Source: Nitrospinota bacterium (GTDB taxonomy: Bacteria > UBA8248). From it: DNA of 35,432 nucleotides. The translations under genes were made by a program, and so were the position numbers. How positions within the stretch are numbered: the stretch's first letter is position 1; each line of letters begins with the position of its first letter. The stretch is taken from assembly GCA_028820795.1 (NCBI GenBank), contig JAPPHK010000072.1:1-35432 (forward strand), given 5' to 3'. Below are positions 1-35,432 of the stretch, in pieces. The notes beneath the pieces were generated by a model, which saw nothing but the letters and a program-made list of their open reading frames with translations, did not search any database and had not been told where the DNA came from.

Positions 1-73
1 CGACCACAAAAATTTCAGGCTCCAGCATGATGGCGCATTCTCCCTTGAAACGTGATGAACGAAACTTTGAAAT

Positions 74-87
74 ACCCCTCTCGGGGT
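74..87 (-). terminator. Possible small hairpin downstream of the restriction endonuclease gene
   Basis: A 5-bp GC-rich stem with a 4-base loop (ACCCC-TCTC-GGGGT on the plus strand) lies about 55 bases past the stop of the minus-strand nuclease gene. Read on the minus strand it is followed by ATTTC, which is not a proper U-run. It could be a weak terminator or chance. I see no gene in bases 1-143. Confidence 0.25.
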
Positions 88-143
88 CCATGAAAGCGCG
101 GAGTCTAGCAGAAAGGGAGGGACGTGAGAAAGGGGGTGGGCGT

Positions 144-725
144 CTACTCACCCACCTCTCTCAAAAAATCCATGACCCGCTGGCTCGCTTCGGGGACCGT
201 CTTGACCTGTGTTTCCCCGTCCGTCCAAGGCCTTCCAGGATGAAGGGTATCCCACCAACTTCGTTCCGTCGTCCCGCGTCTACTACCTTGAGCGTGCTTT
301 CCGAAACCGTCCAGGCAACTGTTCCAGACGGGCCTGTGCCGCTTGATGAGCGCCTGTTCGGCGAACACGATCCAGACGGGAACGATAGCCAGCACCCGGT
401 ATGAGAAATCTTCGAGCGAGAGATTATCCACCTGATCGATGGAGCGCGCATGCTCCCTGATCCTAAGCCGCAACGCCGGATGTTCGACGTCCGGTTCACC
501 ACCCGTTCTCGAACCCTTGGGAACCGCCTTGCCGGCGTAGATAGGCCGCACTCCGTCCGCGATGGGCTGGTACTCCGCCATCGCTCCATCATAATAGAGT
601 GCGTAGATTCCCGGCCCCCGGACTCCCGCGACACTCTCAAGCGGCATCCGTTCCTGCTTCTCGAAATGCGCAATGGCACCCGCCATGAGATTGTCGTAGG
701 TAAGCGGGTCCCAAAGCTCCGGCAT
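144..725 (-). CDS. Eco29kI-family type II restriction endonuclease (GIY-YIG fold)
   Basis: Predicted site-specific DNA endonuclease of 193 aa, the cutting half of an R-M system. The GIY motif is at residues 39-41 (GPGIYALYY) and the YIG-like partner is PIYAGKA at about 61-67. Further along are RLRIREH (Arg and His near 88-92), FAEQALIKR (Glu123), VWNSCLDGFG (Asn135) and SWWDTLHPGRPW. This order is what I know of Eco29kI and its relatives, so every expected catalytic position is filled. The ORF track extends it to 1028, but that extension only shadows the methyltransferase. The Met at 725 gives the family start (PLTYDNL) and overlaps the methyltransferase stop by one base (TGATG), implying translational coupling. 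Family assignment is strong. The recognition site cannot be read from the sequence, although Eco29kI itself is known to cut CCGCGG. Confidence 0.88.
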   Translation of the reverse strand: MPELWDPLTYDNLMAGAIAHFEKQERMPLESVAGVRGPGIYALYYDGAMAEYQPIADGVRPIYAGKAVPKGSRTGGEPDVEHPALRLRIREHARSIDQVDNLSLEDFSYRVLAIVPVWIVFAEQALIKRHRPVWNSCLDGFGKHAQGSRRGTTERSWWDTLHPGRPWTDGETQVKTVPEASQRVMDFLREVGE

Positions 726-2044
726 CACGCGCGCCTCAATTCCACGATGGACTCGTAAAGCGCGCGACCGTTCGCCTTCCCCGCGCGGACGCTCGAATTG
801 ATGATGCTGTTGCCGACCCGCGCCTGCCGGGGAACGTGGATATCCGCAACCTCGAAGCCGCGCGATTCCGCGATCCTGGCGAAGAACCGGTCCGTCGGGA
901 TCGGAACACCCTGCAGGATGGAATTGCCGATGACCACCAGGGCGGTCGCGCCGCTCCGCAGGCACCATGCGGCCCCAGCGGCGAAACGCGCGCAGTCGTT
1001 GAAATAACGCGCCGCATAATTGGCCCAACCGCTTCCGCCATAAATTCCCTTGTCGGGATTCCGGCTCCGCACTTCGGCGAGCGCTTGCCGAATTTCTTCA
1101 TCCTCGATAGAGGGATCGAGCGCGACATGCTCCCGGTCGCGCGCGTTCTGCCAGTAGGTACCGAAGTTGAGTTCTTCCAGATGCTTCATGTCGCGCGGTG
1201 AAGAGCAAAAACCCAGCCAGTACAGATGCGGGCGAGTATTCCGGTTGTAGTGATAGTTATTCAGATACGGCGGGGAGGTGATGAGAAGGTCGGCACTTCC
1301 CGCTTCGAGATTCTTATAGCCCTCGAAGAACGACTGCTCGAAAATCCGACCATCCTCGCGTTCTCGCGCATCGCGGGCCTCTCGATACCAAATGGCGTCT
1401 TCCACCATTTGAGACACCTTGTCTCCCATCGCCTCGGCCACGTCGTAATCTTCCACGTCGGGTCTTCCCACAGCGGCCTTGCGGCCCAAGCTCGGTTCGT
1501 AGGAGTAGTTCGAATAGCTGACCATCGTCGCCGCAAACGCAAGACGGTAGAAGTCAGCGATTCGAGCATCCTCGCCCGCAATGAAGTCCAGGGCCGTCAA
1601 AACCTTTTGCTCGACCTTGGGGCTGTAGAAAGGCGCGCGCGTGCGGAAAGCGCCCGGAGGATTCGTCCGCGGCTTCCTCCCGCTCCGCACGCCCTCTTCC
1701 ATGAACGCCATGAAGCGGCTCACGGTGCTTCGGAGGTAATCCGGGTCGAGCCGGTGGGCCTTCAGCTTCGCTTGCGCCGCGAATGCGGCGTAGGGATTTA
1801 TCTCGAAGCCGACGGCCTCATGCCCCGCCAGATCGGCCTCGACGAGCGTCGTCCCGACTCCCGCAAACGGATCGAGCACGACGCCGGGTCCCGAAATGTA
1901 GCGAGCGAGCGCATCCTCGACGAAGTGCTTGGAGTATCCCGCGATCCATGGAACCCAGCGGTGGATCGGAGTATCCCGGTTCGCCATGAACGCCGGGTCC
2001 CGGAAAGCGGTTCCGTTGCGGGTTTTAACATCTAATGTCGTCAT
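725..2044 (-). CDS. Type II DNA amino-methyltransferase (N4-cytosine or N6-adenine) of the R-M pair
   Basis: Predicted 439-aa S-adenosylmethionine-dependent DNA methyltransferase that protects host sites from the nuclease encoded next to it. The SAM-binding motif DPFAGVGTT is at residues 58-66, with FEIN completing the fold near residue 80. The catalytic motif TSPPY is at 256-260. TSPPY marks exocyclic amino methylation, not C5-cytosine methylation, and the Ser variant is most often N4-cytosine. The SAM motif precedes the catalytic motif. The N-terminal HRWVPWIAGYS block is typical of related N4/N6 enzymes. GGTGAT a few bases ahead of the ATG is a plausible ribosome binding site. The methyltransferase is translated first and the nuclease second, a sensible order for self-protection. 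I saw no separate controller gene. Confidence 0.88.
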   Translation of the reverse strand: MTTLDVKTRNGTAFRDPAFMANRDTPIHRWVPWIAGYSKHFVEDALARYISGPGVVLDPFAGVGTTLVEADLAGHEAVGFEINPYAAFAAQAKLKAHRLDPDYLRSTVSRFMAFMEEGVRSGRKPRTNPPGAFRTRAPFYSPKVEQKVLTALDFIAGEDARIADFYRLAFAATMVSYSNYSYEPSLGRKAAVGRPDVEDYDVAEAMGDKVSQMVEDAIWYREARDAREREDGRIFEQSFFEGYKNLEAGSADLLITSPPYLNNYHYNRNTRPHLYWLGFCSSPRDMKHLEELNFGTYWQNARDREHVALDPSIEDEEIRQALAEVRSRNPDKGIYGGSGWANYAARYFNDCARFAAGAAWCLRSGATALVVIGNSILQGVPIPTDRFFARIAESRGFEVADIHVPRQARVGNSIINSSVRAGKANGRALYESIVELRRA

Positions 2045-2390
2045 CGGATCACCAAACTCTTGTATCTCTAGGTTATTACACGACCCGATCGAATACGACT
2101 TTCGACTATTGAGTCAGGCCGTCCAATGAACCCTCGTTACCACGAATCGCGAAATCCGTTACGAATCTGTTCGGTTGTATTTCGCTCATCCGCCGCAATC
2201 ACGAAGATACGGGCGTTCGAGAAGAGGCTGAATCGACTCGTCTGCGCCCGAACGGGGTATCGGGCTTTCACATCATGCGTCAAAGCGGACAATGTCGATT
2301 CAGCGGGCGGGTCCCCAGCGAGTTCTATTGGGAAAGTATAAACGATTAAGCCTCTCGCCGCAAAAGGACGGCGAAAGACTCCCCCAACCC
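2045..2390. other. 346-bp intergenic region with no supported gene
   Basis: This is the upstream side of the R-M operon and the downstream side of the 266-aa gene. ORFs of 71 aa (plus) and 103 aa (minus) cross it, but neither shows a recognisable domain or a convincing start, and the minus ORF runs into the C-terminal end of the 266-aa gene in another frame. I found no clear sigma70 promoter for the methyltransferase and no controller-protein box. It may hold degraded coding sequence. Confidence 0.4.
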
Positions 2391-3191
2391 CTACCAGTCC
2401 CAGAAGAGCGTATAGGCCCTGCCGGTGACGGGCTGGGTTTCGCGCCACTCCAGGCTGGTCTGGCCGGTTTCGTTCAAATGGCGGGGATAGACGCGGCGCT
2501 TGTTGAAGCTGTTCGACGCCCCCTGGGACTCCTCGCGCCGCGCGCCCACGAGCTTGCGGCCGGGAGGTATGAGCACTTCGAGGTGAAACTCATCGGTGGG
2601 ATACTGGACGACGAGGGTAACCCACTCGTTTCGCGTCGTGAACGAATCGTGCAGGAGTAGCTCGTGGCGAAGCTCGAACAGCGCGCCTGTGCGAATCGGT
2701 TCGGCCAGCACGAGGCTGGCGGAATAATCCGCCCCCGCCTGCTTTTCGATGCGATAATCCAGGGGCGTCCAGGGGGGATCGGCCCCTTCATCTTCCAGGA
2801 GGCGGTAGGAATAGGCGACATCCCTGTCGCCGCTGCCCGTGTGATAGCGCGTCTTCACCAGGGGCAGCTCCCGCCGGGCCAGGCAGCGCCGGACGCCCTC
2901 CATGCGCGCGACGCGTCCATCGACGTCTTTTATGGTGTAGGTACGGGAATGGAGCAGGACGCGGTAGTCGTACTCCTCATATTCCCCATTCTCCCTCGGG
3001 GAAGCGCCGGCGGCGAGAGTTTCTTCGATACGGCGGACGCGCACTTCAAGCGCATCGATCATATCGGCGAGTTCTTCCTGGCGCTTTCGTACCGAAGAAA
3101 CGCCGCTGGAGAGTTCCTTGATGAGGCCTGCCGTTTCCGGACTTTCTTCCGCCATTTCGGTGCACCCGCCGTGCCGCGCATTTACCCGCAT
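2391..3191 (-). CDS. Unrecognised protein: N-terminal coiled coil plus C-terminal beta-rich domain
   Basis: A 266-aa protein I do not recognise. Residues about 20-60 (ELSSGVSSVRKRQEELADM and the following heptads) look like a coiled coil, suggesting oligomerisation. The remaining 180 residues alternate short hydrophobic strands with charged turns and end in GRAYTLFWDW, which suggests a beta-sandwich or similar fold. There is no signal peptide or membrane segment, so it is probably cytosolic. The ending YxLxWxW after a strand such as VTLVVQYPTDEFHLEVLIPP resembles C-terminal domains I associate with bacterial conflict or signalling proteins, but this is only an impression. Met1 follows a GGGAGG at a long spacing. 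Met13 (MAEESPE) is an alternative start. It lies between rlmN and the R-M genes, all on the minus strand, with gaps of 169 and 346 bp. Confidence 0.7.
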   Translation of the reverse strand: MRVNARHGGCTEMAEESPETAGLIKELSSGVSSVRKRQEELADMIDALEVRVRRIEETLAAGASPRENGEYEEYDYRVLLHSRTYTIKDVDGRVARMEGVRRCLARRELPLVKTRYHTGSGDRDVAYSYRLLEDEGADPPWTPLDYRIEKQAGADYSASLVLAEPIRTGALFELRHELLLHDSFTTRNEWVTLVVQYPTDEFHLEVLIPPGRKLVGARREESQGASNSFNKRRVYPRHLNETGQTSLEWRETQPVTGRAYTLFWDW

Positions 3192-3298
3192 TTACAGTGC
3201 CCTTACCTCCCTCGGCAAGAGGTATACCAACATACCGGGCGCGCGGGCAAGGGGCGCCTCGGGCATCTCGTCTCTTCGTCGGACAAATCTGAAAAATT

Positions 3299-3338
3299 CG
3301 ATAAATACCGATAAATTCACGAGGTTTTTCGATAAATT
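3299..3338. promoter_or_regulatory. Three phased CGATAAAT repeats upstream of the 266-aa gene
   Basis: CGATAAAT occurs at 3299, 3309 and 3330, always in the same orientation. The spacings of 10 and 21 bp correspond to one and two helical turns, so all copies would face the same side of the DNA. They lie 108-147 bp upstream of the unrecognised gene and just after the rlmN stop. This could be an operator for a cooperative regulator. The AT-rich setting makes chance possible. Confidence 0.35.
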
Positions 3339-3360
3339 AATGACAGGATAACCTGTTGTA

Positions 3361-4515
3361 TTATATAGAGTTGAATTTTTTTTCGGCGCTTCCGCGCGCC
3401 AGGCGGCGGGCATCGGCCAACTGCCCGCACGCCGCGAGAATGTCGCCTCCCTTACTGATGCGCGTACTGGCAAACACACCTGCCGACAAGAGGGTCTGGC
3501 GGAATTCCTCGATGTGCTCATCGTCGGGCCGCTCGAATGCGACACCCGGGAAGGGATTCCAGGGAATGAGATTCACCTTGCATTTCAGCCCCTCCAGAAG
3601 CCTCGAGAGTTTCCTCGCGTCTCCTTTCGAGTCATTCACTCCTCGGAGCATGACGTATTCAAAGGTAATGCGGCGGCGCTCATCCATCGGCAGTGCCCGG
3701 CATTCATCGAGCAGCGCCCTGAGATTCCACTTGCGGTTCACCGGCACGAGCTTTCCCCTAGTTTCATCATCCGCCGCATGAAGCGATACGGCCAGACCCA
3801 CGCCCGGTACGGCGGAAACGAAATCCTTCAATCTCGAGGCGACCCCCACCGTCGACACGGTCAGCCTCCTGGGGCTGACGCCGTTCGCCCTCTGATGCGT
3901 GAGAATCCTCACGGCCTTTACGGTGGCGTCGAAATTATCGAGCGGTTCCCCCATTCCCATGAACACGACGTTGTGAAAACGCTCTCCTTCGGCGAGAAGG
4001 CTTCTAGCAGCGAGAAATTGGCCGACGATTTCACCGGCCGTCAACTGCCTGACGAAACCCATCTTCGCCGTCAGGCAAAACGCGCACCCCATCGCGCATC
4101 CGACCTGCGTGGAGATACAAAGAGACCACCGCTTCACGCCATGTACGTTTCTCATCGGTATCCGGACACTCTCGACACGCGCGCCGTCGCGAAGCCGCCA
4201 CAGATATTTTTCCGTCTCGTCCGCACTCTTGGTTGCCCGGTCGAGCTCCAGAGTCTCCAGGCGAGCCGTTCGTCCAAGTTTTGATCTGAAACTCTTTGGA
4301 ATGTTGGTCATTGGGGAGAATTCGCTCACACCATGGTCGTACAGCCAAGAAAATATCTGCCGGCCTCTGTAGGGAGGTTCTCCCATCTCCTCGCATAAAG
4401 AAACAAGTTCCTCCTCATCCATGCCAACAAGATAGATTGGTTGAGAGGAAAACAAACAACCCACCTGAACTTTTGGATATTTCGATTTTACATCCTGTTT
4501 CATAGATGAACTCAT
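3361..4515 (-). CDS. rlmN: 23S rRNA / tRNA adenine-C2 methyltransferase RlmN (radical SAM)
   Basis: Methylates C2 of A2503 in 23S rRNA, and in many bacteria A37 of some tRNAs, by a radical SAM mechanism. The 4Fe-4S motif is CAMGCAFC, preceded by CISTQVG. The SAM-binding region GMGEPLDN and the C-terminal GGDILAACGQL with the conserved resolving Cys are present. The N-terminal accessory domain begins at MDEEELVSLCEEMGEPPYRGRQIFSWLY, the typical RlmN opening. The ORF runs to 4590, but residues before the Met at 4515 look like spacer and no ribosome binding site settles the start; 4503 is equally possible. It is divergent from the HAD phosphatase, with only about 60 bp between likely starts, so the two probably share a promoter region. 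RlmN is favoured over the resistance enzyme Cfr by this N-terminal layout. Confidence 0.95.
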   Translation of the reverse strand: MSSSMKQDVKSKYPKVQVGCLFSSQPIYLVGMDEEELVSLCEEMGEPPYRGRQIFSWLYDHGVSEFSPMTNIPKSFRSKLGRTARLETLELDRATKSADETEKYLWRLRDGARVESVRIPMRNVHGVKRWSLCISTQVGCAMGCAFCLTAKMGFVRQLTAGEIVGQFLAARSLLAEGERFHNVVFMGMGEPLDNFDATVKAVRILTHQRANGVSPRRLTVSTVGVASRLKDFVSAVPGVGLAVSLHAADDETRGKLVPVNRKWNLRALLDECRALPMDERRRITFEYVMLRGVNDSKGDARKLSRLLEGLKCKVNLIPWNPFPGVAFERPDDEHIEEFRQTLLSAGVFASTRISKGGDILAACGQLADARRLARGSAEKKFNSI

Positions 4516-4575
4516 GGTGTTATGGTTTGCCGATTTTGTTCCGACGTGAATCATAACATGGTAATCCGTACTTCG

Positions 4576-5226
4576 ATGGGGAATGCTCATTTGGCCATAC
4601 GCGCGCTACTTTTAGACCATGACGGCACTCTTGTCGACAGCTACGAGGGCATCGCCAAGTGTATGCGCCTCATGTGCCGTGATATGGGCGTGCCCGAAAT
4701 GAGTGACGCTCAAATCCTCGCATCCATTGGACCTACACTCGAGGAAAGATTCACCCAACTTTGGGGAGAAGACATGGCTGAAGAAGCAGTAGCCATCTAT
4801 CGGTCCCATTACAAGGTTCATAATGTTGCAGGCACTCATATCATCCCAGGGGTGAAGAAAACACTTGAAACCCTTGCGGGGCGCGGCATTCAGATGGCTT
4901 GCGTTTCGAACAAGGCATGGTTCTTCTGCAAGGAGCAGTTGGAGCACGTCGGGCTCTTGCCCTACATTCGAGAAGTATTCGGGCATCGCCAGGGATATGC
5001 ACCAAAGCCAGACCCTGAAATGCTGTTCGCCGCCATCAAATCACTAGAAGTAAAACCAGAAGAAGTCGTTATGGTTGGGGATACGACGACAGACTTACAA
5101 GCCGCCAGAAACGCATCTATCCCTGCGTGGATCATCAAAGGAAAATATTCCCAGCACAATGAGATAATAAAATTGAACCCAGATCGATATTTGGAAAAAT
5201 TGGAGGACGTTCTTGATTTGATATAA
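4576..5226 (+). CDS. HAD-family hydrolase, phosphoglycolate phosphatase-like
   Basis: Soluble phosphatase of the HAD IA subfamily, about 216 aa. Motif I LLLDHDGTLVDS carries the nucleophile Asp and the general acid two residues on. Motif II is the Ser of VSNK. Motif III is the Lys of PKPDPEM. Motif IV is GDTTTD with the Mg-binding acids. The helical cap lies between motifs I and II. The architecture is that of Gph/PpaX phosphatases acting on phosphoglycolate or similar small phosphates, but the substrate cannot be assigned. The ORF opens at 4522. I prefer the Met at 4576 because family members start within a few residues of motif I, though no clear ribosome binding site supports any candidate. 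It is divergent from rlmN, with no obvious operon partner downstream. Confidence 0.88.
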   Translation: MGNAHLAIRALLLDHDGTLVDSYEGIAKCMRLMCRDMGVPEMSDAQILASIGPTLEERFTQLWGEDMAEEAVAIYRSHYKVHNVAGTHIIPGVKKTLETLAGRGIQMACVSNKAWFFCKEQLEHVGLLPYIREVFGHRQGYAPKPDPEMLFAAIKSLEVKPEEVVMVGDTTTDLQAARNASIPAWIIKGKYSQHNEIIKLNPDRYLEKLEDVLDLI

Positions 5227-5295
5227 TTAATCATTTTTCTCTTGCGCAACTGTTGTTGGTTTTCTATCTTTGATTTTGCTTAGGGAAACAACGGT

Positions 5296-5439
5296 GTGCT
5301 TTTGCACAAACTAGAGTTCGTCAAAATTATTAGAATATCGCGTAAGATTTTGATCTTGTTCTTTCTTCTCGCGACCCTGTTCGTATTTATTGGGAATTGC
5401 GCTCAGCCATTACCCATTACAATACTTTCCTCGGAATGA
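5296..5439 (+). CDS. Small 47-aa membrane or lipoprotein-like ORF coupled to the transglycosylase gene
   Basis: This ORF is absent from the supplied track. It starts at GTG 5296 with AGGG about 10 bases upstream and reads through a basic start (KIIRISRK), a hydrophobic stretch (ILILFFLLATLFVFIG) and then NCAQPLP, ending at TGA 5437-5439. The stop overlaps the ATG of the transglycosylase as ATGA, the usual sign of translational coupling. The hydrophobic segment followed by Cys resembles a lipoprotein signal, but Asn directly before the Cys is atypical. It may be a leader peptide controlling transglycosylase translation, a tiny membrane protein, or chance. AQPLP recurs just after the second hydrophobic segment of the transglycosylase. 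Confidence 0.4.
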   Translation: MLLHKLEFVKIIRISRKILILFFLLATLFVFIGNCAQPLPITILSSE

Positions 5440-6212
5440 ATCTCATGAACCTCATCATTGGTGCCCTGATCGCAACTTACCTGTTATTCCTCATATTCGA
5501 ACTGAGTAATTTGCGCCGTGGGGGAAATAAATACCTGTGGGCGTTTTCGAGATTCCTGCTGGCCGGAATAGCTCTTACCGCTGTTTGGATGCTCCATGCG
5601 CAACCTCTTCCACCTATAACGAAATTGATTCAGCTAAACAAAATCCCGTTCCTCACCCCCCAAATTCACCTAGATCAATTTTTGAAGACAACGACAATCA
5701 GAAATTCCGCGACCGAAGAACCTGGAATTTTTTGGCACATACATCATTACTCCAAACTCTACGAAGTCGACCCCCTGTTGGTTCGCGCTGTCATCGAGGT
5801 GGAAAGCAACTTCAATCCACAGGCCGTTTCTAATAATGGCGCCAAAGGACTGATGCAAATCAACCCAATCACTGCCAAGCATTTGGGCCTCAATAATGTT
5901 TTCGACATCGGAGAGAACATTGGGGGCGGGGTGCGTTATCTACGATATTTACTTGAGCTTTACGGTTGGAACTTGCACATGGCTCTGGCCTCATACAATG
6001 CGGGGCCCTCTAACATCCAGCGCTATAACGGAATTCCCCCTTTTCAAGAAACACGCCGATACGTTTCAAGGGTCATCAAGGTATATAAACGCCTCAAAAG
6101 AACAGATAAAGTCTTCAATGACACCTCCCGACTTTCAGCATTGCTCCGTCCGTCGCCCAACACTGAAGCAAATGCGGACAGATCCACTCAGCGGCAAATT
6201 TCGCCGCAGTGA
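5436..6212 (+). CDS. Membrane-anchored SLT-type lytic transglycosylase
   Basis: Cleaves peptidoglycan glycan strands to 1,6-anhydromuropeptides, acting on the periplasmic side of the inner membrane. The 258-aa protein has hydrophobic segments at about 5-22 and 38-53, and the soluble SLT domain begins near residue 100. The catalytic Glu is E123 in VESNFNP, followed by the family motifs GAKGLMQINP and ALASYNAGPSNIQRY. This places it in transglycosylase family 1 (Slt/MltC/EmtA type). The TTG-started ORF in the track opens at 5397. I choose ATG 5436 because it overlaps the stop of an upstream small ORF. The Pro/Ser-rich tail (LLRPSPNTEANADRST) is probably disordered. Two N-terminal membrane segments are more than the usual single anchor. 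No other cell wall genes adjoin it. Confidence 0.9.
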   Translation: MNLMNLIIGALIATYLLFLIFELSNLRRGGNKYLWAFSRFLLAGIALTAVWMLHAQPLPPITKLIQLNKIPFLTPQIHLDQFLKTTTIRNSATEEPGIFWHIHHYSKLYEVDPLLVRAVIEVESNFNPQAVSNNGAKGLMQINPITAKHLGLNNVFDIGENIGGGVRYLRYLLELYGWNLHMALASYNAGPSNIQRYNGIPPFQETRRYVSRVIKVYKRLKRTDKVFNDTSRLSALLRPSPNTEANADRSTQRQISPQ

Positions 6213-6322
6213 ACTTGAAAGCAAAAGTATTTGTTGCAACTCGGGAAAGTGAAGGATTTTCACAGCCTATAGCAATGATGCTTCATTATGAAATCACTTT
6301 GCCAAACCATACGCGAGTTCTA

Positions 6323-6341
6323 TATTTTACATTGTAAAATA
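6323..6341. promoter_or_regulatory. AT-rich inverted repeat upstream of the endonuclease III-transporter pair
   Basis: TATTTTAC-ATT-GTAAAATA is a perfect 8-bp inverted repeat with a 3-base centre, 46 bp before the ATG at 6388. It lacks a following T-run, so it is more likely a dimeric-regulator operator than a terminator. The TTTACA/TGTAAA half-sites are generic, so no regulator can be named. Confidence 0.4.
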
Positions 6342-6387
6342 CCATCCGACCCAGATTCATTTTTAGAGCATCGCACCAGGAAATAGT

Positions 6388-7128
6388 ATGCCGAATAGAG
6401 TTGCCTCACCAACCACCCGAAAACGAAAAATCCTGAAACTCACAGATAGATTATTGTCACGCTTCGGCAAGCCAAAACGCACAAAGCGGAGCAACCTCCT
6501 GGATGCCTTGGTCGAAACCCTGCTTTCACAGAGCACGACCGATCATAACCGCGACATGGCGTTTGATTCCTTAAAACAAACTTTTGCAAATTGGGATGAA
6601 ATCGCCGATGCTCCGCAAACGGCTCTTGCCCGGGCAATTCGTTCGGCTGGTTTGGGAAACCAAAAAGCAGGGAGAATTCGAGATTTTCTCAGATGGCTTC
6701 GAGATGACCGAGAACAACTCTGCCTGGAATTCTTGCATCATGAATCAGAAGATTTCGCCGTGCGGTATCTCACCCAACACAAAGGCATCGGCATCAAAAC
6801 CGCTTATGTCACCTTGATGCTGGCTTCAAACCGGGATTTGTTCCCCATTGATGTTCACATTCACCGGATCATGATTCGCCTGGGTATCATCTCAGAGAAA
6901 ACTACGCCTGAAAAATCTCATTCAGTCCTGGCTCCGCTCATACCAAAAGGCCGTGCTCACGAATTGCACATGAACATGCTGAGTTTTGGTCGGACCATCT
7001 GCACCGCCCGCAACCCCAAATGCGCTACCTGTGATTTGAGGCGAATGTGCTCCTACTATAAAGACAAAAACCTGAAAAAATCCAAAGGCGGAGAGATACA
7101 TCTTTCGCAAAAGCAAATCGACTCATGA
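6388..7128 (+). CDS. nth: Endonuclease III-like DNA glycosylase/AP lyase
   Basis: Base-excision repair enzyme of the HhH-GPD superfamily, 246 aa, removing oxidised pyrimidines and nicking AP sites. The helix-hairpin-helix segment HKGIGIKTAYV retains the Lys used for the lyase reaction, and IDVHIHRI retains the catalytic Asp. The C-terminal iron-sulfur motif CTARNPKCATCDLRRMC matches C-x6-C-x2-C-x5-C. AGGAAA seven bases ahead of the ATG is a good ribosome binding site. Its last codons overlap the EamA transporter start as ATGA, so the two are co-translated. The hairpin differs from the classic LPGVGRKTA, so this may be a divergent Nth-like branch and not the main housekeeping Nth. Confidence 0.9.
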   Translation: MPNRVASPTTRKRKILKLTDRLLSRFGKPKRTKRSNLLDALVETLLSQSTTDHNRDMAFDSLKQTFANWDEIADAPQTALARAIRSAGLGNQKAGRIRDFLRWLRDDREQLCLEFLHHESEDFAVRYLTQHKGIGIKTAYVTLMLASNRDLFPIDVHIHRIMIRLGIISEKTTPEKSHSVLAPLIPKGRAHELHMNMLSFGRTICTARNPKCATCDLRRMCSYYKDKNLKKSKGGEIHLSQKQIDS

Positions 7129-8021
7129 AATGGATCCAACTGATCGGCCCAGGTGAACTACTGGCCATCGCATCTTCCATCACATTCTCCGTGGCGCAAA
7201 CTTTCCTCAGACAAGGAATGAGAAGCGTATCTCCACTGGCCGCCGCCTTGATAGTCAATGGAATCGTAAGCCTGGGCGGTTTCATCCTATCCCTCTTGAA
7301 CGGCACGCTATTCACCTCCAAAGCAGAAACCATTTTTTGGTACGCCGCCGTGGGCCTCGCGGGTCCCACCATAGGCAGATATTTCTACTTGGTGGGAGTC
7401 TCCCGTATCGGCCTCAGCCGCACCGTGCCCATATCCTCGGCGGCCCCGATTTGGGGAACTTTTTTCGCAATCCTTATATTGGGAGAAACGCCGACAACCA
7501 TGGTCGTACTCGGCACCTTGGGTATCGTCATCGGTGTATCCATTCTCGGGATACAAGACGATAAATCGCAATCATTCAAAAGCTGGCTTCAGGGAGCGCT
7601 CATGTTTCCGCTTGTCGCATCACTGGCCTATGCAATTGCACCCATCTTCGCCAAACTCGCATATACGCATCAGATGACGCCAAGCGTCGGCATGGCAGTC
7701 TCTTTCGCCACAGCCAATTGTATTCTTCTGCTCACGAAACCAATCCTCCCCGGCCAAAATGAAATTCGCGGCAAAAAAAGAGGCCTCCTGTGGGTAGGAG
7801 GCGCAGGCGCCATTGGAATCTGCAGTTCCTACATGCTCTGGACAGCCTTTACGATGGCGAGCGTATCCACTGCGCTGCCCTTGAGCCGGATCGCACCGAT
7901 TTGGGTGCTGATTTTGAGCTATTTTTTCCTGGGCAAGCTCGAAACAATCAACCGGAAAACAGTTCTGGCCACGATTTGCGTCGTCGCTGGCGGAGTTCTA
8001 ATCACCGCCTTCAGGAATTAA
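7125..8021 (+). CDS. EamA/DMT-family membrane transporter
   Basis: Inner-membrane permease of 298 aa in the drug/metabolite transporter superfamily. About ten hydrophobic helices form two EamA repeats. The first half ends around LGTLGIVIGVSILGIQ and the second at TICVVAGGVLITAF. Family members export amino acids, metabolites or drugs, or import sugars, and nothing here fixes the substrate. The loop motif SRTVPISSAAPIWGTFFAILILGE recurs in the second half as ALPLSRIAPIWVLILSYFFLGK, showing the internal duplication. Its start overlaps the nth-like stop (ATGA). It converges on the acyl-CoA dehydrogenase 66 bp downstream with no clear terminator between. Confidence 0.88.
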   Translation: MKWIQLIGPGELLAIASSITFSVAQTFLRQGMRSVSPLAAALIVNGIVSLGGFILSLLNGTLFTSKAETIFWYAAVGLAGPTIGRYFYLVGVSRIGLSRTVPISSAAPIWGTFFAILILGETPTTMVVLGTLGIVIGVSILGIQDDKSQSFKSWLQGALMFPLVASLAYAIAPIFAKLAYTHQMTPSVGMAVSFATANCILLLTKPILPGQNEIRGKKRGLLWVGGAGAIGICSSYMLWTAFTMASVSTALPLSRIAPIWVLILSYFFLGKLETINRKTVLATICVVAGGVLITAFRN

Positions 8022-8087
8022 CTCTGAAGAGAAGCAACACTCCAAATTCCTCTTTCGACCTCGAATCTCCAGAGTCTAGGCGAAACC

Positions 8088-9335
8088 CTATCTGCCTGCA
8101 GCCGCCTCGGCCACACGAGGGGAATACACGAGATCATCCACCTGCGGCGGGTCTTCGAGGAAGCCTGCCGCCTTGAGCGTTAAGACATCATTCGTGCCGT
8201 CTGAATGCAGAAAACTCAAGGCATCACGCATGAGTTTCTCGATAGGGTTTTTCCGCATATACCCCGCCGCCCCCCAAAATTCCATCGCCTCCTGGCAAAC
8301 CTGTACGGCGGACTCGGATGCGAATACCTTGCTCAGCATCGCATTTTTTCGGTCCATCTCCTCGAGTTGGGTAGACCACGCCGTACGCCACAAATAAGAT
8401 CGAGAGGCTTCGATTTTCATCGCCATCCGCGCCAGTCTGATTTGCTGAAGCTGATGACCGAGCAAAGGCACGCTGCCCTGGATTCTGGCATGCCCATATT
8501 GCAAAGAGAGATCATACGCGCGTTGCGCGACTCCCAGGACAGTGGCGCCCGCCTGGATGTTGCTCCCGTGTCTGATGAACAGATTCGCCAGCGCCGGCAA
8601 GGCCTGGCCCACTTCCCCGATTTGGTCTTCTTCAGGAACTTCCACATCATGAAACTCCAGCGTGCCGTTCTGAACACACCGCTGGCCAAGTTTGTCCCAC
8701 ACTTCCGTGACTTCAAAACCCTTGGCGTCAGAGGGAACCAAAAAGGCCGTGAGACTGTTCATCATGGGATTGTCTTTATCCGTGCGGGCGGCGATCTGGT
8801 AGACCTTGGCGAGACCTCCATTGGAGATATACCGTTTGGTGCCGTTCAACACCCAGCGGTCTCCTTTTTTTTCCGCATACGTCTGTATTCCGGCGCCGGG
8901 CTGCTGATTCGGCCAGACGTTGTCGCTGCCCGCCATGGGTTCCGTCCAAGCCGTTGCCAGAATGCACTCATCATCATCCATGATTTTGGGGAGCCATCGA
9001 TTTTTCTGCTCATCGTTCGCCATGTTGGCAATCGACGTCATGATCTTCCACGTCTGATCAAAGGCGACGGCGAGTCCCAAATCCCCATATGCCAGCGTCT
9101 CACCCACGATGGCGCAAGAAAGCACGTCGGCGCCTTCGCCTCCATATTCTCTCGGGACAGTAAGCGTCCTGAGGCCGCGCTTCGAGCCTTCTCTGATGAC
9201 TTCCCAGTTAAAGGATTCTTCGGGGTCCTGGATGCGGTCCGCGACCTCCGCAGCGGGGATCATGACTTCGGTGGCGAATCTTTTTGCAATATCTCTGAGT
9301 TCCATTTGCCGGGGGGTGAGCTGGAAATCGACCAT
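8088..9335 (-). CDS. Acyl-CoA dehydrogenase-family flavoprotein with atypical catalytic position
   Basis: FAD-dependent dehydrogenase expected to oxidise an acyl-CoA thioester, 415 aa. The N-terminal helical domain opens with FQLTPRQMELRDIAKRFATE, the middle beta domain carries TAWTEPMAGSD and the C-terminal helical domain carries the dimer/FAD segment MEFWGAAGYMRKNPIEKLMRDA. In most family members the base is Glu in an (Y)EGT motif. Here the segment reads HSDGTND, so Asp379 stands in the Glu position. The alternative Glu site of isovaleryl-CoA dehydrogenase-type enzymes is not obvious either, because that region reads FIRHGSNIQAG. It may use Asp, act on an unusual substrate, or have lost classic activity. 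GGAGG lies at good spacing before the ATG. It is preceded by the VOC gene on the same strand with a 126-bp gap. Confidence 0.9.
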   Translation of the reverse strand: MVDFQLTPRQMELRDIAKRFATEVMIPAAEVADRIQDPEESFNWEVIREGSKRGLRTLTVPREYGGEGADVLSCAIVGETLAYGDLGLAVAFDQTWKIMTSIANMANDEQKNRWLPKIMDDDECILATAWTEPMAGSDNVWPNQQPGAGIQTYAEKKGDRWVLNGTKRYISNGGLAKVYQIAARTDKDNPMMNSLTAFLVPSDAKGFEVTEVWDKLGQRCVQNGTLEFHDVEVPEEDQIGEVGQALPALANLFIRHGSNIQAGATVLGVAQRAYDLSLQYGHARIQGSVPLLGHQLQQIRLARMAMKIEASRSYLWRTAWSTQLEEMDRKNAMLSKVFASESAVQVCQEAMEFWGAAGYMRKNPIEKLMRDALSFLHSDGTNDVLTLKAAGFLEDPPQVDDLVYSPRVAEAAAGR

Positions 9336-9461
9336 CTGCTATATCCTCCAAGAGAAATCGTCATGGCGATTCAAGCGCGATGAAATTACTGCGAACCATC
9401 ATGCCGAGAAAGTTCCGCTGTTGCTCCTCCGTTTTTCCAGTTATCGGGATATGAGCGTATT

Positions 9462-9860
9462 CTAATGGGCTGAGGGATTCTCGCACAACTCGATGCGTAT
9501 GTTCCCCGGTCCCCTGACGTAGGCGATCATCCGCCCACCAATGCCGCGGCGCACGGGCTCCACCATAATTTCCGCCCCTTTTTCTCTCAGCCACTCAACT
9601 GCAGCTTCCACATCCGGAACGCCAAACCCAAAATGGTCCAATCCCTGAACCAGTTCCGGCCCTACGGAATCGGGCGTCTCTTCCGGCCGGATGCCACGAG
9701 CGAATATCATCAAGCGCCCGACCCGAATCGCCGCATTGGGCGAGCCCTTGAAGTCTTCGTCGTAGCGGATAATTTCAGCGTCGAATACATTCTGAAAATA
9801 CTCGGCAAACGCCTTCACGTCCGCACAAACGTAGTGAATATGATCGAAACCGAATTCCAT
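9462..9860 (-). CDS. Glyoxalase/bleomycin-resistance (VOC) superfamily protein
   Basis: Small metalloenzyme-like protein of 132 aa with two beta-alpha-beta-beta-beta modules. Likely metal ligands are His in FDHIHYV near residue 7, His in GLDHFGFGV and Glu in IRIELCE. The last strand RGPGNIRIELCEN is the typical VOC ending. Members include glyoxalase I, methylmalonyl-CoA epimerase and dioxygenases. The adjacent acyl-CoA dehydrogenase makes a CoA-ester epimerase or isomerase conceivable, but this is inference. GAGGAG four to five bases before the ATG is a strong ribosome binding site. It follows the 569-aa gene by 20 bp and is probably co-transcribed with it. Confidence 0.85.
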   Translation of the reverse strand: MEFGFDHIHYVCADVKAFAEYFQNVFDAEIIRYDEDFKGSPNAAIRVGRLMIFARGIRPEETPDSVGPELVQGLDHFGFGVPDVEAAVEWLREKGAEIMVEPVRRGIGGRMIAYVRGPGNIRIELCENPSAH

Positions 9861-9880
9861 GACACTCCTCGAGTTTGAGA

Positions 9881-11590
9881 TTACGGCGTAATGATGATCG
9901 GTGAATCCTCGGGACCGGCGTCTCCCGAAACGCCCCCCTCCCCCGCTTCCTCTTCCCGCGCTTCTCCTTCATTCTCCAGAGATTCGTTGACCTCGTGGAA
10001 AATCCTGTCCAGCGTCATATGGATGGAGTACCGAACCATTTCGACGAATAACGGCGCGGGTTCATCCACAACCGCCCGCATCTCATCCGCCAGCGTCACG
10101 CATTCACGGGCCATCGCCTCATCACCCGCTCGATGGAATATGTACCCGTTGTCCTCCAGTTGCCCCGCAATGCGCTCGCGCAACGCCGCATCCTGAAAAA
10201 GTTCTTTCGCGCCGTTTTCCACTATCTGCTGGAGACGCTCTTCTCTCTGCCTGTCGTCCAGCGCCACCCGACTTTCCATCGATTCCAAAAATTCCTGAAA
10301 ATACGGCGCCACGCGCTCAACGTCCATCGCCCAACCCCAAAACGGCCGGTGGGAGAACATCGTGCGCACTTCCATTCTATTCTCGCCTTCCGTTAGAGAA
10401 TTCGCCAAGGCGCGGACGGGGTGCAGACCTTCCAGGGGATACGCGTCGGCCTCCGACAAGGGATCGAGCATGAGTTTCGCATGCGTAAACCCGCGCGGCA
10501 GCGGCGTTTCCGCCTCTTCGTTTTCGCGTTGGCCACGTTCAAGAAGCCAAAGGGCATACCCGGCGGGCACCTCATACGAAGCCAGAGTGGGGAGTTCCGC
10601 AATACGGCGGAAAACATCGCGCAATTCCTTCGCGCTCATTTCCGCATCGGTGAAATCGACGATTCCCCGTGCCCGATCCAGCCGAGCTTGCACCAGATAC
10701 CTCCCCCGGGGAACCCGGGAACGGGCAAGCCACAACAGCATCTGTCCGCGTCCATCCACGGCGCTCGCCACCGCATGGACGAAATCGGGGTAACCGGCCC
10801 GCTGGGCAGTGCGAACGCCCGTATCGGGCAATTTTTCAATTTCCACGCCTTTGTTTTTCAAACGAAACAAAGCTTTGCGAATTCGCGACGACGTATCTTT
10901 GTCTTTGATGGATTCCGAGAGTTTTTGAAGCGCAACCGCGGCATCCTGCGTAGCCGTCTCCGCCAGGAATTGAATGAAACATGCGGGCGGCACTGATCCT
11001 TCTCGAACCATCGCTTCAGCCAGTATGAGCGATTTTTTTTCGGGAACTTCATCCATATTCTCCAAGCCGTCACGCAACACCACTTCCTGCAAAAAAGAAG
11101 GCAGGTTATTCAATGACGATACGATGGACTTCGCGGAATCAACTGTGAGAAGACTATCTCCTTTGAGTTGCTCGGAAATGTCCCGGGCCTGACTTAAATT
11201 TTCCCCATCGAAACCAGTGGGCAATTCTACTTCCGCATCCAACGCCCGAAGAGTCTCGAAGATCGCAGTGAGTCCCGGTATCGACCAACGCATCGTCCGA
11301 ATGAGAGAAACAAGCTTTTGAACGACAGACGCATCTCCAAGCTCACGTAGAGCGAGGAGCGTGGGAATACGTCCCTCAGGTGTAGTGGAAGATAAATGGT
11401 TCAACACACCCGCGACCCCGGCCTCTCCCATCTCTCTGATTTCATCAAGAAGAGGCGCAGGCGCCATGGCGCCCGGCGGAGCCGGCATCGTAAACGACGC
11501 TTCAAGACCAGCCGCTACGGCGGCGGCCCGATCTAAATCTTCTTTTGAAAAAGTTTTTTTCGAGGCTTTTATCCTCGATTTCTTTGCCAA
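9881..11590 (-). CDS. Unrecognised 569-aa protein with HEAT-like helical N-terminus and acidic tail
   Basis: I do not recognise this protein. After a basic start (MAKKSRIKASKK) residues about 45-110 form short amphipathic helices such as GVAGVLNHLSSTTPEGRIPT and LLALRELGDASVVQKLVSLI. These look like HEAT/armadillo repeats, and similar helical stretches recur to about 270. The middle (RGQMLLWLARSRVPRGRYLV onward, about 285-330) looks like a mixed alpha/beta domain and the C-terminal part is mostly helical. The end is a low-complexity acidic tail (GEAREEEAGEGGVSGDAGPE). There is no signal peptide or membrane helix. TTG at 11590 is supported by AGGAG eight bases upstream. It heads a likely minus-strand operon with the VOC gene and is divergent from the SbcD-like nuclease 159 bp away. 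A scaffolding or protein-binding role is plausible but unproven. Confidence 0.8.
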   Translation of the reverse strand: MAKKSRIKASKKTFSKEDLDRAAAVAAGLEASFTMPAPPGAMAPAPLLDEIREMGEAGVAGVLNHLSSTTPEGRIPTLLALRELGDASVVQKLVSLIRTMRWSIPGLTAIFETLRALDAEVELPTGFDGENLSQARDISEQLKGDSLLTVDSAKSIVSSLNNLPSFLQEVVLRDGLENMDEVPEKKSLILAEAMVREGSVPPACFIQFLAETATQDAAVALQKLSESIKDKDTSSRIRKALFRLKNKGVEIEKLPDTGVRTAQRAGYPDFVHAVASAVDGRGQMLLWLARSRVPRGRYLVQARLDRARGIVDFTDAEMSAKELRDVFRRIAELPTLASYEVPAGYALWLLERGQRENEEAETPLPRGFTHAKLMLDPLSEADAYPLEGLHPVRALANSLTEGENRMEVRTMFSHRPFWGWAMDVERVAPYFQEFLESMESRVALDDRQREERLQQIVENGAKELFQDAALRERIAGQLEDNGYIFHRAGDEAMARECVTLADEMRAVVDEPAPLFVEMVRYSIHMTLDRIFHEVNESLENEGEAREEEAGEGGVSGDAGPEDSPIIITP

Positions 11591-11749
11591 CTCCCATTCT
11601 CCTATGATATCACCTCAAATCTGACATCATCAGGGGGTGCAGCGCGTACTGTCAAGACGATACACTGCCGAGGGTTCCCCTCTTTTCGAATTTAACAATC
11701 ACAACAGATACATGGAAAAATCGTCGATATATTGACCTTGGGAGAGAAT

Positions 11750-12739
11750 GTGAACCTTCGATTTGCCCATTGCGGTGATTTCCATCTCGGATATGACTTC
11801 GGCTACCTTCCGCCTCAAAAGGCTGCCGCGCGTCAAGCCGATCTTCGGGTTGCGTTTTTCCGCACCGTTCGTGAAACACTGAAATGGGACGCACAGGTAT
11901 TCCTTATCTCGGGCGACCTGTTCGACACACCTTATCCAAGTGATCGTGACGTAGAAATCGTCTCAAAGAACCTCTCGCACTTATCCAAAAAAGGGGTGCG
12001 TTGTTTCGCCATACCCGGCAATCATGACCCGATGCACCCAAAATCCGTGTGGAGTCGATCCGAAATTGCAAGATACGCCCATCTTTTCCATGGTGATCTC
12101 GCCGCCGAGTTGGCGCAAGAAAATATCGATGCGCTCAATCTTACGATTGCCGGGATCCCATGGGATAGTAAAGATGCCTTCAGGCCACCTTTAGAAGAAA
12201 TCCTTACGAGGAAACTACATTTGAGCGATAGATCCATCTTGCTTTTTCACGGTTCAGAAGCCGCTCTCGCCTCGGAACATCCTGCATTCAGAGAACATCC
12301 ATTCGAAGCCGATGATTTGAAGCGCCTACCCTTCGGGTACGTCGCCATAGGCCATTACCACAAGCCCATGGACGTCGCCAGGTGGAGCGGCGGCGCAGCA
12401 TGCTACAGTGGGTCACCTGAAGGCTTGCGATTCAGCGATCACAATCTGGGTGAACGCTCCATCGTTTTGGGAGAGTTGGACGAAAGAGGACACTTGGTGC
12501 GACTCGAACGAAAACCCATCAACGCGCGAATCATGAAAACGCTTTCATACTCCGCCGGGGACGGGACCACGGCGGACGACTGGTTTCGGGCCATTGACGA
12601 CATGAGAGATCCGGATACCCTTTTGAGGGTGCGTGTCCCCAAACAAAATGGCACCCAACAAAGGCGGGCGGAAGTTCTCTTGTCCGCGCTATGTAGTGAT
12701 TTTTTCTATCTGGACATCGTTTGGGAATCGCCCTCTTGA
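11750..12739 (+). CDS. SbcD/Mre11-like metallophosphoesterase (predicted DNA repair nuclease)
   Basis: Calcineurin-like phosphoesterase of 329 aa resembling the nuclease subunit of SbcCD/Mre11-Rad50 and Bacillus YhaO. Five metal motifs appear in order: HCGDFHLG, SGDLFDT, IPGNHDP, LLFHGSEA and IGHYHKP, giving the Asp, His and Asn ligands of a two-metal centre. A short C-terminal capping region follows. The track starts at TTG 11732, but GTG 11750 is better placed, with GGGAG five bases upstream and the protein starting directly at MNLRFAHCGDFHLG. No SbcC/Rad50-type ATPase gene is adjacent, so the partner is elsewhere or it acts alone. Its stop overlaps the likely comB start (TTGA), so the two are probably co-translated. 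Confidence 0.88.
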   Translation: MNLRFAHCGDFHLGYDFGYLPPQKAAARQADLRVAFFRTVRETLKWDAQVFLISGDLFDTPYPSDRDVEIVSKNLSHLSKKGVRCFAIPGNHDPMHPKSVWSRSEIARYAHLFHGDLAAELAQENIDALNLTIAGIPWDSKDAFRPPLEEILTRKLHLSDRSILLFHGSEAALASEHPAFREHPFEADDLKRLPFGYVAIGHYHKPMDVARWSGGAACYSGSPEGLRFSDHNLGERSIVLGELDERGHLVRLERKPINARIMKTLSYSAGDGTTADDWFRAIDDMRDPDTLLRVRVPKQNGTQQRRAEVLLSALCSDFFYLDIVWESPS

Positions 12740-13524
12740 GCAGAGACATATGGTGTGACGTCGCTTTTTCCCACCCAGAAATTCCTACAAGACTCAAAGA
12801 TGCGCATCGGGCGCACGGGAATAATGCGCGTAACATCGTGTGCGTCGTGATAGACATCCTGAGAGCCACGACGAACATCGCCATGATTCTGGAAAATGGA
12901 TGCTCCGCGATATATCCGTGCGCGTCTCCCGAAATGGCGCTTGAACTTGCCCAAATACTGCGCCAGCGGCACGGTGCCGAAAAAATCTTCTTAGGCGGAG
13001 AGCAAGACGGCAAGCCCATTGAGGGATTCGACGGGGGGAATTCCCCACTCGAATACACGCGCCGGAGAATCAGCGGGAAAAGCTTGATACTCTCTACGAG
13101 CAACGGAACCAAAACACTTTCTGCCGTAAAGAGTTGCGGAGAAATCTTCACCGCCGCTTTCGTGAACATCACCGCGACTGCCGAACGGGTTGCGTCTATT
13201 CTTCTTGCAAACCCGAATCAATCACTCTTGATCGCCTGTTCAGGCCGCGAAGGAACCTATTGTGAAGAAGATGCCGTAGGGGCAGGAATACTCTTGGATA
13301 TCTTGCAAAAAAATCTAGAGAAACTGGAATTCTCCGACACTGCTCGCGCGGCGCTGCGCATCGCCCACGGCGCCGAAGAAAACCTGGGGAAAATGCTTTT
13401 TCACAGTTGGTGGGGCAGACACTTGTCGTCTCTCGGGCTCGATGAGGACATTTCTTTCTGCGCTCGAAAAGACATCACGAACACCGTTCCCAGACTGGAG
13501 GACGGGATAATTAAGAGTACTTAA
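12736..13524 (+). CDS. comB: ComB-family 2-phosphosulfolactate phosphatase
   Basis: Mg-dependent phosphatase fold known from ComB, which dephosphorylates 2-phosphosulfolactate in coenzyme M or sulfolactate synthesis. Diagnostic segments are VCVVIDILRATTNI, KIFLGGEQDGKPIEGFDGGN, SPLEY and STSNGTKTL, followed by LLIACSGREGTYCEEDAVGAG. The track starts at 12721, but TTG 12736 overlaps the upstream stop as TTGA and has GGGA nine bases before it, giving 262 aa. Many bacteria without coenzyme M carry ComB homologues of unknown role, and no other sulfolactate gene is visible here, so the exact substrate is uncertain. It ends tail-to-tail with tlyA inside the same palindrome. Confidence 0.85.
   Translation: MSRDIWCDVAFSHPEIPTRLKDAHRAHGNNARNIVCVVIDILRATTNIAMILENGCSAIYPCASPEMALELAQILRQRHGAEKIFLGGEQDGKPIEGFDGGNSPLEYTRRRISGKSLILSTSNGTKTLSAVKSCGEIFTAAFVNITATAERVASILLANPNQSLLIACSGREGTYCEEDAVGAGILLDILQKNLEKLEFSDTARAALRIAHGAEENLGKMLFHSWWGRHLSSLGLDEDISFCARKDITNTVPRLEDGIIKST
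13519..13524. other. Palindrome CTTAAG holding both convergent stop codons
   Basis: comB (plus) ends with TAA at 13522-13524 and tlyA (minus) ends with TAA at 13521-13523 read in reverse. Both stops lie in TTAA within the palindrome CTTAAG, leaving no room for a terminator between the genes. Confidence 0.85.
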
Positions 13525-14333
13525 GATTCTGGTTCCTTCGCCAAGACGTTTTCAACCACATCTAGTGACCCCGGAGAATTCACCCCGGGTTTCATATAGA
13601 TAAAGAATTCCCGGTTTCCTTTCGCGCCCGTAATCGCGCTCCGGGAAATACCGTGGGGAGTTAATTTCATCCGAAGCGTTTCATCCCAGATGCGGAGGAG
13701 CACTTCACGATGAAGTTCAGGTTCCCGGACTATGCCTCCCTTCCCGACACGTCCCTTCCCCACCTCGAACTGTGGTTTGATGAGAGCGATTATCTCTCCA
13801 TCATCGTCGAGCAAGTCTTGAACCGGTCCGAGCACCTTCAAGACAGAGATGAAAGAAACGTCGACGACACATAAGCTCGGCCTTTCCTCCCCCGCCAGCG
13901 TTTGAAAAATTTCGGGCGTCAGATGCCTGGCGTTCACACCCTCCAGAAGAGTGATCCTTGAATCATTCCTCAGTTTCCAGTCAATCAAACCCTTGCCCAC
14001 GTCCACCGACGCAACACGACGCGCCCCACGGGTGAGCAGCACATCGGTAAACCCGCCTGTCGATGCGCCGATATCCAAGCAGTATTTATCCAGTGGAACA
14101 ACACCAAAATCATCCAGCGCCCTTTCGAGCTTAAGCCCCCCCCGGCTCACATAGGGACGAGAAATTTCTCTGAGGGTGATTGTTGCGTCTTCAGGAAATG
14201 AAAAACCCGCCTTCGTGGCGGGTTTGCCGTCTACACTCACGAGTCCGGCTAAAATCAGGCTGCGCGCACGCTCCCGGCTTGGGGCCAGCGCACGTTCTAC
14301 GAGTAATTTATCGAGCCTCTGTTTTCTTGCCAT
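13521..14333 (-). CDS. tlyA: TlyA-family rRNA 2'-O-methyltransferase (S4 domain plus FtsJ-like)
   Basis: Predicted ribose methyltransferase acting on rRNA (TlyA methylates 16S C1409 and 23S C1920 in mycobacteria), about 270 aa. The N-terminal S4 RNA-binding domain is RLDKLLVERALAPSRERARS with VSVDGKPATKAG. The Rossmann methyltransferase begins at SRGGLKLERAL, with SAM motif LDIGASTGGFTDVLL and the acidic VDVGKG. Catalytic-region segments are VVDVSFISV and LIKPQFEVG. The track starts at 14366. I choose Met 14333 (MARKQRLDKLL), the family start, which overlaps the dxs 3' end by 26 bases. It is the last gene of the isoprenoid operon. TlyA is often annotated hemolysin, but the methyltransferase role is better supported. 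Confidence 0.93.
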   Translation of the reverse strand: MARKQRLDKLLVERALAPSRERARSLILAGLVSVDGKPATKAGFSFPEDATITLREISRPYVSRGGLKLERALDDFGVVPLDKYCLDIGASTGGFTDVLLTRGARRVASVDVGKGLIDWKLRNDSRITLLEGVNARHLTPEIFQTLAGEERPSLCVVDVSFISVLKVLGPVQDLLDDDGEIIALIKPQFEVGKGRVGKGGIVREPELHREVLLRIWDETLRMKLTPHGISRSAITGAKGNREFFIYMKPGVNSPGSLDVVENVLAKEPES

Positions 14334-16245
14334 GCGCCGCCAGGTTGGCAGAATCAGCCTCGTCATTCATCAGATCGCGAGCCGCCTGGGTAATGTCGCC
14401 CGGTGTGAGCCCACAATCCTCGCGCTGGAGTTGAGGCGCGCCGTGCTCGATGAACCGATCGGGAATACCCAAAACCGTGGTGGAAACGTCCTGGATGCCT
14501 TGTGCCGCCAAAAGTTCCAAAACGCCGGCGCCCACCCCACCGATGCGCGTCCCCTCTTCAATCGTCACGACGTGCTTGCACCGCCTCGCAAGCTCTAGAA
14601 TTTTCTCTTCATCCATCGGTTTCACAAAGCGGAGGTTCAAAACCGACGCCTGTATCCCGAGTTCTTCCAATTGCGCGGCAGACTCCATAGCGAGCCCCAC
14701 CATTGGACCCAAGGCGATGAGAGCGACGTCATCGCCATCGCGAAGCAGTTCCGCCTCTCCGATGGGAATCGTTTCGATTTCCTCGTCCATCGGCACTCCC
14801 TCACCGGCGCCACGCGCGAAACGCACCGCCGCCGGCCCGGGATGCTCAATCGCGGTCAAGACCATTTTCTGAAGTTCATTTTCGTCTTTGGGCGACATGA
14901 TGATCATGTTCGGCAGACACCGGAGATAGGCCAGGTCATAGGCCCCCTGGTGAGTGGGGCCATCATCGCCCACGAGACCCGACCGGTCCAGGGCAAAGGT
15001 GACGGGCACATTCGTGAGGCAGACATCGTGAATAATTTGATCGTATGCCCGCTGCAAGAACGTGCTGTAAATAGCGGCGACCGGCTTCATTCCCTCGAGC
15101 GCCAGTCCCGCAGCGAAAGTCACCGCGTGCTGTTCACACATGCCTACGTCAAAACAGCGGTCCGGCAACACTTTTTGATAGTTGACGAGCGCAGTACCCT
15201 CGAGCATGGCCGCAGATATGGCAACTATCTTTTCATCCTTTTGGCTGAGCTTGATCATGGTATCGGTGAAAACTTTCGAATAGCCGGGAGGCCCGGGCGC
15301 TTTCTTGTGGAATTCACCGGATTCGGGATCGAATTTCGTCACGCCGTGGTAGGTGATGGGCTCCGCCTCGCTATAGGGGTACCCATAACCCTTACGGGTA
15401 ACGACGTGAACCAGATTGGGGCCATCCAGGTTTTTCACGTTTCTGAGCGTGGGAATCAGCAAATCGAGCCTGTGTCCATCCACCGGACCGATGTATCGAA
15501 AACCCAGTTCCTCGAACAAAATACCCGGCACGATGATATTTTTCAGAGACTCCTCCACCCTGTCCATGAGGGTGACGGCATGACTGCCCACCACGGGGAG
15601 GTGGCTGAGTATTTTCTGGACTTCTCCACGCACCTTGCGGACCCGGTTCGACCATTCGCCCGTCATGATTCGCGCCAGGTATGAGCACATCGCGCCCACG
15701 TTATGAGAAATCCCCATCTTATTGTCATTGAGGATGACGGTGAGGTTCCGCTTCGCATCGCCGGCATTGTTGAGCCCTTCCATCGCCATGCCGGCGGTCA
15801 AGCTGCCATCTCCGATAATGGCGACAACCTGGAAGTCCTCGCCCGAGAGGTCTCGCGCCGTTGCCATACCCAGCGCCGCCGATATGGACGTGCCTCCATG
15901 CGCCACGTTCAGATGGTCGTATTCACTCTCGCGCCTGTCCGGGAAACCGGCGACTCCTTCCCACTGCCTCAGCGTATGGAACCGATCCCGGCGTCCCGTG
16001 AGTATCTTGTGCGTGTAGGCCTGATGACCGACATCCCAGATCAACTTATCCTTCGGCGTATCGTAGAGATAGTGAAGCGCTACGACGAGTTCCGCAGCTC
16101 CCAGGGAAGCGCCAAGATGCCCACCCGTGTTGGACGTTACCTGGATGACCATATCGCGGAGTTCATCCACGACCTGGGGAAGCTCCTCTTCCGGCAGGAG
16201 CCTTAAATCTGACGGGCTATCAATACGCTCGAGCAATTCACCCAT
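14308..16245 (-). CDS. dxs: 1-deoxy-D-xylulose-5-phosphate synthase (Dxs)
   Basis: First enzyme of the MEP isoprenoid pathway, condensing pyruvate with glyceraldehyde-3-phosphate using thiamine diphosphate. At 645 aa it is full length. The opening LRLLPEEELPQVVDELRDMV, the substrate-site segment GHQAYTHKILTGRRD and the ThDP/Mg motif IIGDGSLTAGMAMEGLNNAG are present. The transketolase-like part DRSGLVGDDGPTHQGAYDL and the C-terminal domain with IEEGTRIGGVG complete it. GGGGGAT about eight bases before the ATG is a good ribosome binding site. It follows ispA by 117 bp and overlaps tlyA by 26 bases. Pairing with ispA puts precursor supply and chain elongation together, feeding undecaprenyl and quinone side-chain synthesis. 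Confidence 0.97.
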   Translation of the reverse strand: MGELLERIDSPSDLRLLPEEELPQVVDELRDMVIQVTSNTGGHLGASLGAAELVVALHYLYDTPKDKLIWDVGHQAYTHKILTGRRDRFHTLRQWEGVAGFPDRRESEYDHLNVAHGGTSISAALGMATARDLSGEDFQVVAIIGDGSLTAGMAMEGLNNAGDAKRNLTVILNDNKMGISHNVGAMCSYLARIMTGEWSNRVRKVRGEVQKILSHLPVVGSHAVTLMDRVEESLKNIIVPGILFEELGFRYIGPVDGHRLDLLIPTLRNVKNLDGPNLVHVVTRKGYGYPYSEAEPITYHGVTKFDPESGEFHKKAPGPPGYSKVFTDTMIKLSQKDEKIVAISAAMLEGTALVNYQKVLPDRCFDVGMCEQHAVTFAAGLALEGMKPVAAIYSTFLQRAYDQIIHDVCLTNVPVTFALDRSGLVGDDGPTHQGAYDLAYLRCLPNMIIMSPKDENELQKMVLTAIEHPGPAAVRFARGAGEGVPMDEEIETIPIGEAELLRDGDDVALIALGPMVGLAMESAAQLEELGIQASVLNLRFVKPMDEEKILELARRCKHVVTIEEGTRIGGVGAGVLELLAAQGIQDVSTTVLGIPDRFIEHGAPQLQREDCGLTPGDITQAARDLMNDEADSANLAAHGKKTEAR

Positions 16246-16362
16246 ATAGCATATCCCCCACGAGAATCTGTCCGAAAAAGAAACTTACTTCATCATGGGA
16301 ATGACTTTGATCCCGAAATTTCCCTGTCATTCAAAGACTAACTCAACAATGATAGTCAATCG

Positions 16363-17280
16363 TCAGAACCGACGCAAGATAATAAAATGCGCCAAAGATT
16401 CCAATTCAGGCGCTTTATTCGGGAAAATTTCGAGCGCTTGCAACGCTTCCTCGCAAGTGGAGCGCGCGAGCCCTTTCGACGCCTCCATTCCATACAAGGC
16501 GGGATAGGTCGCTTTGTTCAATCCCTCATCCGAACCTACGGGCTTTCCCATGAGGGCCTCATCGCCTTCCACATCCAGAATATCGTCTACAATCTGAAAC
16601 GCCAGTCCGATTTTCTCGCCATAGACATGCAGCGCTTCCATCTGCATTTCATCACCGCCGCCGAGGAGCCCCCCCAGACAAACAGAAACTCTCAAAAGCG
16701 CACCTGTTTTCCTTCTATGGATTTCCTCCAAATGCGCCACGTCACTCACCAGGCCATTGGCCCGAATGTCCAAAAGCTGTCCCCCCACCATGCCGGTAGC
16801 GCCTGCCGCATCGGCGACCATCCGAATCGCTTTCACATGACGCTCAGGTAAAACTTTCGCACCCATTTGCTCATTCGCCATCAACTCGAAGGCCAGGGCC
16901 TGCAACCCGTCACCTGCGAGAATCGCCGCCGCCTCGCCATAAACCTTGTGGTTCGTAGGTACTCCGCGCCTTAAGTCATCATCGTCCATGGCGGGTAAAT
17001 CATCATGAATCAGAGAATAGGAATGAATGCACTCGAGGGCGCATGCAGCAGGCAAAATGAATTCCGGGTTCGCGCCTACGGCTTCACATCCAGCCACACA
17101 AAGCACGGGGCGCAGACGTTTTCCACCAGCGAAAAGGCTGTAACGCATGATCTCGAAAATCTCAGGCGGCTCGGAGGATTTCGGCACGAGGCGATCGAGT
17201 TCTCCTTCCACACGTTTCGCCCAGCCGCTTAAGTAAGCCGCTGCGTCGATACGACCGGGGAGTTCGGTCTCACTCATCAT
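16363..17280 (-). CDS. ispA: Short-chain polyprenyl diphosphate synthase (farnesyl/geranylgeranyl)
   Basis: Trans-prenyltransferase of about 305 aa that adds isopentenyl diphosphate units to allylic primers. The first aspartate-rich motif is DDLPAMDDDDLRRG and the second is DDILDVEGDEALMGKPVGSD. GGKRLRPVLCVAG binds pyrophosphate. The C5/C10/C15-primed product length cannot be fixed by eye; the first motif has the DDxxxxD spacing typical of bacterial farnesyl synthases. The ORF extends to TTG 17295. ATG 17280 or the next Met at 17277 is more likely, and both overlap the xseB stop, implying coupling. The protein ends FIILRRF, with no long tail. Confidence 0.94.
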   Translation of the reverse strand: MMSETELPGRIDAAAYLSGWAKRVEGELDRLVPKSSEPPEIFEIMRYSLFAGGKRLRPVLCVAGCEAVGANPEFILPAACALECIHSYSLIHDDLPAMDDDDLRRGVPTNHKVYGEAAAILAGDGLQALAFELMANEQMGAKVLPERHVKAIRMVADAAGATGMVGGQLLDIRANGLVSDVAHLEEIHRRKTGALLRVSVCLGGLLGGGDEMQMEALHVYGEKIGLAFQIVDDILDVEGDEALMGKPVGSDEGLNKATYPALYGMEASKGLARSTCEEALQALEIFPNKAPELESLAHFIILRRF

Positions 17281-17539
17281 CTTCACCATCTTCAAACGGT
17301 TGCAACGACAATGTTTCCTCTGATTCCCCCACGAGTTCTTCCACCTTCTTTTGCGCCGCGTTCAATTGCTCCCGGCTATAGCGGAAGAGCTTCACTCCCT
17401 CTTCATACAGCAAAACGGCCTTTTCCAGGGAAGGCTCGCCCTCTTCGAGTTCTTCCACGATGGCTTCCAGACGCTCCAGCGCCGCCTCGAAACTTTTTGG
17501 TTCCGCATCCGGGTTCGCGGATTCATTTGCAGTACTCAT
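17270..17539 (-). CDS. xseB: Exodeoxyribonuclease VII small subunit
   Basis: An 89-aa helical subunit that joins XseA to form exonuclease VII, which degrades single-stranded DNA to oligonucleotides. The signature is FEAALERLEAIVEELEEGEPSLEKAVLLYEEGVKL, followed by an acidic C-terminal end. The track starts at 17578, but the Met at 17539 overlaps the xseA stop as ATGA and gives the standard length. It is coupled at both ends, to xseA upstream and ispA downstream. Confidence 0.95.
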   Translation of the reverse strand: MSTANESANPDAEPKSFEAALERLEAIVEELEEGEPSLEKAVLLYEEGVKLFRYSREQLNAAQKKVEELVGESEETLSLQPFEDGEDDE

Positions 17540-18936
17540 GGGCCCTCTCCCTCGGGAAAGACTTCTTCGACTCGACACAACAAACCGCCTTGCGATAAAC
17601 GAATCCGCACGGATTCTGCCGCCTTCACGTTTCCAGCCTTTTTCACCAATGCGCCGTCCGGCTCCTTGTACGCCAGACTATACCCCCGCGCCAAAACGGC
17701 CAGCGGCGACACCAGCTCGAGACGCCCGGCGGTGTTCTGGAGAACATCCTCCCTGTTCTTCAAAAACAATCCATGCGCTGCGCGCAAGCGCTTCAAATTA
17801 TCTTCAAGTTTCGATATGGACACAAGAATTTTTTCTTTGGGCGAGAGTACCCGCAGCCTCGGAACCATTCCGCTCAAATACGCCCGTCTCATATCCTGTT
17901 GATGCCCGGCTTCTCTGGTCATTCGCTCATAGAGCGCATCCAGCCGCTGCGCCAACGATTCGAGCGGAGCCTCCGGTCTTCTGAATACGAGCTCCGTGAG
18001 CAAACGAGAAAACCTGTTCTCAAGAGAGTCCATGCGAGTTCTCACGGCCCGGCGCGCATCATCGAGCAGGTTGTTGACGTCCCGACCGGCAGCCAGCCAG
18101 CCCCTGGCCACGCGCTCCGCCGCCGCTGTAGGAGTCAGCGCCGATTCATCGGCGGCCAAATCACCGAGCGAGGTATCGACCTCATGCCCTACTGCCGATA
18201 TGAGGGGCGTCCCGCATCCGGCGATTGCCCGCACGACTTCTTCTTCGTTGAACGCCCACAAGTCCTCGCGGCTTCCGCCGCCGCGACCCATGATGATGAG
18301 GTCCACCGGGCGTTTCAAGTCGGCGAGGTTCTCGTCCGCTCTTCGAATCGCCGCCGCGATGGAAGATGCGGCTCCCTCTCCCTGCACCTGTGTGTGGACA
18401 AGGACGAGTTCGACAATCGGGGCGCGCTCCTTGAAAACCCGCAACATGTCCTGCAGAGCGGCGCCTTCGCGGCTCGTCACCAACCCCACGCGACGGGGGC
18501 GGTCGGGAATCTCTTTTTTTCGCGCAGGATCGAACAAGCCCTCCTTTTCCAGTCGTTCATGCAACTGGCGAAAAGCGACCTCGAGCGCACCTTCGCCCAA
18601 GGGCTCCATGGAAAGCGCCGATACCTGGAAGCGTCCGTCTTTCTCATAAAGCGTCACCCGGCAACGGACCATGACGCGCATGCCCACTTCCGGCTCGAAA
18701 CGCAAAAAGCGCATGCGGCCCGAGAACATCACGGCGCTCACCCGGGATGCGGCGTCTTTCAGATCAAAATAGGAATGCCCCGATGGATAGGTGCGCCAGG
18801 AGGAAATTTCCCCTTCGACCAAAACCTCGCCGAATTCATCTTCCAGCAATTCTTTCACACGCGCGTTGAGTTGAGAGACGGTGAGCACCGCAGGTGTTGC
18901 GCGAGGCGTGTTGTCACCCAGAAGGTCTACATTCAT
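17536..18936 (-). CDS. xseA: Exodeoxyribonuclease VII large subunit
   Basis: Catalytic subunit of exonuclease VII, 466 aa, involved in mismatch repair and removal of single-stranded DNA. The N-terminal OB-fold reads VLVEGEISSWRTYPSGHSYFDLKD. The nuclease core carries RVGLVTSREGAALQDML, IIMGRGGGSREDLWAFNEE, ISAVGHEVDTSLGDLAADE and SALTPTAAAE, all hallmark blocks. A long helical region follows, with the C-terminal VLARGYSLAYKEPDGALV. AAGG lies seven bases before the ATG. It starts 20 bp after folD and overlaps xseB by four bases. Confidence 0.97.
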   Translation of the reverse strand: MNVDLLGDNTPRATPAVLTVSQLNARVKELLEDEFGEVLVEGEISSWRTYPSGHSYFDLKDAASRVSAVMFSGRMRFLRFEPEVGMRVMVRCRVTLYEKDGRFQVSALSMEPLGEGALEVAFRQLHERLEKEGLFDPARKKEIPDRPRRVGLVTSREGAALQDMLRVFKERAPIVELVLVHTQVQGEGAASSIAAAIRRADENLADLKRPVDLIIMGRGGGSREDLWAFNEEEVVRAIAGCGTPLISAVGHEVDTSLGDLAADESALTPTAAAERVARGWLAAGRDVNNLLDDARRAVRTRMDSLENRFSRLLTELVFRRPEAPLESLAQRLDALYERMTREAGHQQDMRRAYLSGMVPRLRVLSPKEKILVSISKLEDNLKRLRAAHGLFLKNREDVLQNTAGRLELVSPLAVLARGYSLAYKEPDGALVKKAGNVKAAESVRIRLSQGGLLCRVEEVFPEGEGP

Positions 18937-18956
18937 TCGAGAACCTTTTATATGCC

Positions 18957-19823
18957 CTACCCCCTCGATTCCTGCGACTGGAGAGAGTAAGCGCGAACCG
19001 TATTCGCCATCAGCATGGCGACCGTCATGGGCCCCACGCCACCCGGCACCGGCGTGATGGCGGAAACCTTTTCGAGCAAAGGTTCGAAATCACAATCACC
19101 GACCAATTCCCCGTCCACCCGGTTGATGCCGACGTCGACCACAACCGCTCCTTCCCGAACCATGTCCGCGGTCAGGAATTTCGGCCGCCCCATGGCGGCC
19201 ACTACGAGGTCGGCCTCTCTGGTGATTGCGGGGATATCGCGCGTCCGGGAGTGGCACACCGTAATCGTCGCGTTCTCGTGCATCATCAGAATTGCCAGGG
19301 GGAGTCCCACAATCTTGCTGCGCCCGATGAGGGCGGCTTTCTTCCCTTCCAGGCCGATATCGTAGAACTTCAGAATCTCGAGCACGCCGGCAGGCGTGCA
19401 GGGCTTGAGTTCACCTTGCTTGAGCGCCAGTTTTCCAAAATTTTCCGGGTGGAAGACATCGGCGTCTTTTTGCGGGGATACCCTGCGCAACACCTCTTCT
19501 TCGTTCAGGTGTCCGGGAAGCGGCAACTGCACCAGCATCCCGTCCACTTTTTCATCGTGGTTCAACGCTTCGATGAGCGAGACGATATCTTCCTGCCTCG
19601 TATCCTCGGCCAAATGGTGATCGAAAGTCCGGATGCCGAGTTTCTTGGCGGAACGACCTTTGATTCGGACATACACCTGGGAGGCCGGGTCCTCTCCCAC
19701 GAGCACGACGGCGAGGCCAGGAGGCCTGCCCATCCGGGGAAGGAGGGCGTCGATGGAGGCTTTGAGCTCCTCCATCACCTTGTCCGCTACAGGTTTACCT
19801 TCGAGAAGCAGTGCTTGGGCCAT
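18957..19823 (-). CDS. folD: Bifunctional methylenetetrahydrofolate dehydrogenase/cyclohydrolase FolD
   Basis: Interconverts 5,10-methylene-, methenyl- and 10-formyl-tetrahydrofolate in cytosolic one-carbon metabolism, about 288 aa. VVLVGEDPASQVYVRIKGRS contains the catalytic YVxxK (Tyr and Lys). DGMLVQLPLPGHLNEEEVL and KDADVFHPENFGKL line the folate site. LIGRSKIVGLPLAILM is the dinucleotide-binding motif and PVPGGVGPMTVAMLMANT the C-terminal signature. Met at 19823 has AAGGA six bases upstream and is favoured over the track Met at 19829. It sits 46-52 bp after the metallopeptidase and 20 bp before xseA. Confidence 0.96.
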   Translation of the reverse strand: MAQALLLEGKPVADKVMEELKASIDALLPRMGRPPGLAVVLVGEDPASQVYVRIKGRSAKKLGIRTFDHHLAEDTRQEDIVSLIEALNHDEKVDGMLVQLPLPGHLNEEEVLRRVSPQKDADVFHPENFGKLALKQGELKPCTPAGVLEILKFYDIGLEGKKAALIGRSKIVGLPLAILMMHENATITVCHSRTRDIPAITREADLVVAAMGRPKFLTADMVREGAVVVDVGINRVDGELVGDCDFEPLLEKVSAITPVPGGVGPMTVAMLMANTVRAYSLQSQESRG

Positions 19824-19875
19824 CTTCATCCTTCATCATCGGGCGTGCCGGCGGCGGATTTATTGCGTATGCCAA

Positions 19876-20847
19876 CTAAACCAAAATTTTTCCGTCCTGG
19901 ATAATCATCTGCTCATCCGCCCATACGGTGGGGTTGTCGAAAATCATGTCGATGTGGAGCGGGGCTTCGACCACGCCCCCGATGCTGCCGCTGTCCCCCA
20001 CCGCCATGTGACAAGTGCCCCAAGTCTTTTTCGCCTCCCGCATCGTTTCCCGTGGGCGGCACGCCGGATTCGTGCCGATGGCGAATTCAGCCACGTTCTT
20101 CGCCAGATCCCCGTTCTCATCCAGCAATTTCCAGAACCTGTCCGCGGCGGCGCTTCCCGTGATAGATGCAACCTTTCCGTCCTTGATCTCGATGCGCATG
20201 GGCTCGGTGACGAAGCCCAAATCCTTTCGCTCGATGGAAAAGGGATTCACCATCACGCCGTTCGACGTGCCCTCCAGGGGACTCATGGCGGCTTCTCCGT
20301 CCGGACACGCCGCAAATTCTCCTGATTTTCTCGCCACGCCGATGAGCGGGAAACAGGTTCTCCCCTCCAGCGAGAATTCCATGTCGCACCCGTCCGGCGT
20401 CGTGAACCGTCCCGTTTTCGCTTCGGTGTATATGTCGGAAATCGTTCGGGTGACCCGGGCGACCTCGTCGTAATCGGCCAGAGCGCCGCCTGCGACCATC
20501 ATGTCCTCGCGCCATCCCCACATGTCCAGAACGCGAGCGCCCTCCCTGAGCGCGTTCCTCGCCGTCTCGGTATGGATGGTGGCGAAGCTCGTCTGGAGTA
20601 TCACCACGTCGGAAGCCGCCATCGCCGCCCCCACGTGAGGCAGCGGGTCGATTCCCCCGTTCATATGAGGAGGCATGTGCATGACGGAGAGCCTGGCGCC
20701 CGCGGCGCTCAAGGCATGCGCAAGCGCTTCGGTGACAGACGCGGGACGGTCCGAATCCGTTACGAGAAGCACCAGTTCGCCCTCTTTCACGTCGAGAACC
20801 TGCTCTACGATTCGCTTGGCGGTAGGCGCCATATTGAATTTCACCAT
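19876..20847 (-). CDS. M29-like thermophilic aminopeptidase family protein
   Basis: Predicted metal-dependent hydrolase of about 323 aa in the AmpS/AmpT (peptidase M29) family. That fold is also shared by NicX-type 2,5-dihydroxypyridine dioxygenases. Metal-site segments are PDGEAAMSPLEGTSNG (Glu), AEFAIGTNP (Glu), GTCHMAVGDSG (His) and LHIDMIFDNP (His-x-Asp), so all expected ligands are present. The N-terminal Rossmann-like half (LVLLVTDSDRPASVTEALAH) fits the family. The track opens at 20964. Met 20847 is chosen because GGGGTGA precedes it and conserved sequence begins there. Aminopeptidase versus ring-cleaving dioxygenase cannot be decided by eye. It probably heads the folD-xse-isp operon and is divergent from the Nudix gene. 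Confidence 0.82.
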   Translation of the reverse strand: MVKFNMAPTAKRIVEQVLDVKEGELVLLVTDSDRPASVTEALAHALSAAGARLSVMHMPPHMNGGIDPLPHVGAAMAASDVVILQTSFATIHTETARNALREGARVLDMWGWREDMMVAGGALADYDEVARVTRTISDIYTEAKTGRFTTPDGCDMEFSLEGRTCFPLIGVARKSGEFAACPDGEAAMSPLEGTSNGVMVNPFSIERKDLGFVTEPMRIEIKDGKVASITGSAAADRFWKLLDENGDLAKNVAEFAIGTNPACRPRETMREAKKTWGTCHMAVGDSGSIGGVVEAPLHIDMIFDNPTVWADEQMIIQDGKILV

Positions 20848-21034
20848 TTCATCACCCCTGCATATTGGAAACTGAAAATTGACGATGCCTCGATTGGAAT
20901 TGATTTCCAGCGAAACTCTCTTTTGAGTCGCTGCATTATATGGGCCTGGGAAACATGGTCGCAAGAGCGCGGCTTCATATGCGAAAATCCGTTGGCGTCT
21001 TCTATCGTATTTCCATGAAAAAGCGAGCGCACAG

Positions 21035-21451
21035 GTGAAAACCCCCAGAAATCCTTATCTTACGGTGGACGTCATCATCGAGTTCGAGAGCGAGGCGGGC
21101 GCTGAGGGCGTCGTGATGATTGAGCGGAAAAATCCACCTCATGGCTGGGCGCTGCCCGGCGGGTTCGTCGACTATGGGGAATCGCTCGAAGCGGCCGCGA
21201 CTCGAGAAGCCCTGGAAGAAACCTCGCTCGACGTGGAATTGATCCGTCAGTTTCACGCTTACAGCGACCCGAAGCGGGATGAGAGACAGCACAACGTCAC
21301 GGTCGTGTTCATCGCAAGGCCCAGGGGGGGCGCACTCAAGGCGCGGGACGATGCGAGGCGCGCAGGCGTTTTCTACGAAAGCGCACTTCCCTCCGAAATC
21401 GCATTTGATCACGCGGACATTCTAAGCGATTATTTTTCAAGGAAGTATTAG
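21035..21451 (+). CDS. Nudix hydrolase
   Basis: Cytosolic Mg-dependent hydrolase of nucleoside diphosphates linked to another moiety, 138 aa. The Nudix box runs [22 protein letters not shown], with the REALEE core intact. The following Gly of the consensus is Ser, a common variation. HGWALPGG before the box and [14 protein letters not shown] after it resemble ADP-ribose or 8-oxo-dGTP-type members. The start is GTG at 21035. A seven-codon ORF (MKKRAHR) ending across this GTG is probably chance. It is divergent from the M29-like gene, with about 190 bp between the likely starts, and is followed by a hairpin terminator. Confidence 0.92.
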
Positions 21452-21512
21452 CTTGAATCGTCAGCGCAAAGGGCATATCGGAACACACTGTGCTATGATG
21501 GACGAGTAACGC

Positions 21513-21545
21513 GGGGGAACACGTGTGTTTCCCCGATTTTTCTTT
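21513..21545 (+). terminator. Rho-independent terminator after the Nudix gene, or attenuator before cysE
   Basis: A stem of GGGGAAC against GTTTCCCC with one bulged T and a short loop is followed by GATTTTTCTTT. This is a good intrinsic terminator on the plus strand, 62 bp after the Nudix stop and 20 bp before the cysE ATG. A TGCTATGAT extended -10-like sequence at 21491-21499 has no matching -35, so a cysE promoter there is doubtful. If cysE is transcribed through this hairpin it would act as an attenuator. Confidence 0.7.
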
Positions 21546-21564
21546 GAATTGAGGTGTAGAAGAC

Positions 21565-22260
21565 ATGGGCGGACTCATGGCAAGTTTCGGGCGCGGATTC
21601 GAATCGATTCGAAAGGACATCGCAGCCGTCATGGAGCGCGACCCCGCCTGCAGAACGAAACTGGAGGTGATCCTCTGCTATCCGGGATTCCACGCCGTCT
21701 GCCTGCACCGGATGGCCCACTATTTCTGGAAACGGGGATTTCTGCTCCTTGCGCGCTGGCTGAGCCACTGGAACCGGTTCATCACGGGTATCGAAATTCA
21801 TCCGGGCGCGCAGATTGACGAAGGCCTCTTCATCGACCACGGGATGGGCGTCGTCATCGGTGAAACGACGCAGATAGGAAAAAACTGCACCATCTACCAG
21901 GGGGTTACGCTCGGCGGCGTGAGCCTGAAGAAGGAAAAAAGGCACCCCTCTTTGGAGGACAACGTCGTCGTCGGCGTCGGCGCCCGGGTGCTGGGTCCGC
22001 ACGTCATCGGCGCAGGCTCCCGCATCGGCGCAAGCTCCGTCGTCATATCGGACGTTCCGCCCGGCTGCACGGTCGTCGGCGTGCCCGCGCGCATCGTCTA
22101 CCGGGAGGGCCAAGGCAAAACGGACGATCTGCTGCCCGTTTCTTTCGAGCACCACGAGTTGCCGGACCCGGTGGAAGCGGCCATTCAAGCTCTGAACCAG
22201 CGCATCGCGGCCCTCGAGAAAGAACTGGCCCAGACGCAAGAACCGGCGCAGGAACAATAA
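21565..22260 (+). CDS. cysE: Serine O-acetyltransferase
   Basis: Transfers acetyl from acetyl-CoA to L-serine, the committed step of cysteine synthesis, 231 aa. An N-terminal helical part ([38 protein letters not shown]) is followed by a left-handed beta-helix of hexapeptide repeats: [40 protein letters not shown], then [22 protein letters not shown]. The catalytic His is in IDHGMG. A short tail after VGVPARIV ends in a Gln/Glu-rich helix. It leads a tight operon with the iscS gene 8 bp downstream, so acetylserine production, cysteine desulfuration and Fe-S scaffolding are linked. No cysK is visible nearby. Confidence 0.95.
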
Positions 22261-22268
22261 GAGTCCCC

Positions 22269-23438
22269 ATGAAAACCATCTACATGGACCACAATGCAAC
22301 CACCCCGATGCGCCCCGAGGTTCTGGCCGCGATGCAGCCTTATCTCGCCGAGAAATTCGGAAACCCGAACAGCATCCACCGGTATGGCCGGGAAACCAGA
22401 ATCGCGATTGAAAACGCCCGCGATCACGCGGCGGCCCTCATCGGCGCTGCGGATAGCGATGAAATCTTCTTCACCTCGGGTGGAACGGAGAGCGACAACT
22501 GGGCGCTTCGCGGCGTCATCTCCGCCGCCCGGGGAACGAGCCACGTCGTCACCACGGCCATCGAGCACGAGGCCGTACTCGCGACGTGCCAGACTCTGGA
22601 AGCAGAAGGGGCGGAAGTCACCTACGTGAAGCCGAACCGCCAGGGGCGCGTTTCCACCGAAGACGTGGCGGCGGCGATTCGTCCTGATACGAAAATCGTG
22701 TCCGTCATGTGGGGCAACAACGAGGTCGGCACGGTTCAACCGGTCCATGAAATCGGCGCTCTTTGCCGGGAGCGCGGCATCCTGTTTCACACCGACGCCG
22801 TGCAGGCGCTGGGCAAGGTGGAGGTCGACGTGGAGCGCGCAGGCGTATCCCTGCTCTCCGCCACCGGGCACAAAATCAACGGGCCCAAGGGCACGGGGTT
22901 CTTGTACGTCAAAAAAGGAACCGAACTCGACCCCTTCATCACCGGCGGCGGACAGGAACAGAAACTGCGCTCGGGCACGGAAAACGTGGCGGGCATCGTG
23001 GCGATGGGGGAAGCCTGCCGCCTTGCGAAAGAAGAAGGCCCGCAATCCGCAATGAACATCGCCGTCCTCAGGGACCGGCTCGAAAACGAAATCTGCGAGC
23101 ACGTTCCCGATGTGCTGGTGAACGGCGATACGGCGCACAGGCTTCCCGGCACGTCGAACCTGGGCTTCATCGGCGCGGAAGGGGAAACGCTCCTGATTCG
23201 CCTCGATCTGGAGGGCATCGCCGTAAGCACGGGCGCCGCCTGCAGCTCGGGCTCTCCCGAGCCCAGCCACGTTCTGCTGGCGATGGATTTGCCCAAGGAA
23301 ACCGTGCAGGGCTCGCTCAGGTTCAGCCTCGGCTACGGCAACTCGGATGCGGACATCGACAGGCTGCTCGAAGTGCTGCCCGAGGCCGTCGGCAAAGTGC
23401 GCGAAATGGCGCCTCGCCTCAAATCAACGAAAACATGA
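22269..23438 (+). CDS. iscS: Cysteine desulfurase (IscS/NifS family)
   Basis: PLP enzyme of 389 aa that takes sulfur from cysteine and passes it as a persulfide to the scaffold protein. The opening MDHNATTPMRPEVLAAM and the N-terminal motif FGNPNSIHRYGRE are characteristic. The PLP Lys is in SATGHKINGPKGTGFLYV. The persulfide-forming Cys lies in STGAACSSGSPEPSHVLLAM, the class I loop followed by a mobile segment. The nearby NifU-type scaffold gene and the lack of Suf genes support an Isc/Nif-type assignment. It lies 8 bp after cysE and 9 bp before the scaffold gene. Confidence 0.96.
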   Translation: MKTIYMDHNATTPMRPEVLAAMQPYLAEKFGNPNSIHRYGRETRIAIENARDHAAALIGAADSDEIFFTSGGTESDNWALRGVISAARGTSHVVTTAIEHEAVLATCQTLEAEGAEVTYVKPNRQGRVSTEDVAAAIRPDTKIVSVMWGNNEVGTVQPVHEIGALCRERGILFHTDAVQALGKVEVDVERAGVSLLSATGHKINGPKGTGFLYVKKGTELDPFITGGGQEQKLRSGTENVAGIVAMGEACRLAKEEGPQSAMNIAVLRDRLENEICEHVPDVLVNGDTAHRLPGTSNLGFIGAEGETLLIRLDLEGIAVSTGAACSSGSPEPSHVLLAMDLPKETVQGSLRFSLGYGNSDADIDRLLEVLPEAVGKVREMAPRLKSTKT

Positions 23439-23447
23439 GAAGAAACC

Positions 23448-23831
23448 TTGGCGCCGAGAGACGACTACCACTATAACGAGACGGTGCTCGCCCATATCGC
23501 GGACCCGCGCAACATCGGCGTCATCGAAGACGCGGACGCCGAGGGGAGCGGAACAAACCCCGCCTGCGGCGATGAAGTGACGCTCTATCTCAAATTCGAA
23601 GGCGAGGCGGTCACCGACGCCAGGATACGGATTCTCGGTTGCGGAGCGATTACCGCCGCCATGAGTTCCCTGACGGACATGGTGCGCGGAAAAACGGCGG
23701 ATGAGCTTTCCGAAATCACCGCCGAGGAAATCGCCGGGAGCGTGGGCGGCCTCCCCACCCACAAGCGCCACTGCGCCACCCTCGCCCGGCGCGTGCTGCA
23801 AAACGCGCTCAAATCGAGAAACGCAATCTAA
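23448..23831 (+). CDS. iscU: Iron-sulfur cluster assembly scaffold (IscU/NifU N-terminal type)
   Basis: Scaffold of 127 aa on which [Fe-S] clusters are built from IscS sulfur. The three ligand cysteines are in NPACGDE, ILGCGAITAA and KRHCATLA, and the supporting Asp (CGDE) and His (RHC) are present. The rest matches the NifU N-terminal domain (LTDMVRGKTADELSEITAEE, VGGLP). The start is TTG with AGAAG upstream; an ATG overlapping the iscS stop is in another frame. It is a single-domain scaffold, lacking the ferredoxin and thioredoxin-like domains of full NifU. Clients in this window could include the molybdoenzyme, which needs five clusters, RlmN and the endonuclease III homologue. Confidence 0.95.
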   Translation: MAPRDDYHYNETVLAHIADPRNIGVIEDADAEGSGTNPACGDEVTLYLKFEGEAVTDARIRILGCGAITAAMSSLTDMVRGKTADELSEITAEEIAGSVGGLPTHKRHCATLARRVLQNALKSRNAI

Positions 23832-23837
23832 CCCTCC

Positions 23838-24299
23838 ATGGGAACTTCAAAACCCGTCAAAATTCTCGAACTGGACGGCTTGAAGCTTTGGGCGCTACGC
23901 GCCGAGACCGCCGCCGGCCCCGAGATCATCGGCCTCACCCAGGCGCGCCTGCTCAGGATATGCGGGATCCTTCCCAGGATCGGCCCCGCTTACGGGCTTG
24001 ACCATGGCGAGAAGGGATACGAAGCCTGCTGGCGGGCGCTTTCGGACCTGCCAAGACCTGAAGAACTCCATGAGACGGACTTTCCGGGCGGCTGGCATGC
24101 GGTGGGAGCGCACACCGGGGGATACGACACACTTGGGCTCACACTGGGAGAGATGCTCGAAAAATGGCTGCCGCACAGCGGATTCAAGAGAAGAGAAGGC
24201 CCCGTGGTGTACCGCTACCTGACCGACCCCCGTGATACGGCGGAAGCCGACATCAGAACCGAAATCTGCGTGCCCGTTCAGCCCGACCCGATTGAGTGA
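23838..24299 (+). CDS. GyrI-like/AraC effector-binding domain protein
   Basis: Stand-alone small-molecule-binding (SRPBCC-like GyrI/Rob) domain protein of 153 aa. The typical ending is FPGGWHAVGAHTGGYDTLGLTLGEML, then a central RREGPVVYRYLTDPRDT and the final ADIRTEICVPV strand. Family members bind hydrophobic ligands or inhibit gyrase (SbmC), or are effector domains of regulators. There is no DNA-binding domain here. It lies 6 bp after the scaffold gene, so it is in the cysE-iscS-iscU operon, where its role is unclear. Confidence 0.8.
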   Translation: MGTSKPVKILELDGLKLWALRAETAAGPEIIGLTQARLLRICGILPRIGPAYGLDHGEKGYEACWRALSDLPRPEELHETDFPGGWHAVGAHTGGYDTLGLTLGEMLEKWLPHSGFKRREGPVVYRYLTDPRDTAEADIRTEICVPVQPDPIE

Positions 24300-24331
24300 G
24301 CGGCTACGGACATCTGACCATTGAATCGATG

Positions 24332-24359
24332 GTAGGGACAGGTCGCGACCTGTCCCTAC
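24332..24359. repeat. Perfect 28-bp palindrome
   Basis: Two 14-bp arms (GTAGGGACAGGTCG and its exact complement) meet with no spacer. It lies 32 bp after the GyrI-like stop. The border GTAGGG/CCCTAC matches the ends of the modular repeats at 24.69, 27.9 and 30.5 kb, so it is probably another module of that family. There is no T-run, so it is not a classic terminator. Confidence 0.8.
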
Positions 24360-24465
24360 GGCCGCCATTCGAGGGGATATGCAGAGGTCGCCGATCGGGA
24401 TGGACCCACCCGCGCGGCATCGGGCTTCGCAGAACGCTTGACACCCTCAAACCGAGCACCCCGAA

Positions 24466-24580
24466 CCCTCATCCTGAGTAGGCGCGTAAGCGCCGTATCG
24501 AAGGATGGGGGAGCGCATCTCTCCGACAAGCGCGAATTTCGCCCTTCGATACGCCGCCTTCGGCGGCTACTCAGGGTGAG
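24466..24580. repeat. REP-like paired palindromic repeat
   Basis: Two units of about 39 bp face each other across 36 bp. The left unit (CTCATCCTGAGTA, a small GGCGC/GCGCC hairpin, then GTATCGAAGG) is the reverse complement in outline of the right unit (CCTTCGATAC, a GCCGCCTTCGGCGGC hairpin, TACTCAGGGTGAG). The whole could fold into a long cruciform with two internal hairpins. This resembles extragenic palindromes found in many proteobacterial genomes. No repeat-associated transposase is present in the window. Confidence 0.75.
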
Positions 24581-24658
24581 GCGGAGCGGCGGGCTGCGCA
24601 GGACGAGTAGGAGGATTGCTCCACATCGAACTTTTTCAAGGACCCTTTCAAAGAAGGA

Positions 24659-24775
24659 GTTGTTAAAAAACCGGAGAGGGTAATTTTTTGTGTGTAGGTC
24701 GGACATATATGTCCGACATATATGCGACCCGGTTTTTTCACCCACTACAAGGGCCGCATGTATGTGGCCCCTACA
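24659..24775. repeat. Modular palindromic repeat, copy A
   Basis: The core runs from TGTAGG at 24693 to CTACA at 24775. A perfect 20-bp palindrome GTCGGACATATATGTCCGAC (24698-24717) is followed by ATATATGCGACCC and, after a short spacer, by the imperfect palindrome GGGCCGCATGTATGTGGCCC (24751-24770). The left flank GTTGTTAAAAAACCGG resembles the outer end of copy C. No right outer end is visible, so this copy looks truncated on that side. It separates the convergent GyrI-like and molybdoenzyme genes. The rest of 24776-24872 holds only an inverted GGAAT-type short repeat (GGAATCCCGACGCCGGAATG). Confidence 0.85.
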
Positions 24776-24872
24776 CCTTTGTGCGGCAAGACGGAATCCC
24801 GACGCCGGAATGACGGTGGTTTATTTCGGTCGATGAGGAAAGGAACAAGAGCAGATCACGACATCGGACAAG

Positions 24873-27824
24873 TCACGCCTTTGTGATTCGGCACAGCAGA
24901 CTCTTGAGGTTCGTCTGGTCCGAGCACGGGTCGCGCTGCGCGACGTCCGTCAGGAAATTCACCGACCGCCATGGATGGTAGGGCTGGCGCTCCCCCCAGC
25001 CGATGGGAACGTACACCGAGTCCTCCCTGATGCCTGCATTCACCCAGGCCATCGCCTCGATGGCGCCGTGCGCGGTCTCCACCTTGACTTTCTCTCCGTC
25101 CTCGATTCCCAATGCTCCCGCTTTTCGGGGATGCATCTGGCAATAGAGGTCGGGCCACATCTCCTGCGCCTGCCAGAAATAATGCGTCCAGCTATGGAAA
25201 TGCGGTGCGGGCGGCCGCCCCGTTATCAGCGTCGTCTCGAAGCCTTGCCTGCGGAGCGCATCGCCCAGGTTTTCCTCATCCGGCTGAACGATTCTGGCGG
25301 CGCGGGAACCCGTCGGCGCCTTGCTGAACGGGGAGATGACTTCCAGATCGTCATCTTCGTGTTCGTATTCGAGATACGGCAACCCCAGGAGATTCTCTTT
25401 CTCGCTGTAGAACTCCGGCAGCGCGGAGAGCCCTACTTTAGAGAATTTTTCCTCCAGCGCCTCCGTCCAGAACTCGAGCCGCCCGCTCGGCGTCGGGAAG
25501 CGCTTGCCGTCTGGCTGCCCGGTGGCGGTCGTTCCTTCGAGATAAAGCGTTTCCTGCTCTGGAGCATCTTCGCTCGCGACGGGAAAGCGCACCCACCGCC
25601 AGGGAACCGAGTGGAGCCTTTTCTGCGTCACGCCCCGCAGGAAATCGTTGTCGATGCACATCTCGTCCCAGAATTTGCCCGGATCCTTGTATTCCTCTTT
25701 CATGACGTCGCCGAAGCCCAGGCGTCTTCCGAGTTCTATCCATATCCAGCCGTCGGGCTTCGCCTCCCCCGGCGGGTCGATCATCTTGTCGATCCACACG
25801 ATTCTTCGGTCGTCGTTCGTGCGGCCCAGCTCTCCCTTCTCGATACCGCCCGCCGCGGGCAGCACGTAATCCGCATAGGCCGAGGTCTCGTTCGCGAACA
25901 ACTCGACGTGGACGATGAGGTCGAGCGCCTGGAAGGCCGCGCGCGCCTCGTCCTGGCCCGGCCATTGCGCGAGCGGGTTGTTGCACGTGATGAGGCCCTT
26001 GATGGGGTACGGCTTGCCCTCCCGCATAGCGCTCAGCCAGCCCGCCGGGCTCCTGCGGACCATGGGCTTTCGAATCTTCGCCCTCCTCTCCTCCGGCGCG
26101 TTGGCGGCGATGGGCGGGCCCGCCGTCATGTTCACGTAGGCGCCGCCCCTGCGGCCCCAGTTCCCCGTTATCGCGGCGACGAACATGAACGCCCGGTTCG
26201 TCTGCACCGAGTTGGTGTGCTGGTTGAGTCCCCGGCTCCCGAAGATGACGCAGCCGTCCGCCCGGGCCACGTCCCCGGCAAGCGCGCGGATATCCTCCGC
26301 AGATATGCCCGTAACGGCTTCCGCCCAATCGGGGGAGTAGCCTTTTTCGAATATGAAATCGCGCCAGCGCTCCCAGCCCAGCACCCACTCCTCGCAGAAA
26401 CGCGCATCGTGCAGGTCTTCCGAGAAGATATGGTGCGCCATGGCGAGGCCGAGCGCCATGTCGGTGCCCGGACGGATGGCGAGCCATTTATCCGCCTTGC
26501 TCGCCGTGGCGGTATACCTCGGGTCCACCACCACCATCTTCGTCTTGTTCCTGATGCGCCAGTCGTTCACCTTGCCGAAGTAGACCGGCCGCGTCTCCGC
26601 CTGGTTGTCCCCGACGTAGAGATACATGCCGGCGCTGCCGATGTCCCCGGGCGTGTAGCTGTTCCCGTTGCCGTTGATCCCGTGCGTCACCTCGTAGGCG
26701 ACCACCTTGCCCGCCGCGCAGAACGGGTCCGTCCCCTGCAGGTTGGGTGTGCCCCACATCTGGCTGAACAGCCGCACGTAGCCTTTCTGCGTAATCAGGC
26801 CCGTGCGGGTGCCTACGAACATCGCCAGCGCCTCAGGACCCCACCGTTCTCTCAAGACTTCGAGTTTCGCGGCGATCTCATCGAGCGCCTGCTCCCAGGT
26901 GATGCGCTCGAATTTATTTTCGCCCCGTCGGCCGACGCGCTTGAGAGGGTACTCGAGGCGATGCTCGTTGTGATGGAGCTGGAGCGTGAACTGCGCCTTG
27001 GGGCAGATTTTTCCGTTCAGGACGGGATCCTCATCGTTCCCCGTCACGTTGATGAGCTTATCGCCCTGGAAATGGAACTTGGCGCTGCAGCAGTTGAAAC
27101 AGAAATTACATCCCCCGGGCACGACGCGGTCCGCTTTGAGCGCCTTTTTGTCATGCAGGTAGGGAAAGGCGGGGCCTTTCTCCTCGAAAACGCCGTTCGC
27201 TTCGGGTGATTCCACGAAACGGGGACGGCTCGGTTTTTCACACAAACCCGAACTTTCTACGCCGTTCGCGCGGCCGTTTGCTCTCCCGATTTTCTCCAGA
27301 TAAATCGTCTGGGGCTTCAGGAGAAAATGATCGTGATCCCGAAGGCTCCGATCTTCCTCATGTGCTTTTTCGAGAAGGTCCTCCCGCTCCCCGAACGAGA
27401 TGGCGAAACCCGGACAGATTTCCGCGCAGGCGGGATCGAGCCCCTTCTCCCGCCGCTCGGGGCACAGGTCGCACTTCACCGAGTGATGCCCCTGCGCGTC
27501 ATAGCCCATCGCGCTGTAAGGACACGCCATGACGCATTCCCCGCAACCCGTGCAAAGCGCCTCATGCACCTCCACCACGCCGGTATCGGGGTCTTTCGTG
27601 ATCGCCTTGGGATGGACAGGACAGGCCCTCAGGCACGCGGGCCGCTCGCAGTGCTGGCAGGTGAGCGTGAGGAAATCGGGCGCGCCCGTAGAGGCGTCCC
27701 CCAGCCAGACCACCTTGTTCCGGTACTGGCCGGGGCCGAGCCTGTGCTCCTGCTTGCAGGCCGCCTCGCAACTCTTGCAGCCGAAGCACCGCTCCAGATC
27801 GATCATCAAGGCCAGCTTGCCCAA
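24873..27824 (-). CDS. Fused four-cluster ferredoxin-molybdopterin oxidoreductase
   Basis: A 983-aa fusion of an electron-transfer beta subunit and a catalytic alpha subunit of the DMSO reductase superfamily. Residues 1-165 carry four cysteine clusters (CFGCKSCEAACKQEH, CQHCERPACLRACP, CTGCGECVMACP, CDLC...CAEICP), as in DmsB/NrfC. A linker of about 65 residues follows. The catalytic part opens with C239-x2-C242-x3-C246-x27-C274 for a further 4Fe-4S cluster. GTDPFCAAGK places Cys369 as the probable Mo/W ligand, as in polysulfide, thiosulfate and tetrathionate-type reductases. The C-terminal molybdopterin domain includes MHPRKAGALGIEDGEKV. There is no Tat signal, so it should face the cytosol. 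The start is TTG, supported by AAGGAG six bases upstream. The partner is the cytochrome b encoded just upstream. The substrate is unknown. Confidence 0.92.
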   Translation of the reverse strand: MGKLALMIDLERCFGCKSCEAACKQEHRLGPGQYRNKVVWLGDASTGAPDFLTLTCQHCERPACLRACPVHPKAITKDPDTGVVEVHEALCTGCGECVMACPYSAMGYDAQGHHSVKCDLCPERREKGLDPACAEICPGFAISFGEREDLLEKAHEEDRSLRDHDHFLLKPQTIYLEKIGRANGRANGVESSGLCEKPSRPRFVESPEANGVFEEKGPAFPYLHDKKALKADRVVPGGCNFCFNCCSAKFHFQGDKLINVTGNDEDPVLNGKICPKAQFTLQLHHNEHRLEYPLKRVGRRGENKFERITWEQALDEIAAKLEVLRERWGPEALAMFVGTRTGLITQKGYVRLFSQMWGTPNLQGTDPFCAAGKVVAYEVTHGINGNGNSYTPGDIGSAGMYLYVGDNQAETRPVYFGKVNDWRIRNKTKMVVVDPRYTATASKADKWLAIRPGTDMALGLAMAHHIFSEDLHDARFCEEWVLGWERWRDFIFEKGYSPDWAEAVTGISAEDIRALAGDVARADGCVIFGSRGLNQHTNSVQTNRAFMFVAAITGNWGRRGGAYVNMTAGPPIAANAPEERRAKIRKPMVRRSPAGWLSAMREGKPYPIKGLITCNNPLAQWPGQDEARAAFQALDLIVHVELFANETSAYADYVLPAAGGIEKGELGRTNDDRRIVWIDKMIDPPGEAKPDGWIWIELGRRLGFGDVMKEEYKDPGKFWDEMCIDNDFLRGVTQKRLHSVPWRWVRFPVASEDAPEQETLYLEGTTATGQPDGKRFPTPSGRLEFWTEALEEKFSKVGLSALPEFYSEKENLLGLPYLEYEHEDDDLEVISPFSKAPTGSRAARIVQPDEENLGDALRRQGFETTLITGRPPAPHFHSWTHYFWQAQEMWPDLYCQMHPRKAGALGIEDGEKVKVETAHGAIEAMAWVNAGIREDSVYVPIGWGERQPYHPWRSVNFLTDVAQRDPCSDQTNLKSLLCRITKA

Positions 27825-27842
27825 GACTCGCTCCTTCAGGAA

Positions 27843-28066
27843 GGGGTGTCGAAAAGGCCCTCCTCACTCGGAATTGGCTACCGCCGTTATTCCGGCGTTA
27901 ATGCCGCTCCTGTTGTAGGTCGGACATATATGTCCGACATATATGCGACCCTGATTTTCGCCCCTCCTGCGAACGGGCCGCATATCTGTAGCGCTCCCTT
28001 CTTGGGAGCGCTACCTACAAAACCAACATCCCCGCCCCTCCTCGGATAGATTCTTTCAACAACCCC
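27843..28066. repeat. Modular palindromic repeat, copy B, with swapped right module
   Basis: The core TGTAGG at 27914 and the 20-bp palindrome at 27919-27938 are identical to copies A and C, again followed by ATATATGCGACCC. The right module begins GGGCCGCATAT but then switches to a different perfect hairpin, GTAGCGCTCCC-TTCTT-GGGAGCGCTAC (27988-28014), ending CTACA at 28019. The outer ends GGGGTGTCGAAAAG (27843) and CTTTCAACAACCCC (28053-28066) form imperfect inverted repeats matching copy C. It lies between the cytochrome b and molybdoenzyme genes. Its edge is about 8 bp upstream of the AAGGAG of the latter, so it forms that gene's leader. Confidence 0.82.
27988..28014. repeat. Perfect 11-bp stem hairpin inside copy B
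   Basis: GTAGCGCTCCC and GGGAGCGCTAC flank the loop TTCTT. With its GC-rich stem it would be very stable in mRNA on either strand. It lies in the 252-bp gap of an apparent operon. It has no long T-run, so pausing or RNA processing is more likely than intrinsic termination. Confidence 0.8.
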
Positions 28067-28076
28067 GACGCGCGGA

Positions 28077-28850
28077 CTACCACTTCGTCAAATGCCACCA
28101 GTATATCTCCTCGCCGCCCGAGACATAACCGGCGAAAAACGTGACGGTGACGACGTGCCCCACAATACCGAGAATGAAGAGATAAGCCAAAACGACGTGA
28201 ACGATACGCCAATACGCCTGCGCGGGAGATACGCCGGAGCGCACGCCCAACAGCTTGTTTTCCCGGCCGATAAGCCGGGCGTAGGCGAGGGTAAGCCCGG
28301 GTCTTGAGAACCAATGCTTGAGCCTCGGAGAGAAGACGCCCTCGTCCGCTCCCGGCTCGATCCTCGACAACAGGGACTCTTTTTCTTCGATGAGGCGGGC
28401 CAGACGCTCGCGGTTTTCGGAACCGGGCGGGGAGAAGGATTCTTCCCTCGAGGCGAAGGTGGCCGCCATGTTTTTGGAGAGGCGGACGCGCGCCCACACG
28501 CCCAGGATCACCAGCACCAAGAGTGCGACGAGCAACAGCGCCGGCGCATAGCGAAGAAATCCGGCCGAGTGGATAGTGACCAGCACGCCGCCCAGGGTGG
28601 CCGTCACGACATGGGCGGAAAACCAGCCAAGTGGAGAGCCGCCCGCCCCCGTTCGCTTCGTGACTACGAAAACCATGGAGACGCACAGGAGAACCGTCCC
28701 CGCGACGCCGATCAGATACAGCGTGGGGGAACCCGGCAGATGCCATTCACGCGGTAATTCGCGCTGAAACGCGAAGAAGGTGACCAGAACGACCGCCGCC
28801 GCGAAGACGAGGTACGCAAGCAGCCTGTCGCCGATATCGAGTCGTCTCAT
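28077..28850 (-). CDS. Diheme cytochrome b-like membrane subunit
   Basis: A 257-aa inner-membrane protein with about five hydrophobic helices (about 10-27, 42-63, 76-98, 103-120 and 214-238). His80 and His94 in one helix and His218 and His232 in another are each 14 residues apart, the pattern that holds two stacked b hemes by bis-His ligation. A charged segment of about 80 residues (NMAATFASREESFSPPGSEN onward) separates the helices and is probably cytosolic. I infer a quinone-linked membrane anchor that exchanges electrons with the fused molybdoenzyme encoded next. No haem-binding CxxCH is present. It starts 5 bp after the greA stop with no Shine-Dalgarno, so translation is probably coupled to greA. 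Confidence 0.75.
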   Translation of the reverse strand: MRRLDIGDRLLAYLVFAAAVVLVTFFAFQRELPREWHLPGSPTLYLIGVAGTVLLCVSMVFVVTKRTGAGGSPLGWFSAHVVTATLGGVLVTIHSAGFLRYAPALLLVALLVLVILGVWARVRLSKNMAATFASREESFSPPGSENRERLARLIEEKESLLSRIEPGADEGVFSPRLKHWFSRPGLTLAYARLIGRENKLLGVRSGVSPAQAYWRIVHVVLAYLFILGIVGHVVTVTFFAGYVSGGEEIYWWHLTKW

Positions 28851-28855
28851 GAAAA

Positions 28856-29335
28856 TCAGGAAAATTCGATTTTTTCTACGTCCACGATCTCGAAATTTCT
28901 TACGCCGCCGGGCAACTGCACCGCCACCTCATCGCCCGGTTCTTTCTGCATCAGCCCGCGCGAGAGCGGCGCGCTGAAGGAAATAATCCCGTTCGGGAGG
29001 TCGCTTTCCTCCTCGCCCAGTATCTTGTAGGTAAGCTCTTCGTTCTTATCCAGATCGAAAAGCGTGACTTTTGTGCCGATGGTGACCCTGTCACCGGAGA
29101 TGGGAAGTTCCTCTATCACGCTCGCCTCGCGAATCTTGTCCATGATCCGACTCACCTCGTTCTTCAGGTTACCCTGCAACTCGATGGCGGCCTCCCACTC
29201 GGCGTTCTCGCTCAAATCGCCCAGACTCGCGGCCTTACCAATTTCCTTGGACACCTCATGTTTCAGGCGGTACTGAATCTGTTCGACCTTCTGTCTCAGT
29301 CCTTCTAAGCTCGCTTTGGTGATGTAATACGGCAT
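28856..29335 (-). CDS. greA: Transcription elongation factor GreA
   Basis: Binds RNA polymerase in the secondary channel and stimulates cleavage of backtracked RNA, 159 aa. The N-terminal coiled coil carries the acidic tip GDLSENAEWEAA, with the catalytic Asp and Glu. The C-terminal FKBP-like domain includes VTIGTKVTLFDLD, YKILGEEESD and ISFSAPLSRGLMQKEPGDEV. GAGGAAG just before the ATG is a strong ribosome binding site. Neighbours are a class IV aminotransferase upstream (41 bp) and cytochrome b downstream (5 bp), an unusual company for greA. Confidence 0.96.
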   Translation of the reverse strand: MPYYITKASLEGLRQKVEQIQYRLKHEVSKEIGKAASLGDLSENAEWEAAIELQGNLKNEVSRIMDKIREASVIEELPISGDRVTIGTKVTLFDLDKNEELTYKILGEEESDLPNGIISFSAPLSRGLMQKEPGDEVAVQLPGGVRNFEIVDVEKIEFS

Positions 29336-29376
29336 TTCTTCCTCATCCAGCCTTAGAAATAATCGAAAATCGCGCC

Positions 29377-30294
29377 TCAGGCGCCTTCCTTTATTTTTTC
29401 CTTCACCTGATCGCGAAAGTCATACCCCGTATCCTCCACGAACGCCTCGATCAGGCGTTTCGTGACCGGCCCCGGAACCTGCGCGCTCGGCTTGAAGCTG
29501 TCTATCTCGCGCACCGGCATGGCGCATATCGCGCTCGAGGTGATGAAATACTCTTCCGCCTGCGCCAGGTCGTATGTCGTCATGTCCCTTTCCTCGACGG
29601 CGATGCCCAGACGTGCAGCCAGTTCGAACACCGCGATGCGCGTTACTCCCTGCAATATGTTCCTCTCATGCGGCGTCCAGAGCGCGCCATCCTTCACCAT
29701 GAAGAAATTGGCGCTCGAGTTCTCCGTCACGTTCCCGCGCACGTCGAGCATCAGGGAGAGCGAACCCGACGCTGCGGCGTCGAGTTCCGCCAAAATCTGG
29801 TTCATCTTGCTCGTCACCTTGGCTCTCGTCTCGATGCATTCGGGCGGGTTGCGCCTCGTGGGCGTTATCGCCAGACGCACGCCGTTCAGGTACCGCTCCG
29901 CGAAGGACGCCACGTTCACGGGCCGCCAGAATATGAACACCGAAGCCGGCCCCGCCGCGCCCGCCGCCATGGAGGGGTCGTCATATCCGCGGGTCACCCA
30001 GTGGCCGACGCGGTACATGGCGCCCTCTTCGAGACGGCACAGATTCGCCTCCAGGGTGGCGAGCGTGGCTTGTTTCATCTCCGCCTGGCTGATACCGACG
30101 TCGATACGGACGTACTTGAGCGAGCGGTAGAGGCGGTCGATATGGTCATCGAGCCGATAGAGCTTTCCCGCGAAACACGGGGTGACCTCGTACACCCCGT
30201 CGCCCCAGAGGAAACCGCGATCGAAGGGCGATATCCTGGCGCTGTTTTCTTCTATGACCTCTCCGTTGAGATAGACGAATCGCTCACCGGGCAT
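29377..30294 (-). CDS. Class IV aminotransferase (branched-chain or D-amino-acid type)
   Basis: PLP enzyme of 305 aa in the IlvE/Dat/PabC fold. The opening VYLNGEVIEENSARISPFDRGFLWGDGVYEV is the family start, RLYRSLKYVRIDV follows, and the PLP Lys is in RAKVTSKMNQILAE. ENSSANFFMVKDGALWTPHERNILQGVTR is the cofactor phosphate region. The usual IlvE Tyr/Arg pattern is not decisive, so branched-chain aminotransferase, D-alanine aminotransferase or a specialised transaminase are all possible. GGAGGAG precedes the ATG. It lies upstream of greA and downstream of repeat copy C. Confidence 0.9.
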   Translation of the reverse strand: MPGERFVYLNGEVIEENSARISPFDRGFLWGDGVYEVTPCFAGKLYRLDDHIDRLYRSLKYVRIDVGISQAEMKQATLATLEANLCRLEEGAMYRVGHWVTRGYDDPSMAAGAAGPASVFIFWRPVNVASFAERYLNGVRLAITPTRRNPPECIETRAKVTSKMNQILAELDAAASGSLSLMLDVRGNVTENSSANFFMVKDGALWTPHERNILQGVTRIAVFELAARLGIAVEERDMTTYDLAQAEEYFITSSAICAMPVREIDSFKPSAQVPGPVTKRLIEAFVEDTGYDFRDQVKEKIKEGA

Positions 30295-30390
30295 CGGACG
30301 CTCCTCCCATGCGCATCAACAAAGAAAGGCCGGCCCCGAACGAGGGGCACAGCCGCAAGAAAAATGAACTATCTTCCTACCTGGACCCAT

Positions 30391-30419
30391 CTTATAAAAG
30401 AATAGGCCGGAGGGCAAAA
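30391..30419 (-). promoter_or_regulatory. Weak sigma70-like promoter candidate for the class IV aminotransferase operon
   Basis: On the minus strand, TATAAG (30391-30396) lies 17 bp from TTTTGC (30414-30419), about 100 bp upstream of the aminotransferase ATG. The -10 is good and the -35 poor. It lies between repeat copy C and the gene, where transcription of the greA group could start. Nothing else was seen in 30295-30476. Confidence 0.25.
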
Positions 30420-30483
30420 TCGCTCCGGGAAATTCCGCCGGCCCGCGATAACCGGTTCCGGGTTTTCCCATTCATGCTTATGG

Positions 30484-30663
30484 GGTTGTTGGAAAAGACG
30501 GAAAGGGAAAATTTGTTTGTGTGTAGGTCGGACATATATGTCCGACATATATGCGACCCTGAATTTTTCACCCACTACACGGGCCGCATATATGCGGCCC
30601 CTACAAAAACCGCCCTTCTCGGTTATGTCAAACACTCGTTCATCAGGACTTTGTCAACAGCCT
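30484..30663. mobile_element. Modular palindromic repeat, copy C: MITE-like element
   Basis: The most complete copy. The outer ends GGTTGTTGGAAAAG and CTTTGTCAACAGCC are imperfect inverted repeats, and a perfect 7-bp direct repeat CTTATGG flanks them (30477-30483 and 30664-30670), as expected of a target-site duplication. Inside, the core TGTAGG (30522) leads to GTCGGACATATATGTCCGAC (30527-30546), ATATATGCGACCC, a short spacer and the second perfect palindrome GGGCCGCATATATGCGGCCC (30581-30600), ending CTACA. At about 180 bp with no ORF it is non-autonomous. It lies between hyuB and the class IV aminotransferase gene. Confidence 0.75.
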
Positions 30664-30713
30664 CTTATGGATCGGGCTCCGAGTTGAAAACTTTCCGAAT
30701 CGGCTGAACCCGC

Positions 30714-32306
30714 TCAAGCCTTCCTCCCCCAGCCGCCCCCGCCGGGCGTTTCCAGTCGTATCCTGTCCCCGCGTTTCGCCGAGAGACGGGCCTTGCCGGA
30801 GAATCGCCTCTCCTCACCCCCGCTGATGAGCAGATTCCTGCCTTTCATGCCCGCCTCGCCCCCATTGAGAGGCCAGGGCGCCTTGTCGCGCCGCTCCGTC
30901 ATGAACGAGACGGTGGCGTCGCCCAGCAGTTCGATCTCGCGGATGATGCCGTCGCCGCCGCGGTGCCTGCCCGCACCGCCGCTGCCCCGGCGGACGGTGT
31001 AGCGGCTCACCCGGAACGGATAGGCGTGTTCGAGCGCTTCGATGGGGGTGTTGAGCGTGTTGGTCAGATGGGTATGGATGGCGTCTTCGCCTGCGCCCCA
31101 GGGACCTCCGCCCATGCCGCCGCCCGTGGTCTCATAATATGCGTACGGACGGCCCTGCCGGGGGCCTGCGCGGTGGTCCATACCCCCGACCGTGAGGTTG
31201 TTCATCGTGCCGCACGACGCTGCGGGTATCTTGCCGGGACAGGCTTTCGCGAGCGCGCCCAGTATCACGTCCACCATTCGCTGGCTCGTCTCCACGTTTC
31301 CCCCGGCGACGGCGGCGGGAAACTCGGCGTTCACCACCGTGCCCGAGGGCGCGACGACCTCGACGGGATTCATGCACCCCGAATTGTTCGGGATGTCGTA
31401 GGGCACGAGACAGCGCAGGGCGTAGTAGGCCGCAGTCCTGGCGATGGATTCCACCGCGTTCACGCTGCCCTGCGTCTGGGGAGCGGAGCCGGTGTAGTCC
31501 ACGCGCATTTTCGAGCCGCGCACCGTGATCTCCACCCGTATCGGCACGAAGCCGCTGCCGAAACCGTCGTCGTCCATGTAATCTTGGAATAAGTACCGCC
31601 CGTCGGGGATGTCCCGGATCACGGCCTTGGTCAGCCGCTCGGAGTATTTTTGAAGCTCCACCGTGTAGCGCAGCGTCTCGGCCAGGCCGTGACGCTCGAT
31701 GATCTCGAGGATCCTCCGCTCGCCCACGCGGTTCGCCGCGATTTGCGCGGCGATGTCTCCCCGGCGCTCCTCGGCGGTGCGCACGTTCGCGAGGATGAGC
31801 GCGAAGACGTCTTCCTGCATCTCTCCCCCCCGCACGAGCTTCACCGGCGGGATGACCACCCCGTCCTGGAAAATTTCGGTCGTGATGCTCATCGAGCCCG
31901 GCGCGATGCCGCCCACGTCCGCATGGTGCGCCCGATTGGCCACGTAGTAGATGAGTTTTTCCTTCCCCCGCTCCCTGCCGTATACGGGTGAGATCATCGT
32001 GATGTCCGGCAGGTGGTTTCCTCCGCGAAAAGGGTCGTTCAGCACGACCACGTCGCCCGGCTCGAGCGCCATCCGCTCTATGACGTATTCCACCGACATC
32101 GGCATGGACCCCAGGTGGGCGGGCAAATGCGCCGCCTGCGCCGCCATCCGGCCCTGCACGTCGAAGATGGCGCAAGAGTAATCCTTGCGCTCCTTGATGT
32201 TCGGGGAGAACGAGGAGCGGCACAGCGCCACGCCCATCTCTTCAGAGGCCGCAAAGAACAGGTTGCGGAAGACTTCCAGGAGTATCGGGTCGTACGTTTT
32301 CGCCAT
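30714..32306 (-). CDS. hyuB: Hydantoinase B / oxoprolinase-family subunit HyuB
   Basis: Beta subunit of an ATP-dependent hydantoinase/oxoprolinase-type amidohydrolase, 530 aa, full length. The opening YDPILLEVFRNLFFAASEEMGVAL, then ERKDYSCAIFD, DVVVLNDPFRGGNHLPDITM and ANRAHHADVGGIAPGSM are hallmark segments, the last with possible metal-binding histidines. A Gly-rich C-terminal part (TTGGGMGGGPWGAGEDAIHTH, GGEAGMKGRNLL, ETPGGGGWG) completes it. GAAGG lies four bases before the ATG, inside the end of hyuA, with 9 bp between the genes. The partner HyuA supplies the ATPase domain. The substrate (hydantoin, N-methylhydantoin, 5-oxoproline, a ketone for carboxylation) is undetermined. No acetone carboxylase gamma subunit is seen. 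Confidence 0.94.
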   Translation of the reverse strand: MAKTYDPILLEVFRNLFFAASEEMGVALCRSSFSPNIKERKDYSCAIFDVQGRMAAQAAHLPAHLGSMPMSVEYVIERMALEPGDVVVLNDPFRGGNHLPDITMISPVYGRERGKEKLIYYVANRAHHADVGGIAPGSMSITTEIFQDGVVIPPVKLVRGGEMQEDVFALILANVRTAEERRGDIAAQIAANRVGERRILEIIERHGLAETLRYTVELQKYSERLTKAVIRDIPDGRYLFQDYMDDDGFGSGFVPIRVEITVRGSKMRVDYTGSAPQTQGSVNAVESIARTAAYYALRCLVPYDIPNNSGCMNPVEVVAPSGTVVNAEFPAAVAGGNVETSQRMVDVILGALAKACPGKIPAASCGTMNNLTVGGMDHRAGPRQGRPYAYYETTGGGMGGGPWGAGEDAIHTHLTNTLNTPIEALEHAYPFRVSRYTVRRGSGGAGRHRGGDGIIREIELLGDATVSFMTERRDKAPWPLNGGEAGMKGRNLLISGGEERRFSGKARLSAKRGDRIRLETPGGGGWGRKA

Positions 32307-32315
32307 CGCGCCTTC

Positions 32316-34331
32316 TCAGCCCGAGTTCTTCAAAACGAGATTGCCCCACTCATCCACCTGGCAATCCCAGCCCGGAGGGACGACCGTCGTCGCGCTGAAC
32401 TCACACACCAGCGCCGGGCCCTCGAAACGGTTTCCGCGGGAAAACCCATCCCGCGCATATACGGAACCATCGATTTGTTTTCCGGCGAAAACCATCTTCC
32501 GGCTCCCCATGAGCGCACCGGAAACGTCCTTTCGAGCTTTCGGAAGCCTTCTGGTGGGCGGACGCTCCACTTCGCCGACGCCCCGGACTCTCAGCGTCAC
32601 GATCTCGACCGGACTCTCGGGGCTTGCGGTGCCGAAGCGCTCATCGTGCGATGCATCGAACGCCGCCCGCAGGCTCTCCCGCAGGTCCACGCCCGCTTCG
32701 GGCTGGTAGGGAAGCGTCAATTCATACGATTGCCCGAGATAGCGCATATCGATGAAGAGCGAAAAGACGGGCTTTGGAAATCCCTCGAATTTCAAATCCT
32801 CGCGCCCTTTTCGCAGCAAGGGCGAAAAGTGGCTTGCGAGGGTTTTCTTGCTCAGCCCCTCGAGTGGAAGCAGCACCGTCCGGGCGTAGTCCTTCACCAC
32901 GTCCGCCGTCAGCATGCCTCGTGCGGAGAGGATCCCCGGGTCACCCGGGACGACGACGTGGGGAATCCCCAGAATCTCCGCCAGGGAACAGGCGTGCATC
33001 GCCCCTGCGCCGCCGAAGGAGATGAGGGCGAACCGGCGCGGATCGTGGCCGCGCTCCACGCTGATGAGGCGAATCGCGCGCGCCATGTGCTGGTTGGCGA
33101 CGCGGATGACGCCCTCGGCCGCCTGCCGTTCGTCCAGGCGCAGGGACTTCGCCAGGCGCGCGATACCGGCTTTCACCGGCTCCATATCGAGACTCATCCT
33201 GCCGCCCAGGAACTGTTCGGGATCGAGGCGGCCCAGGAAAAGGTTCGCATCCGTGACGGTGACCTGATCCCCCTTGCCGTAGCATATCGGCCCCGGATCG
33301 GCCCCCGCGCTCTGGGGGCCGACGGCCAGAGCGCCTCCCGGATCGACCCGGGCGATGGAGCCGCCGCCGGCGCCTACCGTGTGAATGTCGATGAGGGGAA
33401 CCCGGATCGGGCAACCGGCCACCTCGGTCTCCGCCGTGAAGCCGACCCCGCCGTGCAGCAAGGACACGTCCGTACTCGTTCCGCCCATATCGAACGCGAT
33501 CGCATTCTCGAAACCCGCTCGTCTCGCCACCTCGTACGCCCCCACGACCCCGCCGGCGGGACCGGACAGAATGGTCCGGATGGCCTCCTCGCCCGCCATC
33601 GTGCTCGAAATGATGCCGCCGTTGCTCTGCATGATGCGCAAGCGGCCGGAACCCAGGCGCACCTCCAGATCCTTCAGGTACCTGTTCATCATGGGAGACA
33701 CGTAGGCGTTCACGCACGTGGTGCTCATCCGCTCGTACTCCCTGAACTCAGGCAAAACCTGGCTGGACATCGAAACGTGAATGCCGCTCCGCCGGACCGC
33801 GTCGGCCACTTTCTCTTCATGAGACGGGTTCGCGTAAGAGTGCAGCAGGCAGATGGCGACGGACTCGACGCCCGCTTTTTTGAGTTTTCGATTCAGCGCT
33901 TTCACCTCTGACGCCTTCAGGCGCAGGAGCTCGCCGCCCTTTTCATCCAGACGCTCCGCCACGCCCAGCCTGAGTTCTCTCGGCACCAGGGCCTGCGGTC
34001 TGCGATACGCGAGATTGTAGAGTTCTTTCCGGTTCTGGCGGCCGATCTCGATCAGGTCCTCGAAACCGGCCGTCGTCACCAGTGCGGTTTTCGCTCCCCG
34101 GCGGGTGAGCAGCGCGTTCGTCGCCACGGTGGAGCCGTGGGTGATGTCCAGAGCGACGCCGCGGCCATCGAGTATCTCTTCCAGCCCACGCAAGATGGCG
34201 CGCTCGGGCGCATCGGGCGTGGAGGGCACTTTGTGGACGCGCACCCGTGCGCCGTCGAACGAGATGAAATCCGTAAAGGTACCGCCCGTGTCGACGCCGA
34301 TCCGAAGCGTCGTTTTTTGACGTCCGGGCAT
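32316..34331 (-). CDS. hyuA: Hydantoinase A / oxoprolinase-family ATPase subunit HyuA
   Basis: Alpha subunit of about 671 aa with an actin-like ATPase fold. The N-terminal phosphate loop is GVDTGGTFTDF, HGSTVATNALLTRRGAKTAL follows, the second phosphate loop is AFDMGGTSTDVSLLHGG, and DIHTVGAGGGSIARVDPGGAL is highly conserved in the family. RISFGGAGAMHACSLAE-type sequence (ALISFGGAGAMHA) and the C-terminal beta domain VCEFSATTVVPPGW follow. ATG 34331 overlaps the 2-hydroxyacid dehydrogenase stop (TGATG). GTG 34334 is the track start. It works with HyuB to hydrolyse or carboxylate a small cyclic or ketone substrate using ATP. Confidence 0.94.
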   Translation of the reverse strand: MPGRQKTTLRIGVDTGGTFTDFISFDGARVRVHKVPSTPDAPERAILRGLEEILDGRGVALDITHGSTVATNALLTRRGAKTALVTTAGFEDLIEIGRQNRKELYNLAYRRPQALVPRELRLGVAERLDEKGGELLRLKASEVKALNRKLKKAGVESVAICLLHSYANPSHEEKVADAVRRSGIHVSMSSQVLPEFREYERMSTTCVNAYVSPMMNRYLKDLEVRLGSGRLRIMQSNGGIISSTMAGEEAIRTILSGPAGGVVGAYEVARRAGFENAIAFDMGGTSTDVSLLHGGVGFTAETEVAGCPIRVPLIDIHTVGAGGGSIARVDPGGALAVGPQSAGADPGPICYGKGDQVTVTDANLFLGRLDPEQFLGGRMSLDMEPVKAGIARLAKSLRLDERQAAEGVIRVANQHMARAIRLISVERGHDPRRFALISFGGAGAMHACSLAEILGIPHVVVPGDPGILSARGMLTADVVKDYARTVLLPLEGLSKKTLASHFSPLLRKGREDLKFEGFPKPVFSLFIDMRYLGQSYELTLPYQPEAGVDLRESLRAAFDASHDERFGTASPESPVEIVTLRVRGVGEVERPPTRRLPKARKDVSGALMGSRKMVFAGKQIDGSVYARDGFSRGNRFEGPALVCEFSATTVVPPGWDCQVDEWGNLVLKNSG

Positions 34332-35341
34332 CACCGCCTCCTGTTGCGCCAGGCTTCGGGGTTCAGCAAATCAGGGGGGCGCTTGCCGAGCAGATAGGCT
34401 TTTACGTTTCTCTCCACGCGATCTGAAACCGCGTCCCGGCCCAGATCGGTGTTCGTGCCCAGGTGCGGCATCATGACGACGTTCTTCATCCGCAGGAGCC
34501 CCGGGTGCGGCCTGGGTTCATTCTCGAACACGTCCAGCCCAGCACCTCCGAGGCGGCCCGAGCGGAGCGCTTCGACCAGGGCTTCCTCGTCCAGGATCGG
34601 CCCCCGGGCGGTGTTGATGACGACGGCCCCTTTTTTCATGCGGGCGAACTCGTCCGCTCCGATGATATGGCGCGTCTCATCGTTCAGGGCGAGGTGCACG
34701 CTCAGGAAATCGGATTCGCGCAGCAGCCTGCCGAATGAGCGGTACGAGACGCCCGTCTGCTTCTCCACCTCGGGGCTTTTCCTGTTCCGGCTCCAGTAGC
34801 GGACCTTCATGCCGAACGAATTCGCCATGCGCGCCACGGCGCAGCCGATGCGCCCCAGGCCGATGATGCCCAGGACCCTTCCGTTCAGGCCCCGGCCCTC
34901 CAGCAACGTGGGCGTCCAGCCCTTCCATCGCCCCGTTCTGATATACGTATCCGCCTCCACGACCCGCCTGCTCACCGCGAGCAGGAGCGACATGGCGCAT
35001 TCCGCCGTGGGCTCCGTGACGACGCCGGGCGTGTTCGTGGCCAAGATTCCCCGCCTCGTAATCTCTTCCAGGTCGAGATTGTTGAAGCCGACACCGCAGT
35101 TCGCGACCAGCTTGAGACGCGGCGCGGCGTCGAGAAAATCGGCGTCTATCTCGTCTCCCACCATGGAGATGAGAACGTCCGCACCGCGCACGGCGCGCCG
35201 GTAGCCGGCGGGGCTCGGCTTCACGTCTTTCGCGTGCATGACGAAGTCGGAGGTGCGTTTCAGATCTGCAAAATGATGCGGCGGAAACTTGCGGGAGAGG
35301 AATACGCGCGGAAGAACGCCCGGGGATCCTTCACTACTCAT
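34331..35341 (-). CDS. D-isomer-specific 2-hydroxyacid dehydrogenase
   Basis: NAD(P)-dependent reductase of 2-oxoacids, or oxidoreductase of D-2-hydroxyacids, about 336 aa. The nucleotide-binding motif is GIIGLGRIGCAVARMANSFG. The catalytic Arg is in INTARGPILDEEALVEAL, a Glu lies in LDVFENEP and the catalytic His is in MMPHLGTNT. The track starts at 35416, but ATG 35341 starts two bases after the upstream aminotransferase stop and gives the family length. Glyoxylate/hydroxypyruvate reductase or phosphoglycerate dehydrogenase-like are alternatives; there is no ACT domain. Its stop overlaps hyuA, so it belongs to the hyuAB operon. Confidence 0.92.
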   Translation of the reverse strand: MSSEGSPGVLPRVFLSRKFPPHHFADLKRTSDFVMHAKDVKPSPAGYRRAVRGADVLISMVGDEIDADFLDAAPRLKLVANCGVGFNNLDLEEITRRGILATNTPGVVTEPTAECAMSLLLAVSRRVVEADTYIRTGRWKGWTPTLLEGRGLNGRVLGIIGLGRIGCAVARMANSFGMKVRYWSRNRKSPEVEKQTGVSYRSFGRLLRESDFLSVHLALNDETRHIIGADEFARMKKGAVVINTARGPILDEEALVEALRSGRLGGAGLDVFENEPRPHPGLLRMKNVVMMPHLGTNTDLGRDAVSDRVERNVKAYLLGKRPPDLLNPEAWRNRRR

Positions 35342-35343
35342 TT

Positions 35344-35432
35344 TCACAACCGCTTCACGGCATCCGCGATCCGGTCCACGGCCCGCTCCAGATTCTCCAC
35401 GCTGTTGGCGAAGCACATTCTCAGGTGCTTGT
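35344..35432 (-). CDS. C-terminal end of a class I/II PLP aminotransferase (partial)
   Basis: Only the last 28 codons are inside the window and the gene continues past its right edge. The readable sequence KHLRMCFANSVENLERAVDR and the following IADAVKRL match the end of aspartate aminotransferase-fold enzymes, where R(F/M)xxANSxENLxxAxxRI is typical. It ends at TGA 35344-35346, two bases before the start of the 2-hydroxyacid dehydrogenase, so it is the upstream member of that operon. An amino acid to 2-oxoacid to hydroxyacid route is a natural reading of the pair. It is too short for the ORF track. Confidence 0.7.
   Translation of the reverse strand, partial: KHLRMCFANSVENLERAVDRIADAVKRL

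Follow-up and report, generated by a model that had tools for sequence, protein, structure and literature searches.

Probable REPINs, a dispersed family of paired GTAG-tagged palindromes, near a molybdoenzyme gene of a Nitrospinota bacterium

The window (the entire 35,432-nt stretch of DNA analysed here) holds three exact copies of a 38-bp core, TGTAGGTCGGACATATATGTCCGACATATATGCGACCC, at 24693-24730, 27914-27951 and 30522-30559, all of them between predicted genes. A sequence-only reading of this DNA had reported an identical core of nearly 40 bp in three intergenic copies, and these observations held, as did the perfection of the 20-bp palindrome that the core contains (GTCGGACATATATGTCCGAC). 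The same reading had placed the copies around molybdoenzyme genes; this is true of copies 1 and 2, which flank a molybdoenzyme gene (24873-27824, minus strand), but not of copy 3, which has an aminotransferase gene on one side and a hydantoinase-B gene on the other. Rfam gave zero matches in the window.

REPINs are miniature mobile DNAs made of paired hairpins, and their spread is attributed to RAYT transposases. The 38-bp core is one half of a unit of 80-90 bp with two hairpins that has the anatomy of a REPIN or BIME. Its layout runs from TGTAG through a hairpin of GTCGGACATATATGTCCGAC, then ATATATGCGACCC, a spacer of about 20 nt and an inverted palindrome of the type GGGNCGCATATATGCGNCCC to a closing CTACA; the left half is thus a GTAG-tagged palindrome, the right half an inverted CATATATG palindrome with a CTACA end, and the GTAG foot is outermost at both sides. 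A second palindrome with the same centre and a CTACA end had been described as the usual continuation of the core, and it is present in two of the three copies. In copy 1 it is slightly imperfect (CATGTATG, of the CATATATG type), with CCTACA ending at 24775, and in copy 3 an CATATATG-type palindrome is again followed by CCTACA, ending at 30605. Copy 2 is chimeric: past GGGCCGCATATC the sequence changes to an unrelated hairpin, TGTAGCGCTCCC...GGGAGCGCTACCTACA (27987-28019), and a like swap of the right half is found in copies of congener G002 (loci L209, L211, L212 and L213). As single-strand DNA, each of the three copies folds far more strongly than shuffles do, as the z values in the following list of features indicate.

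24332-24359, no strand assigned: a different, double-foot REP, GTAGGGACAGGTCGCGACCTGTCCCTAC, of a class also present in RAYT genes L091 and L098
24693-24775, plus strand: probable REPIN, copy 1; TGTAG, GTCGGACATATATGTCCGAC hairpin, ATATATGCGACCC, spacer, GGGCCGCATGTATGTGGCCC and CTACA; exact core; fold z = -4.1
27914-28019, plus strand: probable REPIN, copy 2, chimeric; usual left half, right half formed by another GTAG hairpin; exact core; fold z = -8.5
27987-28019, no strand assigned: foreign right-hand hairpin of copy 2, TGTAGCGCTCCCTTCTTGGGAGCGCTACCTACA
30522-30605, plus strand: probable REPIN, copy 3, standard form; ends in GGGCCGCATATATGCGGCCCCTACA; exact core; fold z = -6.3

The window belongs to a fragmented Nitrospinota MAG (3.28 Mb, 322 contigs, 79% complete); homologues of one window protein, 94-96% identical, are found in bins labelled Nitrospinota or Nitrospinae, or just 'bacterium'. 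In sequence searches and retrieved stretches, the left 20-bp palindrome occurs in this host genome at 47 places with no more than 2 mismatches (34 exact; reversed control 0) and the partner, right-hand palindrome at 78 (reversed control 0 or near 0); the window copies are neither the only ones nor the parts of one recent segmental duplication. Both palindromes are present in 6 of 6 congeners, with varying copy numbers; the tagged left palindrome was absent from 11 other genomes of the same family and from 43 further genomes searched, and the right palindrome was absent from six genomes outside the genus. TGTAG followed by the palindrome was seen in the three window copies and in 77 tagged copies, and 44 of the 77 distinct GTAG-tagged copies from seven genomes are complete pairs in inverted orientation, 80-90 bp long; where the second REP forms symmetric pairs, the two lie mostly 40-48 bp apart. 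The fragmentation and incompleteness of the host MAG could suggest an assembly or binning artefact of a repeat-rich genome, but we regard this as negligible in probability, as the family is shared by six other congener assemblies, some of them in few contigs, the window copies have different spacers, right halves and flanks, and the genes around them are syntenic in congeners.

Three copies within 6 kb had been taken to exclude chance. As regards the sequence this stands, since none of 100 shuffles matched the 38-bp core (chance 0), but the density is unremarkable: random placement of 47 copies gives a triple this tight with P ~0.13, and the apparent link to the molybdoenzyme gene therefore carries no weight. 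This bears on the proposal of a local regulatory or structural role, in which the hairpins would be kept at a molybdoenzyme or respiratory locus as terminators, mRNA stabilisers or protein sites. Such a role would suit strong hairpins that are intergenic (all 76 copies checked lie outside genes predicted with a simple codon-usage model), and REPs in other settings are able to stabilise mRNA or to terminate transcription (PMC3733652, PMC6006769). However, intrinsic terminators (a hairpin and then a run of T at a gene's 3' end) were found at none of the three copies, with 6 in the region against 6.1 in shuffles, and the genes flanking copies are tandem in 20 cases, convergent in 10 and divergent in 9, so that every orientation is represented. 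Given a family spread over the whole genome, a cluster without statistical significance and congeners whose orthologous molybdoenzyme loci are without these copies, we find the local role unsupported and consider it very improbable.

Orthologous sites in the congeners were found to be empty or to contain different modules. At the site of copy 2 the genes directly abut in G006, G005 and G002, and in the three other congeners similar boundaries enclose other sequence. At sites 1 and 3 no congener carries the copy seen in the window; site 1 is occupied in G006 and G003 by symmetric REPINs of the same family instead. Elsewhere in the host genome, at locus L065, a 185-bp unit with a REPIN is absent whole in four congeners and shows a near-match 4-bp duplication, TTAT and TCAT. 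Among the sites compared there was no clean empty site for a REPIN by itself: where absence is clear, a larger carrier stretch is lacking too, and what moved there may therefore have been something other than the REPIN itself.

The carrier forms a second layer, defined by an inverted repeat (TIR), GGGGTTGTTGAAAAAG. Carrier or carrier-like sequence accompanies all three copies in the window, as follows.

24656-24692, no strand assigned: left carrier arm before copy 1, GGAGTTGTTAAAAAACCGGAGAGGG...; a matching right TIR was not found nearby
27842-28066, no strand assigned: carrier-like stretch around copy 2, AGGGGTGTCGAAAAGG ... CTTTCAACAACCCC; the entire stretch is absent in G006, G005 and G002
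30482-30664, no strand assigned: TIR carrier around copy 3, GGGGTTGTTGGAAAAG ... CTTTGTCAACAGCCTC, with TTAT at 30478-30481 and 30665-30668; related carriers occur in congeners

Two copies of the TIR within 200 bp bracket 27 of 71 REPIN copies, a further 28 have one and 16 have none nearby, as compared with both TIRs in 9% of random positions of the same loci. Exact direct repeats of 4-6 bp flank 14 of 69 short TIR elements (TTAT in the case of copy 3), where chance would give a match of at least 4 bp in about 1 of 256, and an exact 13-base piece of the TIR repeat occurs 58-111 times per genus genome. The outer carrier arms are of few types, which REPINs join exactly at TGTAG, in a set of loci gathered mostly for holding REPINs and in which REPIN-free arms are therefore under-sampled. 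The TIR-bounded element looks like a MITE with an exchanged interior; no autonomous element with these TIRs was present in the collected loci, and a text search for the carrier TIR returned unrelated sequences only. One may postulate that this carrier would be a MITE of a DDE-type insertion sequence and that the copies spread mainly as its passengers, the REPIN being only its interior and RAYT having no present part; the excess of copies between two TIRs, the direct repeats and the absence of an entire 185-bp carrier in four congeners at one locus all favour this scenario. We nevertheless hold it to be unlikely, given that one REPIN type occurs in several types of carrier arm with an exact joint at TGTAG, that almost a quarter of copies have no TIR nearby, that an autonomous partner was not found in the collected loci, and that the link to RAYT genes would have to be a coincidence.

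RAYT (TnpA-REP, HUH/Y1) genes or fragments were recovered with a RAYT protein query from 7 of 7 genus genomes, and the HUH (NH-x-H) and WQRSFYDHVIR motifs are conserved in them. The Pfam Y1_Tnp profile, which is marginal for these proteins, found nothing in the host genome, and we judged it too weak because of what the protein query had found. Two RAYT genes, both in congener G002, carry TGTAGGGGACGCATATATGCGTCCC in the 5' flank and hold that CATATATG REP a second time between the HUH and Tyr motifs, where it is in inverted orientation and keeps the frame; one G002 RAYT gene lies at C17:54044-54598. RAYTs of other congeners have other GTAG palindromes at the same place, and each gene therefore appears to carry its own class. 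Among 32 RAYT genes, taken as the best-scoring matches in the genus and further afield, a GTAG hairpin lies between HUH and Tyr in 30, those of G002 included, and none lies elsewhere in the coding region; shuffled regions gave such a hairpin in 0.16%. We considered whether in-frame REPs in RAYT genes were a new feature and rejected this, as they are the published mark of TnpA-REP subclass 2.4 (PMC6006769).

The host itself has an intact RAYT of another REP class (C128) and a RAYT split into two halves in different frames (C305), the C-terminal part of which is most similar to that of G002 (69%). An intact RAYT of the CATATATG REP class was not found in this 79% complete MAG, and the driver is therefore missing from the assembly, lost, or another RAYT with relaxed specificity. 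The left palindrome (GTC...GAC) is unlike the REPs found in RAYT genes except in its CATATATG core. The suggestion of an active small mobile family is supported as regards a mobile family, by the 47 dispersed host places, the presence in all six congeners, the empty or refilled sites and the genus RAYTs with the same REP palindrome, but not as to present activity, for which the incomplete MAG yielded no intact RAYT of the class.

We are confident that the repeats are REPINs (BIMEs), that is, non-autonomous mobile units in which a short spacer separates two GTAG-tagged REP palindromes in inverted orientation. The kind of repeat is already known, namely a REPIN/BIME with subclass-2.4-like RAYTs, and this is a new member in Nitrospinota, for which our literature search found no report of repetitive extragenic palindromic elements; it adds a REPIN/RAYT population for these bacteria. 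The identification accounts for a striking repeat and spares the molybdoenzyme locus a mistaken regulatory interpretation.

The anatomy, the distribution, the association with RAYTs of the genus and the presence or absence between species were observed directly. By analogy with the GTAG-dependent cutting of REPs by TnpA-REP in other bacteria (PMC8266576), we infer that a RAYT moves the REPIN by single-strand cutting at the GTAG foot. The REPs would fold once the DNA strand is single, for example on the lagging strand at replication; the RAYT would recognise the GTAG foot of a folded REP, cut at a nearby C/T step and join the hairpin pair elsewhere, leaving an inserted unit that would have no demonstrated job at the molybdoenzyme locus. 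As many REPINs lie in short TIR elements, some with target duplications of 4-6 bp, the carrier may also disseminate or reshuffle copies as its passengers. A composite element is a more speculative extension that we think doubtful: a RAYT-spread REPIN would serve as the standard interior of a TIR and target-duplication element, the GTAG foot would be the joint at which arms, spacers and hairpins are exchanged, and the two halves would have to differ at one fixed position. If this were true, a single unit would be exploited by two transposition systems of unrelated kind, and the preference of REPs for heterodimers, so far unexplained, would gain a sharp, testable form.

The difference between halves is itself conspicuous. 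The variable stem position of the right hairpin is paired in 43 of 44 copies, as one of three pair types (C-G, T-A and A-T). Symmetric pairs are identical at this position in 2 of 37 cases versus 15.7 expected, and asymmetric copies are perfectly complementary in 1 of 44 versus 17 expected; the symmetric pairs are the listed part of the right-palindrome matches, and shared descent between species is ignored in both statistics. A single perfect long hairpin formed by the left arm and the right hairpin, a candidate that we dropped, finds no support in this covariation. Several REP families prefer heterodimers with no obvious explanation, and escape from SbcCD has been suggested (PMC3733652). The near-absence of identical halves fits that idea, although it is not proof of it, and the avoidance provides a clean data set for the question of unlike partners that PMC3733652 left open.

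Comparison with known systems places the family among described elements. Like the REPINs of Pseudomonas fluorescens SBW25 (PMC3116915), the units pair two inverted GTAG REPs across a short spacer and are extragenic, dispersed, of conserved length and associated with a class of RAYT; in contrast to them, the palindromes here are other ones, nearly perfect, centred on CATATATG and often nested in a TIR element. The families GTAG-1 to GTAG-24 and their heterodimers (PMC3733652), to which we liken the repeats by description rather than by consensus sequence, share the GTAG foot, palindromes of 20-40 bp, HH dimers of unlike partners, a mostly extragenic position and occasional nesting in other repeats, but here the variable position differs between partners almost without exception. 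The BIMEs of E. coli with RayT (b0228) likewise have two unlike inverted REPs and a transposase of the HUH/Tyr family, although E. coli REPs have bulged stems, unlike those here. No GTAG hairpin of the kind scanned for lies in or beside the E. coli RayT gene, which is a weak control because the scan would miss bulged E. coli REPs.

A further resemblance is to the REPtrons of TnpA-REP subclass 2.4 (PMC6006769), which also have an in-frame REP between the HuH and Tyr motifs and double-foot REPs and are scattered across phyla; that source does not name Nitrospinota, and membership is judged here by features, not by tree placement. The double-foot REP here is GTAGGGACAGGTCGCGACCTGTCCCTAC at 24332. 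Another trait of the subclass is a stem base of three G-C pairs, which the right palindrome has (GGG...CCC) and the left palindrome (GTC...GAC), lacking the GGG base, does not.

Short elements bounded by the TIRs GGGGTTGTTGAAAAAG act as containers for REPINs, the inverted pairs of GTAG-tagged REP hairpins, and for other hairpin repeats. Putative target duplications of 4–6 bp are present at some of these elements, and no autonomous partner for them was found among the loci examined. The features considered here include the following.

Window 30482-30664 (holding the third REPIN copy), window 27842-28066 (carrier-like, around the second copy) and further loci: short elements with TIRs GGGGTTGTTGAAAAAG
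RAYT loci, including L086:2045-2602 and L251-L274: an in-frame GTAG hairpin inside the gene
Window 24785-24815 and other REPIN flanks: inverted pieces CCGTCATTCCGGC...GCCGGAATGACGG

The intergenic gap orthologous to window 30294-30714 holds roughly 1.1–1.3 kb of unrelated filling in three congener genomes (G002, G003 and G004), enclosed in each case by the same TIR-like edges; these fillings include small open frames, among them a 153-aa coiled-coil-like frame in G002.

Hairpins of the GTAG type also occur within genes for RAYT, the transposase thought to spread REPINs. Among the best-scoring matches, from the genus and from distant genomes, 30 of 32 RAYT genes have such a hairpin, kept in frame, in the stretch that separates the HUH motif from the Tyr motif; it is frequently an inverted pair, and these genes are spread over many bacterial families. 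This in-frame hairpin is already known, having been previously described for TnpA-REP subclass 2.4 (PMC6006769).

Within the REPINs themselves, the two halves are unlike at the variable stem position with almost no exceptions (37 symmetric and 44 asymmetric pairs). At two loci, L007 and L024, spacers occur in either orientation relative to the GTCGGAC hairpin (AAGGCGAAAAGGCA versus TGCCTTTTCGCC), a pattern that resembles a flip of the inner part between the ends.

REPIN borders often carry inverted pieces of the type listed. At window positions 24440-24610 lies a distinct dispersed repeat, CCTTCGATACGCCGCCTTCGGCGGCTACTCAGGGTGAG..., of which the genomes of the genus contain many copies. The molybdoenzyme at window 24873-27824 is a single 983-aa reading frame that combines a 4Fe-4S ferredoxin domain with a molybdopterin oxidoreductase.
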